This document shows positions 1 to 64,000 of a stretch of DNA of 64,000 nucleotides, piece after piece. Numbering within the stretch: position 1 is the first letter of the stretch; every line of letters begins with the position of its first letter. Origin of the DNA: Saprospiraceae bacterium. Its GTDB lineage: Bacteria; Bacteroidota; Bacteroidia; Chitinophagales; Saprospiraceae. The DNA lies in contig JAIPBL010000015.1 in the NCBI GenBank assembly GCA_021739645.1, positions 21,796 through 85,795 on the forward strand, written 5' to 3'. The translations under genes and the position numbers were made by a program. The notes beneath the pieces were generated by a model. It was not told the DNA's origin. It saw only the letters and a list, made by a program, of their open reading frames with translations, and did not search any database.

Positions 1-146
1 ACTCGAAAAAGCTGGGCCTTACCGATGCCCAACTACTCGATGCCTACCCTACCCTGACTCCCGACGACTTGCGCAACGCCTGGAACTATTACAGGGGCAA
101 TCGCCCCGAAATAGAGGCACAAATCCTTGAAAATGAAAACTTTTGA
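1..146 (+). CDS. DUF433 antitoxin, 3' fragment
   Basis: An open frame runs in from the window edge and stops with TGA at 144-146. The visible 47 codons include LGLTDAQLLDAYPTLTPDDL followed by a Trp/Tyr-rich stretch, the usual C-terminus of DUF433 proteins, which are small HTH-containing antitoxins. The stop lies 3 bases before the ATG of the downstream PIN-like toxin gene, as expected for a cotranscribed toxin-antitoxin pair. Family assignment rests on the C-terminal pattern only; the N-terminal helix-turn-helix is outside the window. It is too short for the ORF track. Confidence 0.7.
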   Translation, partial: SKKLGLTDAQLLDAYPTLTPDDLRNAWNYYRGNRPEIEAQILENENF

Positions 147-149
147 AAA

Positions 150-503
150 ATGGCAAGGATATACGCCAACGAGAACTTCTATCGCCCGGTAGTTGCCAGG
201 CTGCGTGAACTTGGGCACGATATGTTGACCAGCCTCGAAGCCGGACGAGCTAACAAAAAAGTGCCAGATGAAGAAGTGCTGGAATTTGCGATAGCCGAAA
301 AAAGGGCAGTCCTTACCCTCAACCGTCGCCATTTTGGCCGGCTTCACCTCACCCATCCAGCCCACTTCGGTATTATTTCCTGCACCGAAGATGCCGATTT
401 TGAAGGATTGGCGCAAAGGATTCACGCTGCCATATCAGAAGTTTCCAGCCTTGACAAACAGTTGATGAAGATTTATCGTCCGAATACGGGTGGGAGACTT
501 TGA
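150..503 (+). CDS. DUF5615 PIN-like toxin protein
   Basis: A 117-residue protein with the DUF5615/Mut7-C-like PIN fold layout: an N-terminal acidic motif (YANENF, in place of the usual DEN), a central hydrophobic strand with VLTLNRRHF (usually VLTxDxDF), and a C-terminal helical tail. PIN-domain proteins of this family are probable ribonuclease toxins paired with DUF433 antitoxins, and the truncated gene just upstream looks like that partner. One of the usual acidic positions reads Asn in LTLNRRHF, so nuclease activity is uncertain. Family assignment is fairly secure; toxicity is inferred. Confidence 0.75.
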   Translation: MARIYANENFYRPVVARLRELGHDMLTSLEAGRANKKVPDEEVLEFAIAEKRAVLTLNRRHFGRLHLTHPAHFGIISCTEDADFEGLAQRIHAAISEVSSLDKQLMKIYRPNTGGRL

Positions 504-582
504 GCTTCAAGCAAAGGGCTGGTTGAGCGCCTCAGCCTTCGTCTCGCCTATCTAAATATCGGAAACAGTGGGTTGTTTCCGC

Positions 583-624
583 AAAAAAAAAAAGCGGACA
601 GGTACATCTCCTATCCGCTTTTTT
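583..624. terminator. Bidirectional intrinsic terminator
   Basis: Stem AGCGGACAGG / CCTATCCGCT (one mismatch) with a 7-base loop, flanked by an A-tract on the left and a T-tract on the right. It sits downstream of the toxin gene (+) and of the yfhO-family gene (-), so it can serve both strands. Confidence 0.8.
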
Positions 625-648
625 GATTCCAATTACTGGCCTGTAAAA

Positions 649-3165
649 TTACTTCTTACGCCTCGGCTCCGTCCTTACCTTACCTGCCGCTGCCCTTTCT
701 TTTGGCGCTGAAATGGGCAAATGTCCTGCCTCCGGCAATTGGTAATTTTTACCAAACCAAACAATTCCCCACACCGCCAAGCCAATCACCAACAAGCCAG
801 CAATCAAAGCAATCGTCTCGCCAGTGTAGTAGGATTTTGGTGCAAAAATCATTTTCAGCTCGTGCTGTCCGGCGGGCAGTTTAGCGCCACGGAGCACGAA
901 ATTGCACTTGATGAAATCGTTCGTTGGTTGACCGTCGAGGAACATTTTCCAGCCCTTTGAGGGTGGGTAGTACACCTCAGAGAAGACGGCAAATTGGTCA
1001 CCGACCGCCGAGTATTTGTAAATCATCGTATCAGGATGGTAGTGCGTCAGTGAAATGGTGGCCGAGCTGTCAAAGCTGGGCGTGAAGCCATTGATGTTGG
1101 TGGCGAATGACTCCTGCACCACGGCCTGCACTTTCGGGTCAAGGTCGGCGAGGGCATCTATCTCGGCATCGCCATTGGCTACCGTCTTGATTTCCTTTAC
1201 AAACCAGGCATTACCGCAGGCACTCGGATTAGTCAGTGCTTTCTCTTGTTGGTTGATGAAATATTTTGTGTTCAACATACCGTAAACCCGCTGGTTCTTC
1301 GTAGGGTCGTTCAGGTATCGCTCGATGACCTCTTGGTAACGCATCAGTTTGGCAGCATGATAGCCTCCGACGCTTTGGTGGTGGTAGCCGGTAAAAGCAT
1401 TGGAAAATGGCAGCCCCCTTCGGAAATCCGCCACCCGAAAATGTGGGTCACGGTCTTTCAGAATCTCGTCATCGGCGGCAGTTGGTGCTTTCAGCGAGTT
1501 CTTTTGAGAAGTATTGATGAAATCATCCGAGGAGAGCATCCGAGCGCCCACGCCCCAAATGTCAATGACCGCTAAAAGCCCAAGGCCAACGGTCAGTGCG
1601 ACTGGAGCGAAGCTTTTTTTCACCCAAACCCAAAGCAGGCCAAAGGCCAATCCGGCGAAAAGGAACGAACGCAAAAGGTCGGCCATGAGCAATGCCTTGC
1701 GGTCTTCGGCAAGGGCATCGGCGAGGGCCTGCGGGAATTGCTGTCCCGGCTTTTGATAATCGAAACCGAGGCTGACAATGAAAGCAATGAGCAGTAAGCC
1801 AGCGGTCACAGCACCTCCAAGCAATAGCCCTTTTTGCCTTTCTTTTTGATCCAAATTTTTATCAAAAAACGCCTGCAACCCGAGGATGCCAAAGGCAACG
1901 ACGAGCATGTTGGCGATGATGAGGAACATCTTCGGGTCTCGGAACTTGTTGAACAACGGCAAGTGGTCAAACAACAAATAGTTCAAGGCCGGGAAATTGC
2001 TGCCCCACGAAATCATGATGGCTAAAATGACCGTGCCCAACGCGTACCAGCGTATCGGTTTTTTTACCAAAAACATCCCCATAAAAAACAGCAGCGTGAA
2101 CACCATGCCCATGTACACCCCTCCTCCAACGAAGGGCTGCCCGCCCCAGTAGTGGGTGGTTTGTTGGGCATACTGCATGGCTTCCTCGGAGTTTTTCATG
2201 CTGCGCAATGCGGCTATCGTGGCGCTCTCCGAGTCACTTGCAAAGCCTTCAGAACTGCTGCCGCCGAGGTAGTTCGGGATGAGCAGGTTCCAGGTTTCAT
2301 TGATGCCGTAGCTGTACTGAAAGGCGTAATCTTTGGACAGGCCGCCGCCTTCTTCGGCGGTGGAGCCGCTGGAATTGCCTTTTTGCGTCAGCTCCGACTT
2401 GCCACGGATGGTCTCGTCTGCGTATTCCTTGGTGGTCATCAAACGACTGGCATTGGTGCCCACAGCGAGCAGCACGGCCACCGCCGATACGCCGACTGCC
2501 GTTCCGAAGCGTGGCAACCAGCCATTTTTCACCGCATCAATCAGGTAAACGACCCCGAAAATGAGGAGGGACAGAAAGAAGTAGTAGGTGATTTGGACGT
2601 GGTTGGCATATATCTGAAGCGCAACGAACAACGCCGTGAGGCCACCGCCTAGCCAATATTTCCCTCTAAAACTTAGTATCAAGCCTGCCAAAATCGGGGC
2701 ACAATAAGCCGCTGCGATGACTTTGGTGGAATGCCCCGCCTGCACGAGGTCCATGTGATTGGCCGCTAGGCCAAAACCAATGGCCCCAATGATACTGAGC
2801 CGCCAATCCACGTTCATTACGACCAGCAGAAAGTAAACCCCCAGCATCATCAACAGGATGCCCGTATGCGGCGGCGCCATGTCGTTGCCAAGGAGAAAAG
2901 CTTTTTGCATGAATTTCATCGGATTGGACGTGGGGTAAAGTATCTGATAGGTCGGCATTCCAGAGAAGGCAGCGTTAGTCCAGAGCGGATACTCTCCGGT
3001 TTTGGCTTCAACCCGTCGGCTCTCGCCCTGCATTCCGAGGGATTGAAGGTTGTCGCCTTGTTGGAGCGTTTTACCTTCAAAAACAATCGGCGCAAAACGT
3101 GCGAAGGCAACGATGAGCAGCACAAAGAAGGCGATGAGGTGGGGTACTATTTTTTTGAAATCCAT
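649..3165 (-). CDS. YfhO family multi-pass membrane protein
   Basis: 838 residues, close to the usual length of Bacteroidota YfhO-family proteins. The N-terminus is a membrane anchor (HLIAFFVLLIVAFARFAP), followed by a loop with the family-typical GMPTYQ motif, about a dozen further membrane segments up to about residue 540, a long extracytoplasmic region containing GYHHQSVGGYHAAK, a beta-rich tail domain and a last membrane helix near residue 800 before a basic cytoplasmic end. YfhO proteins have a GT-C-type glycosyltransferase-like topology and have been linked to sugar modification of lipoteichoic acid in Gram-positives; the role in Bacteroidota is not established. It is transcribed alone. 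A -7 box is visible about 40 bases upstream. Confidence 0.85.
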   Translation of the reverse strand: MDFKKIVPHLIAFFVLLIVAFARFAPIVFEGKTLQQGDNLQSLGMQGESRRVEAKTGEYPLWTNAAFSGMPTYQILYPTSNPMKFMQKAFLLGNDMAPPHTGILLMMLGVYFLLVVMNVDWRLSIIGAIGFGLAANHMDLVQAGHSTKVIAAAYCAPILAGLILSFRGKYWLGGGLTALFVALQIYANHVQITYYFFLSLLIFGVVYLIDAVKNGWLPRFGTAVGVSAVAVLLAVGTNASRLMTTKEYADETIRGKSELTQKGNSSGSTAEEGGGLSKDYAFQYSYGINETWNLLIPNYLGGSSSEGFASDSESATIAALRSMKNSEEAMQYAQQTTHYWGGQPFVGGGVYMGMVFTLLFFMGMFLVKKPIRWYALGTVILAIMISWGSNFPALNYLLFDHLPLFNKFRDPKMFLIIANMLVVAFGILGLQAFFDKNLDQKERQKGLLLGGAVTAGLLLIAFIVSLGFDYQKPGQQFPQALADALAEDRKALLMADLLRSFLFAGLAFGLLWVWVKKSFAPVALTVGLGLLAVIDIWGVGARMLSSDDFINTSQKNSLKAPTAADDEILKDRDPHFRVADFRRGLPFSNAFTGYHHQSVGGYHAAKLMRYQEVIERYLNDPTKNQRVYGMLNTKYFINQQEKALTNPSACGNAWFVKEIKTVANGDAEIDALADLDPKVQAVVQESFATNINGFTPSFDSSATISLTHYHPDTMIYKYSAVGDQFAVFSEVYYPPSKGWKMFLDGQPTNDFIKCNFVLRGAKLPAGQHELKMIFAPKSYYTGETIALIAGLLVIGLAVWGIVWFGKNYQLPEAGHLPISAPKERAAAGKVRTEPRRKK

Positions 3166-3206
3166 TTGTTGCTGGTGAAATGTGACAAGTGATATTTGAT
3201 TCGGGC

Positions 3207-3214
3207 CAAAGGTA
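3207..3214 (-). promoter_or_regulatory. -7 promoter box of yfhO-family gene
   Basis: On the minus strand this reads TACCTTTG, an exact match to the Bacteroidota -7 consensus TAnnTTTG, 42 bases before the ATG at 3165. No clear -33 element is seen. Confidence 0.5.
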
Positions 3215-3303
3215 AAGAAACTTGCAAAACGAGGGAAAAAAAGCCATGTGTTGCATTGTGACTGGCGTAAAAAGAAAATCCACTGGGGCTAGAAGTCTTT
3301 TTC

Positions 3304-3335
3304 TTTTTGAATCGAAGTTCAGAATCCTATTTTTG
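3304..3335 (+). promoter_or_regulatory. Promoter of imidazolonepropionase gene
   Basis: TTTTTG (-33, ending at 3309) and TATTTTTG (-7, 3328-3335), 18 bases apart, match the Bacteroidota promoter pattern TTG-N(17-20)-TAnnTTTG. This gives a leader of about 50 bases before the ATG at 3389. Confidence 0.65.
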
Positions 3336-3388
3336 CAGAACACCATTTTCATTTTTTTCACACTCACTTTTTCATTTTAACACTAGAA

Positions 3389-4615
3389 ATGCTCATCACC
3401 AACATAAAACAACTCGCCCTCACAGAAGAAAAAGCCCGTACCACCCCACTCCGAGGTGCAGAATTGGCAAAACTATCGGTGGTCGAAAACGCCTTCTTAA
3501 GTATTGAAAATCAACGCATTGTAGATTTTGGAGAAATGGCCGATTGCCCATTACGGGCGGACAAAACTATCGACGCAACAGGTCGTTTCGTGCTGCCTGC
3601 TTGGTGCGATTCGCACACCCACCTCGTTTTCTCCCATAGCCGGGAGGAGGAATGGGTGAACCGAATTAAAGGCATGAGCTATGAGGAAATTGCCAATCTG
3701 GGCGGCGGTATCCTGAACTCCGCCAATCGCTTGCAAGCGACCCCCGAAGAACAGCTTTTTGAACAGGCATCGGAGCGGTTGGAGGAGGTGCGAAAGACGG
3801 GTACGGGTTTGATTGAAATCAAGAGTGGTTATGGCCTAACGGTGGAAAGTGAGTTGAAAATGCTGCGAGTAATCCGACGCTTGAAGGAGTCAAGCGATGT
3901 GGAAATCAAAGCCACATTCCTCGGAGCGCATTCCATGCCCATGGCATTCCGAAATGGCAACCGCCAAGGTTATATCTCCCTGATAATCAACGAGATGCTG
4001 CCGCAAATAGCGAATGAAGGACTGGCCGATTACGTGGATGTTTTTTGTGAAAAACTGGCGTTCAGCGTCGAAGAAATGGAACAGGTGTTGGTCGCAGGTG
4101 CCAAATACGGCCTGCGCCCAAAGGTACATGTCAACCAGTTCAACTGCATGGGAGGCATAGCTGCGGCGATGCGACACGGGGCAGTTTCCGTTGACCATTT
4201 GGAGCTGGTGGATGACGCTGATATTGAGGCGATGCGCAATGGGAACACCATCGCTACCCTGCTTCCATCCGCACCGTTTTTCCTGCAAGACCATACCCCA
4301 CCTGCCCGCCAATTGCTCGATGCGAACGTGCCTGTCGCACTTGCCAGTGATTACAATCCTGGCACTTCCCCTTCTGGCAGGATACCATTTGTCGTTTCGC
4401 TGGCTTGTATTATGATGAAGATGATGCCGGAAGAGGCCATTCAGGCAGCAACTTTGAATGGGGCATTTGCCTTGGAAGCTGCAGATGATTTTGGCTCCAT
4501 CGCCAAAGGGAAATTTGCTAACCTAATTGTCACTAAACCAATGCCATCATTGGCTTACCTGCCATATTCGTTCGGAAGCGATATTGTCGAGCGGGTGGTG
4601 ATAAAAGGAAAGTAA
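3389..4615 (+). CDS. hutI: Imidazolonepropionase
   Basis: 408 residues, full length for HutI, which hydrolyses 4-imidazolone-5-propanoate to N-formimino-L-glutamate in histidine degradation. It is an amidohydrolase-superfamily enzyme; the metal-binding HxH is in CDSHTHLVFSH (His76, His78). KSGYGL, FLGAHSMP, KVHVNQF, SVDHLE and ASDYNPGTSPSG are all typical of the family. No other hut gene (hutH, hutU, hutG or ftcD) is in the window, so it is a detached pathway member here. It is flanked by genes on the opposite strand and has its own promoter. Confidence 0.95.
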   Translation: MLITNIKQLALTEEKARTTPLRGAELAKLSVVENAFLSIENQRIVDFGEMADCPLRADKTIDATGRFVLPAWCDSHTHLVFSHSREEEWVNRIKGMSYEEIANLGGGILNSANRLQATPEEQLFEQASERLEEVRKTGTGLIEIKSGYGLTVESELKMLRVIRRLKESSDVEIKATFLGAHSMPMAFRNGNRQGYISLIINEMLPQIANEGLADYVDVFCEKLAFSVEEMEQVLVAGAKYGLRPKVHVNQFNCMGGIAAAMRHGAVSVDHLELVDDADIEAMRNGNTIATLLPSAPFFLQDHTPPARQLLDANVPVALASDYNPGTSPSGRIPFVVSLACIMMKMMPEEAIQAATLNGAFALEAADDFGSIAKGKFANLIVTKPMPSLAYLPYSFGSDIVERVVIKGK

Positions 4616-4621
4616 TTCCCT

Positions 4622-5653
4622 TCACCTATATTGACCACAAGTGCCAACAATTTTTCTTTTAATTCCTGTATCCCGTTCAATAATTACAAAAAACGATTCG
4701 AGAAATTTTACGGTATGCTTTCGAGATTCCTTGTTGAAATACGGAAACTCCCTGCAATAATTGAGCATCTCATCTTTTTTATCTAAAAATAATTGAATCG
4801 TCTTTTTTGTTTCATCCAATGGCATACATGGTCCCTGATAATAACGTTCGGTCACATATTTGAGCGGGGTTTTATCATTTGGAATAGAATATGGTGTATT
4901 GATAAAACCTGCATAATCAAAATCATAGGGTATTGGAATTGGGAATACGGAATCAACCCTACTAAAAATATCCAAGTTGTGTGCTGTTGAAAACCACCAG
5001 TCAGTATTTCCTATCATGTATTGAAATAGGCAAAAAAGTTCCTTTTCTTGGCTATCGGGCACGTTTCTGTTGATACTTGCCGGGTCTAATATCTTGCCTT
5101 CCAACCGCTTGGCCATCTCATCATTGTTCTCAATCAAGATGCCAAAACCATCCATGGGCGTGCATTTGTTAGCATTATTCTTAAAATCTACTTTTACCAA
5201 TTGCACCCTAAAACTATTGTCAGTGAGCATATTAAAAAGTTTATACGCTACATACTCTCTTAAAACATATTGCTCATAACTTTTAGTTGATTTACAAATA
5301 TCAACCATCTCCAAAGTTTTAAACTTTCCTAAACCTTGCTCCTTTAAATCCGATTTTTTAAATTTTAATTTCAAAGGTGGCGTAGTGCATATTCGCCTTC
5401 TCATATTGCCACGAGGCTTGATTTCCAAATCCCAACTAATAAGCTCACCTTTCTCATCTGTATAGGTTAATACAGCAGGTTGGTATTCATCCTTATCCTT
5501 ATTTTTTTCAAGGTTTTTATAATCAGATTCAAGTGTAATAGAGAGGTAGTCTTCCGTCTGAAATAGTTGAAATATGGTCGGCTTGGGAGATTTTTGGGCA
5601 AGCAGGCTGACCGAGAAAAACACTGAAATGATTGAAAACTTGAGCTTGTTCAT
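4622..5653 (-). CDS. Secreted CotH-like (kinase-fold) protein
   Basis: 343 residues from the chosen ATG at 5653; the track start at 5680 would put nine residues ahead of a clear signal peptide (MNKLKFSIISVFFSVSLLAQ). The mature part has the PRGNMRRRIC region, LREYVAYKLFNML, a GFLIE-like loop (GFGILIENNDEMAKR), then GNTDW...HN and PYDFD. This order resembles CotH-type protein-kinase-like proteins (N-x-D ... N ... DxD). CotH phosphorylates spore-coat proteins in Bacillus; many non-sporing bacteria have secreted relatives of unknown substrate. The match was made by eye and could reflect a sister family. It is AT-richer than its neighbours and apparently monocistronic. Confidence 0.55.
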   Translation of the reverse strand: MNKLKFSIISVFFSVSLLAQKSPKPTIFQLFQTEDYLSITLESDYKNLEKNKDKDEYQPAVLTYTDEKGELISWDLEIKPRGNMRRRICTTPPLKLKFKKSDLKEQGLGKFKTLEMVDICKSTKSYEQYVLREYVAYKLFNMLTDNSFRVQLVKVDFKNNANKCTPMDGFGILIENNDEMAKRLEGKILDPASINRNVPDSQEKELFCLFQYMIGNTDWWFSTAHNLDIFSRVDSVFPIPIPYDFDYAGFINTPYSIPNDKTPLKYVTERYYQGPCMPLDETKKTIQLFLDKKDEMLNYCREFPYFNKESRKHTVKFLESFFVIIERDTGIKRKIVGTCGQYR

Positions 5654-5742
5654 TTGGAAGCAAATTATGGTTGGAATCAATTAAGTTTGGCTTGCAATAT
5701 AGAAAAGTGACCTTGATACCGCCAATATTCTACGAAAATAAT

Positions 5743-5778
5743 CAAAAAAAAAGCGCTCCGAACCCGAAGCGCTTTTTT
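5743..5778. terminator. Bidirectional intrinsic terminator
   Basis: Stem AAGCGCT (5751-5757) / AGCGCTT (5768-5774) with a 10-base loop, A-tract to the left and T-tract to the right. The A-tract gives a U-tract for minus-strand transcripts, fitting termination after the M42 peptidase gene that ends at 5797. Confidence 0.75.
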
Positions 5779-5796
5779 GTGAAAGACAATATTTGT

Positions 5797-6873
5797 TTAA
5801 AAATATTTGAAATTATGGCCGTTTTCTATCTTCAACAAAGTCTCGTAAATCAGCTTTACCACGTTCTCTACATCTGCTTTGTGGGCCATTTCTACTGTCG
5901 TGTGCATGTACCGCAACGGAAGCGAAATCAGGGCTGATGGCACACCACCATTGCTGTAAGCGAAAGCATCTGTGTCTGTGCCCGTTGAACGAGAGGCTGC
6001 TTCTTTTTGGAGCGGAATGCCTTTTTCCTCAGCAGTGTCGAGGATAAGTTTGAGTAATTTATTGTGGACCGCCGGAGCAAAAGTCACAGAAGGCCCTTCC
6101 CCAGATTTCACATCACCGATTGTTTTTTTCTCAATCATTGGCGTATGCGTATCATGAGTTACGTCCGTAATGATGGCTACGTTTGGTTTGATATTATCAG
6201 CAATCATTTGCGCTCCACGAAGCCCGATTTCCTCCTGAACAGAATTCACGATGTACAATGTGTAAGGCAGCTTTATTTTGTTCTGTTTGAGTAGACGTGC
6301 TACTTCCGCTATGCAAAAGCCACCCATCCGATTATCAAGCGCCCTGCCCACGTAGTAACGGTCGTTTAGTACCATGTACTCATCCTCATAGGTGATGACG
6401 CAACCAACATGGATGCCCATTTCGAGCACTTCCTTTTTGTCCTTCGCCCCAACGTCAATAAAAATATTGTCCAGCTTTGGCGTGATTTTGTCCTCGCCGT
6501 TTCTAGTATGGATGGCCGGCCAGCCAAAAACGCCCCGAACGATACCCTTCGGGGTGTGGATGTTCACCCGCTTGGAAGGGGCAATCTGGTGGTCGCTGCC
6601 GCCATTTCGTATGACGTGAATAAAGCCTTCTTCTGTGATGAAATTGACAAACCACGAAATCTCGTCGGCATGGCCCTCAATCACCACCCTGAAATCAGTG
6701 CCGGGGTTGATGATGCCATAGGCGGTTCCATAGTTGTCCAAGCCCCAATCATCAATATATGGTTTCAAGTATTCCAGCCAAAGTTGTTGGCCTTTCGCTT
6801 CAAATCCAGTCGGAGAGGCGTTGTTTAGATAGTTTTTCAGAAATTCTTCTGAATGGGTTGTGATTAATGACAT
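5797..6873 (-). CDS. M42 family metallo-aminopeptidase
   Basis: 358 residues, normal length for peptidase family M42 (glutamyl aminopeptidase/FrvX-type, cytoplasmic, dodecameric TET-like shells in characterised members). Metal and catalytic motifs are present: GHADE (His68), RALDNR, NSVQEEIGLRGA (catalytic Glu-Glu pair), TDVTHDTH and the late YMHTTVEM His. There is no signal peptide, consistent with cytosolic peptide trimming. The gene stands alone between a CotH-like gene and pyrE, all on the minus strand. Confidence 0.9.
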   Translation of the reverse strand: MSLITTHSEEFLKNYLNNASPTGFEAKGQQLWLEYLKPYIDDWGLDNYGTAYGIINPGTDFRVVIEGHADEISWFVNFITEEGFIHVIRNGGSDHQIAPSKRVNIHTPKGIVRGVFGWPAIHTRNGEDKITPKLDNIFIDVGAKDKKEVLEMGIHVGCVITYEDEYMVLNDRYYVGRALDNRMGGFCIAEVARLLKQNKIKLPYTLYIVNSVQEEIGLRGAQMIADNIKPNVAIITDVTHDTHTPMIEKKTIGDVKSGEGPSVTFAPAVHNKLLKLILDTAEEKGIPLQKEAASRSTGTDTDAFAYSNGGVPSALISLPLRYMHTTVEMAHKADVENVVKLIYETLLKIENGHNFKYF

Positions 6874-6972
6874 GCTTTATTGCGTATTTGAATTTTCGTT
6901 GTTTTGAATGGGGGTTCAGATAATTTAATGGATTACAAAGTAAATGAGCAATAGCGTTGAACACCCAATTCC

Positions 6973-7590
6973 TCAGCTCCCTGTTTTTTGCCGCCAGGTT
7001 GTCAGCATGTCCACATCGTTCAGATTGATGTACTTGATGGACAATGCCTCCCGGAGCAAAATATCGTAATTAGACAATGTTTCCAATTGGCAACCCGCAC
7101 TTTCAAATGCTCGAATTGCTTTTTCGAAATTGTAACTAAAAATGGCTAACACACCAACCACCTCATGACCCGATGCTCTTACCGCATCAACCGCTTGCAA
7201 GCTGCTGCCACCTGTGGAAATCAAGTCTTCAACTACCAAAACCTTCGATTTTGCAGGCAATTCACCTTCAATCAAGTTTTGGCGGCCATGCTCCTTTGGT
7301 TTGCTGCGAACATAGGCAAATGGCAAATTCAAGGCATCGGCCAACAGCATTCCGTGGGCGATGCCCGCTGTCGCCACGCCAGCCACCGAGTCGAATTTGC
7401 CAAAGTCTTTGGCTTTTTCAATCAGGCACTGTTTCACCAAATCCCGTACTTCAGGATGGGAAAGCACCAACCGGTTGTCGCAATAAATTGGCGACAAAAT
7501 ACCTGAAGCCCAGGTGAATGGCTTTTGTGGGCTAAGTTTAATTGCTTTTATTTGCAACAAACGCTGTGCGACTTCCGATGCAATATTCAT
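6973..7590 (-). CDS. pyrE: Orotate phosphoribosyltransferase
   Basis: 205 residues from the ATG at 7590 (MNIASEVAQRLLQIKAI); the upstream in-frame extension in the track lacks family similarity. The enzyme joins orotate and PRPP to make OMP in UMP synthesis. Visible signatures are SGILSPIYCDNR and KPFTWASG near the N-terminus, VRSKPKEHG and the PRPP-binding motif VLVVEDLISTGGSS. It is divergent from a NUDIX gene with about 100 bp between start codons. Confidence 0.95.
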   Translation of the reverse strand: MNIASEVAQRLLQIKAIKLSPQKPFTWASGILSPIYCDNRLVLSHPEVRDLVKQCLIEKAKDFGKFDSVAGVATAGIAHGMLLADALNLPFAYVRSKPKEHGRQNLIEGELPAKSKVLVVEDLISTGGSSLQAVDAVRASGHEVVGVLAIFSYNFEKAIRAFESAGCQLETLSNYDILLREALSIKYINLNDVDMLTTWRQKTGS

Positions 7591-7689
7591 CCTTTGCTTT
7601 CTTTGCGGTTGATTGGCTACCGATGACGTTTTCTGAAAAGTCAACGGGTCAAAAAAATATCTATATCATACCTCTAAAAAGGGCAGCAA

Positions 7690-8316
7690 ATGTATAAAAT
7701 TTACATTAACGGTACGCCTTTGTACCTTGTTTCTTCCGAAGAAGTAAAAAGCTTCGGGCCATCAACAGAGAAAAAAATTGTGCTCCGCTACGGCGGAAAG
7801 AAGAAATTTTTGACAACCCTCGTCAATCAACTGGAGTGCACCCAACGGTTCGACTACATCGCTGTGTTTGATCCCGATGTGGAGCGGATGTGGACCGAAT
7901 TTCAAAAAATCTTCAAGCTTATCAGTGCCGCAGGCGGTGCTGTTTTTAATGCGGAAGGTAAAGTATTGATGATTCATCGCAGAGGCAGTTGGGACTTGCC
8001 CAAAGGAAAAATGGACCCCGGCGAAACACCCGAGCAGACCGCCGTCCGGGAAGTCCAAGAGGAAACAGGAATCGGGGAAATCTCCCTCGGCCCGCACTTG
8101 CTGGACACTTGGCACACCTACGAAATGAATGGCAAACGGATACTCAAGACAACCTACTGGTACCGGATGCAAACGACTGAAAATCAACTTGTTCCGCAAA
8201 CCGAGGAAGACATTGAGCTAGCCGTCTGGGCCGACTTGAATGCTTTTTTGGCACAGCCAAATGAAGTTTACGGCAATATTCTGGACGTTCTGAATAAAGC
8301 ACAGACAAACAAGTAA
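7690..8316 (+). CDS. NUDIX hydrolase
   Basis: 208 residues with a complete Nudix box: GKMDPGETPEQTAVREVQEE starting at Gly106, matching GX5EX7REUXEEXGU and continuing TGI. The roughly 75 residues before the fold form an extra N-terminal region with a conserved-looking YGGKKKF. Nudix enzymes cleave nucleoside diphosphates linked to another moiety; PKGKMDPGE resembles the diadenosine polyphosphate/ADP-sugar branch, but the substrate cannot be read from sequence. Transcribed away from pyrE and followed directly by a perfect palindrome that overlaps the stop codon. Confidence 0.88.
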   Translation: MYKIYINGTPLYLVSSEEVKSFGPSTEKKIVLRYGGKKKFLTTLVNQLECTQRFDYIAVFDPDVERMWTEFQKIFKLISAAGGAVFNAEGKVLMIHRRGSWDLPKGKMDPGETPEQTAVREVQEETGIGEISLGPHLLDTWHTYEMNGKRILKTTYWYRMQTTENQLVPQTEEDIELAVWADLNAFLAQPNEVYGNILDVLNKAQTNK

Positions 8317-8340
8317 CACGGACTGACAGTCCGTGTTTTT
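8315..8340 (+). terminator. Palindromic terminator after NUDIX gene
   Basis: Perfect inverted repeat with arms ACACGGACTG / CAGTCCGTGT around a single A, followed by five T. The stem begins within the stop codon. A second near-copy lies at 8372-8390. Confidence 0.7.
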
Positions 8341-8371
8341 ACACAAAAATCAAGAACATCAAAAAAAACAG

Positions 8372-8390
8372 CACGGACTGACAGTCTGTG
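8372..8390. repeat. Second copy of CACGGACTG palindrome
   Basis: CACGGACTGACAGTCTGTG repeats the palindrome at 8317-8335 with one change (C to T, a G-U wobble if transcribed). It ends 10 bases before the sbcC ATG. Here it lacks a T-tract, so it is better read as a repeated palindrome than as a terminator. Confidence 0.7.
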
Positions 8391-8400
8391 TTACTTACAA

Positions 8401-11400
8401 ATGAAAATCAGCCGCATCCTACTTCGCAACCTGCACTCCATCCGCTCGGAGGTCGAAATTGACTTCACGGCCAGCCCTTTGTCGGATACTGGACTATTTG
8501 CAATAACGGGAGACACGGGCGCAGGCAAAACTACCATCCTTGACGCCATCACCTTGGCCATGTACGGCAAGGTCTGCCGGAAATCAAGGCCAGAGGAGGT
8601 ACTCTCACACGGTGCCGAAGAAGGCATAGCGGAGTGCGATTTCGAGGCAGGCGGGCGGCAAATTCGTTGCCAATGGCGCTGCTGGGTGCCCAAGTCTAAA
8701 AAAGGAACCGGGCCAAAAGTGGAACGTTCCGTCGCCGAATGGAGTGAGGAAAAACAGGACTTCTTAATTGTTGCGGAGCGAAAAATTCGGGAAGTAGATG
8801 CCTTTGTGGAGGAAGTTTCCGGCTTGGATTTCGAGCGTTTTACTCGCTCCGCAATGTTGGCACAGGGCGATTTTGCAGCCTTCCTAAAAGCTGCACCAAA
8901 GGAGCGCAGCGAGCTTTTGGAACGTATCACCGGGACGGAGATTTATTCAAGCCTCTCCAAAGCAGCACTCGAACGACACAGTATTGAAAAGGCAATACTT
9001 GCGGAATTGGTCACATTCAGAGATTCCCTGCAAGTTTTTTCGAAAGAAGACCTCAAAGAACGCAAGGCAGTACTGAAGGAGAAAGAACAAGCCACGAAAA
9101 CCATCAGAACGGAACTTGATTCGGTTAAAAATGCGCTGCAATGGCTGCGCCAAGTCGGACAATTGAAGCTTCGAAATGAAAAAGCTTCCGCCGATATGCT
9201 GGCCATGGAGGCTGAAAAAACGACACTTGAAGCGGAGGAAAAATTGCTGGTACAGCACCGCAAGACGCTGCCGCTCCACCCCACCCTCGCCCGGCTGGAC
9301 GACAAGTTGGCTGAAATCGCCAATTTGGAGGAAGCAACCGCTCGTTTTACCCAAAACCAACCCGCAGAATCAGAAACTGCCAAATCGGCACAGGTTGCTT
9401 TTGGTGAAAAAGCGGCGTTGCTCGATACGCTGATTTCAGGACAGCCAGCGGCCATGCGACTGTTCGAGGAGGTGGCGCTGATGGACGCCCAACTCAGCGG
9501 TTTGACGGAGGCCAATTCTAAAATCAACCATGAGTGGGAGGGCACATCGGCAAAAAAACAAGCCACCGACCTTCAAATTGCAAAGCAAAAAAAGAAGCTG
9601 GAAGAACATACCTCAGCAGTTGCCGAATTGGGTAAATGGCTGAAACCCAATGCTGTATGGGCATCGTTGCCCCAAGATTTACCCGCCATCACCATCCACG
9701 AAGAGGCGCTCCGGGAGAACCTCAGAAGCAAAACACGGATTGCCGAAGAAGCTAAAACATTGCTCCAAAACACGGAGCAATCGAGGCAAGACACAGCAAA
9801 GCTGGAGACTATTTTTACCGAAGAAAAAAATACGCTCGCTGGGCTGCTCGAACTTTTTGAAAAAAACACGCCAGGAAATTTCATCCCGAACCGGCAAGAC
9901 CTGCTCGAAATACTCACACGGGAGATTGAGCAACTTAGTGAGAAGCATATAAATTTCACCAACCTCAGCAGCCTCAACGCTGAATACCGGGCTGCGTTGG
10001 TGCAACTTTCCAACCTTGAAAACCGACTTTCGGAGCTGCGCCAACAAGAACTTTGGCTCGACAAATCGCTGCTATCGGCTTATGAGGAGGCGGAGGAGTG
10101 GGAGCACCAATTGGCGTACCGTCGGGAAGTTTACAACCAACAACTGCAACTCGCCAACTACGAAAAAGACCGGGCAAACTTGCAAGAGGGCGACCCCTGC
10201 CCGCTCTGCCTGAGTACCCACCACCCATTCCGGCTGCATGAGGTAAAGCCCTTTGTGGACGAGGCTCGGACCGATTTGGAAGCTGCCGAAAAATCAAACC
10301 GGGAGCGCCAATTGGAACGAAATGCCTTGCTCAAACAGCACATCGAAACCAATACCCAGATTCAACAAATCGAGGGTGTGGAAGGAGGGGAGATGGGCAA
10401 GCTCGAAGCTCGAATTGGCGGGCTGGAGCAACAGTTGGCGGCATTCCTGCCCGGTCTCGACGGGGAGGATTTCAGCAGGTCGCACGGCGATTGGTTGGTG
10501 AACAAACTTGACAATTTCGAGGTGACGCTGGCAGAGAAAAAGGCGATACGGGAGAAACTGACGGTGCTGAACAGCCAGATTTCAACGAAAGAGGAGCGGG
10601 TTCGCTCACTCGAAAGCCAACTGAAAGACGCCCGTTTTGCGGAGCAACAAAACGAGCGGAGCCGCCTCGACCGGGAAGCTACCTTGCTCGATTTGGCCGA
10701 AAGATTCAAAGAGTCAAGTGCGGAACTGGACAAGCTGGTGGACAAGTACGGTTTCCGTTTTTCGTTGGATACCGCCAAGCAGATGTTCAGTGAACTGAAA
10801 GGAAAGGAGGACGAATTTTCTACCAAGAAAACAAACCGAGATACGCACGAACGCCAGCTTGAACTGGCCCGGCAGTCGCTCGAACAGTTGGTGGAAGCAC
10901 AGTCTGAGTTGGAACAGAAAAGCCAGCAATTGCAGGCAGAAGCCACCGAACAGCAAGGCAAATTGGGCATTTTACAGGCGAAGCGGCAGTCAATTTTTGG
11001 GGTAAAAAATCCGGTTTCCGAGCGAGAAAAAATGTTGGCAGAACTCAGAAATGCGGAACAAGCGGTAGCTGTGACCCGCACAAACCATGAGCAAGCAAAA
11101 GAACGGTTGGCCCGCACGAAGCAACAGTTGGAAAGCACCAAAAAACAGTTGGAGGCCAACAAAAATGCTGTGGCTGAACTGGAAAAAAGCCTCAATTCAG
11201 GACTGGCGGCGGCAGGGTTTGCATCGGTAGCCGCATTGCGGAGCGCCATGCTGCCCTCGAAACAAGCCGAGCGAATCGAGGAGCTATCGGAGCGGCTGAA
11301 ACTGCGGGAAGTGGCCGTTCGGCAAGAAGCCAAGTCGGCCAAAATGGCACTGGATACTGCGCTGGCAACACCACTGGCAACAGAAACGGAATCGGAACTT

Positions 11401-12048
11401 GCAACTAAAGTCGAGACCTTGGAAGGCGAAATGCAGGTACTCCAACAGGAAATTGGGGCGCTTAACCAACAATTAAAGGACAACGAAAAGCGGAAGGCGG
11501 AAGGCGAAGTTATTTTGCAACAAATTGACAGCCAACGACTTGTGTACAATCGTTGGGCGGCGATGTATGACCTCATTGGTTCTTCGGATGGTTCGAAGTT
11601 CCGAAAATTCGCCCAGGGCCTTACGCTGCAAAAGCTGGTGCAACTCGCCAACACCCACCTCGAAAACCTTTACGGTCGTTACTTCGTCGTGAAGCGTCAG
11701 GGTGAGGATTTGGAGCTGGACATCGTGGACACCTACCAAGCCGACAACATGCGCTCGATGATGACCTTGTCTGGTGGCGAGAGTTTTTTGGTCAGCCTGG
11801 CACTGGCGCTTGGGTTGAGCGACCTCGCTGGTCGAAATGCCAACATCCGCTCACTGTTCATTGATGAGGGCTTCGGCACCCTCGATGACCAAACGCTTGA
11901 CCTCGCCATCTGCACCTTGGAAAATTTGCAGGCAAAGGGAAAAACGATCGGCATCATTTCACATGTAAAAGAGCTGAAAGAACGCATATCAACGCAGGTT
12001 CGGGTGCTGAAAAAAGGCGGGGGAACGAGCGTGGTCGAGATTGGTTGA
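8401..12048 (+). CDS. sbcC: SbcC-type exonuclease ATPase subunit
   Basis: 1215 residues with the SMC/Rad50 layout: Walker A GDTGAGKT at 37-44, Q-loop region LAQGDFAAFLKA, two long coiled coils, zinc-hook CPLC (Cys600, Cys603) at the centre, ABC signature LSGGES at about 1123-1128 and Walker B SLFIDEGFGTLD (Asp1155-Glu1156). SbcC with the nuclease SbcD forms the Mre11-Rad50-like complex that opens DNA hairpins and blocked ends. No sbcD is adjacent, although the two are usually an operon; the partner must be encoded elsewhere. All ATPase motifs are intact. The ATG follows the second copy of a palindromic repeat. Confidence 0.93.
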   Translation: MKISRILLRNLHSIRSEVEIDFTASPLSDTGLFAITGDTGAGKTTILDAITLAMYGKVCRKSRPEEVLSHGAEEGIAECDFEAGGRQIRCQWRCWVPKSKKGTGPKVERSVAEWSEEKQDFLIVAERKIREVDAFVEEVSGLDFERFTRSAMLAQGDFAAFLKAAPKERSELLERITGTEIYSSLSKAALERHSIEKAILAELVTFRDSLQVFSKEDLKERKAVLKEKEQATKTIRTELDSVKNALQWLRQVGQLKLRNEKASADMLAMEAEKTTLEAEEKLLVQHRKTLPLHPTLARLDDKLAEIANLEEATARFTQNQPAESETAKSAQVAFGEKAALLDTLISGQPAAMRLFEEVALMDAQLSGLTEANSKINHEWEGTSAKKQATDLQIAKQKKKLEEHTSAVAELGKWLKPNAVWASLPQDLPAITIHEEALRENLRSKTRIAEEAKTLLQNTEQSRQDTAKLETIFTEEKNTLAGLLELFEKNTPGNFIPNRQDLLEILTREIEQLSEKHINFTNLSSLNAEYRAALVQLSNLENRLSELRQQELWLDKSLLSAYEEAEEWEHQLAYRREVYNQQLQLANYEKDRANLQEGDPCPLCLSTHHPFRLHEVKPFVDEARTDLEAAEKSNRERQLERNALLKQHIETNTQIQQIEGVEGGEMGKLEARIGGLEQQLAAFLPGLDGEDFSRSHGDWLVNKLDNFEVTLAEKKAIREKLTVLNSQISTKEERVRSLESQLKDARFAEQQNERSRLDREATLLDLAERFKESSAELDKLVDKYGFRFSLDTAKQMFSELKGKEDEFSTKKTNRDTHERQLELARQSLEQLVEAQSELEQKSQQLQAEATEQQGKLGILQAKRQSIFGVKNPVSEREKMLAELRNAEQAVAVTRTNHEQAKERLARTKQQLESTKKQLEANKNAVAELEKSLNSGLAAAGFASVAALRSAMLPSKQAERIEELSERLKLREVAVRQEAKSAKMALDTALATPLATETESELATKVETLEGEMQVLQQEIGALNQQLKDNEKRKAEGEVILQQIDSQRLVYNRWAAMYDLIGSSDGSKFRKFAQGLTLQKLVQLANTHLENLYGRYFVVKRQGEDLELDIVDTYQADNMRSMMTLSGGESFLVSLALALGLSDLAGRNANIRSLFIDEGFGTLDDQTLDLAICTLENLQAKGKTIGIISHVKELKERISTQVRVLKKGGGTSVVEIG

Positions 12049-12147
12049 AGTTGCGTTGATTTGGGAGATTCAAGTTTAATATGCCCCATTTTTTGTCAAA
12101 AATTTGCCTGAAATATGAAAATGGACTGGTATGAACCTCTGAGAAAG

Positions 12148-12155
12148 TAGCTTTG
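12148..12155 (+). promoter_or_regulatory. -7 promoter box of the adhesin gene
   Basis: TAGCTTTG matches TAnnTTTG and lies 64 bases before the ATG at 12220. Confidence 0.45.
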
Positions 12156-12219
12156 AGCAATGGATGGGAATACCCCATCGTTTTACAAAAACTGCACTTA
12201 CACACATAAAACATTGGTA

Positions 12220-15200
12220 ATGAACAAACTGATTATCTACCCTGCTGCCTTATTTTTCCTATTTTTTATTGGTGTAAAACCGACTTTCGGGCAGTTCAAC
12301 ATCAAAATGAACGTGCTCAGTGGCACTTCCACCACCACTTGCACCGACCCAATTGGCGCACCAGACCCCACTTGGGCGGTGAATATTGACAATGCCGGGT
12401 GGGTATCCTACCCTTTCAATGGCATTTGCTACAACAACTTCCCAAACGAACAATTCAACAAAACCTATCCTTGTTTGGTGGACATTCCAACCACCATTCC
12501 TGTTTGTTTTCGGGCCTATGAAAACGATGCGACACTACCCAACCCCTGCACTCCAGTCTATAGTTGCCAAGCTGAAATTTGTATCGATGTAACTGTCCCA
12601 GCAATGGGAACTGTGCCTTTCACTATCACCCTTCCTGCTGGTGGCCCATCGGGTGGCAGCGTGGATATGAACATTGTGACGAGTGGTGTCCCCGGTGGTA
12701 TCAACGATTTGCTTTGCAACGCCATTCCACTTGGTATTTTGACAACCAGCGTACCTGTCGGATTGCCTGACACCAGCGTTTTCAACAATTTTTGTGCAAC
12801 AAACTTGAATGAGCCCGACCCAGGCCCTGCCGGTGGTGGGTGGTTCAACAACCAGGGTGTCTGGTTCACCTTCACAACGGATGCCAACCCAACGGATGCC
12901 ATTCTGGTGGACGTGAACAGCGACCCCTCGAATTTTGGCGACCCCATCAACCTCCAGGTTGCAATTTACGAGAGTAGTGACAATACCTGCAACGGCAATT
13001 TCACCTTACTCAGCTCCAACTATGTTACCCCTGATTTTGATGAAACAGCGGTCTTCACTTGCCCAAAACCAAATACCACTTACTTCATTCTGGTGGATGG
13101 CGTTTACATAAGCGGTACCAATATCACCGAAGTGGAAGGCTGGTTTGGGCTTGGTGTGGAACAACTCGATGTGAATGCCGCTTCCGAGCTGCGATGTACT
13201 GCCGAAAATTTGGGAGGTGTGCCGCTGGGTGGCACAGTTAGCACACAATTGGTTACCAATGCTTGCTCCATGAATACCAACTCATCGCCAGCTTCGGCAT
13301 TTGGCGTTCAAAAATCGGTCTGGTTCACCTTCTCGCCGCCGCCCACGGGCCATGTTTTCGTGCAAGGCACTAGCTCCGACCTTGACCCAATCGGCATCCA
13401 AATGGCTATTTATCTATCCTCGAATGGCGGGTGCCTGGGCACGATGATGGAGTTGGCAAGTCAATTCACTGCCGCTGACAACGACGAGGTGATTGAACTG
13501 CACTGCCTCGACCCCAACACAACGTATTTTGTAATGATTGACGGTGCAACCGGCCTCTTGAACACCGGGATATTCACCCTTTCCGTGACCGACGCTGGGA
13601 ATGAAACCCCAACAACGACCTTAAATCCTGTAGTTTGTTTTGGGGAAACCTTTTCCGCTGGCGGCAATTCCTACAACCAAACTGGCATGTACGCCGACAC
13701 GCTGCAACTGCCCGGTGGTTGCGACAGCATCGTTGTCACCGACCTTACTGTGCTTTCGCAAGTTCAAGTCAACTTGCAAGTGACCAATCAGGGCGCTGGC
13801 CTTGGCAATACCACTGGCGGGATGCAAGTAAACCCAAGCGGGGGGGATGGGGGCTACACGGTGCTTTGGTCAAATGGGCAAACGGGCACCACTGCTACCA
13901 ACCTCGTTGGGGGCGACAATTTCTGCGTGACGGTTACTGACCAGAATGGCTGCGAAAATGACACCTGCATGATAATGCCCTACTACCTGAACTTCATCCC
14001 CTCTGCAACAGGTAGCAGTTTGCTCTGCAATGGAGACCAAAATGGAACCATCGAGTTTTCGGCCATCGGCGGGGTTGCTCCCTACCAGTTTGACTGGGAA
14101 AGTTTAAGCAGCAATTTGAGTGGCGCTGGCTTCATCCAAACCGACGGTCAGCTGATTTCCATTCCTGGTTTGCCCGGTGGGCAATACAGCATTCACATCT
14201 TCGATGTGGCTTTCGACACTACCGTTTTGGTGAACATTTCTGAACCAACATCATTGGTTGCCGACGTAATGTCGGTCACAAACGCCACTTGCTTTGGCGA
14301 CTGCAACGGCGCAATAACAATTGACATTACCGGGGGTACCCCGCCCTACCTTGTCAATTGGGCAAACGGCAACACCACGGCCAATTTGACAAGTCTCTGT
14401 GCTGGAACCTACCAAGCCACAGTGTCCGATGCAAATGGCTGTACCAAGTTTGTCAGCCAGGACATCCTGCAACCTGTTCAGTTCACCGCCACGGCGTCGG
14501 AATTGCAACCCGTTTCTTGCTTTCAAGGCACCGACGGAAGGGCTAGGGTGACACCGAGTGAACCCGCCGCTTCCATTCTTTGGAGCAATGGCATGACCAC
14601 TTCCACCATTTCTGGGTTGAATGGGGCTGTTTATACGGTCACCGTCACCAATTCAGCGGGGTGTACAGCCTCGGCAAGTGTGGTAGTTTCTGCGCCAACT
14701 GCGCCTGTGAGCGTGACCATCAACCAGCAGCAAGGCGTCGACTGCCAAGGAGAGAATTCGGGTATTTTGCAGGCAATGACCAGTGGGCCGGGCAACAATT
14801 TTATTTACGTTTGGAGCAATGGAGGCAGCCAACCAACCGCCTCAAGCCTCATCGCCGGCACCTATTCTGTGACGGTGAGCAATGAAAATGGCTGCTCCGC
14901 AACAGCCAGCGCCATGCTAACCCAGCCGACCCCAATTGTTGCGACAGCGACACCCAACGAAATCACCTGCCTCGACCTCCCGGATGCTGGCGCCATCAAC
15001 GTGGACAATGTGACCGGTGGTCAACCCCCTTATACTTACTCACAGGATGGGGCTTCGTTTTTCACAAACCCCGTACTGACTGGCTATGCCGAAGGCCCAA
15101 ACTCATTTTTTGTCATGGATGCAAATGGTTGTGTTTCGGAGTTTCAGGAGACCATAAACGGCCCAATTGAGTTGCTCGTTGACCTTGGCCCCAACAAAAG

Positions 15201-15702
15201 CATTGCACTTGGGGATAGCATAAAACTCCAAGCAACCGTCAACCAGCTCGTGCAAACTTATTCTTGGTCACCACCGGAAGGGCTTTCCTGCACGGATTGC
15301 TCAAGCCCAATCGCCTCGCCATTGGTGCCAGGCATGTACATAGTGGTTGTCACAACTGCTGATGGATGCAGCGCCTCGGGTGAGGTTTTTATTGAGGTAA
15401 AAAATGACCAGAAAGTCTTTGTTCCGAATGCCTTCAGCCCAAATGGGGATGGCCTGAACGATGAGTTCATGCCGTTCACGGATGGCTCGGTGCGACGCAT
15501 CAAGTCATTCCGGATTTTTGATCGCCAGGGAAACAATGTTTATGATGGGAAAGACTTAATTCCTAATCAGCCGGGCATTGGCTGGGATGGCGTTTTTAAG
15601 GGGAAAGAGATGCAGCCCGCCGTTTTTGCTTGGCTCGCTGAAATAGAGTTCGTTGATGGCAAGTTGCTTGTTTACAAAGGAGAAGTCGTGTTGATTCGAT
15701 GA
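12220..15702 (+). CDS. SprB-repeat adhesin, T9SS type B
   Basis: 1160 residues from the ATG at 12220, chosen because it opens a signal peptide (MNKLIIYPAALFFLFFIG) that the track start buries. After a Cys-containing N-terminal region there are two related beta domains with the pair VWFTFTT/VWFTFSP and NTTYF, then from about residue 560 a series of SprB-like repeats each carrying GG.PPY, LWSNG or similar, and C-x-G / ANGC motifs. The C-terminus (VFVPNAFSPNGDGLNDEF to the end) is the gliding-motility-associated type B sorting domain of T9SS cargo. The product is probably exported across the outer membrane and surface-attached or released. No SprF-like partner is adjacent; the only PorP/SprF gene in the window is about 34 kb away. 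Confidence 0.88.
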   Translation: MNKLIIYPAALFFLFFIGVKPTFGQFNIKMNVLSGTSTTTCTDPIGAPDPTWAVNIDNAGWVSYPFNGICYNNFPNEQFNKTYPCLVDIPTTIPVCFRAYENDATLPNPCTPVYSCQAEICIDVTVPAMGTVPFTITLPAGGPSGGSVDMNIVTSGVPGGINDLLCNAIPLGILTTSVPVGLPDTSVFNNFCATNLNEPDPGPAGGGWFNNQGVWFTFTTDANPTDAILVDVNSDPSNFGDPINLQVAIYESSDNTCNGNFTLLSSNYVTPDFDETAVFTCPKPNTTYFILVDGVYISGTNITEVEGWFGLGVEQLDVNAASELRCTAENLGGVPLGGTVSTQLVTNACSMNTNSSPASAFGVQKSVWFTFSPPPTGHVFVQGTSSDLDPIGIQMAIYLSSNGGCLGTMMELASQFTAADNDEVIELHCLDPNTTYFVMIDGATGLLNTGIFTLSVTDAGNETPTTTLNPVVCFGETFSAGGNSYNQTGMYADTLQLPGGCDSIVVTDLTVLSQVQVNLQVTNQGAGLGNTTGGMQVNPSGGDGGYTVLWSNGQTGTTATNLVGGDNFCVTVTDQNGCENDTCMIMPYYLNFIPSATGSSLLCNGDQNGTIEFSAIGGVAPYQFDWESLSSNLSGAGFIQTDGQLISIPGLPGGQYSIHIFDVAFDTTVLVNISEPTSLVADVMSVTNATCFGDCNGAITIDITGGTPPYLVNWANGNTTANLTSLCAGTYQATVSDANGCTKFVSQDILQPVQFTATASELQPVSCFQGTDGRARVTPSEPAASILWSNGMTTSTISGLNGAVYTVTVTNSAGCTASASVVVSAPTAPVSVTINQQQGVDCQGENSGILQAMTSGPGNNFIYVWSNGGSQPTASSLIAGTYSVTVSNENGCSATASAMLTQPTPIVATATPNEITCLDLPDAGAINVDNVTGGQPPYTYSQDGASFFTNPVLTGYAEGPNSFFVMDANGCVSEFQETINGPIELLVDLGPNKSIALGDSIKLQATVNQLVQTYSWSPPEGLSCTDCSSPIASPLVPGMYIVVVTTADGCSASGEVFIEVKNDQKVFVPNAFSPNGDGLNDEFMPFTDGSVRRIKSFRIFDRQGNNVYDGKDLIPNQPGIGWDGVFKGKEMQPAVFAWLAEIEFVDGKLLVYKGEVVLIR

Positions 15703-15721
15703 CTGATTGGGCATTTTGCCA

Positions 15722-15767
15722 CAAAAAAATAACCGGGTTCGATGTGCATCGAACCCGGTTATTTTTT
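15722..15767. terminator. Strong bidirectional terminator
   Basis: A perfect 14-bp stem (AACCGGGTTCGATG, 15731-15744, with its complement at 15747-15760), A-rich on the left and followed by ATTTTTT on the right. It separates the convergent adhesin and MORN-lipoprotein genes. Confidence 0.9.
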
Positions 15768-15772
15768 ACGGC

Positions 15773-16372
15773 CTATTTTTTTGTTGCCTCGGCATTGACA
15801 ACGCCTCCACTGATTTTTTCGCCGTCTTTGTACTCGTATTTCATGATGACCTCGCCTTTGTCGTTGTAAAAAATATTCTCGCCATCGAGCTTGTTATGCT
15901 TGTAGTTAAGCTCCTGCTGGACTACGTCCCTACCCTCGTAGTATTTTTTGAAATTGCCTTCTAAAATGCCCTCGACGAAGGTGCCCTCCTCCGTTTTTCG
16001 GATGTTTTTAAGCTTTGCAAAACGTCCATTCAGCACATTGTTGGTGTAACTGCACATGTGCTCCAAGTGGCCGTATTGTCCAAACTCGAACATCGGGCCG
16101 TTTGGCACCCCGTTCACATAGTTAGTAACAGATGCCGGCACGTCCCTGTCTTTGTGGTAAATGACCCACATGCCGTGCTTGTGGCCGTTGAGAATAGTAC
16201 CCTCCTCCTTGATTTTACCTTTCACATCGGACAAGGTCGCCCTTTTCATGTCGGAACCGGGGATGTCAACAATGACAAAATCTTCAAGGTCAAGGGCTTG
16301 TGAAGTGGCTGGTTTTTGCTGGCAAGCGGTCAGAAAACCAACGAAAAAAGTCAGGAGAATTAAGATGCGCAT
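15773..16372 (-). CDS. MORN-repeat (YwqK-like) lipoprotein
   Basis: 199 residues from the ATG at 16372, which begins MRILILLTFFVGFLTACQQ: a lipoprotein signal with a lipobox Cys. The body contains several MORN_2-like units (GTILNGHKHGMWVIYHKD, NYVNGVPNGPMFEFGQYG, LNGRFAKLKN, GEVIMKYEYKDGEKISG), the pattern of proteins annotated as YwqK family antitoxins. MORN_2 proteins of Bacteroidota are mostly uncharacterised, and no toxin partner is adjacent, so the antitoxin label should not be taken as function. It follows the TfoX-domain gene by 47 bp on the same strand. Confidence 0.75.
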   Translation of the reverse strand: MRILILLTFFVGFLTACQQKPATSQALDLEDFVIVDIPGSDMKRATLSDVKGKIKEEGTILNGHKHGMWVIYHKDRDVPASVTNYVNGVPNGPMFEFGQYGHLEHMCSYTNNVLNGRFAKLKNIRKTEEGTFVEGILEGNFKKYYEGRDVVQQELNYKHNKLDGENIFYNDKGEVIMKYEYKDGEKISGGVVNAEATKK

Positions 16373-16419
16373 GTCTGGATGATTGAAAATAAAATTGGAA
16401 AATAGCAACGGTTGGTTCT

Positions 16420-16773
16420 TCAAATGGCCTTTTTTCGCTTGGGCTTCTTGATTTCCGCCTTCTGGGCAAACTCAATGCCAGTCTCTAGCCACTCCTGCAA
16501 TTGCTCCTCCGTCTCAAAACCCGGTTTTTCAACTTGAACGAATCCTTTCATCACCCGCCCGGTAAAGTCCATCTCCTTTGCAAAAGGCAATTGAAGCGCT
16601 GCCTCGTATTGCGCTGGGATGACACGAACCATCAGTTCGTCCTTGATGATGCCAACCGACATCTTGCCGTTAATCATGTAGGCAAGCCCACCAAACATTT
16701 TTTTCTCAACTACATCGGTACGGTAGTTAAGTGCAAAGCTGATTCGTTTCGCCAAGTCTTCGCAGTAGGCCAT
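16420..16773 (-). CDS. TfoX N-terminal domain protein
   Basis: 117 residues matching the TfoX/Sxy N-terminal domain: VEKKMFGGLAYMINGKMSVGI, then MVRVIPAQYE and MDFTGRVMKGFVQV. Full-length TfoX/Sxy regulates competence in gammaproteobacteria; stand-alone N-domain proteins are widespread with no known job. It ends in a Lys-rich tail (KKPKRKK). It probably shares a transcript with the MORN lipoprotein downstream. Confidence 0.85.
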   Translation of the reverse strand: MAYCEDLAKRISFALNYRTDVVEKKMFGGLAYMINGKMSVGIIKDELMVRVIPAQYEAALQLPFAKEMDFTGRVMKGFVQVEKPGFETEEQLQEWLETGIEFAQKAEIKKPKRKKAI

Positions 16774-16803
16774 CTCTGGTTAATGTTGAGTTGATTCTTT
16801 TGT

Positions 16804-16811
16804 CAAAAGTA
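16804..16811 (-). promoter_or_regulatory. -7 promoter box of tfoX-N gene
   Basis: On the minus strand TACTTTTG, an exact TAnnTTTG match, about 31 bases before the ATG at 16773. Confidence 0.5.
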
Positions 16812-16828
16812 AACCGCACTCCGGTCCT

Positions 16829-16880
16829 TCTCCTGTGAGGAAAGAGGTGGGGATGCGAACTCCCCGCTCCACACAGGAGA
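16829..16880. repeat. Compound hairpin downstream of lytTR gene
   Basis: Outer arms TCTCCTGTG (16829-16837) and CACAGGAGA (16872-16880) enclose a second G/C-rich hairpin (GGGGA...TCCCC). The element follows the end of the LytTR regulator gene and precedes the tfoX promoter. It may terminate the regulator transcript, but there is no U-tract; it has the look of a dispersed intergenic palindrome. Confidence 0.55.
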
Positions 16881-16893
16881 GGGGCTGGACGAG

Positions 16894-17619
16894 TTACCGT
16901 TGATGGTTCAGCAGCCGCATCAAATCTTCCAGGTTCGATTCACTCACTGGAATCTCGGCTGCACCGATGCTTATCTGGTGGCTTCTGATGGACTCCACTT
17001 TGTGCACATTTACAATATAGGATTTGTGAACCCTGAAAAACTGCTTATCCGGCAATTTTTCCTCAATGCCTTTCAGGGTTGATTTTGTCAAAACAGGTCG
17101 CTTGGCCGTGGTCAAAAATATCTTCACATAATCCTTCATGCCTTCAATATGCGTGATGTCGTCCACCAAGATTTTCACCAGCGCATACTCCACGTTCACA
17201 AAAAAGTGCCTAGGCGCAATGTTGGTTTGCTCCGCAACAACAGGGGGTTTCTGCCTGAGTTGCCAGTTCTCATAAGCCTTTAAGGCTGCTTTCGTGAAAC
17301 GCTCCATGCTCACAGGTTTCAACAGGTAGTCCACCACTTCCAGGTCGTAGCTCTCCACGGCATAGTTGGCATAAGCCGTCACGAAAATGACCATCGGCTT
17401 TTCCCGCAAACTGGCAAGGAACTTCGTGCCCAACATACCCGGCATCTGAATGTCGAGAAACATCAAATCCACCTCTTCCCGTTGCAGCACCTCCATCGCC
17501 TCGAACGGGTTTTTACAAGTGGCCACCAAGTCCAAAAAAGGCAATTGCTGCACGTTCTCCTCGATGAGCTTTCGAGCGAGGCTCTCGTCGTCAACGGCGA
17601 TGCATTTTAGTTTAGTCAT
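16894..17619 (-). CDS. LytTR response regulator
   Basis: 241 residues. The receiver domain (1-120) has the acidic pair Asp10-Asp11, phospho-acceptor Asp56 in MFLDIQMPG, Thr81 and Lys101 in YLLKPVS. The LytTR DNA-binding domain follows (FFVNVEYALVKILVDDITHI ... FFRVHKSYIVNVHKV). Partner of the LytS-type kinase encoded at 18728-19756, but an aldo/keto reductase gene lies between them, 14 bp upstream of this gene. Its targets are unknown; the outer-membrane receptor divergent from the kinase is a candidate. Confidence 0.92.
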   Translation of the reverse strand: MTKLKCIAVDDESLARKLIEENVQQLPFLDLVATCKNPFEAMEVLQREEVDLMFLDIQMPGMLGTKFLASLREKPMVIFVTAYANYAVESYDLEVVDYLLKPVSMERFTKAALKAYENWQLRQKPPVVAEQTNIAPRHFFVNVEYALVKILVDDITHIEGMKDYVKIFLTTAKRPVLTKSTLKGIEEKLPDKQFFRVHKSYIVNVHKVESIRSHQISIGAAEIPVSESNLEDLMRLLNHQR

Positions 17620-17633
17620 TGGTCAATAATTTC

Positions 17634-18647
17634 CTAAATCCACTTCGCAATTTCATTTAGTTCTGCTGGTGAAAATTCCAAATTATCCAAACAACCGATA
17701 TTGTCGAGCATCTGTTTTGGGCTGCTTGCACCGACGAGCACCGTGGTAATTCGGGGGTCCTTCAAAAGCCAGGCAACGGCCATTTGGGCCAGGGATTGGC
17801 CTCGTTGCTTCGCAATTTCGTTGAGGTTCCGCACTTTTTCGAGCAATTCAGGTGTCAGTTTGTCTTTCGTCAAATACCGCCCATCTTTCACCATCCGGGA
17901 GTCTTCCGGCAAGCCCTTCAGGTATTTGTCGGTGAGAATGCCTTGCTCTAACGGACTAAACGCAATCGCTCCAACGCCTTGTTTTTCCAAAACATCGAGC
18001 AATCCGCCTTCCACCCAGCGGTCGAACATGCTGTACCTAGGCTGATGGATGAGCAGTGGCGTACCGAGGCTCCGCAAAATTTCAGTAGCTCGGTCAGCCT
18101 CAGCAGGCTGATACTGCGAGATTCCAACATATAAAGCCTTGCCCTGCCGAACGATATGGTCGAGCGCAGCCATTGTTTCTTCGAGTGGCGTATCCGGGTC
18201 TGGGCGGTGGTGATAAAAAATATCAACGTAATCAACGCCCATGCGTCGCAAGCTTTGGTCGAGGCTGGCGATGAGGTATTTTCGTGAGCCGAGCGTGCCG
18301 TAAGGGCCGGGCCACATGTCCCAACCTGCTTTGGTGGACAAAATCAGTTCGTCCCGGTAGGGTTTCCAGTCTTGTCGGAACAATCGCCCAAAACTCTCCT
18401 CGGCAGCACCATAAGGCGGGCCGTAGTTGTTGGCGAGGTCAAAATGAGTGATACCGTGGTCGAAAGAGATTCGCAGAATGCTACGACCATTTTCGAGGTT
18501 GTCGGTATGTCCGAAGTTGTGCCAGAGGCCAACAGAAAGCATGGGCAGCAGCAACCCGCTTTTCCCACAGCGGCGATATTGCATCTTGTCATAGCGGGTA
18601 TCGCTGGCCCGGTAATGGCCGGGGTCGTATTTGTCGTTGATTTTCAT
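17634..18647 (-). CDS. Aldo/keto reductase, YghZ-like
   Basis: 337 residues, the length and signatures of the YghZ/L-glyceraldehyde-3-phosphate reductase branch of NADPH aldo/keto reductases: YRRCGKSGLLLPMLSVGLWH near the N-terminus, catalytic Asp70 and Tyr75 (FDLANNYGPP), Lys106 (LSTKAG) and a His at 146-147 (FYHHRPD), and the cofactor-binding VLVGASSPKQ near the C-terminus. It sits inside a two-component operon between kinase and regulator genes, which is unusual and suggests coexpression with the signalling pair. No signal peptide. Confidence 0.9.
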   Translation of the reverse strand: MKINDKYDPGHYRASDTRYDKMQYRRCGKSGLLLPMLSVGLWHNFGHTDNLENGRSILRISFDHGITHFDLANNYGPPYGAAEESFGRLFRQDWKPYRDELILSTKAGWDMWPGPYGTLGSRKYLIASLDQSLRRMGVDYVDIFYHHRPDPDTPLEETMAALDHIVRQGKALYVGISQYQPAEADRATEILRSLGTPLLIHQPRYSMFDRWVEGGLLDVLEKQGVGAIAFSPLEQGILTDKYLKGLPEDSRMVKDGRYLTKDKLTPELLEKVRNLNEIAKQRGQSLAQMAVAWLLKDPRITTVLVGASSPKQMLDNIGCLDNLEFSPAELNEIAKWI

Positions 18648-18727
18648 CGAATCACAAGATTTTAGAAGTACGGTGAAGGTGGGGAAATCGAATGGGATTT
18701 TGAGCAGCCAAAAGAGAAAAAACGGAA

Positions 18728-19756
18728 TTAGGCATGTAATTCAATGGACATTTTCACCTCAAACCATTCTCCATTCCTGCCGGTATTAAGCACATGTTTG
18801 TTGGGGTAAAGCAGTTCGAGGCGGCGCTGCACATTTCGCAAGCCAATTCCAGAAGCATTGTCCTTGTCCTCCGAAGCATTCCCAGCGGTTTTGTTTTTCA
18901 CAGAAAAGGTCAGCAGTTTTTCTTCAATTCTTAATTGAATATCAATGATGGGTTCTGCTATCAGTCCAACGCCATGCTTGAAGGCATTTTCCACGAAAGG
19001 AATCATCAGCATGGGCTCGATGAGTTGGGAGCCGGGGCTTCCTTCAATGTTCATCCTGATGTCCACATCTTCTTCAAACCGGATTTTTTGCAATTCAACG
19101 TAGTTTTTCAAATACTCCAACTCTTTGCCCAATGACACCTGCGCATCGCCGGATTCATAAAGTAGGTACCGCATCAGTTCCGAGAGCTTGATGGTCACGG
19201 ACTCTGCCTGGTTCGATTTTGAGCGGATGAGGTAAACGATGCTGTTGAGCACATTGAAAATGAAATGCGGGCTAATTTGAGAGCGGAGAAATGATAGCTC
19301 AGATTTGAGCCGCTCCTCCTGTTCTTGTTGCCTAATCTTTTCTTGCTGTAGCAATAGCTGGATAAATCCGTAACCAGTACTGATGGCCGTCACAAACAAA
19401 ACAGGAACCACTGCCCAAAAAGCACTATGGTGCCGCTTTATGAGTTCGCTTGGTACAATCCATTCCTTGAAATAATTTTGAAATAAAGCAAAAACCACAA
19501 TTAGGCCGAGCAGCGAGAGCAGGTAGGTGGCCATTCCTTTGCGCCGAAAAACACTGGGAATGAGCCAATCGGAATTGAGCAGGAACAAGGGGATATTTGT
19601 AAGCGCAACAGGTATGATTGCAATCGTAAACCTGTATCCACGCTCATTATCAGCATTGTTGAGGATGGGCAGACCAATCCAAACCGACCAAAGGACGAGG
19701 TGGAAGACGAGCTTGAAAAGCTGGTCGGACGATATTTTTGTACCCAAAATTTTCAT
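18728..19756 (-). CDS. LytS/YehU-type sensor histidine kinase
   Basis: 342 residues from the ATG at 19756 (MKILGTKISSDQLFKL). Four membrane helices occupy roughly residues 10-130, then a short linker coil leads into the His_kinase domain with LRSQISPHFIFNVLNSI (phospho-accepting His) and a HATPase_c domain (PFVENAFKHGVG N-box, GIGLRNVQRRLELLY). No extracytoplasmic sensor domain is evident, so the signal is probably membrane-borne. It is divergent from the outer-membrane receptor gene at 20012, with 255 bp between start codons. Confidence 0.9.
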   Translation of the reverse strand: MKILGTKISSDQLFKLVFHLVLWSVWIGLPILNNADNERGYRFTIAIIPVALTNIPLFLLNSDWLIPSVFRRKGMATYLLSLLGLIVVFALFQNYFKEWIVPSELIKRHHSAFWAVVPVLFVTAISTGYGFIQLLLQQEKIRQQEQEERLKSELSFLRSQISPHFIFNVLNSIVYLIRSKSNQAESVTIKLSELMRYLLYESGDAQVSLGKELEYLKNYVELQKIRFEEDVDIRMNIEGSPGSQLIEPMLMIPFVENAFKHGVGLIAEPIIDIQLRIEEKLLTFSVKNKTAGNASEDKDNASGIGLRNVQRRLELLYPNKHVLNTGRNGEWFEVKMSIELHA

Positions 19757-20011
19757 GTGCGAATTCGTGGTTTCTATTCCGAATTGGCCCAAAATTAAGC
19801 TATTCGCTCACCCATTCGTTTGCGAAGCGACTAAGAAAGGCAATGTGGCGATAAAAGCTGTGATTCTGGCACCTAGTCACCTTAAATCTGTCAAAATCGG
19901 CATAGCTGCTGTTTTCATCTCCTCATATTCATGGTATGGCGATAACCTTTTTCCGCTTAGGGCGTTTCCTAGACCTTTGCCTACTGCAAGTAAAATCACC
20001 TAACTATTATC

Positions 20012-22609
20012 ATGAAAAAATCACTTTTCTTATCCCTCCAATCTATTTGTAAACCAATCTTCTTTTTCCTGCTTGTTTTGTGCGCTTCACAACTGACTGC
20101 CCAGAACTGGCCGGGCGCACCCGGTGGAGGGGGTGGCATGGGCAGTGGCCAACAAATGAACATTGGCCATCTCTATGGTAAAATTGTGGATGAAAACAAC
20201 AAGGGCGTCGGCTACGCCACGGTCCAGCTTTACAAAATGCAGTTCGACACCCTCTCAAAGTCAATGAACGAGGTGATGCTAACTGGCCAAATCACCGAGG
20301 ACAACGGCGACTTCAGCCTTGAAAAACTGCCCGTCATGGGGGATTTCAACCTTAAAATCTCCTTTATTGGCTATGCAGAACTGACCCAGAAGGTCAGTTT
20401 TGGGTTCAAACCGGGTGGCGGCATGCCTGCTGGCGGTTTTGACAAGGACCTCGGCAATATCAAACTCGTTAATTCTGCTCAAACACTGGCCGAAGTGACA
20501 GTAACCGCCGAGGCCGCACAGGCGACTTTGGCCCTCGACAAAAAAGTGTACCGAGTTGACAAGGACGCCTCCGCAGCTGGTGGCAATGCACAAGATGCCC
20601 TCAAAAACGTTCCTTCGCTTTCAGTTGACCTTGATGGAAATGTTGCGCTGCGCAATGGTTCACCGCAAATCTTTGTCGATGGCCGACCGACCACCCTCAG
20701 CCTCGACCAAATCTCAGCGGATGCCATCGAAAGTGTGGAAGTCATCACCAACCCATCTGCGAAATACGACGCTGGCGGCGGCACGGCTGGCATCATCAAC
20801 ATCATTTTGAAAAAAGAAAAACGCCTGGGCTACAACGGTAACGTGCGGGTCGGCACCGACACCCGCAAGGGCTACAACCTCGGTGGCGACGTGAATGCTC
20901 GTGCGGACAAGACCAATATGTTTGTAAGTGGAAGTCTCAACCGCATGAAACGCTTCTCCAATGGAGAAACATACCGAGATAACCTGAGCGGTGAGCCGCT
21001 GACCAGCGTTACCCAAATCGCCGATGGCACCATGAACGGTTACTACGCAAATGGTCGAGCTGGTTTTGACTGGTTCATGGACAACCGGAATACGCTGACC
21101 CTTTCGGGCAGTTACACCCGTGGCCATTTTGAGCCAAAAGACGAGCTGACAGCCACCACCGACTCACTTTACGCCGTGCCGACTTTCAGTGAATACGTGC
21201 GGAATACCCAACAGGACCGCAACTTTCGCAACCTCGGCACTTCGGTTCAATTCAAACATTTGTTTCCAAAAGTGGGCGCAGAATGGACGGCAGATGTCAA
21301 CTATAATCGGGTACGGTTCAAAGGAAACAGCGATTACTTGACTGTTTACGACACTGGAAATCAGTTTGTAGAGTTGCAAAGTGGCGATGGAAAGGGCCAA
21401 TTCATGACATTCCAGACCGACGTTGTGAACCCCTTGAACGACAAGATGAAGTTGGAAGGGGGGGTACGTGCTGCTTTGCGCCGAAACAAAAACGACAACT
21501 ACAACGCCCATCTTGATGAATTGGGTATCGAGGTTCAAGACTCATCACAGGCTGACCATTACAAATTCAGTGATGATGTTTACGCTGCTTATGGCCAGTT
21601 CAGTCACCAGTTTGAAACTTGGGGCTATCAAGTCGGACTGAGGGCTGAGAGCAGTTTGTATCAAGGTTCTTTGACCGACCAAGATTCTTCGTTTTCCATC
21701 GGCTTCCCTTTCAGCTTGTTTCCCAGCATGTTCTTGACAAAAAAACTGAACGACCTCGACAACATCCAAATCGCCTATACCCGCAGAATCAACCGCCCGA
21801 ATTTTTTTCAGACCATGCCATTCACGGACTACTCCAATAAAGAAACGCTCCGCCGTGGCAACCCAGAACTGGAGCCTGAATTTGCGAATTCGGTGGAGGT
21901 CTCGTACCAAAATATTTTCAAAAACGGCCACAACTTGCTCCTCTCCGTTTATTATAAACGCAATTCAAATTTGATAACCTCTCAGTTTGAATCTGGCGAA
22001 AACCTGGAGGGAAACATTGTACCATTAATCACCTACGGCAACTCTAAAAGTAGCCAAGCCTATGGCGCAGAGGCTACCCTGAAAAATACGTTTTTCAAAA
22101 TAATTGACCTGACCACCAACGTCAATGTTTACCAGTCGCAGGTGGATGCTACCAATTTTGCCGAAGGCGTGAAAATTGACCAGTTGAGTTGGTTTTTGAA
22201 GGAAAACCTGCAAATCAAATTGCCCGCTGGCCTTTCCATTCAATTGACCGGTGAGTACCGCAGCAAAGCCTCCTTTACCCCGGACAGTGGCAACCGGATG
22301 CCTTGGCAGCCCGGCCCGACCAACACGGCACAAGGCTACACGCTTTCCAATTGGTTCGTGGATGCTGCCATCCGCAAGGATATACTGAAGAAAAAAGGCT
22401 CGCTTACGGTGAACGTCAGCGACATCTTCAAAACCCGCAGGAACGGTACATACACCGAATCTGGCTTGTTCATTTTACAGGATTACCGCTACCGTGACCC
22501 ACAGGTTTTCCGCATCAACTTCTCCTACCGTTTTGGTAAAATGGACACTTCCTTGTTCAAGCGCAAAAACATGCGGATGAACATGCAGGGCAACGACATG
22601 ATGGGGTAA
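20012..22609 (+). CDS. Outer-membrane beta-barrel receptor
   Basis: 865 residues. A signal peptide (FFLLVLCASQLTAQNW) precedes a Gly-rich linker, a CarboxypepD_reg-like domain (about 50-145, GKIVDENNKGVGYATVQLYK), a plug-like domain (ALKNVPSLSVDLDGNV ... VDGRPTTLSLDQI ... GGTAGIINIILKKEKR) and a C-terminal barrel ending in FRINFSYRFGKM plus a Met/Asn-rich tail. This is the Bacteroidota outer membrane beta-barrel family related to TonB-dependent receptors. There is no SusD partner, so the ligand cannot be guessed. It is divergent from the LytS kinase gene. Confidence 0.88.
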   Translation: MKKSLFLSLQSICKPIFFFLLVLCASQLTAQNWPGAPGGGGGMGSGQQMNIGHLYGKIVDENNKGVGYATVQLYKMQFDTLSKSMNEVMLTGQITEDNGDFSLEKLPVMGDFNLKISFIGYAELTQKVSFGFKPGGGMPAGGFDKDLGNIKLVNSAQTLAEVTVTAEAAQATLALDKKVYRVDKDASAAGGNAQDALKNVPSLSVDLDGNVALRNGSPQIFVDGRPTTLSLDQISADAIESVEVITNPSAKYDAGGGTAGIINIILKKEKRLGYNGNVRVGTDTRKGYNLGGDVNARADKTNMFVSGSLNRMKRFSNGETYRDNLSGEPLTSVTQIADGTMNGYYANGRAGFDWFMDNRNTLTLSGSYTRGHFEPKDELTATTDSLYAVPTFSEYVRNTQQDRNFRNLGTSVQFKHLFPKVGAEWTADVNYNRVRFKGNSDYLTVYDTGNQFVELQSGDGKGQFMTFQTDVVNPLNDKMKLEGGVRAALRRNKNDNYNAHLDELGIEVQDSSQADHYKFSDDVYAAYGQFSHQFETWGYQVGLRAESSLYQGSLTDQDSSFSIGFPFSLFPSMFLTKKLNDLDNIQIAYTRRINRPNFFQTMPFTDYSNKETLRRGNPELEPEFANSVEVSYQNIFKNGHNLLLSVYYKRNSNLITSQFESGENLEGNIVPLITYGNSKSSQAYGAEATLKNTFFKIIDLTTNVNVYQSQVDATNFAEGVKIDQLSWFLKENLQIKLPAGLSIQLTGEYRSKASFTPDSGNRMPWQPGPTNTAQGYTLSNWFVDAAIRKDILKKKGSLTVNVSDIFKTRRNGTYTESGLFILQDYRYRDPQVFRINFSYRFGKMDTSLFKRKNMRMNMQGNDMMG

Positions 22610-22627
22610 GAGGTTTGAGGTAATGAG

Positions 22628-22670
22628 GTCTGAGGTAGGGGCGGACTGCCAATACCTCAGACTTTTTTTT
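22628..22670 (+). terminator. Intrinsic terminator after receptor gene
   Basis: Stem GTCTGAGGTA (22628-22637) / TACCTCAGAC (22653-22662), 15-base loop, followed by eight T. Confidence 0.85.
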
Positions 22671-22735
22671 ATTGATGTTGGGAAAAAAGTTTATCCTTGC
22701 TTTGCGTTTATTCAAAAAAACAAAAAACGATTCAC

Positions 22736-23233
22736 ATGAAAAAGAAAATTCTATTGGGCCTTCTGGCTGTCCTAGTTATCATCCAATTCTTCAAACCCGA
22801 ACGAAACCTTTCCGGCGATGAAACCTACGGCGTGGCAACCAAGTATCCGGTGCCAGATGATGTGAATGCTATCCTGAAAAGCGCATGTAACGATTGCCAC
22901 AGCAACAAGACCGAATACCCTTGGTATGCCAATATTCAGCCATCAGCTTGGTGGCTCAACAGCCATGTGAAGGGAGGCAAGCAACACTTGAATTTCTCAA
23001 CTTTCACCAAATCTCGAGTAGCGGTGCAAAACCACAAGTTTGAAGAGGTGATAGATATGGTAAAGAAAAAGGAAATGCCCATCAGCAGCTACACTTGGTT
23101 TGGCTTGCATCCAGAGGCCAAGTTGACTGACGAACAGCGAGCAGTCATCACAGGTTGGGCGCAAGCCAATATGGACAGCTTGAAGGCCAATTACCCGGCT
23201 GATAGTTTGGTGATGAAAAGGCGGAAAAATTAA
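22736..23233 (+). CDS. Haem-binding domain protein
   Basis: 165 residues from the ATG at 22736 (MKKKILLGLLAVLVIIQFF), an N-terminal membrane anchor or signal. The body has a single CxxCH haem c motif (CNDCHSNKTEYPWYA, Cys51/Cys54/His55) and the WWLNSHVKGGK, FEEVIDMVKKKEMPI and EARLTDEQ-type segments of the Haem_bd (PF14376) family, periplasmic monohaem proteins common in Bacteroidota. A distal Met in KKKEMP may be the second iron ligand. Function is unknown beyond probable electron transfer or haem-based sensing. Confidence 0.85.
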   Translation: MKKKILLGLLAVLVIIQFFKPERNLSGDETYGVATKYPVPDDVNAILKSACNDCHSNKTEYPWYANIQPSAWWLNSHVKGGKQHLNFSTFTKSRVAVQNHKFEEVIDMVKKKEMPISSYTWFGLHPEAKLTDEQRAVITGWAQANMDSLKANYPADSLVMKRRKN

Positions 23234-23261
23234 CTACACTGTTTTTCTAGCCAACTTCTTC

Positions 23262-23900
23262 ATGGATTCCAAGTCCAATACCCTCCAAGTTTGGAATAAT
23301 ATCGCCGCCGCCTATCAAGACAAATTCATGGACTTGGACTTGTACGATGATAGTTACGACGCTTTAATTCGGCTGATTGAAAAAAGAAATCCCAGCATCT
23401 TCGAAATCGGCTGCGGCCCGGGCAACATCACGAGGTACTTACTGAAAAGACGGCCCGACTTTCAAATCACAGGAATTGACCTAGCGCCAAACATGGTCAA
23501 ACTGGCCGCAGAAAACAACCCAACAGCTCGGTTCGAGGTCATGGATTGCCGGGCAATCGGCAGCCTCAACGACCGCTACCATGCCATTGTCTGCGGCTTT
23601 TGCCTACCTTATTTATCAAAAGAAGAAACTGCAAAACTGATGAAAGATAGCGCCGCCCTGCTCAACACTGGCGGCCTGTTTTATTGCAGCGCAATAGAAG
23701 ACGATTACGAAAAATCCGGCCTCGAAACCAGCAGCGACGGGCAGCACACCATGTATATTTATTGCCACCAAGCCGATTTCCTGATAGCAAGTCTAAATGA
23801 AAGTGGTTTTGAAATTGCCCACGAATTTCGAAAAGTCTATCCAAAATCCGATAGCACGACAGCTACCCACCTGATTCTCATTGCGAGGAAAAACGGATGA
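23262..23900 (+). CDS. Class I SAM-dependent methyltransferase
   Basis: 212 residues. Motif I is IFEIGCGPGNITRYLL, followed by the acidic ribose-binding position in TGIDLAPNMVKLA and a motif II/III-like IVCGFCLPYLSKEE. The C-terminal half has the CHQADFLIASLNESGF segment seen in small-molecule methyltransferases. The substrate is not identifiable. It begins 28 bp after the haem-binding gene and is probably cotranscribed with it. Confidence 0.85.
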   Translation: MDSKSNTLQVWNNIAAAYQDKFMDLDLYDDSYDALIRLIEKRNPSIFEIGCGPGNITRYLLKRRPDFQITGIDLAPNMVKLAAENNPTARFEVMDCRAIGSLNDRYHAIVCGFCLPYLSKEETAKLMKDSAALLNTGGLFYCSAIEDDYEKSGLETSSDGQHTMYIYCHQADFLIASLNESGFEIAHEFRKVYPKSDSTTATHLILIARKNG

Positions 23901-23918
23901 TTAGGGGTAGGTCATTGG

Positions 23919-26198
23919 TCATTTGTCCCACCTCACCACCACCTCCTTCACATCCCTCGAATTCCCTCCGATGCCGATTTTGAACTCGCCAGCTTCCCAA
24001 TCGTATTTCAGGTTATTGTCGTAAAACTTCAAGTCGTCCGTTGAAACGGTGAAACTGACCACCTTGCTCTCGCCGGGTTTAAGCATCACTTTTTGGAAGC
24101 CCTTCAACTCCTTCACCGGGCGGCTGATGCTGGCCACTGGGTCGGTAATGTAAAGTTGTACCACTTCTTCCCCGGCGTATTTGCCGACATTGCTCACCTT
24201 CACACTGAAGCCCAGTCTTGCATTGCCCTTAGCACTGGCAGTAAGTGGTTGCATTTCTTCGTAAACAAACGGCGAATACCCCATGCCGAAGCCAAACGGG
24301 AAAAGTGGGTCGTTGGAGCTATCGAGGTAGTTGGATTGGAACTTGGTCTGGTAGCTGCCCATGTAGGGCCGACCCGTTGGCTTGTGGTTGTAGTAAAGTG
24401 GAATCTGCCCAACCGAACGGGGGAAAGTTGCCGTCAATTTTCCACTGGGGTTCACGTCCCCGAACAGCACATCGGCGATGGCGTTGCCGGCCTCCGTGCC
24501 CGGTGCCCAGACGTTCAGTATCGCTGCGCAATGGGCGGCTTCCCACTCCAAAGTCAGCGGTCGTCCTGTGAAAAGCACGAGCACCACGGGCTTGCCTGTT
24601 TTCACCAACTCCTCCAACAAGATGCGCTGACTTTCCGGGATGCCAATATCCGTGCGGCTGCTAGATTCTCCAGTCATGCTCTCCGACTCGCCCAACACGG
24701 CCACGATGATGTCCGCCTTGGCGCTGGTTTCGAGGGCATTTCGGAGCAAAGTCTCTGGTGAAATAGGGTCGAGCGTCACCCTTGGCTGGTTGAAGAAGTT
24801 GAGGCGGTGGATGAACGAGGTATCATCCGTGATGTTGGCGCCTTTGGCCCAAAGCGTTGCTAATTGCGGAGCAACATTCATCACGCCCTCCTTCACGCTC
24901 ACCGACTTCTCCCACTCGCCACCGATAACCCAAGTGCCGAGCATGTCCCGGTGGTTGTCGGCAAACGGGCCGACGAACGCCACGGTCTTGCCCGTTTTAG
25001 CCAACGGCAAAACCTGGTGCTCATTTTTCAACAAAACAAAGCTGTGTGCCGCAATCTCACGTGCAGCCTTCCGGTTTTCAGGTGTCATGATTTCTTTGGC
25101 AGGGCGGCTGGCGTCCAAGCGGCGATAGGCGTCTTCGAAGAGACCCATCTTCCATTTTGCTTCCAAGATGCGACGGCAAGCCAGGTCTATCTCCGCCATT
25201 TTAACCTTGCCCTCGTTCAGCGATTTTTTGAGGGTGGTTAAAAAACCTTCGCCGACCATGTCCATGTCCACCCCAGCTTTTAGGGCAAGGGCCGAAACGG
25301 TCTGCAAGTCGCCGAGGCCATGCGCCGACATCTCGTTGATGGCCGTATAGTCCGTCACGACAAAGCCTTTGAAGCCCCATTGAGTTCTGAGCAAATCGGT
25401 CATCAACCAACGATTTCCGCTGGCAGGCACCTCATCCACGACATTGAAGCTGGTCATGATGCTGCCCACGCCAGCATCCACGGCGGCTTTGTAGGGCGGC
25501 AAATAGTAATTGTACATGGCGCTTCGGCTCATGTCCACGGTGTTGTAGTCACGTCCAGCCTCGGCTGCGCCGTAAAGCGCATAGTGTTTCACGCAGGCCA
25601 TCAGCGAGTTGTTTTTGGACAAATCATCGCCCTGGTAGCCGTGTACCATCGCCTTCGCAATTTGGGAGCCGAGGTAGGGGTCCTCGCCGTTGCCCTCGCT
25701 GATGCGACCCCATCGGGGGTCACGGGCGATGTCCACCATGGGCGAAAATGTCCAGTTGAGGCCCTCGGCGGTAGCTTCCTGCGCCGCAATCCTGGCGTAT
25801 TGTTCAATCAATTTCATGTCCCAGGTGGCAGAAAGCCCCAGTGGTATGGGGAAAATGGTCCGGTGGCCGTGAATCACGTCGAGGCCAAAGAAAAGCGGGA
25901 TTTTCAGGCGGCTGTTTTTCATGGCGATGTCCTGAATCGCTTTCATGCGCACGGGGTCATGCGCCCCGAACATGCCACCAACCTGGCCACCCTTGATTTT
26001 TCGCTCGGTATCCGAACTAACCGAAGTACCAGTGGGCACATAGCCAGTAACCACCAGGTTAAGTTGTCCGATTTTCTCTTCGACGGTCATTTTTTTCATC
26101 AGTCCGTCAATATGGGATTTCATCTTGGCGTCTTGGGCAGTCACCCATTGCGCAGCGAAAAAGCAAAGGCAAAGGAGGGTGGCGTAGGTTCGTTTCAT
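23919..26198 (-). CDS. bglX: Secreted GH3 beta-glucosidase (BglX-like)
   Basis: 759 residues from the ATG at 26198, where a signal peptide starts (MKRTYATLLCLCFFAAQWVTAQ); the longer track ORF reads through non-coding DNA. Domains in order: GH3 N (DVIHGHRTIFPIPLGLSATW, KHYALYGAAEAGRDYN, nucleophile Asp in GFVVTDYTAIN), GH3 C (VAFVGPFADN, VAVLGESESMTGESSSR) and a fibronectin-III-like C-terminal domain (EEVVQLYITDP). Periplasmic exo-acting beta-glucosidase/xylosidase type by family. No polysaccharide-utilisation genes are adjacent. Confidence 0.92.
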   Translation of the reverse strand: MKRTYATLLCLCFFAAQWVTAQDAKMKSHIDGLMKKMTVEEKIGQLNLVVTGYVPTGTSVSSDTERKIKGGQVGGMFGAHDPVRMKAIQDIAMKNSRLKIPLFFGLDVIHGHRTIFPIPLGLSATWDMKLIEQYARIAAQEATAEGLNWTFSPMVDIARDPRWGRISEGNGEDPYLGSQIAKAMVHGYQGDDLSKNNSLMACVKHYALYGAAEAGRDYNTVDMSRSAMYNYYLPPYKAAVDAGVGSIMTSFNVVDEVPASGNRWLMTDLLRTQWGFKGFVVTDYTAINEMSAHGLGDLQTVSALALKAGVDMDMVGEGFLTTLKKSLNEGKVKMAEIDLACRRILEAKWKMGLFEDAYRRLDASRPAKEIMTPENRKAAREIAAHSFVLLKNEHQVLPLAKTGKTVAFVGPFADNHRDMLGTWVIGGEWEKSVSVKEGVMNVAPQLATLWAKGANITDDTSFIHRLNFFNQPRVTLDPISPETLLRNALETSAKADIIVAVLGESESMTGESSSRTDIGIPESQRILLEELVKTGKPVVLVLFTGRPLTLEWEAAHCAAILNVWAPGTEAGNAIADVLFGDVNPSGKLTATFPRSVGQIPLYYNHKPTGRPYMGSYQTKFQSNYLDSSNDPLFPFGFGMGYSPFVYEEMQPLTASAKGNARLGFSVKVSNVGKYAGEEVVQLYITDPVASISRPVKELKGFQKVMLKPGESKVVSFTVSTDDLKFYDNNLKYDWEAGEFKIGIGGNSRDVKEVVVRWDK

Positions 26199-26533
26199 GA
26201 TGTTGAGTTTGAAATGGTGGAAATGGTGTTGCAGGCAGGGCTGGTCTTGTTGGATGCAATGGTCGGGGATTTGGGGGAGACTACCAAAGGGAAAGGAGAA
26301 AAAATGATGGGGAGTTGGCAGGTCGTCATCCCTTCGCTGGTTCATGGCTGGAGACTTGAAACATCGGGTTTGTGTTTTTCTAATGACATATAATGTTTGC
26401 ACTCCCGCCCGTGCCGCCCTGCGGTGGCTTTTGTGGGTTGGGCTTGGTCGGGAGTGCATTGTTTAGTGCATTTTATTTAATTTCAAACTTGGGACACCGT
26501 TCAGTGAACACTCATCTTTATTTCCGGTCATAA
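26199..26533. other. Non-coding spacer with GC-rich inverted repeat
   Basis: 335 bp between the GH3 and tolC-like genes. It contains arms GCACTCCCG (26399-26407) and CGGGAGTGC (26449-26457) around a G/C-rich interior that can form a second hairpin (GCCGCC...GGTGGC). No U-tract follows on either strand. No gene is seen. Confidence 0.6.
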
Positions 26534-27718
26534 TTACAAACTGTACCTCATCAACTCCGCCACCGCTACCTGGTATTCCCGCTCCGTTTCCAGGTAATGC
26601 AGCAAAGCATTTTGGTAAAAACTCGTCTCCAAAAAATATTCAATCACCGTGATTTCACCCAACCGCAATGCCTTGTCCAGCAATGCCGTATTGCTCACCG
26701 ATGCAATGGTACTGCGGTATTCATCCAGTGATTTCCGGAGCGCAGCCTGTCGGTCGTACAGTTCTTTTATTTCAAAAAAATGCTCGTTCAGGTGGTCTTG
26801 CAATTGCAAATCTGCAAACAGTACCTGCGATTGTTGCGCCTCCCTTCTGTATTTCTGCTCCCAAATCGGCAGCGTCACCCCCGCATGGATGCCGTTGAAA
26901 CGTTGCCCCAAAATCCCCTGATAATGATAGCCCGCCTCGAACTTCGGCAGCCGCCAAGTCTTCGCCAATTCCAATTGTTTTTCAGCGATGCGCTTTTCCT
27001 GTTCCAAGGTTTGGCGCAGCGGGTCGGCGGCTTCGTATTCTTTTTCGACGATTTCAAATGCCTGAATTTCAGGCAACGGCGGGTAAACTGTATCGGAAAA
27101 AACGATTGCTTCACCGCCATTCAACTCAATCAAATGCATTTGCAGTTTTTGGATTTCCACATTGTTCTGCTGCTGCATCTGGTTGATTTCCAAAAGTTGC
27201 AACCTCGTTTTGTTCACATCCAAAATGTTGCCGTCGCCTCGGTCAAGTTTGGTTTGAAAATCCCGTTGCAGTTTTTCCAAGTCCAGTTTCCGGCGGTCGA
27301 GCTGCGCTTGCAACTTATTCCGATAGACCATTTCGAGGCAGACCAATTTTGCTTCCTGCAACACATTCTGCCGATGGGCGGCGATTTCCGATGTGGAAAC
27401 TGCGCCCTGCACCGCCGCCAATTCCCGCCGCTTTTTGTACGTCGTTGGAAAATCGAAGGGTTGTACGGCGATGAAATCCTGCTGGTCACCAGCCGCAGCA
27501 GGCGAGCCAACCAGGTATTCATATTGCACCGTCGGGTTCGGCAAAGTCAAACCCGTTTTGAATTCCAGTTTTTTGGCTTCCCAAAACTGGCGGTCGGCGA
27601 CGAGGCTTTTGTTGTTTTTTTCAACTGAAGCCAAAACGGTTTCGACATTCGATTGACCGTTGGCATTGGCCCAAAATGCCAATGCCAACAGTTTCAAAAA
27701 CATGATTTTATAGTTCAT
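26534..27718 (-). CDS. TolC family outer-membrane efflux protein
   Basis: 394 residues with a short signal peptide (FLKLLALAFWANANGQS) and the two repeated alpha-barrel/coiled-coil halves of TolC/CzcC proteins (KLDRGDGNILDVNKTRLQLLEI in the first half, ITVIEYFLETSFYQNALLHYLETEREY in the second). It is the outer-membrane exit duct of the RND system. Its ATG overlaps the stop of the pump gene by 4 bases (ATGA), evidence for translational coupling. Confidence 0.9.
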   Translation of the reverse strand: MNYKIMFLKLLALAFWANANGQSNVETVLASVEKNNKSLVADRQFWEAKKLEFKTGLTLPNPTVQYEYLVGSPAAAGDQQDFIAVQPFDFPTTYKKRRELAAVQGAVSTSEIAAHRQNVLQEAKLVCLEMVYRNKLQAQLDRRKLDLEKLQRDFQTKLDRGDGNILDVNKTRLQLLEINQMQQQNNVEIQKLQMHLIELNGGEAIVFSDTVYPPLPEIQAFEIVEKEYEAADPLRQTLEQEKRIAEKQLELAKTWRLPKFEAGYHYQGILGQRFNGIHAGVTLPIWEQKYRREAQQSQVLFADLQLQDHLNEHFFEIKELYDRQAALRKSLDEYRSTIASVSNTALLDKALRLGEITVIEYFLETSFYQNALLHYLETEREYQVAVAELMRYSL

Positions 27719-30700
27719 TTCAATGCTTTTCTATTGGTGAGAAAATAGACCACTGGCACAATGAAAACATTGAGCAAAGTGGACGTGAGCAAGCCGCCCA
27801 AAATGACTTTCGCCATAGGGCTTTGGATTTCGTTGCCCGGCAGGTCGCCTGCAATCGCCAGCGGTATGAGCGCAAGCCCTGCTGTTAAAGCCGTCATCAA
27901 AATCGGCGAAAGGCGGTCAACCGAGCCTTCCATGACCGTTTCGAGGAGCGGTTTGCCTGCTTCCTGCAAGGTTTTGTAGCGGCTGACGAGCAAAATCCCG
28001 TTGCGGGTCGCCACGCCGAACAGCGTGATGAAACCGATAATCGCCGGGATGCTCAAAATGCCAGAGGTTATCCAAATACTGAAAACGCCGCCAATCAATG
28101 CCAATGGCAAATTCAACAGGATGATGGATGCCGTTTTCAGGTCTTTGAACTCCTGAAAAAGCAAGAGGAAAATCACCAAAAGCGAGAGGAGCGAAGTCGC
28201 CAAAAGCGTTTTCGAGGCTTCGGCTTCCGCCTCGAACTGTCCGCCGTATTCGATGCGGTAGCCTTCGGGAAGGATGACTTTTTCCGCCACCACTTTCTGG
28301 ATTTCATCCACGGCGGATTTTTGGTCACGGCCCGCCACGTTCACGGAAACTACCGTTTTGCGCTGCACGTTTTCCCGGTTTATCGTGTTCGGACCGGAGG
28401 TGCTGACAACATCGGCGACGTAGGAAAGCGGTATTTTTTGCCCGTTTCCAGCGTCAATCATCGTGTTTCGGATGTTCTCGATGTTGCCCCGGTTGGCATC
28501 GTCGAAGCGCAAAATCAGGTCGAAACTTTTGTTGCCCTCATAAATCTCAGACACTTTTTCGCCCGCAAACGCCACGTCCACGAACTCGTTGAACTGCCCA
28601 ATAGAGATGCCGTAGTGGTTCAGCAAATCCCGTTTCGCCTTGATTTGCACCTGCGGGATTTCGATTTGCTGCTCCACGCTCAAATCCACCAGCCCCGGAA
28701 TGGGCGTAATGGCTGCCTTGATTTCGTTGGAAAGCGAAAAGAGTTTGGCCAAATCTGTCCCGAAAATCTTGATGGCAATATTAGCCCTCGTGCCGCTCAG
28801 CATGTGGTCAATCCGGTGCCCGATAGGCTGCCCGATGGTGATGTTCACGCCCGAAACATTGGCAAGGTGCGTCCGCACGTCTTCCATGAATGCTGCACGG
28901 CTGCGGTCTTTCAGCAAAAACGGCGCATCAATTTCGGCGGCGTTCACACCTTGGGCGTGTTCGTCGAGTTCCGCCCGGCCCGTGCGGCGGGTCGTCACTT
29001 GAATTTCGGGGACTTTCAACAATTCCCGCTCGACGTGCGAGCCGATTTTGTTGCTTTCCTCCAAAGAAATGCCCGGCAAACTGACCGCCGAAATGACCAG
29101 CGAACCTTCGTTGAACTCCGGCAAAAAACTCCTGCCCAATTGCGTAAGCGCAAAAACCGCCACGGCCAATAGCAAAACTGAGGCGACGAGTACGGCGGTT
29201 TTGGCTTTCATCACGCCTTTCAAAGCCCTTGAATAGCCATTTTGCAAACGCTGCACGAGCCAGCTTTCGCCGTGCTGCTTTTGCAACATTTTTTCATTGG
29301 TCAAGAGATAACTGCCCAAAACAGGGGTCAATGTGATGCTCACGACCAACGAGGCAAACAGCGAAACGATGAACGCAATGCCCAGCGGAGCGAGCAGTTT
29401 GCCTTCCATGCCCGACAGGAAAAACAGTGGTACAAACGCCACGATGATGATGAACGTGGCATTGATGATGCTCGTCCGGATTTCCACAGAGGCATCGAAA
29501 ACGACTTTCAATATCCCTTTTCGTTCGCTTTCGGGTAGGGTAGCGTTCTGCTTCAGGCGTTTGAAAACATTTTCCACGTCAATAATCGCATCGTCCACGA
29601 GTGCGCCAATGGCGATGGCCATACCGCCGAGCGACATAGTGTTGATGGTGAAGCCGAGCCATTTCAGGGTCAAAATTGCGGCGATGAGCGAAACCGGGAT
29701 TGCCAAAAGTGAAATCACGGTTGCCCGCCAGTTCATCAAAAACAGGAACAGGATGACGACTACGAAAATGCTGCCCTCCAGCAAGGTCTTGTTGATGTTG
29801 GAAATCGAGGCGTTGATAAAATCTGCCTGCCGAAAAATGCGGGTGTTGATTTTGACATCGGCGGGCATGTTTTTTTGCAAATCCAAAATCGCCCCGTCAA
29901 TTTTATCGGTCAACAAAAGCGAGTTCGTGGCGGGCTGTTTCATCACGGTCATGATGACGGCAGGTTCGCCCCGGAGTGAGCCGTCGCCGATTTTTGGGGC
30001 GGCGGCGATTTTGAGCGTCGCCACGTCCTCGATTTTGACCACGCCGGCCGCCGTCGTTTTGATGACCGATTTTCCGAGTTCCGCCAAATCGCTCGTCCTG
30101 CCCATGCCCCGCACGATGTATTCGTTGCCAAACTCGTTCATGAAACCGCCCGACGAATTGCCGTTGGCTTCTTCGCAAGCCTTCACCAGTTCGGCGAGCG
30201 ACACGCCAAATGCGCCCATTTTTTGCGGCGAAGCCAAAATCTGGTACTGTTTGTACTCGCCGCCGATGACGACGACCTGTGCCACGCCGCCCGTTGCGAG
30301 CAATCGGGGGCGCAAATTCCAGTCGGCGATGGTGCGCAAGTCCATTTGCGAAGTCGAGTCTGCCGTCAAACTGATGAGCATGATTTCGCCCATGATGCTC
30401 GCCTGCGGCGCCATGGTCGGGTTGCCCACGCCCGTCGGGAGGCGTTCGGCGACGGCGATGATTTTTTCGTTGACGATTTGCCGTGCCTTGAAAATATCGG
30501 TGTTCCACTCGAATTCAATCCAGACAATCGAGATGCCCGCCGACGAGGACGAGCGCACCCGCCGGACGTTGGTCGCACCGTTCACCGCCGTTTCGAGCGG
30601 GAAGGTGACCAGTTTTTCGACCTCCTCCGGCGCCATGCCGTGCGCTTCGGTCAGCACGACGACGGTGGGGGCGGTGAGGTCGGGGAATACGTCCACCTCC

Positions 30701-30801
30701 ATCTGCGAGGCGACGTAGGAACCGAAAACGATGAGCAGCACGATGGCCACTATCACCAGCAATCGGTTGTGCAGTGAGAAATCTATTATTTTATTGAGCA
30801 T
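27715..30801 (-). CDS. Heavy-metal RND efflux pump (CzcA/CusA-like)
   Basis: 1028 residues, the size of heavy-metal-type RND permeases. The N-terminal helix is followed by MEVDVFPDLTAPTVVVLTEA, the large porter domain, and TM4 with the acidic relay IGALVDDAIIDVENVFKRL; the second half repeats the layout with LPEFNEGSLVISAVSLPG and ends in a TM bundle. These are proton-driven exporters in the inner membrane. The DDxxxxxxE arrangement in TM4 is of the HME type, but the metal (Cu, Ag, Co, Zn, Cd, Ni) cannot be assigned. It is the second-to-last gene of the operon, 12 bp after the adaptor gene. Confidence 0.93.
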   Translation of the reverse strand: MLNKIIDFSLHNRLLVIVAIVLLIVFGSYVASQMEVDVFPDLTAPTVVVLTEAHGMAPEEVEKLVTFPLETAVNGATNVRRVRSSSSAGISIVWIEFEWNTDIFKARQIVNEKIIAVAERLPTGVGNPTMAPQASIMGEIMLISLTADSTSQMDLRTIADWNLRPRLLATGGVAQVVVIGGEYKQYQILASPQKMGAFGVSLAELVKACEEANGNSSGGFMNEFGNEYIVRGMGRTSDLAELGKSVIKTTAAGVVKIEDVATLKIAAAPKIGDGSLRGEPAVIMTVMKQPATNSLLLTDKIDGAILDLQKNMPADVKINTRIFRQADFINASISNINKTLLEGSIFVVVILFLFLMNWRATVISLLAIPVSLIAAILTLKWLGFTINTMSLGGMAIAIGALVDDAIIDVENVFKRLKQNATLPESERKGILKVVFDASVEIRTSIINATFIIIVAFVPLFFLSGMEGKLLAPLGIAFIVSLFASLVVSITLTPVLGSYLLTNEKMLQKQHGESWLVQRLQNGYSRALKGVMKAKTAVLVASVLLLAVAVFALTQLGRSFLPEFNEGSLVISAVSLPGISLEESNKIGSHVERELLKVPEIQVTTRRTGRAELDEHAQGVNAAEIDAPFLLKDRSRAAFMEDVRTHLANVSGVNITIGQPIGHRIDHMLSGTRANIAIKIFGTDLAKLFSLSNEIKAAITPIPGLVDLSVEQQIEIPQVQIKAKRDLLNHYGISIGQFNEFVDVAFAGEKVSEIYEGNKSFDLILRFDDANRGNIENIRNTMIDAGNGQKIPLSYVADVVSTSGPNTINRENVQRKTVVSVNVAGRDQKSAVDEIQKVVAEKVILPEGYRIEYGGQFEAEAEASKTLLATSLLSLLVIFLLLFQEFKDLKTASIILLNLPLALIGGVFSIWITSGILSIPAIIGFITLFGVATRNGILLVSRYKTLQEAGKPLLETVMEGSVDRLSPILMTALTAGLALIPLAIAGDLPGNEIQSPMAKVILGGLLTSTLLNVFIVPVVYFLTNRKALK

Positions 30802-30813
30802 GGCTTTGGGGTT

Positions 30814-32352
30814 TTAATGTTCGTGACCATGCGCCGGGAGCGTACCCGAAGCGGTGGACAATTTGATTTGATAAGCGCCTTTCGTCACCACCCGTTCGCC
30901 CTCGGCGATGCCCGAAAGCACCTGCACATTCATGCCGTCCGATGCGCCGGTTTTGAGTTCCCGCTTTTGGAAACTCTCGCCCCCCGTTTGGACGTAGGCG
31001 TAAAAAATGCCCTGTTCTTCCAGCAATGCCGAGGTCGGAATAACCAGTGCGGACTTTGTTTCAGACAACAAAAACACCTCGACCACCGAGCCGGGGACGA
31101 AGTTGCCCACATTGTCAATCTCGAAATGGATGGGCAAAAATGGTGAACCAGCGTCCGCCGATTTCCCGGTGGAGACGACCCGCCCGTTCAGGTTTTTTGT
31201 ACTGAAAACCTGCCCGCCATCGGCGGTCTTGAAATTGGCAGCGGTGAACGAGGCGAGTTTCGGGAAATATTTTTGAGAAACATCAGCCCGCAGCAAGAGC
31301 CGCTTGTTTTTGGAAATGGTCGCCAATGGTTGCCCTGCGTTGACGAACTGCCCGTTTTCGACCAGCACGTTTTTCAAAAAACCACCCATCGGGGCAGTAA
31401 CACTTTGCCGGTTTTGGTTGAAATTTTTGGAAACGGACACGTTGGCGACTTGGGTTTGGGCATTTTCGAGCTGGCGTTTTGCCTCTAAAAACTCTTTTTC
31501 GGAAATGATTTTGTCTTTCACCAGTTCGCTTGCCCGCTCGAAGTTCTTTTTGGCGCTCGCCAAATCGTTCTCTGCTTGCGTGACGGCTGCGCCCAAGTTG
31601 CTCTGCACGACTTCGTTGCTTTTTACGGTGAACATCGGCGCACCTGCCCCAACGACGCTTCCCGCTACTTGGTTTTTCCCTGTAAAAGTCACGATGCCGC
31701 TGATTTGAGCAATCATCACGGCTTCGTCGCCGGGGGCTGCGAGGATTTGCCCGCTTGTTTTCACCACCTCCGAAAAGGGCTGGACTTTCGCTGGCGTATT
31801 GGCGAATTCGACTTTCCAAGCCTGTTCTTTCAAGTAGGAAACGTCGTTGGCGCCACCTTCTGCGGCGGGTTGCTTTTCAATCGCCGTTTTTTCATCCGCA
31901 AAAACCTCCACGTTTTCGATGGTGATTTTGTCAGTAAATGCTGGCGTCTTGATGTCAAAAACGAGGTTATAAATTCCCGCTTTTTCAGGGGTCAAGCGAA
32001 GCCGGAAAATGCCCGGTACTTCAGGCTTGTCGGCAGTGATAGACTGTGTTTTCCCATTGCTCGACAAAGTGAGGGTAATGGTGCCTTCCCCAATGGCCGT
32101 GAATAAGTTGCCAAGTGCCGTGAAATGGGCGGCAAAACGGCTTTCCTGCCCTTCGACGAGAGGCTTGAACTCTACGAAAAGCTCTGTTTTGTCAGAATAA
32201 AGCGTGAATGCGAGCGCTTCCAGAGAAGGCTCGGCAGGTGTGATGTGGTTGCCCGCAGCGTCGTGGGCGTGTTCACCTTCTACGTCGTGCGAGTGGCTAC
32301 AGCCAATTAGGATGCACGAAATGACTGCCAATGGCAGCATGATATTTTTCAT
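30814..32352 (-). CDS. RND periplasmic adaptor lipoprotein (CzcB-like)
   Basis: 512 residues, longer than a minimal adaptor. A lipoprotein signal (AVISCILIGC, Cys18) leads into a His-rich stretch (HSHDVEGEHAHDAAGNH), an extra beta-domain (about 40-150), then the membrane-fusion core: barrel-sandwich (VVKTSGQILAAPGDEAVMIA ... VTAPMGGFLKNVLVENGQFV), a helical hairpin between its halves, a beta-barrel and a membrane-proximal domain ending VTKGAYQIKL and an AHGHEH tail. The His clusters at both ends suggest metal handling. The protein links pump and TolC-like duct. Confidence 0.9.
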   Translation of the reverse strand: MKNIMLPLAVISCILIGCSHSHDVEGEHAHDAAGNHITPAEPSLEALAFTLYSDKTELFVEFKPLVEGQESRFAAHFTALGNLFTAIGEGTITLTLSSNGKTQSITADKPEVPGIFRLRLTPEKAGIYNLVFDIKTPAFTDKITIENVEVFADEKTAIEKQPAAEGGANDVSYLKEQAWKVEFANTPAKVQPFSEVVKTSGQILAAPGDEAVMIAQISGIVTFTGKNQVAGSVVGAGAPMFTVKSNEVVQSNLGAAVTQAENDLASAKKNFERASELVKDKIISEKEFLEAKRQLENAQTQVANVSVSKNFNQNRQSVTAPMGGFLKNVLVENGQFVNAGQPLATISKNKRLLLRADVSQKYFPKLASFTAANFKTADGGQVFSTKNLNGRVVSTGKSADAGSPFLPIHFEIDNVGNFVPGSVVEVFLLSETKSALVIPTSALLEEQGIFYAYVQTGGESFQKRELKTGASDGMNVQVLSGIAEGERVVTKGAYQIKLSTASGTLPAHGHEH

Positions 32353-32476
32353 TCTTGATGAATTTTAAATCAATGGATAAAACCGAGAACCCTTGCTGCG
32401 CAGGCGGCAAAGGAGGTCTGTTTTGAAAAAATGAATTGGAAAAAACCGCTAACAAAGGCGGTGCAAGGGCAGGAGG

Positions 32477-32881
32477 CTATGCTTTGGGCGGCTGCCAGAT
32501 ATTGTCCAAGTAGGAGGAGGAATGCCAATGTTCTGAGCGTCCGGTCACTGGGCTGGAAAAGGTTTTCCATGTCAGCAATGTCCCGATTCCTACATATTGA
32601 GGCACAAGGCAAGGGGATTGCGGCGCTAAATTTTGATGGTCGTGGTGGTGCTGGAAGGGCAGGTTTTTGTGCTCGTTGTGGTCGGCTTCGTGGTGATGGT
32701 GGTCGGAATAGTGCAACTTCACAAAACCAGCAATGCCAATGTTTTCCTGATCGCAGGTAAGATGGTGGAGAAAATGATGAAAAAATGCGCCCATTTTGAA
32801 GATGGTCTGCATTCCCTGATTGCTCGGCGAACTGGTCGCCAAAATCTGGAAGGCAAGGAATATGGGCAGGAATTTTTTCAT
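32477..32881 (-). CDS. Small His-rich protein heading efflux operon
   Basis: 134 residues from the ATG at 32881, which starts a signal-like segment (MKKFLPIFLAFQILATSSPS). Three His clusters follow: FFHHFLHHLTC (33-43), HYSDHHHHEADHNEHK (57-72) and FQHHHDHQN (77-84); there are also two Cys. It is 124 bp upstream of the adaptor gene on the same strand. I do not recognise a named family. By composition and position it is a candidate periplasmic metal-binding accessory of the pump; that is inference. The track start at 33004 adds 41 residues ahead of the signal and was not used. Confidence 0.65.
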   Translation of the reverse strand: MKKFLPIFLAFQILATSSPSNQGMQTIFKMGAFFHHFLHHLTCDQENIGIAGFVKLHYSDHHHHEADHNEHKNLPFQHHHDHQNLAPQSPCLVPQYVGIGTLLTWKTFSSPVTGRSEHWHSSSYLDNIWQPPKA

Positions 32882-32889
32882 TTCAGGGG

Positions 32890-32897
32890 CAAAGATA
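32890..32897 (-). promoter_or_regulatory. Candidate -7 box before efflux operon
   Basis: Minus-strand TATCTTTG, an exact TAnnTTTG match, ending 8 bases before the ATG of the His-rich gene; a transcript from it would be nearly leaderless. No -33 element is evident. Confidence 0.35.
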
Positions 32898-33180
32898 GTT
32901 GATTGGGGTTTTTTGCATTGGTTTGTTTTGTTATTATATTTTTCATAGCACTGAAATGCTCCACTCCCGAAAACAATTAAGCAGAACCCGAATTTGTATT
33001 CCAATCCTCCAGCTTTCCAAACCCTTCCCCCAAAAATAAAAACCCAGCATCACCGCCAGGCTTAAATATCGAATCATGAGTAGAATCATGCTTTTATACA
33101 GTGCGCACCAGTGCTACCGTGAACCGGTGGCAGGTCGGTCACCTGGTTAAGCACCGTCAACAGCGCCTGTGGGCCAGGGC

Positions 33181-34422
33181 CTACTCAAAATCATAATACA
33201 GCAAGTATTTCTTGCGCACCAATTTGAATCGCCGCAGCCCATCCTGCCAGCCCAACCGTATTTCCGCTTCTGTTTTCCCATCCACGATTTGCTGTTTCAA
33301 TTCCGGCCCTCCTGCCAAGGCATCAAAATGGGCCGTTTTCAAAAAGAAGTTCGCCTTGTCGGGATAGTTTTTGTAAAAATCCAGCAGGTAACCCAGGTTC
33401 AGTTTTTTTTGCTGGCGCAATGAGTCGAGGGGAAGCCCGCTCAGGTCGTAGCCACGGCACAGCTTGCCTTGCTGAGGTGGTTTTTTGGCACCCTCCATTG
33501 GCTTGGGCGTGAAGGTAAAATCACCCACATTGGCTCCCGGCGCACCAAATACCTGGAACTGTTTGTCCGTGCCCCGCCCCACGCTCACCACCGTTCCTTC
33601 AAAAAAACAGAGCGAGGGGTACAGGTAAATGGCCGTCATATTGGGCAGGTTGGGGGATGGCTTCACGGGCAAGTTGTAAAAACTGCGGTGGTCATAGCCA
33701 GTACAAGGGATTACCGTCAGGTCGCATTTGATACCATTGGCCAGCCAGCCCTCACCGTTCACCATCCGGGCATACTCGCCGATGGTCATGCCATACACCA
33801 CGGGCACTTCGTGAAGCCCAACGAACGAGGCATGGCTTTTTTTCAAAACAGGCCCATCCACATAGTGACCGTTCGGGTTTGGGCGGTCGAGGACGAGGAG
33901 CGGGACGTTGTTTTCTGCACAAGCCTCCATCACGTAAGCGAGCGTACTTATGTAGGTGTAAAAACGGGCTCCCACATCCTGAATATCGAACAGCACGAGG
34001 TCAACGCCTTCCAGCATTTCTGGGCTGGGCTTCTTGTTGTCGCCGTAAAGGGAGACGATGGGCAAGCCCGTCGAGGCGTCTTTGCCATCCTTTATCTTCT
34101 CGCCATCGCTAGCAGCACCTCGGAAGCCATGCTCTGGGGCAAAAATTTTCACCAAACTCACGCCCGAACGAAGCAAGGTGTCCACCAGGTGAGTATTCTC
34201 CACTATCGAGGTCTGGTTCACCACGGCAGCAATTCGCTTGCCCTTGAGCAGGGGCAGGTACTCCCCTACCCGCTCGGCGGCTGGCACTGGAAGGCCACTG
34301 ACCTGCGACTCGACTTTGGTGGTCGGCAAGCCGTTACTATTTTGGCTATTTTTTTGGCCACAAGCCAAAAAGAACAAAAAAACTAAGACTGGAATTGCAA
34401 CAATTGTTTTTAACTTTACCAT
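33181..34422 (-). CDS. DUF1343 NamZ-like exo-muramidase lipoprotein
   Basis: 413 residues from the ATG at 34422 (the track start at 34425 is a TTG). Lipoprotein signal IPVLVFLFFLACGQ. The body matches DUF1343/NamZ: GKRIAAVVNQTSI, IFAPEHGFRG, LFDIQDVGARFYTYISTL, LDRPNPNGHYVDGPVL, GMTIGEYARM and a C-terminal domain with GWQDGLRRFKLVRKKYLLY. NamZ enzymes (for example in Bacillus subtilis and Tannerella forsythia) remove terminal N-acetylmuramate from peptidoglycan fragments. By analogy this is a periplasmic, lipid-anchored wall-recycling enzyme. No other muropeptide genes are next to it. Its ATG is only 24 bp from the divergent exonuclease ATG. Confidence 0.88.
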   Translation of the reverse strand: MVKLKTIVAIPVLVFLFFLACGQKNSQNSNGLPTTKVESQVSGLPVPAAERVGEYLPLLKGKRIAAVVNQTSIVENTHLVDTLLRSGVSLVKIFAPEHGFRGAASDGEKIKDGKDASTGLPIVSLYGDNKKPSPEMLEGVDLVLFDIQDVGARFYTYISTLAYVMEACAENNVPLLVLDRPNPNGHYVDGPVLKKSHASFVGLHEVPVVYGMTIGEYARMVNGEGWLANGIKCDLTVIPCTGYDHRSFYNLPVKPSPNLPNMTAIYLYPSLCFFEGTVVSVGRGTDKQFQVFGAPGANVGDFTFTPKPMEGAKKPPQQGKLCRGYDLSGLPLDSLRQQKKLNLGYLLDFYKNYPDKANFFLKTAHFDALAGGPELKQQIVDGKTEAEIRLGWQDGLRRFKLVRKKYLLYYDFE

Positions 34423-34446
34423 CAATTTGTTTTATTTTGCTTTGTA

Positions 34447-35847
34447 ATGGAAACCAAGTATGCAATAGTAGATATCGAAACGACCGGAGGTCGTGCCGCT
34501 CGGGATAAAATTACGGAAATCGCCATTGTCCTTCACAATGGTACGGAGGTATTGGAAACTTTTGAAACGCTCTTGAACCCTGAAACAACCATCCCCTACG
34601 GCATCACCGAATTGACTGGCATCAACAACGAGATGGTATTGGATGCTCCCAAGTTTTACGAAGTCGCAAAAAAAATCGTGGAGATGACCGAAGGTGCCGT
34701 TTTTGTCGCCCACAATGTCCGTTTCGATTACAGTTTTATCCAGGAGGAATTTCGGCGGTTGGGCTTCACGTACTCCCGTCGGCAGCTTTGCACCGTGCGG
34801 TTGGCAAGGAAGGTTTTTCCGGGTTATCGCAGCTACAGCCTTGGCAATTTGATTGCATCAATGGGCTTGACAGCTGGCGACCGACACCGGGCCATGGGCG
34901 ATACCATCGCCACGGTTGATTTGTTTGAGCGCATCCTCGCCCAATCGGGCACAGCCACCAAAGAAATCCGGCAGATGGTTAACCTTGGGGTCAAAGAGTC
35001 CAAATTGCCCAAGAACTTTAGCCTTGAAAAAATGCACAGCCTGCCCGAAGCCTGTGGGGTTTACTATTTTCACAATGAAGCTGGCGATGTGGTGTATGTG
35101 GGTAAAAGCCTGAATATCAAGAAACGGATAGCAGAGCATTTTTCCAACCAAACTGAAAAAGCGGCCAAGCTACAAGCGCAAGTGGATGATGTCTCTTGGG
35201 AGGTGACGGGCAGCGAGTTGGTGGCACTGCTCAAAGAATCGCACGAGATAAAAAAGTTGCGACCTCCCATCAACCGGGCGCAAAAAGTCCGAGAATACCC
35301 TTTTGTTATCCATTATTTTGAAAACCAAGCTGGATATCTCTGCTTTGATGTCGCAAAGCCAACCTTGAAGACTCGAAAAAACCTGCAAATCATTTCAGCC
35401 TACCAAGACCTCGCACACGCAAAAGGATGGTTAAAAGGCGCCCAAAAACGCTTCAACCTCTGCCTACGACACTGCCACCTTGAAGACAGGAACGGCCCTT
35501 GTTTCGACTACCACCTTAAGCAATGTTTTGGTGCCTGCACTGGAGAAGAAACTGCCGTGGATTACAATGAACGTGCTCAAGCTGCGCTTTTGGCCCTTGA
35601 TGAAAGTTTGCTGGAACAAGATTTTTTCTTGATTGATAAAGGAAGGACGCCAGAGGAGAATGCTGTGGTCTTGGTAAAAGGCGGGGAGTACAACGGCTAC
35701 GGATTCGTCAATATGAGTGAAGTGGATGCCAATGATTTCGAGGGATTGATGGTAGCAATTGATCCATTTGACAGCAACCCAGAGGTTAAGCGGATTATCC
35801 GGCGATTTCTGGCTGGCCGCCATGCGCTCCGCATCATCAAGTTCTGA
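34447..35847 (+). CDS. DnaQ-like exonuclease fused to GIY-YIG nuclease
   Basis: 466 residues. Residues 1-170 are a DEDDh 3'-5' exonuclease: IVDIETTGG (Asp9, Glu11), HNVRFDYSFI and HRAMGDTIAT. Residues 197-280 are a UvrC-type GIY-YIG domain (GVYYF, VYVGKS, then KKRIAEHF). The rest contains the NLCLRHCHLEDRNGPCFDYH and QCFGACTGEE Cys cluster seen in UvrC/Cho-like proteins. The fusion is known in Bacteroidota and Actinobacteria and is thought to act in DNA repair, but its substrate is not settled. All nuclease motifs look intact. Confidence 0.88.
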   Translation: METKYAIVDIETTGGRAARDKITEIAIVLHNGTEVLETFETLLNPETTIPYGITELTGINNEMVLDAPKFYEVAKKIVEMTEGAVFVAHNVRFDYSFIQEEFRRLGFTYSRRQLCTVRLARKVFPGYRSYSLGNLIASMGLTAGDRHRAMGDTIATVDLFERILAQSGTATKEIRQMVNLGVKESKLPKNFSLEKMHSLPEACGVYYFHNEAGDVVYVGKSLNIKKRIAEHFSNQTEKAAKLQAQVDDVSWEVTGSELVALLKESHEIKKLRPPINRAQKVREYPFVIHYFENQAGYLCFDVAKPTLKTRKNLQIISAYQDLAHAKGWLKGAQKRFNLCLRHCHLEDRNGPCFDYHLKQCFGACTGEETAVDYNERAQAALLALDESLLEQDFFLIDKGRTPEENAVVLVKGGEYNGYGFVNMSEVDANDFEGLMVAIDPFDSNPEVKRIIRRFLAGRHALRIIKF

Positions 35848-35863
35848 AAAACAGCCCATAAAA

Positions 35864-35893
35864 ATGGCTTGGCAACTACAGTTGCCAAGCCAT
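35864..35893. terminator. Hairpin between convergent genes
   Basis: 14-bp perfect stem (ATGGCTTGGCAACT with its complement at 35880-35893) and a 2-base centre. AAAA on the left supplies a short U-tract for the minus strand; the plus-strand side lacks one. Confidence 0.6.
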
Positions 35894-35915
35894 CCATTCT
35901 AATGTTTCAAAGTAT

Positions 35916-36242
35916 TTACAGTGACTTTCCTAGCTTCTGAAGAAGCATGTAGTAAAATACCGCCCGGTGTTTCTGGTTAGCGTTGTACTCAGCGCAAACA
36001 GCTTTGATGGCAGTGTCCATGGCAGCTTCATCAGTCATGCCGAGCTTCTTGGTTAGGAAGTTGGCTTTAACTCTGTCCAACTCTTTTGGGTCAGAGCAAG
36101 ATACCAACGAGGCATCCTTTAAATAGATAGAAGGGCCAAGTCCTTTTGCAACTTTAGTTAGCTGATCGGCATTGACTGCACTTTTGCTAACTCCTTTAAG
36201 CGCATCCTGGTACTTAACCATCATTTCATCGAATTTGCTCAT
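35916..36242 (-). CDS. DUF2853 family protein
   Basis: 108 residues from the ATG at 36242 (MSKFDEMMVKYQDALKG). Small, helical, cytoplasmic, with the DUF2853 pattern: LGPSIYLKDASLVSCSDPKE, VKANFLTKKLG and a C-terminal QKHRAVFYYMLLQKLGKS. The function of the family is unknown. A near-consensus -7 box (TACCTTCG on the minus strand, 36282-36289) lies 40 bases upstream. Confidence 0.85.
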   Translation of the reverse strand: MSKFDEMMVKYQDALKGVSKSAVNADQLTKVAKGLGPSIYLKDASLVSCSDPKELDRVKANFLTKKLGMTDEAAMDTAIKAVCAEYNANQKHRAVFYYMLLQKLGKSL

Positions 36243-36459
36243 AGAAAATAATGTTTTATGGTGAAAAAAAAGGTTTCGGTGCGAAGGTAACAACAAATAT
36301 GCAGTCACCAATGAATCCAGCCTTATTTACAAATTTAATTTTGTAGGATGTAAATATTTCATTTGTACCATGCTGCAAAACATGGAAACAAGACATCGGG
36401 TGAGGAGCTAAGTACCAGTTTTTACGACTAGCACAGTATAAGATTTGGTTTCATGATTT

Positions 36460-38157
36460 TTAGCCCGCCTTTTTCAATTCCTCAATCGCATGGTTTGCTG
36501 CTCTAGCTGTTAATGCCATGAAAGTCAGCGACGGGTTTTGCGTAGCGGTAGATGTCATGCAAGCACCATCACTAACATACACGTTCGGACAGGCGTGGAG
36601 CTGGTTCCATTTATTCAAAAGTGAAGTCTTTGGGTCGTGTCCCATGCGCACTCCGCCCATTTCGTGGATGTCCAAGCCGGGCGATTGTTCAGTATCTCTT
36701 GTTTGAATATTGGTGAATCCCGCCTTTTCGAACATCTCGGTAAACTGCTCGAAAAAATCCTTTATCATTTTCTCGTCGTTGTCGTCATGGACAACGTTGA
36801 TTCGGAGTTGGGGGATTCCCCAAGCATCTTTTTTCTCATCGTCCAATTTAACGAAGTTGGTTTTCTTCGGAATGGTTTCGCCCATCATGCCTGAGCCTAC
36901 GCTCCAACCACCATAGCCCTTGCTGCTAAGTAAGTTGTCCGCCAATTCCTTCCCAAAACCGTTGTTGTTCACCTCCGGGTAGCGCATGGCCTGAAAAGTG
37001 GAAGCATAACCTCTAAGGAAATCTGTTTCCTGTTTGTAAACATTGCGGAAGCGAGGGATATACGCACCCATCACCCGCCTCCCCTCGGTTTTGAAATCCT
37101 GGTGGCCTTCGTGATCTCCCCAAATTTTTGCCCTGTAATTGTGGAATGCCACGTATTTGCCCAGAAGTCCGTTGTCGTTGCCCAGCCCGTTGGGGAATCG
37201 GTCAGATTTCGAGTTCAACAACACTAAATTGGAGTTGAGCGTAGAAGCATTCAGGAAGATGATTTTGGCAAAATATTCAGTCGTCTCCTTCGTCTCGGCA
37301 TGAATGACCCGCACGCCAGTTGCCCTGTTTTCTTTTTCATCAAAAATGATGGAATGCACGACGGAATGGGGTTGCAAGGTGAAATTCCCAGTCTTCATGG
37401 CCCAAGGGATCAGCGTCGAATTGGCGCTAAAATAGCCGCCGAAAGGACAGCCACGCTGGCAGATGCTGCGGTTTTGGCAAAGCGTTCGGCCTTGTTGCTT
37501 GAAAATCTCCCGCTCCTCGGTAAGGTGCGCGCAACGTGAAAATATCAGGTGCCGGTTTTTGAAGTTTTTTTTGAGGGAATCCTTGAAATGCTCCTCCACA
37601 CAGGTGAGGTCCCAGGGTTTTAAGAAGTCGCCATCCGGCAAGGTATCCAGCCCATCATGGTTGCCCGCCACGCCGATGAACTGCTCCACATGGGTGTACC
37701 ATTTCTCCAAGTCCTTGTAGCGGATGGGCCAGTCCACAGCAAAGCCATCACGTGCTGGCCCCTCAAAATCGAAGTCGCTCCAGCGCTGGACGTACCTGGC
37801 CCACATGAGCGACTTGCCGCCTACTTGATAGCCTCGAATCCAGTCGAATGGTCTGTCTTGGATATAGGGATGCTCGGTGTCCTTCACGAAAAAGTGCATG
37901 GCGTCCTCTTTGAACGCATAACAGCGACTGATGACGGGGTTCTCTTTTGCCACTTCGTAGGGGATGCGGCCACGGTGCTTGAACTCCCAAGGTTGTATGC
38001 CGGTGGTTGGGTAATCTTTAATATGCTCCACGTTTCGTCCCCGCTCCAGCATGAGTGTTTTTAGGCCATTTTCGCTGAGTTCCTTGGCAGCCCAGCCGCC
38101 TGTCATGCCCCCACCTATGATGATGGCATCGAAATGATGGTCTGTTGTGTTAGGCAT
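36460..38157 (-). CDS. GMC family oxidoreductase, large subunit
   Basis: 565 residues from the ATG at 38157. The FAD-binding Rossmann motif is at the N-terminus (FDAIIIGGGMTGGWAAKELS), and the C-terminal catalytic region has DIHEMGGVRMG and TATQNPSLTFMALT (His and Asn of the GMC active site). The family includes flavin-dependent sugar/alcohol dehydrogenases; together with the small gene upstream it resembles the gluconate/2-keto-gluconate dehydrogenase type. No dihaem cytochrome c subunit is nearby, so the electron acceptor is unclear. The substrate is unknown. Confidence 0.9.
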   Translation of the reverse strand: MPNTTDHHFDAIIIGGGMTGGWAAKELSENGLKTLMLERGRNVEHIKDYPTTGIQPWEFKHRGRIPYEVAKENPVISRCYAFKEDAMHFFVKDTEHPYIQDRPFDWIRGYQVGGKSLMWARYVQRWSDFDFEGPARDGFAVDWPIRYKDLEKWYTHVEQFIGVAGNHDGLDTLPDGDFLKPWDLTCVEEHFKDSLKKNFKNRHLIFSRCAHLTEEREIFKQQGRTLCQNRSICQRGCPFGGYFSANSTLIPWAMKTGNFTLQPHSVVHSIIFDEKENRATGVRVIHAETKETTEYFAKIIFLNASTLNSNLVLLNSKSDRFPNGLGNDNGLLGKYVAFHNYRAKIWGDHEGHQDFKTEGRRVMGAYIPRFRNVYKQETDFLRGYASTFQAMRYPEVNNNGFGKELADNLLSSKGYGGWSVGSGMMGETIPKKTNFVKLDDEKKDAWGIPQLRINVVHDDNDEKMIKDFFEQFTEMFEKAGFTNIQTRDTEQSPGLDIHEMGGVRMGHDPKTSLLNKWNQLHACPNVYVSDGACMTSTATQNPSLTFMALTARAANHAIEELKKAG

Positions 38158-38209
38158 TTTGCTTTTTAGATTTGAATGTTGGAAATTGAAGTTTAGAGAC
38201 AATCTATAC

Positions 38210-38728
38210 CTACCCTGTCGCCACACAGCCCTTAAAATAACCCGGCGCAAACTCCCATCCGGTGATATTTTTCATAAAAAATTCTGATGAGGTAAAATGC
38301 TCAACGGTCATTTTCCTGGCAGTGTCATAAAAGAACTTCAAAGGTTCAGACACACCATTTTCACCGGATAATTGTTTGAGAATTTCGGCCTGTTGGTCTG
38401 TTCCAAGTGCTCCAAAATCGGCCTTATATTTCTTATTCACCAATGCTTGAAGCGCTGTCAGTCCCAATTCGAATTGTTGGACGTCAGCCGGGGAGTGACA
38501 GTTGTTCAGTACCGTCAAGATAAAATCTGGCGTCGTTTCTGGGGTGATGATGCTCGTTTTTTCCTTCGGCAACAAAGCATTGGTAAAATCTTCGAACAAT
38601 CGCCTTTGTTTATTGGTGAGGGAAATGTTCTCATAAACTGGACCAGACGGTTCTGCACCACAGCTCGGTAAGATTGCCGCACCCGATGAGATGATGACGA
38701 GGTGCTTTAGGGCTTGGCGTCGTTTCAT
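38210..38728 (-). CDS. Gluconate 2-dehydrogenase subunit 3-like
   Basis: 172 residues starting MKRRQALKHLVIISSGAAILPSCG, a Tat-like/lipoprotein leader (twin Arg, then a hydrophobic stretch and Cys). The remainder matches the gluconate 2-dehydrogenase subunit 3 family (LTNKQRRLFEDFTNALLPKE, FYDTARKMTVEHFTSSEFF, GWEFAPGYFKGCVA). Such subunits help export the folded GMC partner, which here has no signal peptide of its own and is encoded 52 bp downstream, supporting piggy-back Tat export. Confidence 0.88.
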   Translation of the reverse strand: MKRRQALKHLVIISSGAAILPSCGAEPSGPVYENISLTNKQRRLFEDFTNALLPKEKTSIITPETTPDFILTVLNNCHSPADVQQFELGLTALQALVNKKYKADFGALGTDQQAEILKQLSGENGVSEPLKFFYDTARKMTVEHFTSSEFFMKNITGWEFAPGYFKGCVATG

Positions 38729-38996
38729 GTTCCTATCATTTTAGAGAATGACTGTGAAGGGCGAGATAAAAAATCGAATCGCTCACCTTGATTTTTAAGC
38801 TTCACCCAAAAAAAAAATCAGGCGGCAAAATATCCAAAATCTTTTAAACCTACGCCATTTTGAAGCTTATAACCAAAACGGATGTAATGCCCCAACTCCG
38901 CTCCTATTGCTAAACCCACTATCCATCGGAATCATCGGTTCTGGTTACAAAGTCTGAACGAATCCGTCGAAAACCAAAAAACTGCGCACATAAAAA
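38729..38996. other. Spacer without a gene
   Basis: About 270 bp upstream of the GMC operon. I see A-tracts and an imperfect hairpin (GAAGGGCGAG...CTCACCTTG region) but no open frame of note and no clear promoter box. Confidence 0.4.
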
Positions 38997-39024
38997 AAGG
39001 GCCATGAATTTCTTCATGACCCTT
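38992..39024 (-). terminator. Terminator of the tRNA transcript
   Basis: Arms AAGGGCCATGAA (38997-39008) and TTCATGACCCTT (39013-39024), one wobble pair, followed on the minus strand by seven U. It lies just 3' of tRNA-Pro. Confidence 0.85.
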
Positions 39025-39030
39025 AGTCAG

Positions 39031-39105
39031 TCGGGGTAGCAGGATTCGAACCTGCGGCCCCCTGTTCCCAAAACAGGTGCGCTAACCGGACTGCGCTACA
39101 CCCCG
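39031..39105 (-). tRNA. tRNA-Pro (anticodon TGG)
   Basis: 75 nt on the minus strand. Acceptor CGGGGTG pairs with TACCCCG (one G-T) plus discriminator A; D arm GCGC/GCGC; anticodon stem CCTGT/ACAGG with loop TTTGGGA giving anticodon TGG; T arm GCAGG-TTCGAAT-CCTGC. CCA is not encoded. Confidence 0.95.
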
Positions 39106-39226
39106 AAACCTCCATTCGGAGGGGTCGTTGGATTTGTACCAGCGACCCTTCCGCTTTAAATTCAAAGCCACAACATTTTGTGGAAAGAAGTCTAGGGTGT
39201 CAAACGAAAGCAACTTAAAAAGGTTG

Positions 39227-39315
39227 CGGTGAGACCGGGATTCGAACCCGGGGTACCAGTTTCCCAGTACGACAGTTTAGCAAACTGTTGGTTTCAGCCA
39301 CTCACCCATCTCACC
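39227..39315 (-). tRNA. tRNA-Ser (anticodon GCT)
   Basis: 89 nt on the minus strand with a long variable arm, as expected for serine. Acceptor GGTGAGA/TCTCACC, discriminator G; anticodon stem ACAGT/ACTGT with loop TTGCTAA giving GCT; variable arm GTACTGG...CTGGTAC; T arm CCGGG-TTCGAAT-CCCGG. It precedes tRNA-Pro in the same transcript; the 121-bp spacer holds two small hairpins. Confidence 0.96.
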
Positions 39316-39336
39316 GTACTTTTGCGGAAGCGGGTG

Positions 39337-39367
39337 CAAAGGTAAATTTAGTTTTCACAAATCCAAA
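39337..39367 (-). promoter_or_regulatory. Promoter of the tRNA-Ser/tRNA-Pro unit
   Basis: On the minus strand TTTG (39367-39364), 19 bases, then TACCTTTG (39344-39337): a full match to the Bacteroidota -33/-7 pattern, 21 bases before the 5' end of tRNA-Ser. Confidence 0.8.
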
Positions 39368-39424
39368 TCTAACATTTGCACTTTTTATTAAATTTCTTCA
39401 CGGCAATGGCAAAACCCCTACCAA

Positions 39425-40873
39425 TTATTTTTCGTTCAGCGTCAAACGAATTTTTTTCTCCAGTTCTGAAACCGTATCCTTGAAAACCAAGTCCGTTTCC
39501 ATTAAATCTTGCACCGTTTTAATAGAGTATATCACAGTGCTGTGATCGCGTCCTCCAAACATCTCTCCAATATTTTTCAAGGACTTGTCTGTCAAATTTT
39601 TTGCGAGGTACATGGAAAGTTGGCGTGCTATCACAATTTGTCGCTTGCGAGTCTTTCCACCCAGTTTCTCAACTGGTAGGTCAAAATGGTCTGCAACTAG
39701 ATTTTTGATGAATTCAAGCGTAATTTCTTTGTTGATTTGGGTTACAAAATTTTTCACGACTTCCTTTGCCAAATCCACGTCAATCTCCCGGCGGTTAAGG
39801 GACGATTGGGCAATAACCGAAACAAGCACTCCTTCCAATTCCCGAATGTTGTTTTGGATGTGGTAGCAAATAAATTCTACCACACTGTTCGGCAATTCAA
39901 CACCTTCCCTGTTCATTTTTGATTCCAAGATAGCTACACGAGTTTCAAAATCAGGCACTTGCAAATCGGCAGAAAGCCCCCATTTAAAACGTGAAATCAA
40001 GCGCTCCTCCATTCCGTCAAGGTCTTTAGGAGGCCGGTCGGAAGTCAAAATTATTTGCTTGCCGCCTTGGTGTAGTTGGTTGAAGATGTGGAAGAAAATC
40101 TCTTGTGTTTTCTGCTTGTTTGCCAAAAACTGAATGTCATCAACAATTAACACATCTACCATTTGGTAGAAGTTTACAAAGTCATTGACTGCGTTGTTCT
40201 TGATGGAATCAATGATTTGCCCTGTGAATTTCTCGGAAGAAACATAGAGCACTGATTTGTTATCGTGAATTTTCAGGACTTCATTGCCAACGGCATGAGC
40301 CAAGTGCGTTTTACCCAAACCCACATCGCCAAAAATCACAAGTGGGTTGAATGCAGTTCCGCCTGGTTTCTTGGCAACTGCATGGCCTGCCGAACGAGCC
40401 AATCGGTTGCAATCACCTTCTATAAAGGTATTGAATGTATAGGTTGGGTTGAGTTGGGATTCAATTTTGAGCTTTTTGATTCCTGGGATTACAAATGGAT
40501 TTTTGATACTGCTCGTATCAATGCTTCCGGGGTTCGAGTTGCTGGATTGGCCAAAGCCTTTCGCAGCAGTGGTTGAAACTTCGTTCTTCACCGCTTCTTC
40601 GTTGCGCAGCTGGCGCAAACTGGAGGAAAGAATCTGATACTCCAATCGGCCCTTGTCTCCCAATTCTTTGCGAATGGACATTTTCAATAACGAAACGTAG
40701 TGCTCTTCTAGCCATTCATAAAAGAACTTGTTCGGCACTTGTATTGTCAGTGCATTGTTTTCAAGTCTGATCGGCCTGATAGGCTCGAACCAAGTTTTGA
40801 AACTCTGTCCGTTAACGTTCCTTCGGATAACATGCAAGCAGCTATCCCATACTGTTACGCAATCCTTTACCAT
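39425..40873 (-). CDS. dnaA: Chromosomal replication initiator DnaA
   Basis: 482 residues with all four domains: an N-terminal DnaB/self-interaction domain (FKTWFEPIRPIRLE), a variable linker (about 95-135), the AAA+ domain with Walker A GDVGLGKT (182-189), Walker B VLIVDDIQFLANK and RLISRFKWGL, and DNA-binding domain IV with the signature FGGRDHSTVIYSI. DnaA unwinds oriC and autoregulates. The 372-bp upstream spacer has only degenerate DnaA boxes. A TAATTTTG box (minus strand, 40878-40885) sits 5 bases before the ATG and would give a leaderless message. Confidence 0.97.
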   Translation of the reverse strand: MVKDCVTVWDSCLHVIRRNVNGQSFKTWFEPIRPIRLENNALTIQVPNKFFYEWLEEHYVSLLKMSIRKELGDKGRLEYQILSSSLRQLRNEEAVKNEVSTTAAKGFGQSSNSNPGSIDTSSIKNPFVIPGIKKLKIESQLNPTYTFNTFIEGDCNRLARSAGHAVAKKPGGTAFNPLVIFGDVGLGKTHLAHAVGNEVLKIHDNKSVLYVSSEKFTGQIIDSIKNNAVNDFVNFYQMVDVLIVDDIQFLANKQKTQEIFFHIFNQLHQGGKQIILTSDRPPKDLDGMEERLISRFKWGLSADLQVPDFETRVAILESKMNREGVELPNSVVEFICYHIQNNIRELEGVLVSVIAQSSLNRREIDVDLAKEVVKNFVTQINKEITLEFIKNLVADHFDLPVEKLGGKTRKRQIVIARQLSMYLAKNLTDKSLKNIGEMFGGRDHSTVIYSIKTVQDLMETDLVFKDTVSELEKKIRLTLNEK

Positions 40874-41245
40874 TCTCCAAAATTAGTTGGCAGTTAATAA
40901 AATAAGGTTTCGGTTCCCGTCCTTGTCGGGTAATTATAGTATCAGTAAATTAGGAAGTTACTCCGAGTGAATGCTCTGGGTATGTAGCGGAACACATAAG
41001 TCGCTGACTCAATCATCAATCTAGCTTTCATTGATTGGAGAGTTGCAAAGGTGGGCAAATTCCATTAAACCAGATGGGGAATCTTCAACTTTTTTTGATT
41101 TTTTTTCCCCATATAAGTGTTACTAAGTGTGGAGAATTCATAAACCGTTCAGAATCAGGGTGATAGGCATACAAAAGACTAACTCATTGAAAATCAGTGC
41201 TTTATAAAAAACACTGCTGATAATCAAGGAGTTATGGACAGCATT
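40874..41245. other. AT-rich spacer upstream of dnaA
   Basis: 372 bp without a gene. It has long T-tracts (41090-41108), one TGTGGAGAA (41128-41136, one mismatch to the DnaA box TGTGGATAA) and TTATGGACA (41232-41240, two mismatches). Possibly dnaA regulatory DNA; too few boxes to call an origin. Confidence 0.4.
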
Positions 41246-41779
41246 TTACATCAGAATTGATGCTTCCTTCTTGATGGCCATTAACGCTGTGTTCAAAGAG
41301 TTGGCAGACTGACCTTCAATTTGATTCAGCAACACCGAGGCAAGCTCTTTGGAAGACCCTTTTGGGTCAACTTTTTCGTAAAGCCCGTTGATATCCATTA
41401 CGGTATTGTCCCTGGAAATTTTGATGATTTGCCATAATTGGTCCGATACATAAACCTGTTGGGTTATGTTGTACTCAAACTCCTGCTGGATTGCCAGCAG
41501 CATCGCCATACGCAATAGGGAATTGCTCTGCCCCTCTTCTCGAAGTCGGAGCATGAGACTTGGGATGGCTATTCTTTCACAAAAAAGCGACAACCGTTCG
41601 TATGCTTGCAATCGTGCGGGGATTGTTGTGTTGTTTTGATTTTGCCTAAATTCTAAGACTCTTAGCTGGTATTGCTTGTCAAGGTAGGTTTTCATTAGGT
41701 AGTAAACCGTGAGAAAAACAATCAGCGCAGGGACGGTGATTTTTATAATTTCCAGAAGGGCACTCAACCAATTTGACAT
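41246..41779 (-). CDS. Conserved hypothetical, single-TM protein
   Basis: 177 residues. One N-terminal membrane helix (LLEIIKITVPALIVFLTVYYLM), then a predominantly helical cytoplasmic part with RLQAYERLSLFCERI and QQEFEYNITQQVYVSDQLWQ. It looks like a protein conserved in Bacteroidota next to HesB/IscA genes, but I cannot name a function. It is divergent from the hesB gene, and both have good -7 boxes in the shared spacer. Confidence 0.75.
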   Translation of the reverse strand: MSNWLSALLEIIKITVPALIVFLTVYYLMKTYLDKQYQLRVLEFRQNQNNTTIPARLQAYERLSLFCERIAIPSLMLRLREEGQSNSLLRMAMLLAIQQEFEYNITQQVYVSDQLWQIIKISRDNTVMDINGLYEKVDPKGSSKELASVLLNQIEGQSANSLNTALMAIKKEASILM

Positions 41780-41843
41780 ATCTCAAGTTTTTGTTTGTAA
41801 CGCATTAAATGGCAAATGAAACAGCATCCTGTTTTTCGGGTCG

Positions 41844-41851
41844 CAAAAGTA
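41844..41851 (-). promoter_or_regulatory. -7 box of the hypothetical gene
   Basis: Minus-strand TACTTTTG, an exact TAnnTTTG match, 65 bases before the ATG at 41779. Confidence 0.5.
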
Positions 41852-41938
41852 AGCCAAACCATTAAATTGAAAAATCATTCCAACCGCCTCAACCGAAGCC
41901 CAATTTGATTTGTTTCGCCTTATGAATTTCAGAATTGT

Positions 41939-41946
41939 TATTTTTG
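41939..41946 (+). promoter_or_regulatory. -7 box of hesB/iscA gene
   Basis: TATTTTTG, an exact TAnnTTTG match, 19 bases before the ATG at 41965. Confidence 0.55.
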
Positions 41947-41964
41947 TGCCTAAAAATAAGTAAA

Positions 41965-42312
41965 ATGCATACTACCACTACTGTTCAGCCTGTTTCGCTT
42001 ACACAAAGTGCAATTGGCCAGTTGCGTTCCATCATGGAAGACCAGAATATTCCCAATGACCACGGACTGCGCATAGGGGTGAAAGGGGGAGGCTGTTCTG
42101 GCTTTACCTATGTTCTTGGCTTTGACGCAAAAACCGACAAAGATGACCAATTCGAAATTGATGGCCTTCGGGTTTTTATGGATAAAGCCCACGCTATTTA
42201 CCTCCTTGGCATGGAGATAGACTGGGTTGATGGCTTGAACAACCGAGGCTTCTCTTTCAATAACCCGAATGCAAGCTCATCTTGTGGCTGCGGAACTTCG
42301 TTCTCGGCCTAA
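41965..42312 (+). CDS. HesB/IscA/ErpA-type iron-sulfur carrier
   Basis: 115 residues from the ATG at 41965 (the track start adds ten residues upstream of the -7-driven ATG). The A-type carrier motifs are complete: GVKGGGCSGFTYVLGFD with Cys44 and the C-terminal SSCGCGTSF with the CxC pair. These proteins ferry Fe or Fe-S clusters to target apoproteins in the cytoplasm. No suf or isc genes are adjacent, so it is a stand-alone A-type carrier. Confidence 0.92.
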   Translation: MHTTTTVQPVSLTQSAIGQLRSIMEDQNIPNDHGLRIGVKGGGCSGFTYVLGFDAKTDKDDQFEIDGLRVFMDKAHAIYLLGMEIDWVDGLNNRGFSFNNPNASSSCGCGTSFSA

Positions 42313-42333
42313 TTTCATCAAAGAATAAAATTC

Positions 42334-42365
42334 AAAAGCCCGACAGGTTCTCCGTCGGGCTTTTT
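42334..42365 (+). terminator. Intrinsic terminator after hesB/iscA
   Basis: Stem AAAAGCCCGAC / GTCGGGCTTTTT. The flanking A-tract also permits minus-strand termination. Confidence 0.85.
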
Positions 42366-42417
42366 CGTTGGCTTAAGTTGTAGCTGATGGTTGGATGTTC
42401 TCTTGTAAAACCCGGTT

Positions 42418-42702
42418 TCAAACTCGGTTTTTACCTATCAGGTCTCTAGTGCCCACGATTGAAACCAAAACAATTTTTCCTTTTGTTTTGACGATACGTG
42501 ACTGATTCAATTCTAAAAATAATAGGGGGATAAAAGGAGGTAGATAATAGCTTCCTGAAAAATATTCAAGCAATTGTATGGAGGTTCTAAGGATTGGGTC
42601 AAAGGTAAGCCAATTTGAAAAGGATGTTCCCTCAATCCTATTTTTCAGTAGAAATACCGAGGAGGATTTAGATAGAAATCTAAACGCAAATAATTGATAC
42701 AC
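42418..42702 (-). CDS. Doubtful small ORF after helicase-like gene
   Basis: 94 codons opening with GTG and containing no internal Met, 34 bp downstream of the stop of the large helicase-like gene on the same strand. The only recognisable-looking stretch is GKIVLVSIVGTRDLIGKNRV at the very end, just before the stop. It matches no family I can name; it could be the ruin of a longer gene or a chance frame. A TACCTTTG box on the minus strand (42600-42607) lies inside it. Confidence 0.2.
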   Translation of the reverse strand: MYQLFAFRFLSKSSSVFLLKNRIEGTSFSNWLTFDPILRTSIQLLEYFSGSYYLPPFIPLLFLELNQSRIVKTKGKIVLVSIVGTRDLIGKNRV

Positions 42703-42736
42703 AGATACTTGAACCTAAGTTAAAAAATTCACTACA

Positions 42737-45700
42737 CTACTCTTTCAATTTGTCCTCCAAAGAAATCTCGTCCTCCAAATGTTTGTCCGCTGCACCTTCA
42801 GCTACATCATGGTTTATGATTTTGCTGGCTAAAAGCCTAGCTTCCATATTGGGATTTCTCAGCCAATTCACCGACCAAAATGGCAAATAAACCATTCCAG
42901 CTTTCTCAATGGCGTCTCTTTGGCTTTTCTCCCAAAGCGGCGAGGTAAATGTCGTTCCTGAGAAGAACCCATCAGGGTGCAACACAACAGCTTTCCCAGC
43001 AATGCTTAATGGCTTAACAGTAATTGGAAAGTGAACTGAATCGGTTGAGACTTTTGTGGAAATGCGTTTCAAATCAATGAACGGCGATAGCGCCTGAATA
43101 ACTTCATTGGTGAAAATAGAAGGCGTTGCGCCGCTGCTCATATTTTTGCCAAGTGCCTCCATCGAAATCATTATCTGGGGCTTATTCCCGTTTTGGGTGG
43201 CTTCGGCCAACCTGATGAAATGTGCTAGCAGCCAAGTGCCTTCCTCCCATTTCTTACCTTCAAAACCCTGGATTTGCTCATCTGGAAATGAATGAATGAT
43301 GTGGTAGGCTTGCGCAGGTTTGTTCACCAACATCCGCAAATGACCAATTCCGGTTGGGGTGTTTAGGAAAACGAGCTTCTTCGACAACTCCCCTTTTAAG
43401 TTAACCAAACCAAAGGTACAGGACACAATAATAATGTCGAAGTGCTGGCCAAACAGCTCGTCGATATGAAAAACGCCCATGCCATTGCGTTCCAATTGCT
43501 GAATCTTCTCACTTCCAAGTACGTTTTGTTGCTTGAGTTTAAGTAGGTAATTGGCGATGAGGTCCCGTTGCTCAACAGTAAAGGTCACTATGCCTACCGA
43601 TGGGTAAATTCGTTGTGGCGTTTGCTTAACTTGATTCAAAAGCCGAATGATAGTTTGCGCTTCAGTGTCGTTCGTGCCTTCCAGTTCATGAAATCTACCT
43701 TCAACGTTTTCCACAAGGTAGCTCACCCGTTGATGTGGAAAATCTTGGTCTTCCTTAACTAGCCCAGAAATAGGTGTGGGCGGCTCGTAGCGATTGGAAA
43801 TTAATGTGGAGGGAACACCGTTTTCGAGGGCATATTGCAGTAGGCTGGTCTCGTTTCCGAAGCTGTCGTTACTGCCCATAATGACCAATTTATTCCCAAG
43901 CGTTGCAATGGCTGTCGCTGTCTCTACTGAAAACTTATTGGATTCATCAAAAATCACATAATCGAAATAGTGCTCACTTTTGGGTAACTCGTTGAGGGCC
44001 ACATGCGGCGTTACGAAGAGAATGGGCAAATACGCCGACACTGCATCAAAGCTGTTCTCAAGCACCTTTGACAGCGGGAGCGTCTCTGCTGCTTTTTGCC
44101 CCGATTTTTCGAAAATCAATTGAAAAGCCTGCTTGTTTTTCTTTTTTAAAGCCTTTACTTCTGACGCCTGTTTCTCTTGCCAAAGTCGAATTAATAGATT
44201 GAAAATCAGTGGCTTTAGCTGGTGCCATGCCTCGTTAAACTGCAAAATGGCCTCAGAGTCTTTGAGTAGGGAAGGTGAATGCATTTTGGTCAACAAGCTG
44301 TTGAAATACCAACTTTCAAAAGCTGCAACCCAATCACCAGGTTTAACTTTCACCAGCGCCCGCACTACTTTTTGGCCTAAAACACCCAACCCCAACCAAT
44401 TGGACTGCCAAGCATGGAATGGGTCGAAATCTCGCATGTTGAGTTGTGTGGCCTCCAGTTGCTCCATGATGCTTTCCAAATACTTTTGGCGCTGTGGAAT
44501 GGTTAGAGTCTTATTTTCAAGTAGTTTTTGGTAAAGACCCGATTCATTCAATTCCTCTATCAGCGTGTCCAAAGCAAACTCTAACATCGTTACCTGCTCT
44601 TTCACATCGAGGCTTGGGTGAGCAGTTTTGCTGTTCAAACGCATCACTTCTTCTTGCACAAGGCTGTCGGAGTTAGCGTACCATTGGCCCAGCACCCTTC
44701 TGAAATGGGCAAGATTTTCTGAAGTTTTCGGAATGTTTAGTCCGTCCTTGCAGGCGGTAAATTCGACATCAAAATAAGGGTTCTTCTCATACAATTTGAG
44801 AAATGCCCGATATCGCTTGCCGACTTCCGCTTGTGCGTCCTTTATCTTTTTCTTTTTTGATGAAAAGAATGATGGCCACTCAAATGAGCCTGCCCCAGCA
44901 TTCGCAAATCCATTCCCAAGCAGTGCCGTATGGTTTTGTATTTTCTCTAAAAGTCCTTTGGCACCACCTTCAAGTTGATTAAAATAGTCACGGTAATGCT
45001 CCTTGAGCCTAGCAGCGTAGTTGTCCGTTTGGCTAATGTATTCCCCCTGCAATTCATTGGTTTTTGCAGTGAAAAGCCGCAAGTTTGTTTCGACGAACTG
45101 CTGACTTTTCTTGGTTTCTGAATTGACAAAAATCTGGTCTTTGAGATTGCTTAGTGGGTGGGTCAGTGTTTTTACTGATTCAAAAAGCGGTTCGCTTCGC
45201 AAAATACCCGCCACCATTTGTTCATGTTCATTAGGCAAGAAGCTGAAGTCGGAAGCATTCAAGTGGCTCGCTAAGCGTTCCTTGCCCTCAATTCTGTTAC
45301 TGGCCAAGAACAAACCAACGGTCTCTGTCCAGTCTTTGTCTCCAAAGATTTTGCCCTTCACCGCTTTGTAAGATTGCTGTACAGCTGCTCGTGCCTGGAG
45401 GAATTTTGTCTTTTGGGCGTTGAAGGCATTTTGATTATGCACCACCTCTCTGCCTCCCCCGCTTGCTGTTGTGCGCAAAAGCTCAATTAGCGGCATTTTA
45501 TCACCCAACGCGTCGTCCAATAAAAAGTGATATTGAAAAATCCCTGCCTTGCTCAACATCTGTTGGGTGAATTTCAATGACTGAGTTCGCTCTGAAACAA
45601 CAAGGCATTTCTTCCCCTCAGAAAGTGCATTGATGAGTAAGTTCACCAATGTCTGAGCCTTGCCGAGTGCATCCTCACCTTCCACTACAGTGATTTTCTG

Positions 45701-46489
45701 TCGCGCAATAACTTCCAGTGCTGTAGTTTGTTCAGGGTCATCGGGCTGGTAGGCAAAAACGAAATTATCTTGCTCAAGTTCTTCTTTTGGCACAAAGACA
45801 TCTTCTGGTCGGGTGTCGTTTGGTGTCCAGCGGCTATTTTGCGGTGGATATAACGCCAATACACCTGACCAATGAAGCGCCCCATTCTGTGTGAAAGACC
45901 CAATTTCGTCAATGCCAGGTGCTGGAATAGGCTCTTCAGTCTGCCCGAAAATTTCAAAATTTAGCCGGGCGGCTATTTCATTGCAAAACTCGGTTAGTTG
46001 TTCCTGCTTTATTTTTTTTGAAAATGCCAAATCCTCTGCCTGCTGCTTTAAGTCAAGACCATATTTCTCTTTTAAATGGTCAAGAAGGCGATAGTTTGGA
46101 AGGATATGCCGTTGCTCCGAGTTTTTTATCACCCATGAATCCACACGAGTTTGGGCAGGGTCAAGTTGCATTTGCCAGATGAAAACTGGCGACACCACTA
46201 GGTCGCTGTTGAAAGTATCAATGACCAACGGAAAGCCGAAGCCGAATGATTTGGCACCAAAGATTTTTTCAAAATTTCGGGACTCAAAGTAGAGGTGCCG
46301 GAGCTTATCCGCCGCAAGCCCAACTACATTGACCTGTCGGGAAATCTTCCCAGTCAACATTTCATCCAAAAATACGGAGGAAAAAACCGGGGTCTCTTCG
46401 TCAACTGCACAGATATCAGCCCTATCCAAGTAGAATGGTAGGGAATTGTGATAAATGGAATAAATAGATGGTGATTGATTACTCCTCAT
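42737..46489 (-). CDS. Degenerate SF1 helicase/nuclease-like protein
   Basis: 1250 residues. The layout resembles large AAA_11/AAA_12 (Dna2/Nam7-type) SF1 helicases with a C-terminal Vsr/DUF559-like nuclease region, but every ATPase motif is altered. Walker A reads GEDALGKA (271-278, no Ser/Thr after Lys); Walker B reads DESN (848-851, usually DEAS); motif III reads GSNDSFG (872 on, usually GDxxQL); motif V reads DELFGQHFDIIIVS (1010-1023, usually QGxExDxIxxS); motif VI reads LRMLVNKPAQ (near 1052, usually LNVAxTRAR). A long helical insert separates the ATPase halves. The C-terminus keeps LHPDG and a FWSVNWLRNP segment like MTES_1575-type nucleases. It is probably non-catalytic as an ATPase. 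No partner gene is obvious. Confidence 0.75.
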   Translation of the reverse strand: MRSNQSPSIYSIYHNSLPFYLDRADICAVDEETPVFSSVFLDEMLTGKISRQVNVVGLAADKLRHLYFESRNFEKIFGAKSFGFGFPLVIDTFNSDLVVSPVFIWQMQLDPAQTRVDSWVIKNSEQRHILPNYRLLDHLKEKYGLDLKQQAEDLAFSKKIKQEQLTEFCNEIAARLNFEIFGQTEEPIPAPGIDEIGSFTQNGALHWSGVLALYPPQNSRWTPNDTRPEDVFVPKEELEQDNFVFAYQPDDPEQTTALEVIARQKITVVEGEDALGKAQTLVNLLINALSEGKKCLVVSERTQSLKFTQQMLSKAGIFQYHFLLDDALGDKMPLIELLRTTASGGGREVVHNQNAFNAQKTKFLQARAAVQQSYKAVKGKIFGDKDWTETVGLFLASNRIEGKERLASHLNASDFSFLPNEHEQMVAGILRSEPLFESVKTLTHPLSNLKDQIFVNSETKKSQQFVETNLRLFTAKTNELQGEYISQTDNYAARLKEHYRDYFNQLEGGAKGLLEKIQNHTALLGNGFANAGAGSFEWPSFFSSKKKKIKDAQAEVGKRYRAFLKLYEKNPYFDVEFTACKDGLNIPKTSENLAHFRRVLGQWYANSDSLVQEEVMRLNSKTAHPSLDVKEQVTMLEFALDTLIEELNESGLYQKLLENKTLTIPQRQKYLESIMEQLEATQLNMRDFDPFHAWQSNWLGLGVLGQKVVRALVKVKPGDWVAAFESWYFNSLLTKMHSPSLLKDSEAILQFNEAWHQLKPLIFNLLIRLWQEKQASEVKALKKKNKQAFQLIFEKSGQKAAETLPLSKVLENSFDAVSAYLPILFVTPHVALNELPKSEHYFDYVIFDESNKFSVETATAIATLGNKLVIMGSNDSFGNETSLLQYALENGVPSTLISNRYEPPTPISGLVKEDQDFPHQRVSYLVENVEGRFHELEGTNDTEAQTIIRLLNQVKQTPQRIYPSVGIVTFTVEQRDLIANYLLKLKQQNVLGSEKIQQLERNGMGVFHIDELFGQHFDIIIVSCTFGLVNLKGELSKKLVFLNTPTGIGHLRMLVNKPAQAYHIIHSFPDEQIQGFEGKKWEEGTWLLAHFIRLAEATQNGNKPQIMISMEALGKNMSSGATPSIFTNEVIQALSPFIDLKRISTKVSTDSVHFPITVKPLSIAGKAVVLHPDGFFSGTTFTSPLWEKSQRDAIEKAGMVYLPFWSVNWLRNPNMEARLLASKIINHDVAEGAADKHLEDEISLEDKLKE

Positions 46490-46733
46490 TGCCGCGATGT
46501 TTGTTGTAAGGCAGTCATCAATAAAATAGTGCCTGTTTTTATAACTGCCTAAGAATGAGGTTGTAAGAACCGGATTTTTTTACGAAAACACAAATTTTGA
46601 TAAAATGGCGAGTAACTATTGTTTCGGCAGGTGATTGAATGACTCAATTCCCATTCCCAATTGAATGCTATTCTAATTTCAAACGATTCAAAACCTTTTC
46701 ATTTCAAACCTGTTGATGTCAAAAAATAAGCAC

Positions 46734-47315
46734 ATGAAGAAATTGATTTCCTTTTTCCTTTCCTTGATTGCCTTGGTTTCCTGCTCCAACCAATCAGCAC
46801 GTCAACGACCTGCTGGAGATGAGGCTATTAGTTCTACTGCATCCTTTTACGATTTCAAATTGCCTGAATTGGAAACGGGACAACTCGTTGATTTTCAGCA
46901 ATATAAAGGCAAAAAAGTAGTAATCCTGAATGTTGCATCCAAGTGTGGTTACACGCCACAATACGGAGATTGGGAAAAATTCTACGAAGAAAATAGCGAA
47001 AATGTGGTAGTCCTTGGCTTCCCTGCTAACAACTTTATGGGACAAGAACCAGGCAGCAATGAAGAAATTGCCAGCTTTTGTTCAAAAAACTACGGCGTGA
47101 CTTTCCCGATGTTCCAAAAAATCAGTGTTAAAGGGAACGACAAGTCCCCATTGTACCAATGGCTCTCCCAAAAGTCATTGAATGGTTGGAACGAGCAAGA
47201 ACCTACTTGGAACTTCTGCAAATATGTCGTGAACGAAAAGGGCGAACTGGTGAGTTTTTTCCCTTCTGGTGTGAAGCCAGGTGATGCAGAATTTAAAAAG
47301 GCAGTTGGAATTTAA
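46734..47315 (+). CDS. Glutathione peroxidase family lipoprotein
   Basis: 193 residues from the ATG at 46734, which begins a lipoprotein signal (MKKLISFFLSLIALVSCSNQ); upstream TTG/ATG codons in the track would extend ahead of it. The GPx fold is clear: NVASKCGYTPQYGDWEKFY with peroxidatic Cys71, LGFPANNFMGQEPGSNEEI and the WNFCKYVV strand with the conserved Trp-Asn. A Cys in IASFCSKNYGVTFP is at the usual resolving position of thioredoxin-dependent family members. Probably a periplasmic hydroperoxide reductase. Confidence 0.9.
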   Translation: MKKLISFFLSLIALVSCSNQSARQRPAGDEAISSTASFYDFKLPELETGQLVDFQQYKGKKVVILNVASKCGYTPQYGDWEKFYEENSENVVVLGFPANNFMGQEPGSNEEIASFCSKNYGVTFPMFQKISVKGNDKSPLYQWLSQKSLNGWNEQEPTWNFCKYVVNEKGELVSFFPSGVKPGDAEFKKAVGI

Positions 47316-47330
47316 GCGGCTACCAAAACG

Positions 47331-47369
47331 AAAAATGCCCTGCAACAAATCAGTTGACAGGGCATTTTT
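47331..47369. terminator. Bidirectional terminator, gpx/lpd
   Basis: Stem AAAAATGCCCTG (47331-47342) / CAGGGCATTTTT (47358-47369), extendable by CAAC/GTTG with a bulge. It separates the convergent peroxidase and dihydrolipoyl dehydrogenase genes. Confidence 0.88.
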
Positions 47370-47388
47370 ATTTGCTATTTTTCAGATA

Positions 47389-48786
47389 TCATAGGTGAAT
47401 CACCTCACCGTATGCAGCAGCAGCAGCTTCCATCACAGCCTCGCTCATCGTTGGGTGCGGGTGTACAGATTTGATAATTTCAAGCCCCGTAGTTTCCAGC
47501 TTGCGAGCAACTACCACTTCTGCAATCATTTCAGTAACGTTTGCACCTATCATGTGCGCACCGAGGAATTCTCCATATTTAGCATCGAAAATCAGTTTTA
47601 CAAAACCATTCGATGCACCAGAAGCCTTAGCCTTTCCTGAGGCACTGAACGGGAACTTGCCTACCTTGATTTCATAGCCAGCATCTTTAGCACCCTGCTC
47701 GGTGTAACCCACCGAAGCCACTTCTGGCCAACAGTAAGTACAGGATGGAATGTTGTTGTAATCTAGTGGCTGCGGGTGATGCCCAGCGATATTTTCAACA
47801 CAAATAATGCCCTCTGCACTTGCAACGTGCGCCAATGCTGCTCCGGGAACTATATCTCCGATGGCGTAAACACCTGCGACATTAGTGCGGTAGAACTCGT
47901 CCACCTTCACCAACCCCCTGTCAGTTTGAATGCCGAGCGCCTCCAAGCCGATGTTTTCGGTGTTCGGTGCGACGCCAGCTGCGGAAAGCACAACATCACA
48001 TTCAATGACCGTTTCTTCACCCGACTTGCGGTCTTTTGTTTTCACTTTGCAAGTTTTGCCTGAAGTGTCCACCGATTCAACCGAGGTGTTTGCCATTACT
48101 TTGATACCGCTTTTTTTGAAAATCTTTGACAGTTCCTTCGAAACATCTGGATCTTCCCTTGGGACAAGTCCTTGTTCAAGAAACTCAACAACTGTCACCT
48201 CTGTACCAATAGTATTGTAGAAATAGGCAAACTCTACACCGATTGCCCCAGCTCCTACTACGACCATTCGCTTTGGTTGTTTTTCGAGGGTCATTGCTTT
48301 CCGATAATCAATGATTTTTTTGCCGTCGATGGGCAAGTTGGGTAGTGCCTTGGCCCTGGCACCGGTAGCAAGTACGATATGGTTGGCGGCATATTCCGTT
48401 TTCTTACCATCAGCCGCAGTTACTTCCACTTTCTTACCACGCAGCAATTTTCCAGTACCATCAATCACGGTAATTTTGTTTTTACGCAACAAAAATTGGA
48501 TGCCCTTGCTCATGCCATCGGCAACACCACGGCTTCTTTTTACCATGTTGTCAAAATCGACGCTTGCCTTTTCAACCACGATGCCATAATCAGCAGCATG
48601 TTTTATGTACTCGAAAACTTGGGCACTTTTTAGAAGCGCTTTGGTAGGGATGCAACCCCAGTTTAGGCAAATGCCGCCCAAAGATTCACGTTCTACCACA
48701 GCTACGTTCATACCAAGCTGCGCAGCTCGGATTGCTGCAACATAGCCCCCAGGGCCACTGCCAATAACGATTAGGTCAAAATTCAT
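47389..48786 (-). CDS. lpdA: Dihydrolipoyl dehydrogenase
   Basis: 465 residues. FAD-binding IVIGSGPGGYVAAIRAAQLG, redox disulfide GGICLNWGCIPTK (Cys40, Cys45), NAD-binding VVVGAGAIGVEFA, second FAD motif VYAIGDIVPG and the C-terminal catalytic HPHPTMSEAVMEAA (His-Glu). It is the E3 component of 2-oxoacid dehydrogenase complexes and glycine cleavage. No E1/E2 genes are nearby, so it is a stand-alone shared E3. Expressed from its own -7 box 85 bases upstream. Confidence 0.96.
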   Translation of the reverse strand: MNFDLIVIGSGPGGYVAAIRAAQLGMNVAVVERESLGGICLNWGCIPTKALLKSAQVFEYIKHAADYGIVVEKASVDFDNMVKRSRGVADGMSKGIQFLLRKNKITVIDGTGKLLRGKKVEVTAADGKKTEYAANHIVLATGARAKALPNLPIDGKKIIDYRKAMTLEKQPKRMVVVGAGAIGVEFAYFYNTIGTEVTVVEFLEQGLVPREDPDVSKELSKIFKKSGIKVMANTSVESVDTSGKTCKVKTKDRKSGEETVIECDVVLSAAGVAPNTENIGLEALGIQTDRGLVKVDEFYRTNVAGVYAIGDIVPGAALAHVASAEGIICVENIAGHHPQPLDYNNIPSCTYCWPEVASVGYTEQGAKDAGYEIKVGKFPFSASGKAKASGASNGFVKLIFDAKYGEFLGAHMIGANVTEMIAEVVVARKLETTGLEIIKSVHPHPTMSEAVMEAAAAAYGEVIHL

Positions 48787-48870
48787 TGATTTTATTTTTT
48801 TGATGTTGAATACCAGCTAAGAAACTAATGCTGGCTCGCCGGTTGCCAACCTGACTCCCGAAAAACGGCG

Positions 48871-48878
48871 CAAAGATA
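48871..48878 (-). promoter_or_regulatory. -7 box of lpdA
   Basis: Minus-strand TATCTTTG, an exact TAnnTTTG match, 85 bases before the lpdA ATG. Confidence 0.55.
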
Positions 48879-48931
48879 GTGGTTGCCTAAGAAAAGGCTG
48901 CGCCCTAAGCTGAGGTATTTGGGTTTGGGAC

Positions 48932-48967
48932 AAAAAAAAGTCCTGCCACAAAAGTAATGTAGCAGGA
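48932..48967 (-). terminator. Minus-strand terminator in the lpd/porP gap
   Basis: Arms TCCTGCCACA (48941-48950) and TGTAGCAGGA (48958-48967), one wobble pair, followed on the minus strand by eight U. It lies about 460 bp beyond the end of the PorP/SprF gene, implying a long 3' leader or a separate untranslated transcript in between. Confidence 0.8.
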
Positions 48968-49428
48968 GCCTATCTAACTTACTGATACTATAGACAAAAG
49001 GATTTATAAACTTTTCATAAAGGTATGAACGAATATCAAAATTCACAATACCTAAAAGTCTAACGGTCATACCTATTTACGGAACGGTATCATTTCTCAA
49101 GGAAACGTTTCACAATGTTCCGTCTAAGATGCCCCTCTGTTACGGATGTAACGTCAAATATGTTTCACGGAAGAAGAAACCCAGATTTAATGTTTCTCAT
49201 AGAAAAGGATGACGAAGATAGTGCATTCTCCAAGTGCTACTGAAAAATGAAAGGTAGATTTTATCCACGTGAGGCAATTTTGAAGAATTGAGCCTTTTAC
49301 GCAAGTAATTGAAAAACAGGCTATTACACCGCCATGTTAGCACTCATTCAAATCTTTTGTTATGGAAAAAGTGCTGATACTCAGTAAAAGTCAATGTGGA
49401 AAACTATGTGGAAAAAAATTATGAAAAT

Positions 49429-50478
49429 TCAAAATTTAGGGCATAAGATAAGGTCGTCTTCGTACTCCCCAAGATAAGCTACGGACATTTCAAAGGTGCC
49501 CCTATTGAATCCAGCGGTACTTCCAACATGAAAATCATAGCTAGTACCTATCAAAATATTGTTGAACTCGACGCCAACCAAAGCGACAACTGCATCCAAT
49601 CTTAAACTATTGTTGTAATCGGTAACTGGCCGAAGATAGCTTCCTAAATGCAATGACACCAAACGGAAATCGCTCAATGCTAACCGGAAATTTCCACCAG
49701 CATCAAGTTTCATGGAGCTTCCCTGGCTGTCAAAAATAGCCCTTGGCAAAAATGTTATTCCTTTGGAAACTGGAACCTGCGCACTCAACTGCGCAGAATA
49801 CCTAGGAGCAAGTTTGTTATCTGGCAACAAGGATTCACTATCTGTTTTATGGTAAAAACTGACGGTAGGATTCTGAAAATGGTGTATCGCACCGCCTATA
49901 AAGAATCTAAATTTTGACGACCTCGGCGCATAAGCATAATTTAAACCAACTGAAAAATCGCCGAAAGAAAAATTATTCTCTGGAAGACGCTCTTGGGATG
50001 GGTCAGAGTAGCCAGTTGTACCGTTGAATTGGTCTTCAAATGTGATGTTTCCAAAATTGAGGTTTCGTTGAACTATTCCAGCTTGAAAACCGAGCGAAAG
50101 AAACTGTGTGCTGCGGATATCCAATGCTTTGTGATACGCACCTGAAATTGAAATTTGGGTGGTTGAAAAATTGACGGCACCTGCTTTGTCTTGAAAGAAC
50201 ATCACCCCTACCGCCGCATGGTCTTTATGGCGGCTTTTGTCCTTCCCCATTCGCCAACGGAGATCGAGGGCGCTAGAAAAAGTCTGGTATGGTTCATCCA
50301 ATGCTTGTCGCCACTGGTCACGGTAAATAGAGGATACCCTGAATTTGCCCTCGAAGGCGCCTGTCAAGGCTGGGTTTAAGGTCAATGGCGAGGCATAAAA
50401 CTGACTGAACAATCGGTCTTGAGCCTGAATATTAAAAAAGAAGACGAGTAAAAAACTAGCTATGAAGAGTTTACGCAT
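49429..50478 (-). CDS. PorP/SprF family T9SS membrane protein
   Basis: 349 residues with a signal peptide (LFIASFLLVFFFNIQAQ) and the family opening DRLFSQFYASPLTLNPALTGAFEGKFRVSS...YRDQW. The rest alternates beta strands of an outer-membrane barrel (SISGAYHKALD, LSLGFQAGI, VGLNYAY) and ends near MSVAYLGEY. PorP/SprF proteins help individual type B T9SS cargo reach the surface and are normally encoded right after their cargo; here no cargo gene is adjacent. Confidence 0.9.
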   Translation of the reverse strand: MRKLFIASFLLVFFFNIQAQDRLFSQFYASPLTLNPALTGAFEGKFRVSSIYRDQWRQALDEPYQTFSSALDLRWRMGKDKSRHKDHAAVGVMFFQDKAGAVNFSTTQISISGAYHKALDIRSTQFLSLGFQAGIVQRNLNFGNITFEDQFNGTTGYSDPSQERLPENNFSFGDFSVGLNYAYAPRSSKFRFFIGGAIHHFQNPTVSFYHKTDSESLLPDNKLAPRYSAQLSAQVPVSKGITFLPRAIFDSQGSSMKLDAGGNFRLALSDFRLVSLHLGSYLRPVTDYNNSLRLDAVVALVGVEFNNILIGTSYDFHVGSTAGFNRGTFEMSVAYLGEYEDDLILCPKF

Positions 50479-50512
50479 GACTTTCAGCTTACTGATTTAT
50501 TAAAAATTTCGG

Positions 50513-50520
50513 CAAAGGTA
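50513..50520 (-). promoter_or_regulatory. -7 box of porP/sprF-like gene
   Basis: Minus-strand TACCTTTG, an exact TAnnTTTG match, 35 bases before the ATG at 50478. Confidence 0.5.
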
Positions 50521-50707
50521 AGGTGATTTTCAAAGAGTAACCGAACGGAGATTTTTACTGCTATATTTTACTTTTGGTTAGTTTTAGCAGCATCAGTTCA
50601 CGAAGACTCCTGTCCCACGGCACATTTATGAATGATTGCCAATTCAAATAACCAAATCCACCGAAAAATTGTCAGCTTTGCCCTTCAAAAAAAAAGACGC
50701 CAGAATA

Positions 50708-51553
50708 ATGGACTTCGCCTTATGCCATCTCAGTGTTGTGCCCATACGCAGCAGCCCCTCCGATAAAAGTGAGCAGGTCAGCCAGTTGCTTTTTGGTGAA
50801 ATGGTGGAACTACTTGAATGGAAAGGCCGGTCTTGGATTAAAGTCCGATGCACCTGGGATAATAGTATTGGGTGGGTACAAAGCAGGCAAGTGAAACCAC
50901 TCACCAGCTCGGAACAAAAGCTTTTTACCGAAAAATTTGCCTACTGCCTCGACCTTTTTCAACCGCTCATGTCAAGCGATTTTGCGATGCCAATCCCCCT
51001 CGGTTCAAGGCTTCCTGACTTTGATGGCATGAAGTTCATCTTCGATGGTAAGTCCTACAATTATGCAGGGCAAGCAGTTTTTCCTGAAAATATAGAACCT
51101 ACACCTGAGCGGGTATTGAAAATCGCCCGCCGCTACCTTTTTGCTCCCTACCAATGGGGGGGGCGCAGCCCATTTGGAATTGATGCGGGTGGGTTCACTC
51201 AGATGACCTTTAAAATGGTCGGCATCCATTTGCACCGCACACCGGATGCCCAAGTTCATCAAGGCGAACTAGTCGATTTCATTGAACAATCACAGCCTGG
51301 CGACCTTGCCTTTTTTGAAAATTCAGCAGGTACCATTGCTCATTCGGGCATTTTGTTACCTGACGGTAAAATTATTCACACCGCAGAACAGGTGCGCATT
51401 GACCGCATTGACCATTTCGGAATTTTTGATGAAGAAACAAGCCGCTACACCCACAAACTCCGGGTGGCAAAACGAGTTTTAGCACAGCGGATTTCTCCCA
51501 AATTGGAGCAAAAAGAAGTTAAAAAGGAGTTGCCGCAGGCAGCTTTATTTTAG
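50708..51553 (+). CDS. NlpC/P60-fold protein lacking catalytic Cys
   Basis: 281 residues from the ATG at 50708 (MDFALCHLSVVPIRSSPSDK); the track start at 50636 is a TTG. One or two SH3b-like domains (PIRSSPSDKSEQVSQLLFGE ... WIKVRC) precede a C40 peptidase domain: YQWGGRSPFGID then AGGFTQM where active members have CSGFTQ. The catalytic Cys is Ala160 (codon GCG) and the next Ser is Gly; the catalytic His region IAHSGIL (His212) and IIHT remain. No signal peptide. Active relatives cut D-Glu-diaminopimelate bonds in murein; this one is predicted inactive and may only bind. Confidence 0.88.
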   Translation: MDFALCHLSVVPIRSSPSDKSEQVSQLLFGEMVELLEWKGRSWIKVRCTWDNSIGWVQSRQVKPLTSSEQKLFTEKFAYCLDLFQPLMSSDFAMPIPLGSRLPDFDGMKFIFDGKSYNYAGQAVFPENIEPTPERVLKIARRYLFAPYQWGGRSPFGIDAGGFTQMTFKMVGIHLHRTPDAQVHQGELVDFIEQSQPGDLAFFENSAGTIAHSGILLPDGKIIHTAEQVRIDRIDHFGIFDEETSRYTHKLRVAKRVLAQRISPKLEQKEVKKELPQAALF

Positions 51554-51591
51554 GTATGAGGTATGCTGGGCAAACCCCATACCTCATACCT
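51552..51591. terminator. Hairpin between nlpC-like and GH109-like genes
   Basis: 14-bp perfect stem AGGTATGAGGTATG (51552-51565) with its complement at 51578-51591, starting inside the stop codon. It separates convergent genes; the T-tract is poor. Confidence 0.65.
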
Positions 51592-51592
51592 T

Positions 51593-52996
51593 CTAAGGGT
51601 TCGCCATCACACCCAGCTTCCGCTCATTTTTCCAATAACCTCTTGTAAAGTCTGGAAACCGCACCGGAACGCTACCCAACTGAACAGACAGTTCTGAAAC
51701 CGGAGTCACCACTGACCAAGCGGCAGCATCGTACACATCCATGTCAAGTGCAACGCCACGATTTAGGCAATCAACCAGGCGCCACAACATCACGAAGTCC
51801 ATTCCGCCGTGTCCGCCGTTTTTCTCGGCAAGTGGCTCTAATTTTTTCCAAAGTGGGTGGGCGAATCGTTCTTGGTATTCCTTGTAATCTTCCTCTTTCA
51901 AAAAACCATGACCGTGTCCGCTCACCGAAAGTTTGCTTGGGTAGCCCTTGTGAAATGCCTTCGTGCCAGCCAGTGAATTGATGCGGCTGTAGGCACGGCC
52001 CGTCGCCACGTCATGCTGCAATAAAATGGTGCGGCCTTTAGCTGTTTTGATGAGCGTGTTGTTCATGTCGCCATGCTTGAAACCTTTTTTATTGTAAAAT
52101 TCATTGTCAGGTTCCACCGTCTGAGCATATTCGTCAAGACCGAACTGAGGGCTGCTCATGCTAACCAAGTAATCAAATCTGTCTCCACGGTCAATGTCCA
52201 TGTACTGAGCGACTGGCCCTAACCCATGTGTCGGGTAAAGATTGCCATCACGGGCTTCGTTGTGGCGGATACGCCACATATTATAGTAGTAGGTTTTACT
52301 GAAAAGCAACTCCCGGAGGTCGTGGATATAGGCGCACTCCGCGTAAGTGAGCGCTCCGAAAACACCACTTTGCGCCATGTTCAGCAGCCAAAGTTCCTCG
52401 TTGCCATAGCAGCAGTTTTCGAGAATCATGCAGTTTCGCTGGGTCTCCTCGGAGGTGTTCACCAATTGCCAGCACTCATCAAAAGTGAGGGCACATGGCA
52501 CTTCAATGGCCACATGTTTGCCCTGCTGCATGGCATAAACCGCCATTGGCACGTGGTCTTCCCACGGTGTAGCAATGGTGATGAGGTCAATATCGTCCCG
52601 CTTGCACAGCTCCTTCCAAGCATCCAGTTTGCCGGAATAAACCGCTGGTTTTTGCCCGCCATTTCCCTTCAGCATTTGAAGGCTTTTTTGGGCAAACTCA
52701 TCCCGGACATCACAAATCGCAGTGATTTTGCACTTATCTGTACCCACAGCATTGAGCAGTCGAACATGCTCTTCTCCTCGATTTCCAAGCCCAATAACCG
52801 CAACCCGCACTTGTTTTATTGCTGGCACCTTCAACCCAAAAACGGGTTTGCCAATGATGGGCATTGTCTGTGAAGCAGCTTCCACCAAGTCATTGGCATC
52901 GGCTTTGGCAAAACTGCGGTTGCTGGGAAGCCCGACCAGGGTGGCAAGTGCTGCCGCATTTTTCAGAAAACTCCGGCGTGGCTGTTTGTCCTTCAT
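51593..52996 (-). CDS. Gfo/Idh/MocA oxidoreductase, GH109-like
   Basis: 467 residues with a Tat-type leader (RRSFLKNAAALATL). The N-terminal Rossmann domain is VRVAVIGLGNRGEEHVRLL, then ATPWEDHVPMAVYAMQQGKHVAIEVP, and the C-terminal domain has ENCCYGNEELWLLNMAQSG and ECAYIHDLR, matching GH109 proteins (NAD-dependent alpha-N-acetylgalactosaminidases). It could equally be a GH109-like dehydrogenase of other specificity. The start lies 4 bp after the stop of the sugar dehydrogenase gene, so the two are an operon. Confidence 0.88.
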   Translation of the reverse strand: MKDKQPRRSFLKNAAALATLVGLPSNRSFAKADANDLVEAASQTMPIIGKPVFGLKVPAIKQVRVAVIGLGNRGEEHVRLLNAVGTDKCKITAICDVRDEFAQKSLQMLKGNGGQKPAVYSGKLDAWKELCKRDDIDLITIATPWEDHVPMAVYAMQQGKHVAIEVPCALTFDECWQLVNTSEETQRNCMILENCCYGNEELWLLNMAQSGVFGALTYAECAYIHDLRELLFSKTYYYNMWRIRHNEARDGNLYPTHGLGPVAQYMDIDRGDRFDYLVSMSSPQFGLDEYAQTVEPDNEFYNKKGFKHGDMNNTLIKTAKGRTILLQHDVATGRAYSRINSLAGTKAFHKGYPSKLSVSGHGHGFLKEEDYKEYQERFAHPLWKKLEPLAEKNGGHGGMDFVMLWRLVDCLNRGVALDMDVYDAAAWSVVTPVSELSVQLGSVPVRFPDFTRGYWKNERKLGVMANP

Positions 52997-53000
52997 TTTT

Positions 53001-55670
53001 TTAGTATTTGAATATTTTTAAAACTTCTTCTCGGTCTTCAGCGTAAACTTTGACAAGGTAGAGCCCATTAGCAAAGTCACTCATTTCGATTTCAACAGTG
53101 GTTCGTCCGGGCAAGGTAGCAATGCGTTTTTTTAAAACCAACTCTCCCAACAAATTGTAAAGTTCGATGTCAAAATTTGAAAAATCGGATGATTCAATGA
53201 CTACTTCCAGAACATCTTGAACCGGGTTGGGAAGGGCAAAAATTCGATAAGGCACAGTGAAACCACTGTCCACAATAATGGCCGAATAGAGTTGTGATTT
53301 TGGTATAAAATCCCTTGCTAGCTTGTCGCTGCTCCACAGCAACTGGCAAATGGCCTGGCCATCTTGTTCGTTGTATTCCAATTTAATGGGATAAATCAGC
53401 CCGCCCTTCAGGTCAATGGAAGCTGACTGCTCGACGGTGGGCGAGGTATACCAGCGGTCAATCAATTTTTCATTATTCACCCAGAGCCTGGCTCCATCGG
53501 TGTGGATGAAAAGATGGAAGCTCAACTTTTCATCAAAAAATGGCTGCACCCACCCCTCCCATCGAATCAAAAACCTGTCGAGGCCAAGGCCCGCTGTATC
53601 CGGGCTGCCATAGCCCCAGTTGAAGTTGACTGCAGAATCAATACGGTTGAAAAGATAGGGTTCTTCAAAAATGGTTCCGGCCATCCCCCGGTCATAATAG
53701 TAACCTGTTAGGCCTTCTCCCGTGCCAACTTGCCTGGCTGCCTTGTAAATGGCACGGAGGTTCAGGCCAGCGTCGTCAACTGGGAGGAGAAGTGTGGGGC
53801 TGGTTTCCCCGGTAGCCCATTTTTCAAACAGATAAACTGAATCCAGTGTCACATGGGATTTTGGTGCGTCAATTTGGTGCAGAACACCCGAAACGCAAAC
53901 CACAGTGTCGGGCGTTTCCAGTTTGTGCCCATCCACTAAAATTGGGAAACCTTGGGGCGAGGTTTGAACTACCAAATTGGTTTTTATGGGCAAAACATCC
54001 CTTGCCACGCTGGCCGATAGTCCGCTTATGTCAGTGACAGTCAAGTGAACCCGATACCAGATATCATCTGACACCTCGTTGGCGGCGGGTATTTGGTAAA
54101 ACTCCTCGGTAGTTTCCGAGACTGGGCCGAATGCTGGGTGCGAATGTTCGACATGGTGGAAGTCCACCCGCCAACGGAACCTACTGGCTCCTAAAACCCC
54201 ATCCTCGGCATCAGTGGCTTGGCCGAGCAGGTGAAGCCACTCCCCTCCCCTGAACCGGTCACCCTCTGCAGGACTGAACATCCCCGGCACGGGCCTGTGG
54301 CTCGATGTGACCCGCAACTCCGCCGTCTGACTGGTATCCATTCCCGAAGGATTTGTTACCATGCACCGTATCATGCTACCGCTGTCGCTCAACATAGGGT
54401 TTTGGTAAAAAAGCGTATCGTCCGTGGCACCAACGATGTCCACCCCATCCTTTTGCCATTGGAAACTCATCGGCGAAGCCCCAGCTGCAGCTACCCTAAA
54501 ACTAGTCTCCTCGCCTATCGGGACCAACACTGGCTGAGGTTGGATGGACACAAACGGTGCATCACTGCCGGTGTAAAACACCCGCCAAAGTGAGCCCGTG
54601 TTTGTAGCATAGTTGCTTTGTGTCCCATTTCTATCCAAAATATAAAGCGTGCCATCAGGAGCGGTATGGAGGTTCAGTGGGGTACGTAGGTTTTCAGCAA
54701 AAAGCTGAACGTCGCCACTGACATCACTGAGGGTGTAAATGCGGTTGTTGCAGTGCTCGGAAAAAAAAACTTTGCCTTCATATTCCGCAGGAAACATGGG
54801 CACTGCCGGGTTGTAAAGTGTGACGCCAACAGCGGCACATCCGAAATCGTGGTCATAGGCAAAGACCGGGTCTTTGTAGTTTGCGGGTGGCGACCCCACC
54901 AATTTGCCTTCCACATCTGGCCAGCCATAGTTTTTGCCTTTTTCTATTTCGTTGACTTCTTCGAACTGGTCACTGCCCACGTCGGTGGCGAAGATGCGCC
55001 CAGTGGCAGCATCGATGGTCATGGCAAATGGATTGCGAAAACCCATGGCCCAGATGGCCCGGTTGTTCCCGGTTGTTTCACCAAAAAAAGGATTGTCGGA
55101 TGGGATACTGCCGTCCGGGTTGATGCGGAGGATTTTGCCGAGGGTACTGTTTTTTGATTTGGCGTTGTCCTTGTCGAAGCCATCGCCCGTGGCGATGTAC
55201 AACTTGCCATCGTTGCCAAAGGCCAATGCCCCGGCGTTGTGATAAGGGCCGCTGAGCGGGTCGAGGTCGAGAAGAACGACTTCACTGCCGGGAGCGGCAA
55301 AGTTGCCATCCGCAGTGAAGCGGCTCACCCGGTTATGGCCTTCGTTTTTAACCGTATAATAAATGTAAACGAAGTGGTTCGTATCAAAATCAGGGTCGAG
55401 AGCAATGCCGCTCATGCCCCGCTCGGTGTAGCTGTCCACCTCCAATTCGAGGAATGGTTCATTGCGGAGCACACCATTTTCCACAATCATCACCCGGCCA
55501 AACTTTTCAACGATAAATACTCGGCCATCAGGCGCTAGGGCAAATGCAACAGGGTCAAGTCCAGTTGCGACTTGAACGGCAGCAAAGCCAGGAGGGAAAC
55601 TGGCATTTTGTGAAAAGAGCTTAAGTCCTGGTAAACAAAGCAGCCAAAAGGTTAGTAGTAAGTATTTCAT
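53001..55670 (-). CDS. Secreted PQQ sugar dehydrogenase-like, PA14, T9SS
   Basis: 889 residues. Signal peptide, then a six-bladed GSDH propeller (about 30-370: GLDPVAFALAPDGRVFIVEK, HNAGALAFGNDGKLYIATGD, RNPFAMTIDAATGRIFATDVG, NYGWPDVEG), an Ig-like domain (PMSFQWQKDGVDI), a sugar-binding-like stretch, a PA14 domain (about 650-790, GLTGYYYDRGMAG ... RLWVNNEKLIDRW) and a type A T9SS sorting domain (PNPVQDVLEVVIES ... NGLYLVKVYAED). The soluble-glucose-dehydrogenase-type propeller suggests PQQ-linked sugar oxidation at the cell surface; the substrate is unknown. First large gene of the operon with the GH109-like oxidoreductase. Confidence 0.9.
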   Translation of the reverse strand: MKYLLLTFWLLCLPGLKLFSQNASFPPGFAAVQVATGLDPVAFALAPDGRVFIVEKFGRVMIVENGVLRNEPFLELEVDSYTERGMSGIALDPDFDTNHFVYIYYTVKNEGHNRVSRFTADGNFAAPGSEVVLLDLDPLSGPYHNAGALAFGNDGKLYIATGDGFDKDNAKSKNSTLGKILRINPDGSIPSDNPFFGETTGNNRAIWAMGFRNPFAMTIDAATGRIFATDVGSDQFEEVNEIEKGKNYGWPDVEGKLVGSPPANYKDPVFAYDHDFGCAAVGVTLYNPAVPMFPAEYEGKVFFSEHCNNRIYTLSDVSGDVQLFAENLRTPLNLHTAPDGTLYILDRNGTQSNYATNTGSLWRVFYTGSDAPFVSIQPQPVLVPIGEETSFRVAAAGASPMSFQWQKDGVDIVGATDDTLFYQNPMLSDSGSMIRCMVTNPSGMDTSQTAELRVTSSHRPVPGMFSPAEGDRFRGGEWLHLLGQATDAEDGVLGASRFRWRVDFHHVEHSHPAFGPVSETTEEFYQIPAANEVSDDIWYRVHLTVTDISGLSASVARDVLPIKTNLVVQTSPQGFPILVDGHKLETPDTVVCVSGVLHQIDAPKSHVTLDSVYLFEKWATGETSPTLLLPVDDAGLNLRAIYKAARQVGTGEGLTGYYYDRGMAGTIFEEPYLFNRIDSAVNFNWGYGSPDTAGLGLDRFLIRWEGWVQPFFDEKLSFHLFIHTDGARLWVNNEKLIDRWYTSPTVEQSASIDLKGGLIYPIKLEYNEQDGQAICQLLWSSDKLARDFIPKSQLYSAIIVDSGFTVPYRIFALPNPVQDVLEVVIESSDFSNFDIELYNLLGELVLKKRIATLPGRTTVEIEMSDFANGLYLVKVYAEDREEVLKIFKY

Positions 55671-55742
55671 GAGCTATAAATTCTAATAGCGGTGTACCAA
55701 CCTAACCATCTTGACTTCAATTTAAGCAGCACCCACTGGTCT

Positions 55743-56153
55743 TCAATTTTTTAGAATCTGGGTGATTATCGTATCCGGGCTGAGGCTGGTTGTTGACACT
55801 TCAACGTAGCTTGAATCTGTTAATTCAGTAATCCAGCATTTGCGGAACATGCCCTGCAAATCAGGAAGTTGAAGATTTTGAGGATTGGCAACGACGGAGT
55901 TAAATCTTAGCGTGTACGCCTCATCCGTCTCCCATTCTAAGTCGAATTTAACAACGAGTTGGGTTTTCGTGCCGGAATCTACTTGACTGTTTTCGGTGCG
56001 AATGATGACAAAATCACCAAACCTTGCCTCATCTCCATACTTAAAATTCCCCACGTGAAAATCAGTCGGGCTAGGAGCAGAGTTTCCACATGCAGTAAGA
56101 AACATTAAAACAGAAAAGCAAAGCAGTATGCTCAGAGGTTGTGTATTCTTCAT
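55743..56153 (-). CDS. Hypothetical lipoprotein
   Basis: 136 residues with a lipoprotein signal (LLCFSVLMFLTACGNS). The mature part is beta-rich (DFVIIRTENSQVD, TQLVVKFDLEWETDE, YTLRFNSVV) with a WITELTDSSYVEV segment. No family recognised. It is 72 bp upstream of the sugar dehydrogenase gene on the same strand and may be part of that transcript. Confidence 0.7.
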   Translation of the reverse strand: MKNTQPLSILLCFSVLMFLTACGNSAPSPTDFHVGNFKYGDEARFGDFVIIRTENSQVDSGTKTQLVVKFDLEWETDEAYTLRFNSVVANPQNLQLPDLQGMFRKCWITELTDSSYVEVSTTSLSPDTIITQILKN

Positions 56154-56436
56154 TGTAGCAAATGATTTTAGATTGATTTAAGCGCAAAACTAGTATTTTG
56201 AAAATATTACGGCGCATCATTTCCTATTTTCAATTTTCTTACCTCAACAACCGTCAATACATGAAGGGACATGCTACCTACTTGTCAGCATCGCCAAAAC
56301 CCAATTTGGCGACAAATAGCATTTGCCGAACGAAAATTCAACTTGACAAAAATCATCTTTTCAAGTAAAAAATGCCATTTCGTTCAATCTGGCAGCCAAC
56401 TATCTTGCGAAAAATTGGATAGCCTAATTTTTCAAC

Positions 56437-57219
56437 ATGGTCAAAGACATCTTTCGTTTCCAAGGAATCATTTCCTTTTTTGATGAGGTTGGCAAGGTTG
56501 CCAGGTTTGCAGGCCGTTTTTTCAAAGAGTTCCTAAAACCACCTTATGAATTCCGAGAACTGCTGAAACAGTGCTATGTCATTGGTTATCAGTCACTTTT
56601 CCTGATTGGACTGACGGGATTTATCATGGGTCTGGTGTTTGATTTGCAAACCCGTCCCACCATGATTGAGTTTGGTGCCGAATCGTATATGCCCGCCATG
56701 ATTGGCATATCTATCGTGCGTGAAATCGGGCCTGTTATTACAGCACTGATGTGTGCTGGTAAAATTGGCTCCAGCATCGGTGCGGAACTTGGTTCCATGA
56801 AAGTAACGGAACAGATTGACGCCATGGAGGTGTCGGGCACCAACCCTTTCAAGTATTTGGTGGTAACAAGAATCATGGCAACTACGCTGATGCTCCCAAT
56901 ATTGGTCATCATGGCTGATGCAGTTGGTCTTTTCGGCGCTTATTTGGTGGAAAGCATGAAAGGCGGCGTGACTTTCCAATTGTTCTTCAACAAGGTGATG
57001 AACAACCTGTCGTTCGGCGATATGATACCCTCTTTTATCAAATCCTATTTCTTTGGGTTTGCCATCGGATTGATTGGTTGCTACAAAGGTTACACCTCCA
57101 AAAAAGGCACTGCTGGCGTGGGTGCTGCAGCAAATGTAGCGGTAGTCATTGCTTCCATGCTTGTGTTCGTGATTGACCTGATAGCCGTGTTGATTTCTGA
57201 TATTTTTTATGACTTGTAG
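56437..57219 (+). CDS. mlaE: MlaE-type ABC permease
   Basis: 260 residues. Five to six membrane helices with the MlaE signatures FIMGLVFDLQTRPTMIEFGA, REIGPVITALMCAGKIGSSIGAELGSMKVTEQIDAMEVSG and the late GCYKGYTSKKGTAGVGAA. It is the inner-membrane permease of a lipid-transport (Mla) ABC system that keeps outer-membrane lipid asymmetry. First gene of an mlaE-mlaF-mlaD set. Confidence 0.95.
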   Translation: MVKDIFRFQGIISFFDEVGKVARFAGRFFKEFLKPPYEFRELLKQCYVIGYQSLFLIGLTGFIMGLVFDLQTRPTMIEFGAESYMPAMIGISIVREIGPVITALMCAGKIGSSIGAELGSMKVTEQIDAMEVSGTNPFKYLVVTRIMATTLMLPILVIMADAVGLFGAYLVESMKGGVTFQLFFNKVMNNLSFGDMIPSFIKSYFFGFAIGLIGCYKGYTSKKGTAGVGAAANVAVVIASMLVFVIDLIAVLISDIFYDL

Positions 57220-57230
57220 TTGAAACTAAA

Positions 57231-58013
57231 ATGCTATCAAACCAGCAAACATTGGGTAATTCAAACGACCACGGCGACTTCGCCGGACCCCAGCTCATTG
57301 AGATTCGAGGTGTGCACAAGGCTTTTGGGCAAAACCATGTACTGAACGGTTTTGACTTGGATTTGTACGACAAGGAAAACTTGGTAATCGTGGGTAAATC
57401 AGGCTCAGGAAAGTCGGTGCTGCTGAAGTGCATCGTAAGGTTAGAGGAGATTGACGAGGGTACGCTAAAAGTTTTGGGAAAAAACATTCCTACGCTCAAC
57501 CACAACGAACTTGACCAACTAAGGGCCGATGTTGGTTTTCTGTTCCAAGGCAGTGCGCTCTACGACTCCATGACCGTGCGTGAAAACTTGCAGTTCCCAT
57601 TGCGGCGGCACACTGAACGTATGCAAGGGTTGGATGAAGAAAGCCTAATCCACTCCACGCTGAAAAGTGTTGGATTGGCACATACCATCGACATGCTCCC
57701 AGCGGAACTCTCCGGCGGCATGAAAAGAAGAATAGCACTGGCCCGAACCCTTATTTTGAGACCAAAAATCATCCTCTACGACGAACCAACCAGTGGCCTC
57801 GACCCCATCACTTCCAAGGAAATAATCGAATTGATTCTGAGAATACAAAAGGAATACGATACCGCCTCCTTGATAATCACCCACGATATGGACTGCGCTA
57901 GGGTGATTTCAAATCGGATGATTGTCTTAATCAACGGCATCAATTATCGGGAAGGGACTTATCGGGAACTGGCGGCACTTGACGAACCAAATGTCAAAGC
58001 TTTTTTCAAATAA
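57231..58013 (+). CDS. mlaF: MlaF-type ABC ATPase
   Basis: 260 residues. Walker A GKSGSGKS, Q-loop FLFQGSALYDSMTVRENLQF, ABC signature LSGGMKRRIALARTL, Walker B IILYDEPTSGLDP and H-loop ITHDMD are intact. It energises the MlaE permease. It starts 11 bp after mlaE. Confidence 0.95.
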   Translation: MLSNQQTLGNSNDHGDFAGPQLIEIRGVHKAFGQNHVLNGFDLDLYDKENLVIVGKSGSGKSVLLKCIVRLEEIDEGTLKVLGKNIPTLNHNELDQLRADVGFLFQGSALYDSMTVRENLQFPLRRHTERMQGLDEESLIHSTLKSVGLAHTIDMLPAELSGGMKRRIALARTLILRPKIILYDEPTSGLDPITSKEIIELILRIQKEYDTASLIITHDMDCARVISNRMIVLINGINYREGTYRELAALDEPNVKAFFK

Positions 58014-58036
58014 CTGCCTAATTTCTATCAGGCTCA

Positions 58037-58070
58037 AGTTAGGTCGCAACTTGAAGTTGCGGCCTAACTT
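58037..58070. repeat. Hairpin/repeat between mlaF and mlaD
   Basis: 15-bp stem (AAGTTAGGTCGCAAC with GTTGCGGCCTAACTT, one wobble). Its left arm overlaps the end of a 27-bp sequence (58018-58044, CCTAATTTC...AAGTTAGG) found again at 60563-60589. It sits in the 108-bp gap inside the mla set and may attenuate mlaD or be a dispersed repeat. Confidence 0.65.
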
Positions 58071-58121
58071 ACCCCGCAATTTGGGAGTTATTTTTTTAAC
58101 CGGGATTTAGACATATTGACT

Positions 58122-59141
58122 ATGGCAAAATCGACAGCAAACAATATCCGCTTAGGCATCTTTGTCACCTTGGGCCTTTTCCTGTTCACATCTGGTGTGT
58201 ATATCATTGGAGCACAGCAGCATAAGTTTGGCGAACAATACCATTTGAGCACCTTCTTTCAAAATGCGAACGGGCTCCAAGTTGGCCACAACGTCCGGTA
58301 CTCCGGCATTAAAGTCGGGAGTGTGGAGGACATCATCTTCCTCAATGACACTACTTTGGAGGTGAAAATGCTGCTGAACAAAGACCTCAAAAAACTCATT
58401 CGGAAGAACGCCACCACAAGCATTGGGTCAGAAGGTCTGGTAGGTGACGTAGTGGTAAACATCAAGCCCGGAGGTGGTACTGAGCCATTGGCAAAAGATG
58501 GCGACATTTTGCCTTCGGATAAGCGGCGGGACGGGGCAGATATGATGGAAACCCTGGGCGGCACGAACGAAAACATTGCCGTACTCGCCAAAAAGCTGCT
58601 CGAAATTTCCAATAAACTCAACGAGGGTGACGGCACGATTCCCATGTTGATTCGTGACTCGCTCATGGCAGCCGACTTTGCCAGTACACTGAAAAACCTG
58701 CGCATCGCTTCTGACAATTTTGCAAAGATGAGCCAACAATTAAGCACATCCATCAATGGCATTTCCGAAGGAAAAGGAACACTTGGCTACCTGTTAAACG
58801 ACCAGACCCTACCCCACCAAATGGAAGATTTCATGACCCGGCTGGACAGTGTCGTGATAAAACAAACCGAACCCGTCATCGCCAATTTGCAAAAATCGGG
58901 AGAGGACATTGCTGCTTCCAGCGCCGCCCTCAAGACCACCCTCCAATCCATCAACTCTGGCGATGGGCTGGCCAACGCCTTGCTCAACGACACCATCGCC
59001 ACTACCAATCTGATGCAAACGCTGGACAACCTGAACGAAGGCACCGCTCGTTTCAGCGAAAACATGGAGGCGCTGAAGCACAATTTCTTCTTCCGGCGCT
59101 ATTTCAAAAAACAGGCGAAAGCGCAGAAAAAGAAAAATTGA
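58122..59141 (+). CDS. mlaD: MlaD-family (MCE domain) protein
   Basis: 339 residues from the ATG at 58122 (the track start 58116 is a TTG). One N-terminal membrane helix (LGIFVTLGLFLFTSGVYIIG), an MCE domain (about 40-125: NANGLQVGHNVRYSGIKVGSVEDI ... SEGLVGDVVVNIKPGG), then a long helical tail with GKGTLGYLLND and GDGLANALLND repeats and a basic end. Periplasmic substrate-binding/tunnel subunit of the Mla transporter. The tail is longer than in E. coli MlaD, as is usual in Bacteroidota. Confidence 0.93.
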   Translation: MAKSTANNIRLGIFVTLGLFLFTSGVYIIGAQQHKFGEQYHLSTFFQNANGLQVGHNVRYSGIKVGSVEDIIFLNDTTLEVKMLLNKDLKKLIRKNATTSIGSEGLVGDVVVNIKPGGGTEPLAKDGDILPSDKRRDGADMMETLGGTNENIAVLAKKLLEISNKLNEGDGTIPMLIRDSLMAADFASTLKNLRIASDNFAKMSQQLSTSINGISEGKGTLGYLLNDQTLPHQMEDFMTRLDSVVIKQTEPVIANLQKSGEDIAASSAALKTTLQSINSGDGLANALLNDTIATTNLMQTLDNLNEGTARFSENMEALKHNFFFRRYFKKQAKAQKKKN

Positions 59142-59217
59142 CCCGGATTGCGAATGCATTTGACCAAGAAAGAACCGGGTCGCCTCAATTTTCAATTCGC
59201 AATTCTCCATTCCCGGC

Positions 59218-59225
59218 TACCTTTG
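59218..59225 (+). promoter_or_regulatory. -7 box abutting the methyltransferase ATG
   Basis: TACCTTTG, an exact TAnnTTTG match, ending 5 bases before the ATG at 59230. A transcript starting from it would be leaderless or nearly so. Confidence 0.5.
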
Positions 59226-59229
59226 CCGC

Positions 59230-60414
59230 ATGAACGAACAAGCTACCCATTTTGACATCGTCGCCAAAACCCAGTTCGGCCTGGAAGAACTGCTGGCCGC
59301 TGAACTGCGTGCGCTGGGCGCAACTGACATCGAGTTGCTGACCCGTGCCGTGAAATATAAAGGCGACAAAGCCATTTTGTACAAAAGCAACCTGCACCTG
59401 CGCACGGCACTGAAAGTGCTCATGCCATTCGCCTCGTTTTACGCCCACCACGAAAACCAGCTTTACAAACGTGTGCGGCAAATTGATTGGTCGCAATACC
59501 TGACGCCGAAGCAGACGCTGGCGATTGACGCCACGACGAACAGCGATATTTTCCACCACTCCAAGTTTACGGCGCTGAAAACAAAGGACGCCATCGTTGA
59601 CCAGTTCCGGGACCGCTTCGGCGTCCGCCCCTCGGTGGACGTGGAAAGCCCCGACTTCCGCCTCAACGTACACATCCACGACAAGCTCGTGACCCTTTCC
59701 ATGGACAGCAGCGGCGGCACCCTCGATCGCAGGGGCTATCGCCTCAGCCGCACGGAAGCACCCATGAACGAGGTGCTGGCAGCGGGCATCGTCATGCTAT
59801 CCGGCTGGACGGGCGAGGGCTACCTCCTCGACCCGATGTGCGGCTCCGGCACCTTCGGTATCGAGGCGGCGATGCTGGCAGCGAACATCGCACCCGGCAA
59901 GAAGCGGCTCTTCGGCTTCGAGCGCTGGAAGGATTTTGAGGGTGAACTTTGGTCAAAAATAAAAACCGAAGCCGTGCAAGCCGAACGAAACTACCCCGGT
60001 CAGGTGATTTGCAGCGACCTCGACGCTCATGCCATAGAAATTTCGGAGCAAAACGCAAAAAGGGCTGGTGTGGACCGTAAAATCATTTACCGACAAGCCG
60101 ATTTTTTTGAATCAAAACCGCCGGGTGATAGCGGCATCGTGCTGTTCAACCCACCCTACGGCGAGCGCCTCGAAACGGATGACATCGTCGGGCACTACCG
60201 GGAAATTGGGAACCAACTCAAGCATCACTACGCCGGCCACACGGCCTGGATTATCAGTGCCAACGCCGAGGCACTAAAACATGTGGGGCTGCGGCCAACG
60301 AGGAAAATCAAGCTGTTCAATGGGGCGTTGGAGTGTCGGTTGCAAAAGTTTGAGATGTTTGCGGGGAAGAAATATGAGGGTTTGGAAAACGAGGGAGAGC
60401 TGAAAAAAGAATAG
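59230..60414 (+). CDS. THUMP-domain RNA methyltransferase (RlmL-like)
   Basis: 394 residues. An N-terminal ferredoxin-like/THUMP region (1-165, with FDIVAKTQFGLEELLAAELR and VDVESPDFRLNVHIHDKLV) precedes the UPF0020 methyltransferase domain: LDPMCGSGTFGIEAAMLAANIAPG (SAM motif I) and LFNPPYGERL (the N/D-PPY catalytic motif for N-methylation). It corresponds to the RlmL half of E. coli RlmKL, which makes m2G2445 in 23S rRNA; the RlmK half is absent. The 3' end LECRLQKFEMFA reappears as a stray copy about 450 bp downstream. Confidence 0.92.
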   Translation: MNEQATHFDIVAKTQFGLEELLAAELRALGATDIELLTRAVKYKGDKAILYKSNLHLRTALKVLMPFASFYAHHENQLYKRVRQIDWSQYLTPKQTLAIDATTNSDIFHHSKFTALKTKDAIVDQFRDRFGVRPSVDVESPDFRLNVHIHDKLVTLSMDSSGGTLDRRGYRLSRTEAPMNEVLAAGIVMLSGWTGEGYLLDPMCGSGTFGIEAAMLAANIAPGKKRLFGFERWKDFEGELWSKIKTEAVQAERNYPGQVICSDLDAHAIEISEQNAKRAGVDRKIIYRQADFFESKPPGDSGIVLFNPPYGERLETDDIVGHYREIGNQLKHHYAGHTAWIISANAEALKHVGLRPTRKIKLFNGALECRLQKFEMFAGKKYEGLENEGELKKE

Positions 60415-60434
60415 GCAGCTTGAAGGCTGCCTAT
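60411..60434 (+). terminator. Hairpin overlapping methyltransferase stop
   Basis: Stem ATAGGCAGC (60411-60419) / GCTGCCTAT (60426-60434). No T-tract follows, so it is a weak terminator at best. Confidence 0.45.
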
Positions 60435-60562
60435 TGATATAAAGTATAATGCTTACCCTAACACTGCCGCCAGAGCGGCGGACTTGGAAGTGATGGAGCA
60501 AATTTATAATTTGATTTCGATTTTTAAAATCTTTTTTGCTTAAAAATTTAGCGGATTTCCTA

Positions 60563-60589
60563 ATTTCAATCAGGCTCAAGTTAGGCACT
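60563..60589. repeat. Second copy of CCTAATTTC...AAGTTAGG repeat
   Basis: A 27-bp match with one difference to 58018-58044. Its ends CCTAATTT/AAGTTAGG are themselves inverted (one mismatch). Confidence 0.7.
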
Positions 60590-60618
60590 TATCGGCTTGC
60601 CGCATGTAGCTTCAACTA

Positions 60619-60725
60619 CTTCTAAACCCTTCTGCAACTAAGGCAGCATTGCGACGACCAGACAGGTTTTGAAAACCTGTCTGGTCTGGCTTCTAAACCA
60701 TTCTGCGGCCAAGGCAGTATCGACC
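60619..60725. repeat. Palindrome flanked by direct repeats
   Basis: A 31-bp perfect palindrome (arms GACCAGACAGGTTTT at 60656-60670 and its complement at 60672-60686, centre G) lies between two imperfect direct copies of a roughly 36-bp unit beginning CTTCTAAACC (60619-60655 and 60690-60724). No coding potential. It resembles a small non-autonomous or REP-like element. Confidence 0.75.
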
Positions 60726-60778
60726 AAAAGAAAAAGGGTCGGGGTGATTTTGAACCTCGCCGACGTTGTATCCAGGTG

Positions 60779-60832
60779 GTGCTGGAGTGCAGTTTGCAGA
60801 AGTTTGAGATGTTTGCGTTTGACAAGAAGTAA
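60779..60832 (+). pseudogene. Displaced 3' end of the RNA methyltransferase
   Basis: 17 codons plus TAA reading VLECSLQKFEMFAFDKK, against ALECRLQKFEMFAGKK in the intact gene upstream. At DNA level 60779-60817 and 60325-60363 agree at 33 of 39 positions. No upstream part of the gene is recognisable. It is a relic of a tandem duplication, or the ancestral gene end pushed downstream by inserted repeat DNA. Confidence 0.75.
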
Positions 60833-60847
60833 ATTCCTTCGTGATTT

Positions 60848-60941
60848 GATGGGACACAGATTTAACTGATTGAACTGATTTTCACAGATTTATTTATCCT
60901 AAAGCCAAATCAGTGCAAATCAGTTAAATCAGTGTCCCATC
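60848..60941. repeat. Long inverted repeat, 24-bp arms
   Basis: Arms at 60848-60871 (GATGGGACACAGATTTAACT...) and 60918-60941 are complementary at 23 of 24 positions, with further pairing inside. It ends 5 bp before the stop of the minus-strand receptor gene and could fold in its 3' end. Low-complexity gat/aac wording suggests a dispersed intergenic repeat. Confidence 0.8.
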
Positions 60942-60945
60942 CCAC

Positions 60946-63522
60946 CTAAAACTCCACCCGCCACTTCAAATTCACCCGCCTCCCCGTCAAATAGTTTGGA
61001 ATCGCAAACTGCTGCGCAAAAATCGTCTTAATCCAAGTCCTCGAAGCCTCGTTCTGCACCTGCATCAGGTTGAAGATTTCGAGGCTAATCCAACTGGCTT
61101 TTGTGAAACGGAACGGGCTTTTCGGTCGACTGGCCCGGTTGATTTCGTCCCATATTTTCAGGGAGAATCCAATGTCCACCCGGTGGTAGGGCTTGAAGCG
61201 GTAGGTATTTCGGTAAATGCGGTTGTTGTCCTTGAGGCCATACGGCAGTCCCGTGCCGATGAACACATTCAGGTGCATCTTGAAGTTTTCGTGCTTGGGC
61301 AGGTAGTCCTGAAAGAAAACGGACAGTGTAACCAACTGGTCGGAGGGCCTCGGCACGTCCTTCACCGGGGTGCCTTCCGTGCTGCCGATTTCCCGCTCCA
61401 GGTGCTGGACATTGTTGATGCTTTCCCGTGCCCGGAGCAGCGAAAGGTTGAACCACGACTCTACGCCCGGCACAAACTCGCCGTTGAGGCGCATGTCGAG
61501 GCCGGTGATGTAGCCGCTTGCGTCGTTCTGGCCGTAATAACGGATGCGCACGTTGTCAATCTCGTAGCTCACCACGTCCCAAAGGCGCTTGTAATATGCC
61601 TCGACAATGAGGCGGAACTTCGTCGGGCTGAGTTTGCCCAAGAAAAAATCGTAAGTGAAACCGCCCACTATGTGCGCCGATTTTTGCGACTGTACGTTCC
61701 GATTCACCACGCCTTCCAAATTGCGAAGCTCCCGGTAAAACGGCGGCTGGAAGTACAGCCCCGTTGCGAAGCGATAGGAAATGTCTTTGTTGCTGCGCAA
61801 TGGTTTGTACAGCAACTGCGCCCTTGGTGTCACGAATTTCTCATCGTTCAAATCCCAGTACGCTGCCCGAACTCCGAAGGATGCCTTCATTTCCCCCACA
61901 CTGTCACGCCGCCAGGTGTAGGTGTCCTGGATAAAGGCACTCAATCGGTTGGAACCAAGGCTGTTTTTTGTTTTCAAAACGGAGTATAGCAGCAACTGAG
62001 TCGTGTCGTATCTCAGCGAATACCCCGCAGAATCCAGCCGCTCCCATTCGTTGATTTGGTCGTCAATGTCCTCCCGCTGATATTTCACGCTCCATTGCAG
62101 GAAGTGCGACTTTTCAATTGCGGATGGCGGATGGCGGATGGCGGATTCGGAGTCAGTTTCAATTGACTGATTTTTGGATTTGGGTTGCAACTCAATTCCA
62201 CCTTTGATTTCCACATTGGAAACATTGGCATTCAGGAAATTGCGGACGTATTGGTGCTGGGTACCTGACCCAAGTTCTGCCACCACTTCACCGTAGTTGT
62301 CACTGCCAAGGCCACTTTCAATTTGCCGGAGGCTGTACCGCCCGATAATGTCAAAGCGCTCATTTTCGTCACTGCGATAGGTGCTTGCAAGGAACTTGAC
62401 GAAGAGCGGGTTTTTGTCCCTTTCGGGCAAATAGGTGAGCGAAGCCCCCGTCATTGAAGTAGTAAAATCGTCCACCTCCTGCCCCCCAAAAACCGAGTAA
62501 AGTTCCAGCGCATAATTTACCAAACCAAAGGCCGTGCGGCGTTCGTCCGGTTTGAAAAAGAATTCGCTGCGGTTGTAATTGCCGATGAGGCCAAGTTGCC
62601 AGTTGCGGCTGAGGTCGTAGGTGAGGTAGGCTTGAACGTCGGTAAAATTGGGGTTGTACTCTCCTGTGACATCCAGCGAACCCAACAAGTAGCTCGTGGT
62701 TTTGTATCGGGCGCCGACGAGGTAGCGAAGTTTTTGGTATTTGGTTTTGCCCAGTTGGTGCGCCCCTTCGAGGTGGGCTGAACCGCCGAGCAGACTGGCC
62801 GTTGCACTCCCAGCGAATCGCTCTGGCCGCTTGTAGTGGATGTCCAACACGCTCGACTGCTTGTCGCCGTAGCGTGCCTCAAAGCCACCGGAGCTGAAGG
62901 TCAAGCTGCTGATTAAGTCAATATTGGGAAAAGTAAGTCCCTCCTGTTGCCCGGCCCGGATGAGCTGCGGGCGATAGATTTCGAAATCATTGACGTAAAC
63001 GAGGTTCTCGTCGTAGTTGCCGCCACGCACGTTGTACTGGCTGGTCAACTCGCCGCCGGAGCCGCTGGAGGTGCCGAGCGCCAAGTGCGGCAACATGCTT
63101 TCGAGGTTACCGGTGGTGGTCGGTAGCAACTTTAGTTCGTCCATCTTCTCCCGAATCATGCCGCCCTGTTCAATGCGGCTTTCCCGTACTTCGACTTCTA
63201 CTGAGGCGTCGGCGGGTGGCATTGCCACGTCAATCTGCTGCTTCGCACCCTTGGGCAGCGGTTCTACGTCCACCGAAGATTCCTTGTACCCAATGCGGGT
63301 AAACACCAGCACAATTCGCTGATTAGCAGGCACTTCGAGTCGCCATTTGCCTTTGTCGGTGGTTTCGGTGGCATTGTTCGTGTTTTTTACGAACACAGTC
63401 ACCAGTTCAATAGGCTGCCCGGAAAGGGCATCGGTAGCAGTACCAGTCAGGAGTGCTTGGTCTTGGGCGTGGAGGGCAAAACAAACCAAAGTGCAAAACA
63501 GCGTAAACAGGCTTTTATTCAT
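60946..63522 (-). CDS. TonB-dependent receptor
   Basis: 858 residues from the ATG at 63522, the start of a signal peptide (MNKSLFTLFCTLVCFALHAQ); the track start at 63708 reads through promoter DNA. A CarboxypepD_reg-like domain (LLTGTATDALSGQPIELVTV) is followed by a plug (LLPTTTGNLESMLPHLALGT, SQYNVRGGNYDENLVYVNDF) and a C-terminal barrel ending LKWRVEF. No SusD gene is adjacent. A GCGGATG heptamer tandem (3 perfect units plus a 6/7 match) interrupts the frame at 62120-62147, encoding a loop with AIRHPPSAIE. Ligand unknown. Confidence 0.9.
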   Translation of the reverse strand: MNKSLFTLFCTLVCFALHAQDQALLTGTATDALSGQPIELVTVFVKNTNNATETTDKGKWRLEVPANQRIVLVFTRIGYKESSVDVEPLPKGAKQQIDVAMPPADASVEVEVRESRIEQGGMIREKMDELKLLPTTTGNLESMLPHLALGTSSGSGGELTSQYNVRGGNYDENLVYVNDFEIYRPQLIRAGQQEGLTFPNIDLISSLTFSSGGFEARYGDKQSSVLDIHYKRPERFAGSATASLLGGSAHLEGAHQLGKTKYQKLRYLVGARYKTTSYLLGSLDVTGEYNPNFTDVQAYLTYDLSRNWQLGLIGNYNRSEFFFKPDERRTAFGLVNYALELYSVFGGQEVDDFTTSMTGASLTYLPERDKNPLFVKFLASTYRSDENERFDIIGRYSLRQIESGLGSDNYGEVVAELGSGTQHQYVRNFLNANVSNVEIKGGIELQPKSKNQSIETDSESAIRHPPSAIEKSHFLQWSVKYQREDIDDQINEWERLDSAGYSLRYDTTQLLLYSVLKTKNSLGSNRLSAFIQDTYTWRRDSVGEMKASFGVRAAYWDLNDEKFVTPRAQLLYKPLRSNKDISYRFATGLYFQPPFYRELRNLEGVVNRNVQSQKSAHIVGGFTYDFFLGKLSPTKFRLIVEAYYKRLWDVVSYEIDNVRIRYYGQNDASGYITGLDMRLNGEFVPGVESWFNLSLLRARESINNVQHLEREIGSTEGTPVKDVPRPSDQLVTLSVFFQDYLPKHENFKMHLNVFIGTGLPYGLKDNNRIYRNTYRFKPYHRVDIGFSLKIWDEINRASRPKSPFRFTKASWISLEIFNLMQVQNEASRTWIKTIFAQQFAIPNYLTGRRVNLKWRVEF
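62120..62147. repeat. Heptanucleotide tandem repeat in receptor gene
   Basis: GCGGATG repeated three times perfectly (62120-62140) plus GCGGATT. The unit is 7 bp inside an open reading frame, so gain or loss of one unit would shift the frame. Confidence 0.9.
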
Positions 63523-64000
63523 CTTCAGGTTTTTAAAACAAAGAAGTAACAGGCACTGAAATTTGATAATGCCTGCTTTTCGCAAAAAATGTTGGCAAAT
63601 GTACGGGTAAAAGGCAAAAAGGGTTTGCGGTATCCAGTATGATGACCTGATGCGTTTTTGGCAAATCTGGACAGGCTGCCTCCATGACACTTTGGTGACA
63701 ATTGTCACTACACTGGTTGACTTACCTCATCTAGCACCTTTTCTCCTGCACCTACTTTTGACCCATCAATACGGATAAACAATAGATTTAATTAAGAATC
63801 GGCCAATTAAAATGATTTCAGAAAAAGTGAAAAACTGGTTTACACTTTTAACTAGCCGTGCTTAGTAAAGAATCCACCTGCAAAGCAGGTGGCTTTGAAA
63901 AGCCCCCATAGGGGGCCTGCCCTCAATACGTGTTCCTAACGGCCCTCATGACTTGAAAACGTGCTATTTTTAAGGCAAAGCCGAAAGAACATAACCACCT
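63523..64000. other. Spacer upstream of receptor gene, window edge
   Basis: 478 bp without a convincing gene. It holds a -7 box for the receptor (minus-strand TACATTTG, 63596-63603), a 14-bp perfect palindrome GTGACAATTGTCAC (63695-63708), and near the edge two tight hairpins: CCACCTGC-AAA-GCAGGTGG (63874-63892) and GCCCCC-ATA-GGGGGC (63902-63916). Confidence 0.6.

Follow-up and report, generated by a model that had tools for sequence, protein, structure and literature searches.

The closest described systems are the anti-phage helicases ProA and Hhe and the PADLOC candidate PDC-S37, which have the same SF1 core with a helical insert, the same DUF4011-like N-terminus and the same MTES_1575-like C-terminus as the protein considered here. 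A literature search retrieved nothing on PDC-S37, no account of a comparable family in Saprospiraceae and no paper joining ProA and DUF4011. Helicase folds which have lost their activity are also on record. Indeed, in RecC and AddB an inactivated SF1 fold serves as a nucleic-acid scanner (PMC4824097), and the PriA protein of Deinococcus radiodurans is a bacterial pseudohelicase which binds DNA and neither hydrolyses ATP nor unwinds (PMC4504706).

Architecture and motif states of the window protein

The gene under study lies in the window, i.e. the whole stretch of 64,000 nucleotides that was analysed, and its frame is uninterrupted, running on the minus strand from an ATG at 46489 to a stop ending at 42737 and encoding 1250 residues; the genome has one copy. 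A plus-strand reading of the same interval was rejected, as it contains 56 stops. The parts of the gene are as follows, the domain boundaries being approximate.

42737..46489, minus strand: pseudohelicase gene, 1250 codons plus stop
45770..46489, minus strand: N-terminal domain (residues 1-240), a DUF4011-like region in relatives, absent in short forms
45656..45679, minus strand: GEDALGKA in place of Walker A (residues 271-278), which retains the Gly and Lys but has no Ser/Thr
44270..45379, minus strand: insert in RecA1 that forms a helical stalk (residues 371-740), the best-retained part of the family in long and short forms
43937..43948, minus strand: Walker B, DESN (residues 848-851), with Asp and Glu both present
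43856..43876, minus strand: motif III remnant GSNDSFG (residues 872-878)
43154..43699, minus strand: second RecA domain, RecA2 (residues 931-1112), under the tightest constraint in the genus and deleted in several other lineages
43556..43570, minus strand: motif IV QRDLI (residues 974-978), Arg975 invariant
43436..43453, minus strand: FGQHFD at the motif V position (residues 1013-1018), the Glu being gone throughout the eroded clade
43313..43327, minus strand: VNKPA at the motif VI position (residues 1055-1059), with an invariant Lys in place of the Arg
42800..43153, minus strand: MTES_1575/Vsr-like domain at the C-terminus (residues 1113-1230), which has lost its nuclease motif
42334..42364, minus strand: terminator-like hairpin 3' of the gene, with a 13-pair stem and a T-rich tail, a pattern match only

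The protein thus comprises an N-terminal domain, a RecA1 domain with a long helical insert, RecA2 and a C-terminal MTES_1575-like domain. It is matched in part by Pfam AAA_12 (1.2e-5), by PADLOC PDC-S37 (2.9e-29) and by the NCBIfam models of ProA (4e-26) and Hhe (5e-23), the latter two with 90.8 and 80.5 bits that fall short of the respective cut-offs of 1500 and 2000. Searching the PDB with the single window protein (phmmer) gave chance matches only and a family profile was needed, which matched UPF1 at 5.8e-14. An AlphaFold2 model of residues 41-1238, built from a 36-sequence alignment, has a mean pLDDT of 87.2 and a pTM of 0.74; the top solved structures in a fold search of this model were UPF1, SETX, SEN1, DNA2 and IGHMBP2 (E from 2.6e-7), with UPF1, DNA2 and SEN1 leading at a probability of 1.00 and AddAB lower in the list. 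Model, fold search and profile place the protein within SF1 by fold and descent, with an Upf1-like arrangement of two RecA domains.

Comparison with intact relatives evidences the changes in the motifs: Walker A GPPGTGKS became GEDALGKA, where GxxxxGK is kept and the Ser/Thr is Ala, motif III GDxxQMPP became GSNDSFG, motif V QGDERD became FGQHFD, and motif VI ITRAK became VNKPA. The nuclease motif ECDGxxYH reads HPDGFFSG, which is not that of a Vsr-like nuclease. Among 10 genus-level sequences K277, R975 and K1057 are invariant, and motifs V and VI are conserved in their altered state (GQxFD and Lys1057). Several congeners have a canonical Walker A GKT; a sublineage of the genus (L003, L044) has no Walker A at all (EELQNGAHR). 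The first-pass annotation had rightly described a 1250-codon open frame at exactly these positions, leaving the strand unstated, an SF1 fold, now supported by profiles, model and fold search and seen to be of the DUF4011/Hhe/ProA kind, and an MTES_1575-like C-terminal domain, now seen without its nuclease motif. Its claim of key-residue loss in every ATPase motif was too strong: the protein does lack the complete motifs I-VI of an active SF1 enzyme, with III, V and VI changed and the Walker A Ser/Thr lost, but the Walker A Gly-Lys, the Walker B Asp and Glu and the motif IV Arg persist.

Distribution, order of motif loss and genomic context

Of the named records, the closest is a protein with 95% identity from a Saprospirales metagenome assembly. 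Within the window's bacterial family the protein finds a match at E <= 1e-3 in 224 of 398 genomes; the family profile lifts this number to 354, and many of the added matches are weak (E about 1e-4 to 1e-12) and were left out of the orthologue count, because generic P-loop helicases would give such matches. A match is present in each of the 14 genomes of the genus, in one of them only in part, and intact relatives occur in sister families (11/13 and 11/20 genomes).

Motif states were compared in an alignment of 102 homologues. The full set of SF1 motifs is present in all 20 complete outgroup proteins (20/20); among the 71 full-length members of the eroded clade no protein has the full set. None of the 71 has the motif V Glu or the MPP of motif III, which is best explained by a single loss at the base of this clade. 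The remaining catalytic residues were lost repeatedly, at least 9 times for Walker A GK[ST], at least 21 times for Walker B and at least 20 times for the motif VI Arg, as counted under a loss-only scheme on a FastTree tree and depending on its poorly resolved parts. A loose form of the nuclease motif is found in one of the 71 proteins. In a tree computed without the motif columns, intact and eroded proteins are separated by a branch with an SH-aLRT of 100 and a length of 0.69, FastTree support for the eroded clade being only 0.74; synteny and taxonomic spread are what suggests that the eroded forms have descended vertically. Every tested motif except V and the MPP of III is kept in g137, L066, L074 and L078, and therefore ATP binding, even hydrolysis, may survive there. 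One assembly (G255, estimated contamination 5%) holds both an eroded form of 1018 aa (L118) and an intact one of 1351 aa (L119).

Many long and short forms have common neighbours, namely an upstream co-directional MORN-repeat lipoprotein and a divergent PAS-AraC regulator, which are possible functional partners. This pair adjoins the gene in many genera (L063, L076, L089-L092, L098 and others), and the linkage is broken in the window's closest relatives; in the window genome a MORN lipoprotein homologue is encoded at 15791-16333 (minus strand), about 26 kb from the pseudohelicase gene. A PAS-AraC neighbour was also sought in the g5 genomes lacking a match, which returned generic AraC domains only. 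The neighbours in the window are DnaA, an iron-sulphur biosynthesis protein, a DUF7935 protein, and glutathione-peroxidase-like and dihydrolipoamide-dehydrogenase-like proteins, of which DnaA and the latter two were named by eye from sequence. The DUF7935 protein (41246-41779, minus strand) lies between dnaA and the iron-sulphur gene and is conserved in several genomes of the genus.

Running PADLOC on ten flanking proteins revealed no defence neighbours, the sole match being a weak one of DnaA to TRIP13. A distinct picture resulted for two intact relatives: L084, which scores 1.6e-142 with PDC-S37, 8.8e-139 with ProA and 5.6e-95 with Hhe, adjoins HerA, HNH, PDC-S02 and an RmuC-like match, and L085 adjoins a type I restriction-modification set. 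The other intact loci whose neighbours were, like those of these two, partly scanned gave no defence match or one weak one. The L084 helicase-nuclease (L084:5832-10205) also has a weak terminal match to the GreA/GreB C-terminal domain (E 4e-4, below the Pfam cut-off). Scoring neighbours for defence genes, as had been proposed, thus gave a positive answer for two intact relatives and a negative one for the window gene. The suggestion that the latter is itself a defence system is not supported, the gene being a single copy without defence neighbours that is present in all searched genomes of the genus and has its relatives at a conserved housekeeping locus. As the defence link is seen in only two of the partly scanned intact loci, a defence-type ancestor is something that we infer.

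The residues that persist could also be taken to mean that ATP is still bound and that the protein undergoes a change of shape but no translocation, acting as a nucleotide-dependent switch or sensor, maybe still in defence or in a DNA-damage response. Lys277, the Walker B Asp-Glu, Arg975 and Lys1057 would be in agreement with this, as would their invariance (Lys277, Arg975, Lys1057) in the genus-level sequences, the congeners with GKT, the Walker A Lys kept in 61 of the 71 eroded-clade proteins and the intact relatives that match defence families, two of them in defence islands. However, the window protein has no Walker A Ser/Thr, the gene persists through the repeated losses of GK[ST], RecA2 is lost in short forms and the window gene has no defence neighbours. 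We thus regard such a switch as unlikely, albeit the strongest of the alternatives.

Truncated forms and selection

In short proteins, of about 710-840 residues, the stalk and the C-terminus have been retained. Those in g17 and in a third group are without the N-domain and most of RecA2, whereas forms of about 1015 residues have kept the N-domain and lack RecA2. Overall, RecA2 is absent or mostly absent in g17, in the third group, in L147 and in the forms of about 1015 aa, and therefore such forms cannot be two-domain motors. In the g5 short forms the remainder outside stalk and C-terminus aligns poorly, and a fold search of a model of these forms against the PDB yielded helical look-alikes but nothing at E <= 0.001. 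In a tree of the shared columns the short forms fall into three to four separate clades, one of which is on a long branch and of unsure placement.

The stalk and the C-terminal domain are the sole parts present in all forms, and invariant columns are located in the stalk. Both observations would suit a protein-protein scaffold made of these two parts, with RecA domains that are purely structural and no nucleic-acid role at all. However, no segment is under tighter constraint than RecA2 within the window's genus: dN/dS between the window protein and its 95% identical relative is 0.047 overall and 0.020 in the RecA2 segment, which renders a scaffold of this sort improbable. Comparable values are found for other eroded pairs from another genus (0.025-0.048), the short forms give about 0.114-0.117 and an intact control 0.116; larger distances saturate dS, and several pairs gave no value.

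A helicase fold is thus kept under selection with its catalytic motifs lost, as in a pseudohelicase. The coordinated catalytic loss in an intact frame that the first-pass annotation had described is observed, as are the sharing of the changes by orthologues and the purifying selection, for both of which it had proposed tests, and a lone decayed copy is ruled out by the congeners with the same changes and by dN/dS. That the gene is decaying toward loss, or that its changes are an alignment artefact, is very improbable, as, in spite of the many catalytic residues gone and the several truncated lineages, dN/dS is low, the frames are open, the changes are uniform in the genus and all its genomes retain the gene.

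Proposed mechanism and comparison with known systems

The reading that we favour, and hold to be rather probable from the analysis as a whole, is that the window protein is a pseudohelicase derived from a defence-type helicase-nuclease and is now a non-unwinding, nucleic-acid-binding scaffold. The motor has been eroded across a whole bacterial family, yet selection keeps the protein nearly unchanged, and it probably has a role other than that of a motor, as yet undescribed. In the ancestor of the bacterial family a helicase-nuclease like PDC-S37, ProA and Hhe, of SF1 (Upf1/Dna2-like), would have become fixed, its motor would have been uncoupled once when motif V and some of motif III were lost, the remaining catalytic residues would then have eroded repeatedly, and the protein would have been kept for work other than unwinding. 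Most likely the old SF1 groove binds single-stranded nucleic acid, as the constrained RecA2 and the motif IV Arg suggest, and partner proteins are held by the stalk together with the dead nuclease domain; nucleic-acid binding, partner binding and the absence of ATPase activity are all properties that we infer. Lineages without RecA2 cannot have a full SF1 groove, which counts against nucleic-acid binding there. More tentatively, and with less than even confidence, a defence-type helicase-nuclease may have been domesticated in this one family into a core protein whose working part is the stalk with the dead nuclease, parallel decay having followed the uncoupling of the motor and one RecA domain having been discarded several times as the gene was kept.

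Among the pseudohelicases on record, few are accompanied by a dense series of intact, partly eroded and truncated forms, several of them at one locus. With such a series one could test directly which functions an SF1 helicase can still perform once its motor is gone, and how an enzyme of the immune type turns into a housekeeping protein. The case also cautions that a defence profile may match a core gene that is catalytically dead.

In respect to PDC-S37, ProA and Hhe, the window protein differs in lying far below the NCBIfam cut-offs, in its changed motifs III, V and VI, in its dead nuclease motif and in its housekeeping neighbours. PriA is an SF2 protein, and RecC also has a dead nuclease domain. 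The D. radiodurans PriA resembles the present case in the lineage-wide motif loss of a retained bacterial helicase, and differs in having a known role in replication restart; the abstract of that source reports neither a stepwise erosion series nor domain deletion (PMC4504706). With RecC and AddB the window protein has in common an SF1 fold without most of its motifs, co-opted to a non-motor role (PMC4824097). However, these are subunits beside an active SF1A motor, whereas the window protein, with no known partner, is Upf1-like and has a long stalk.
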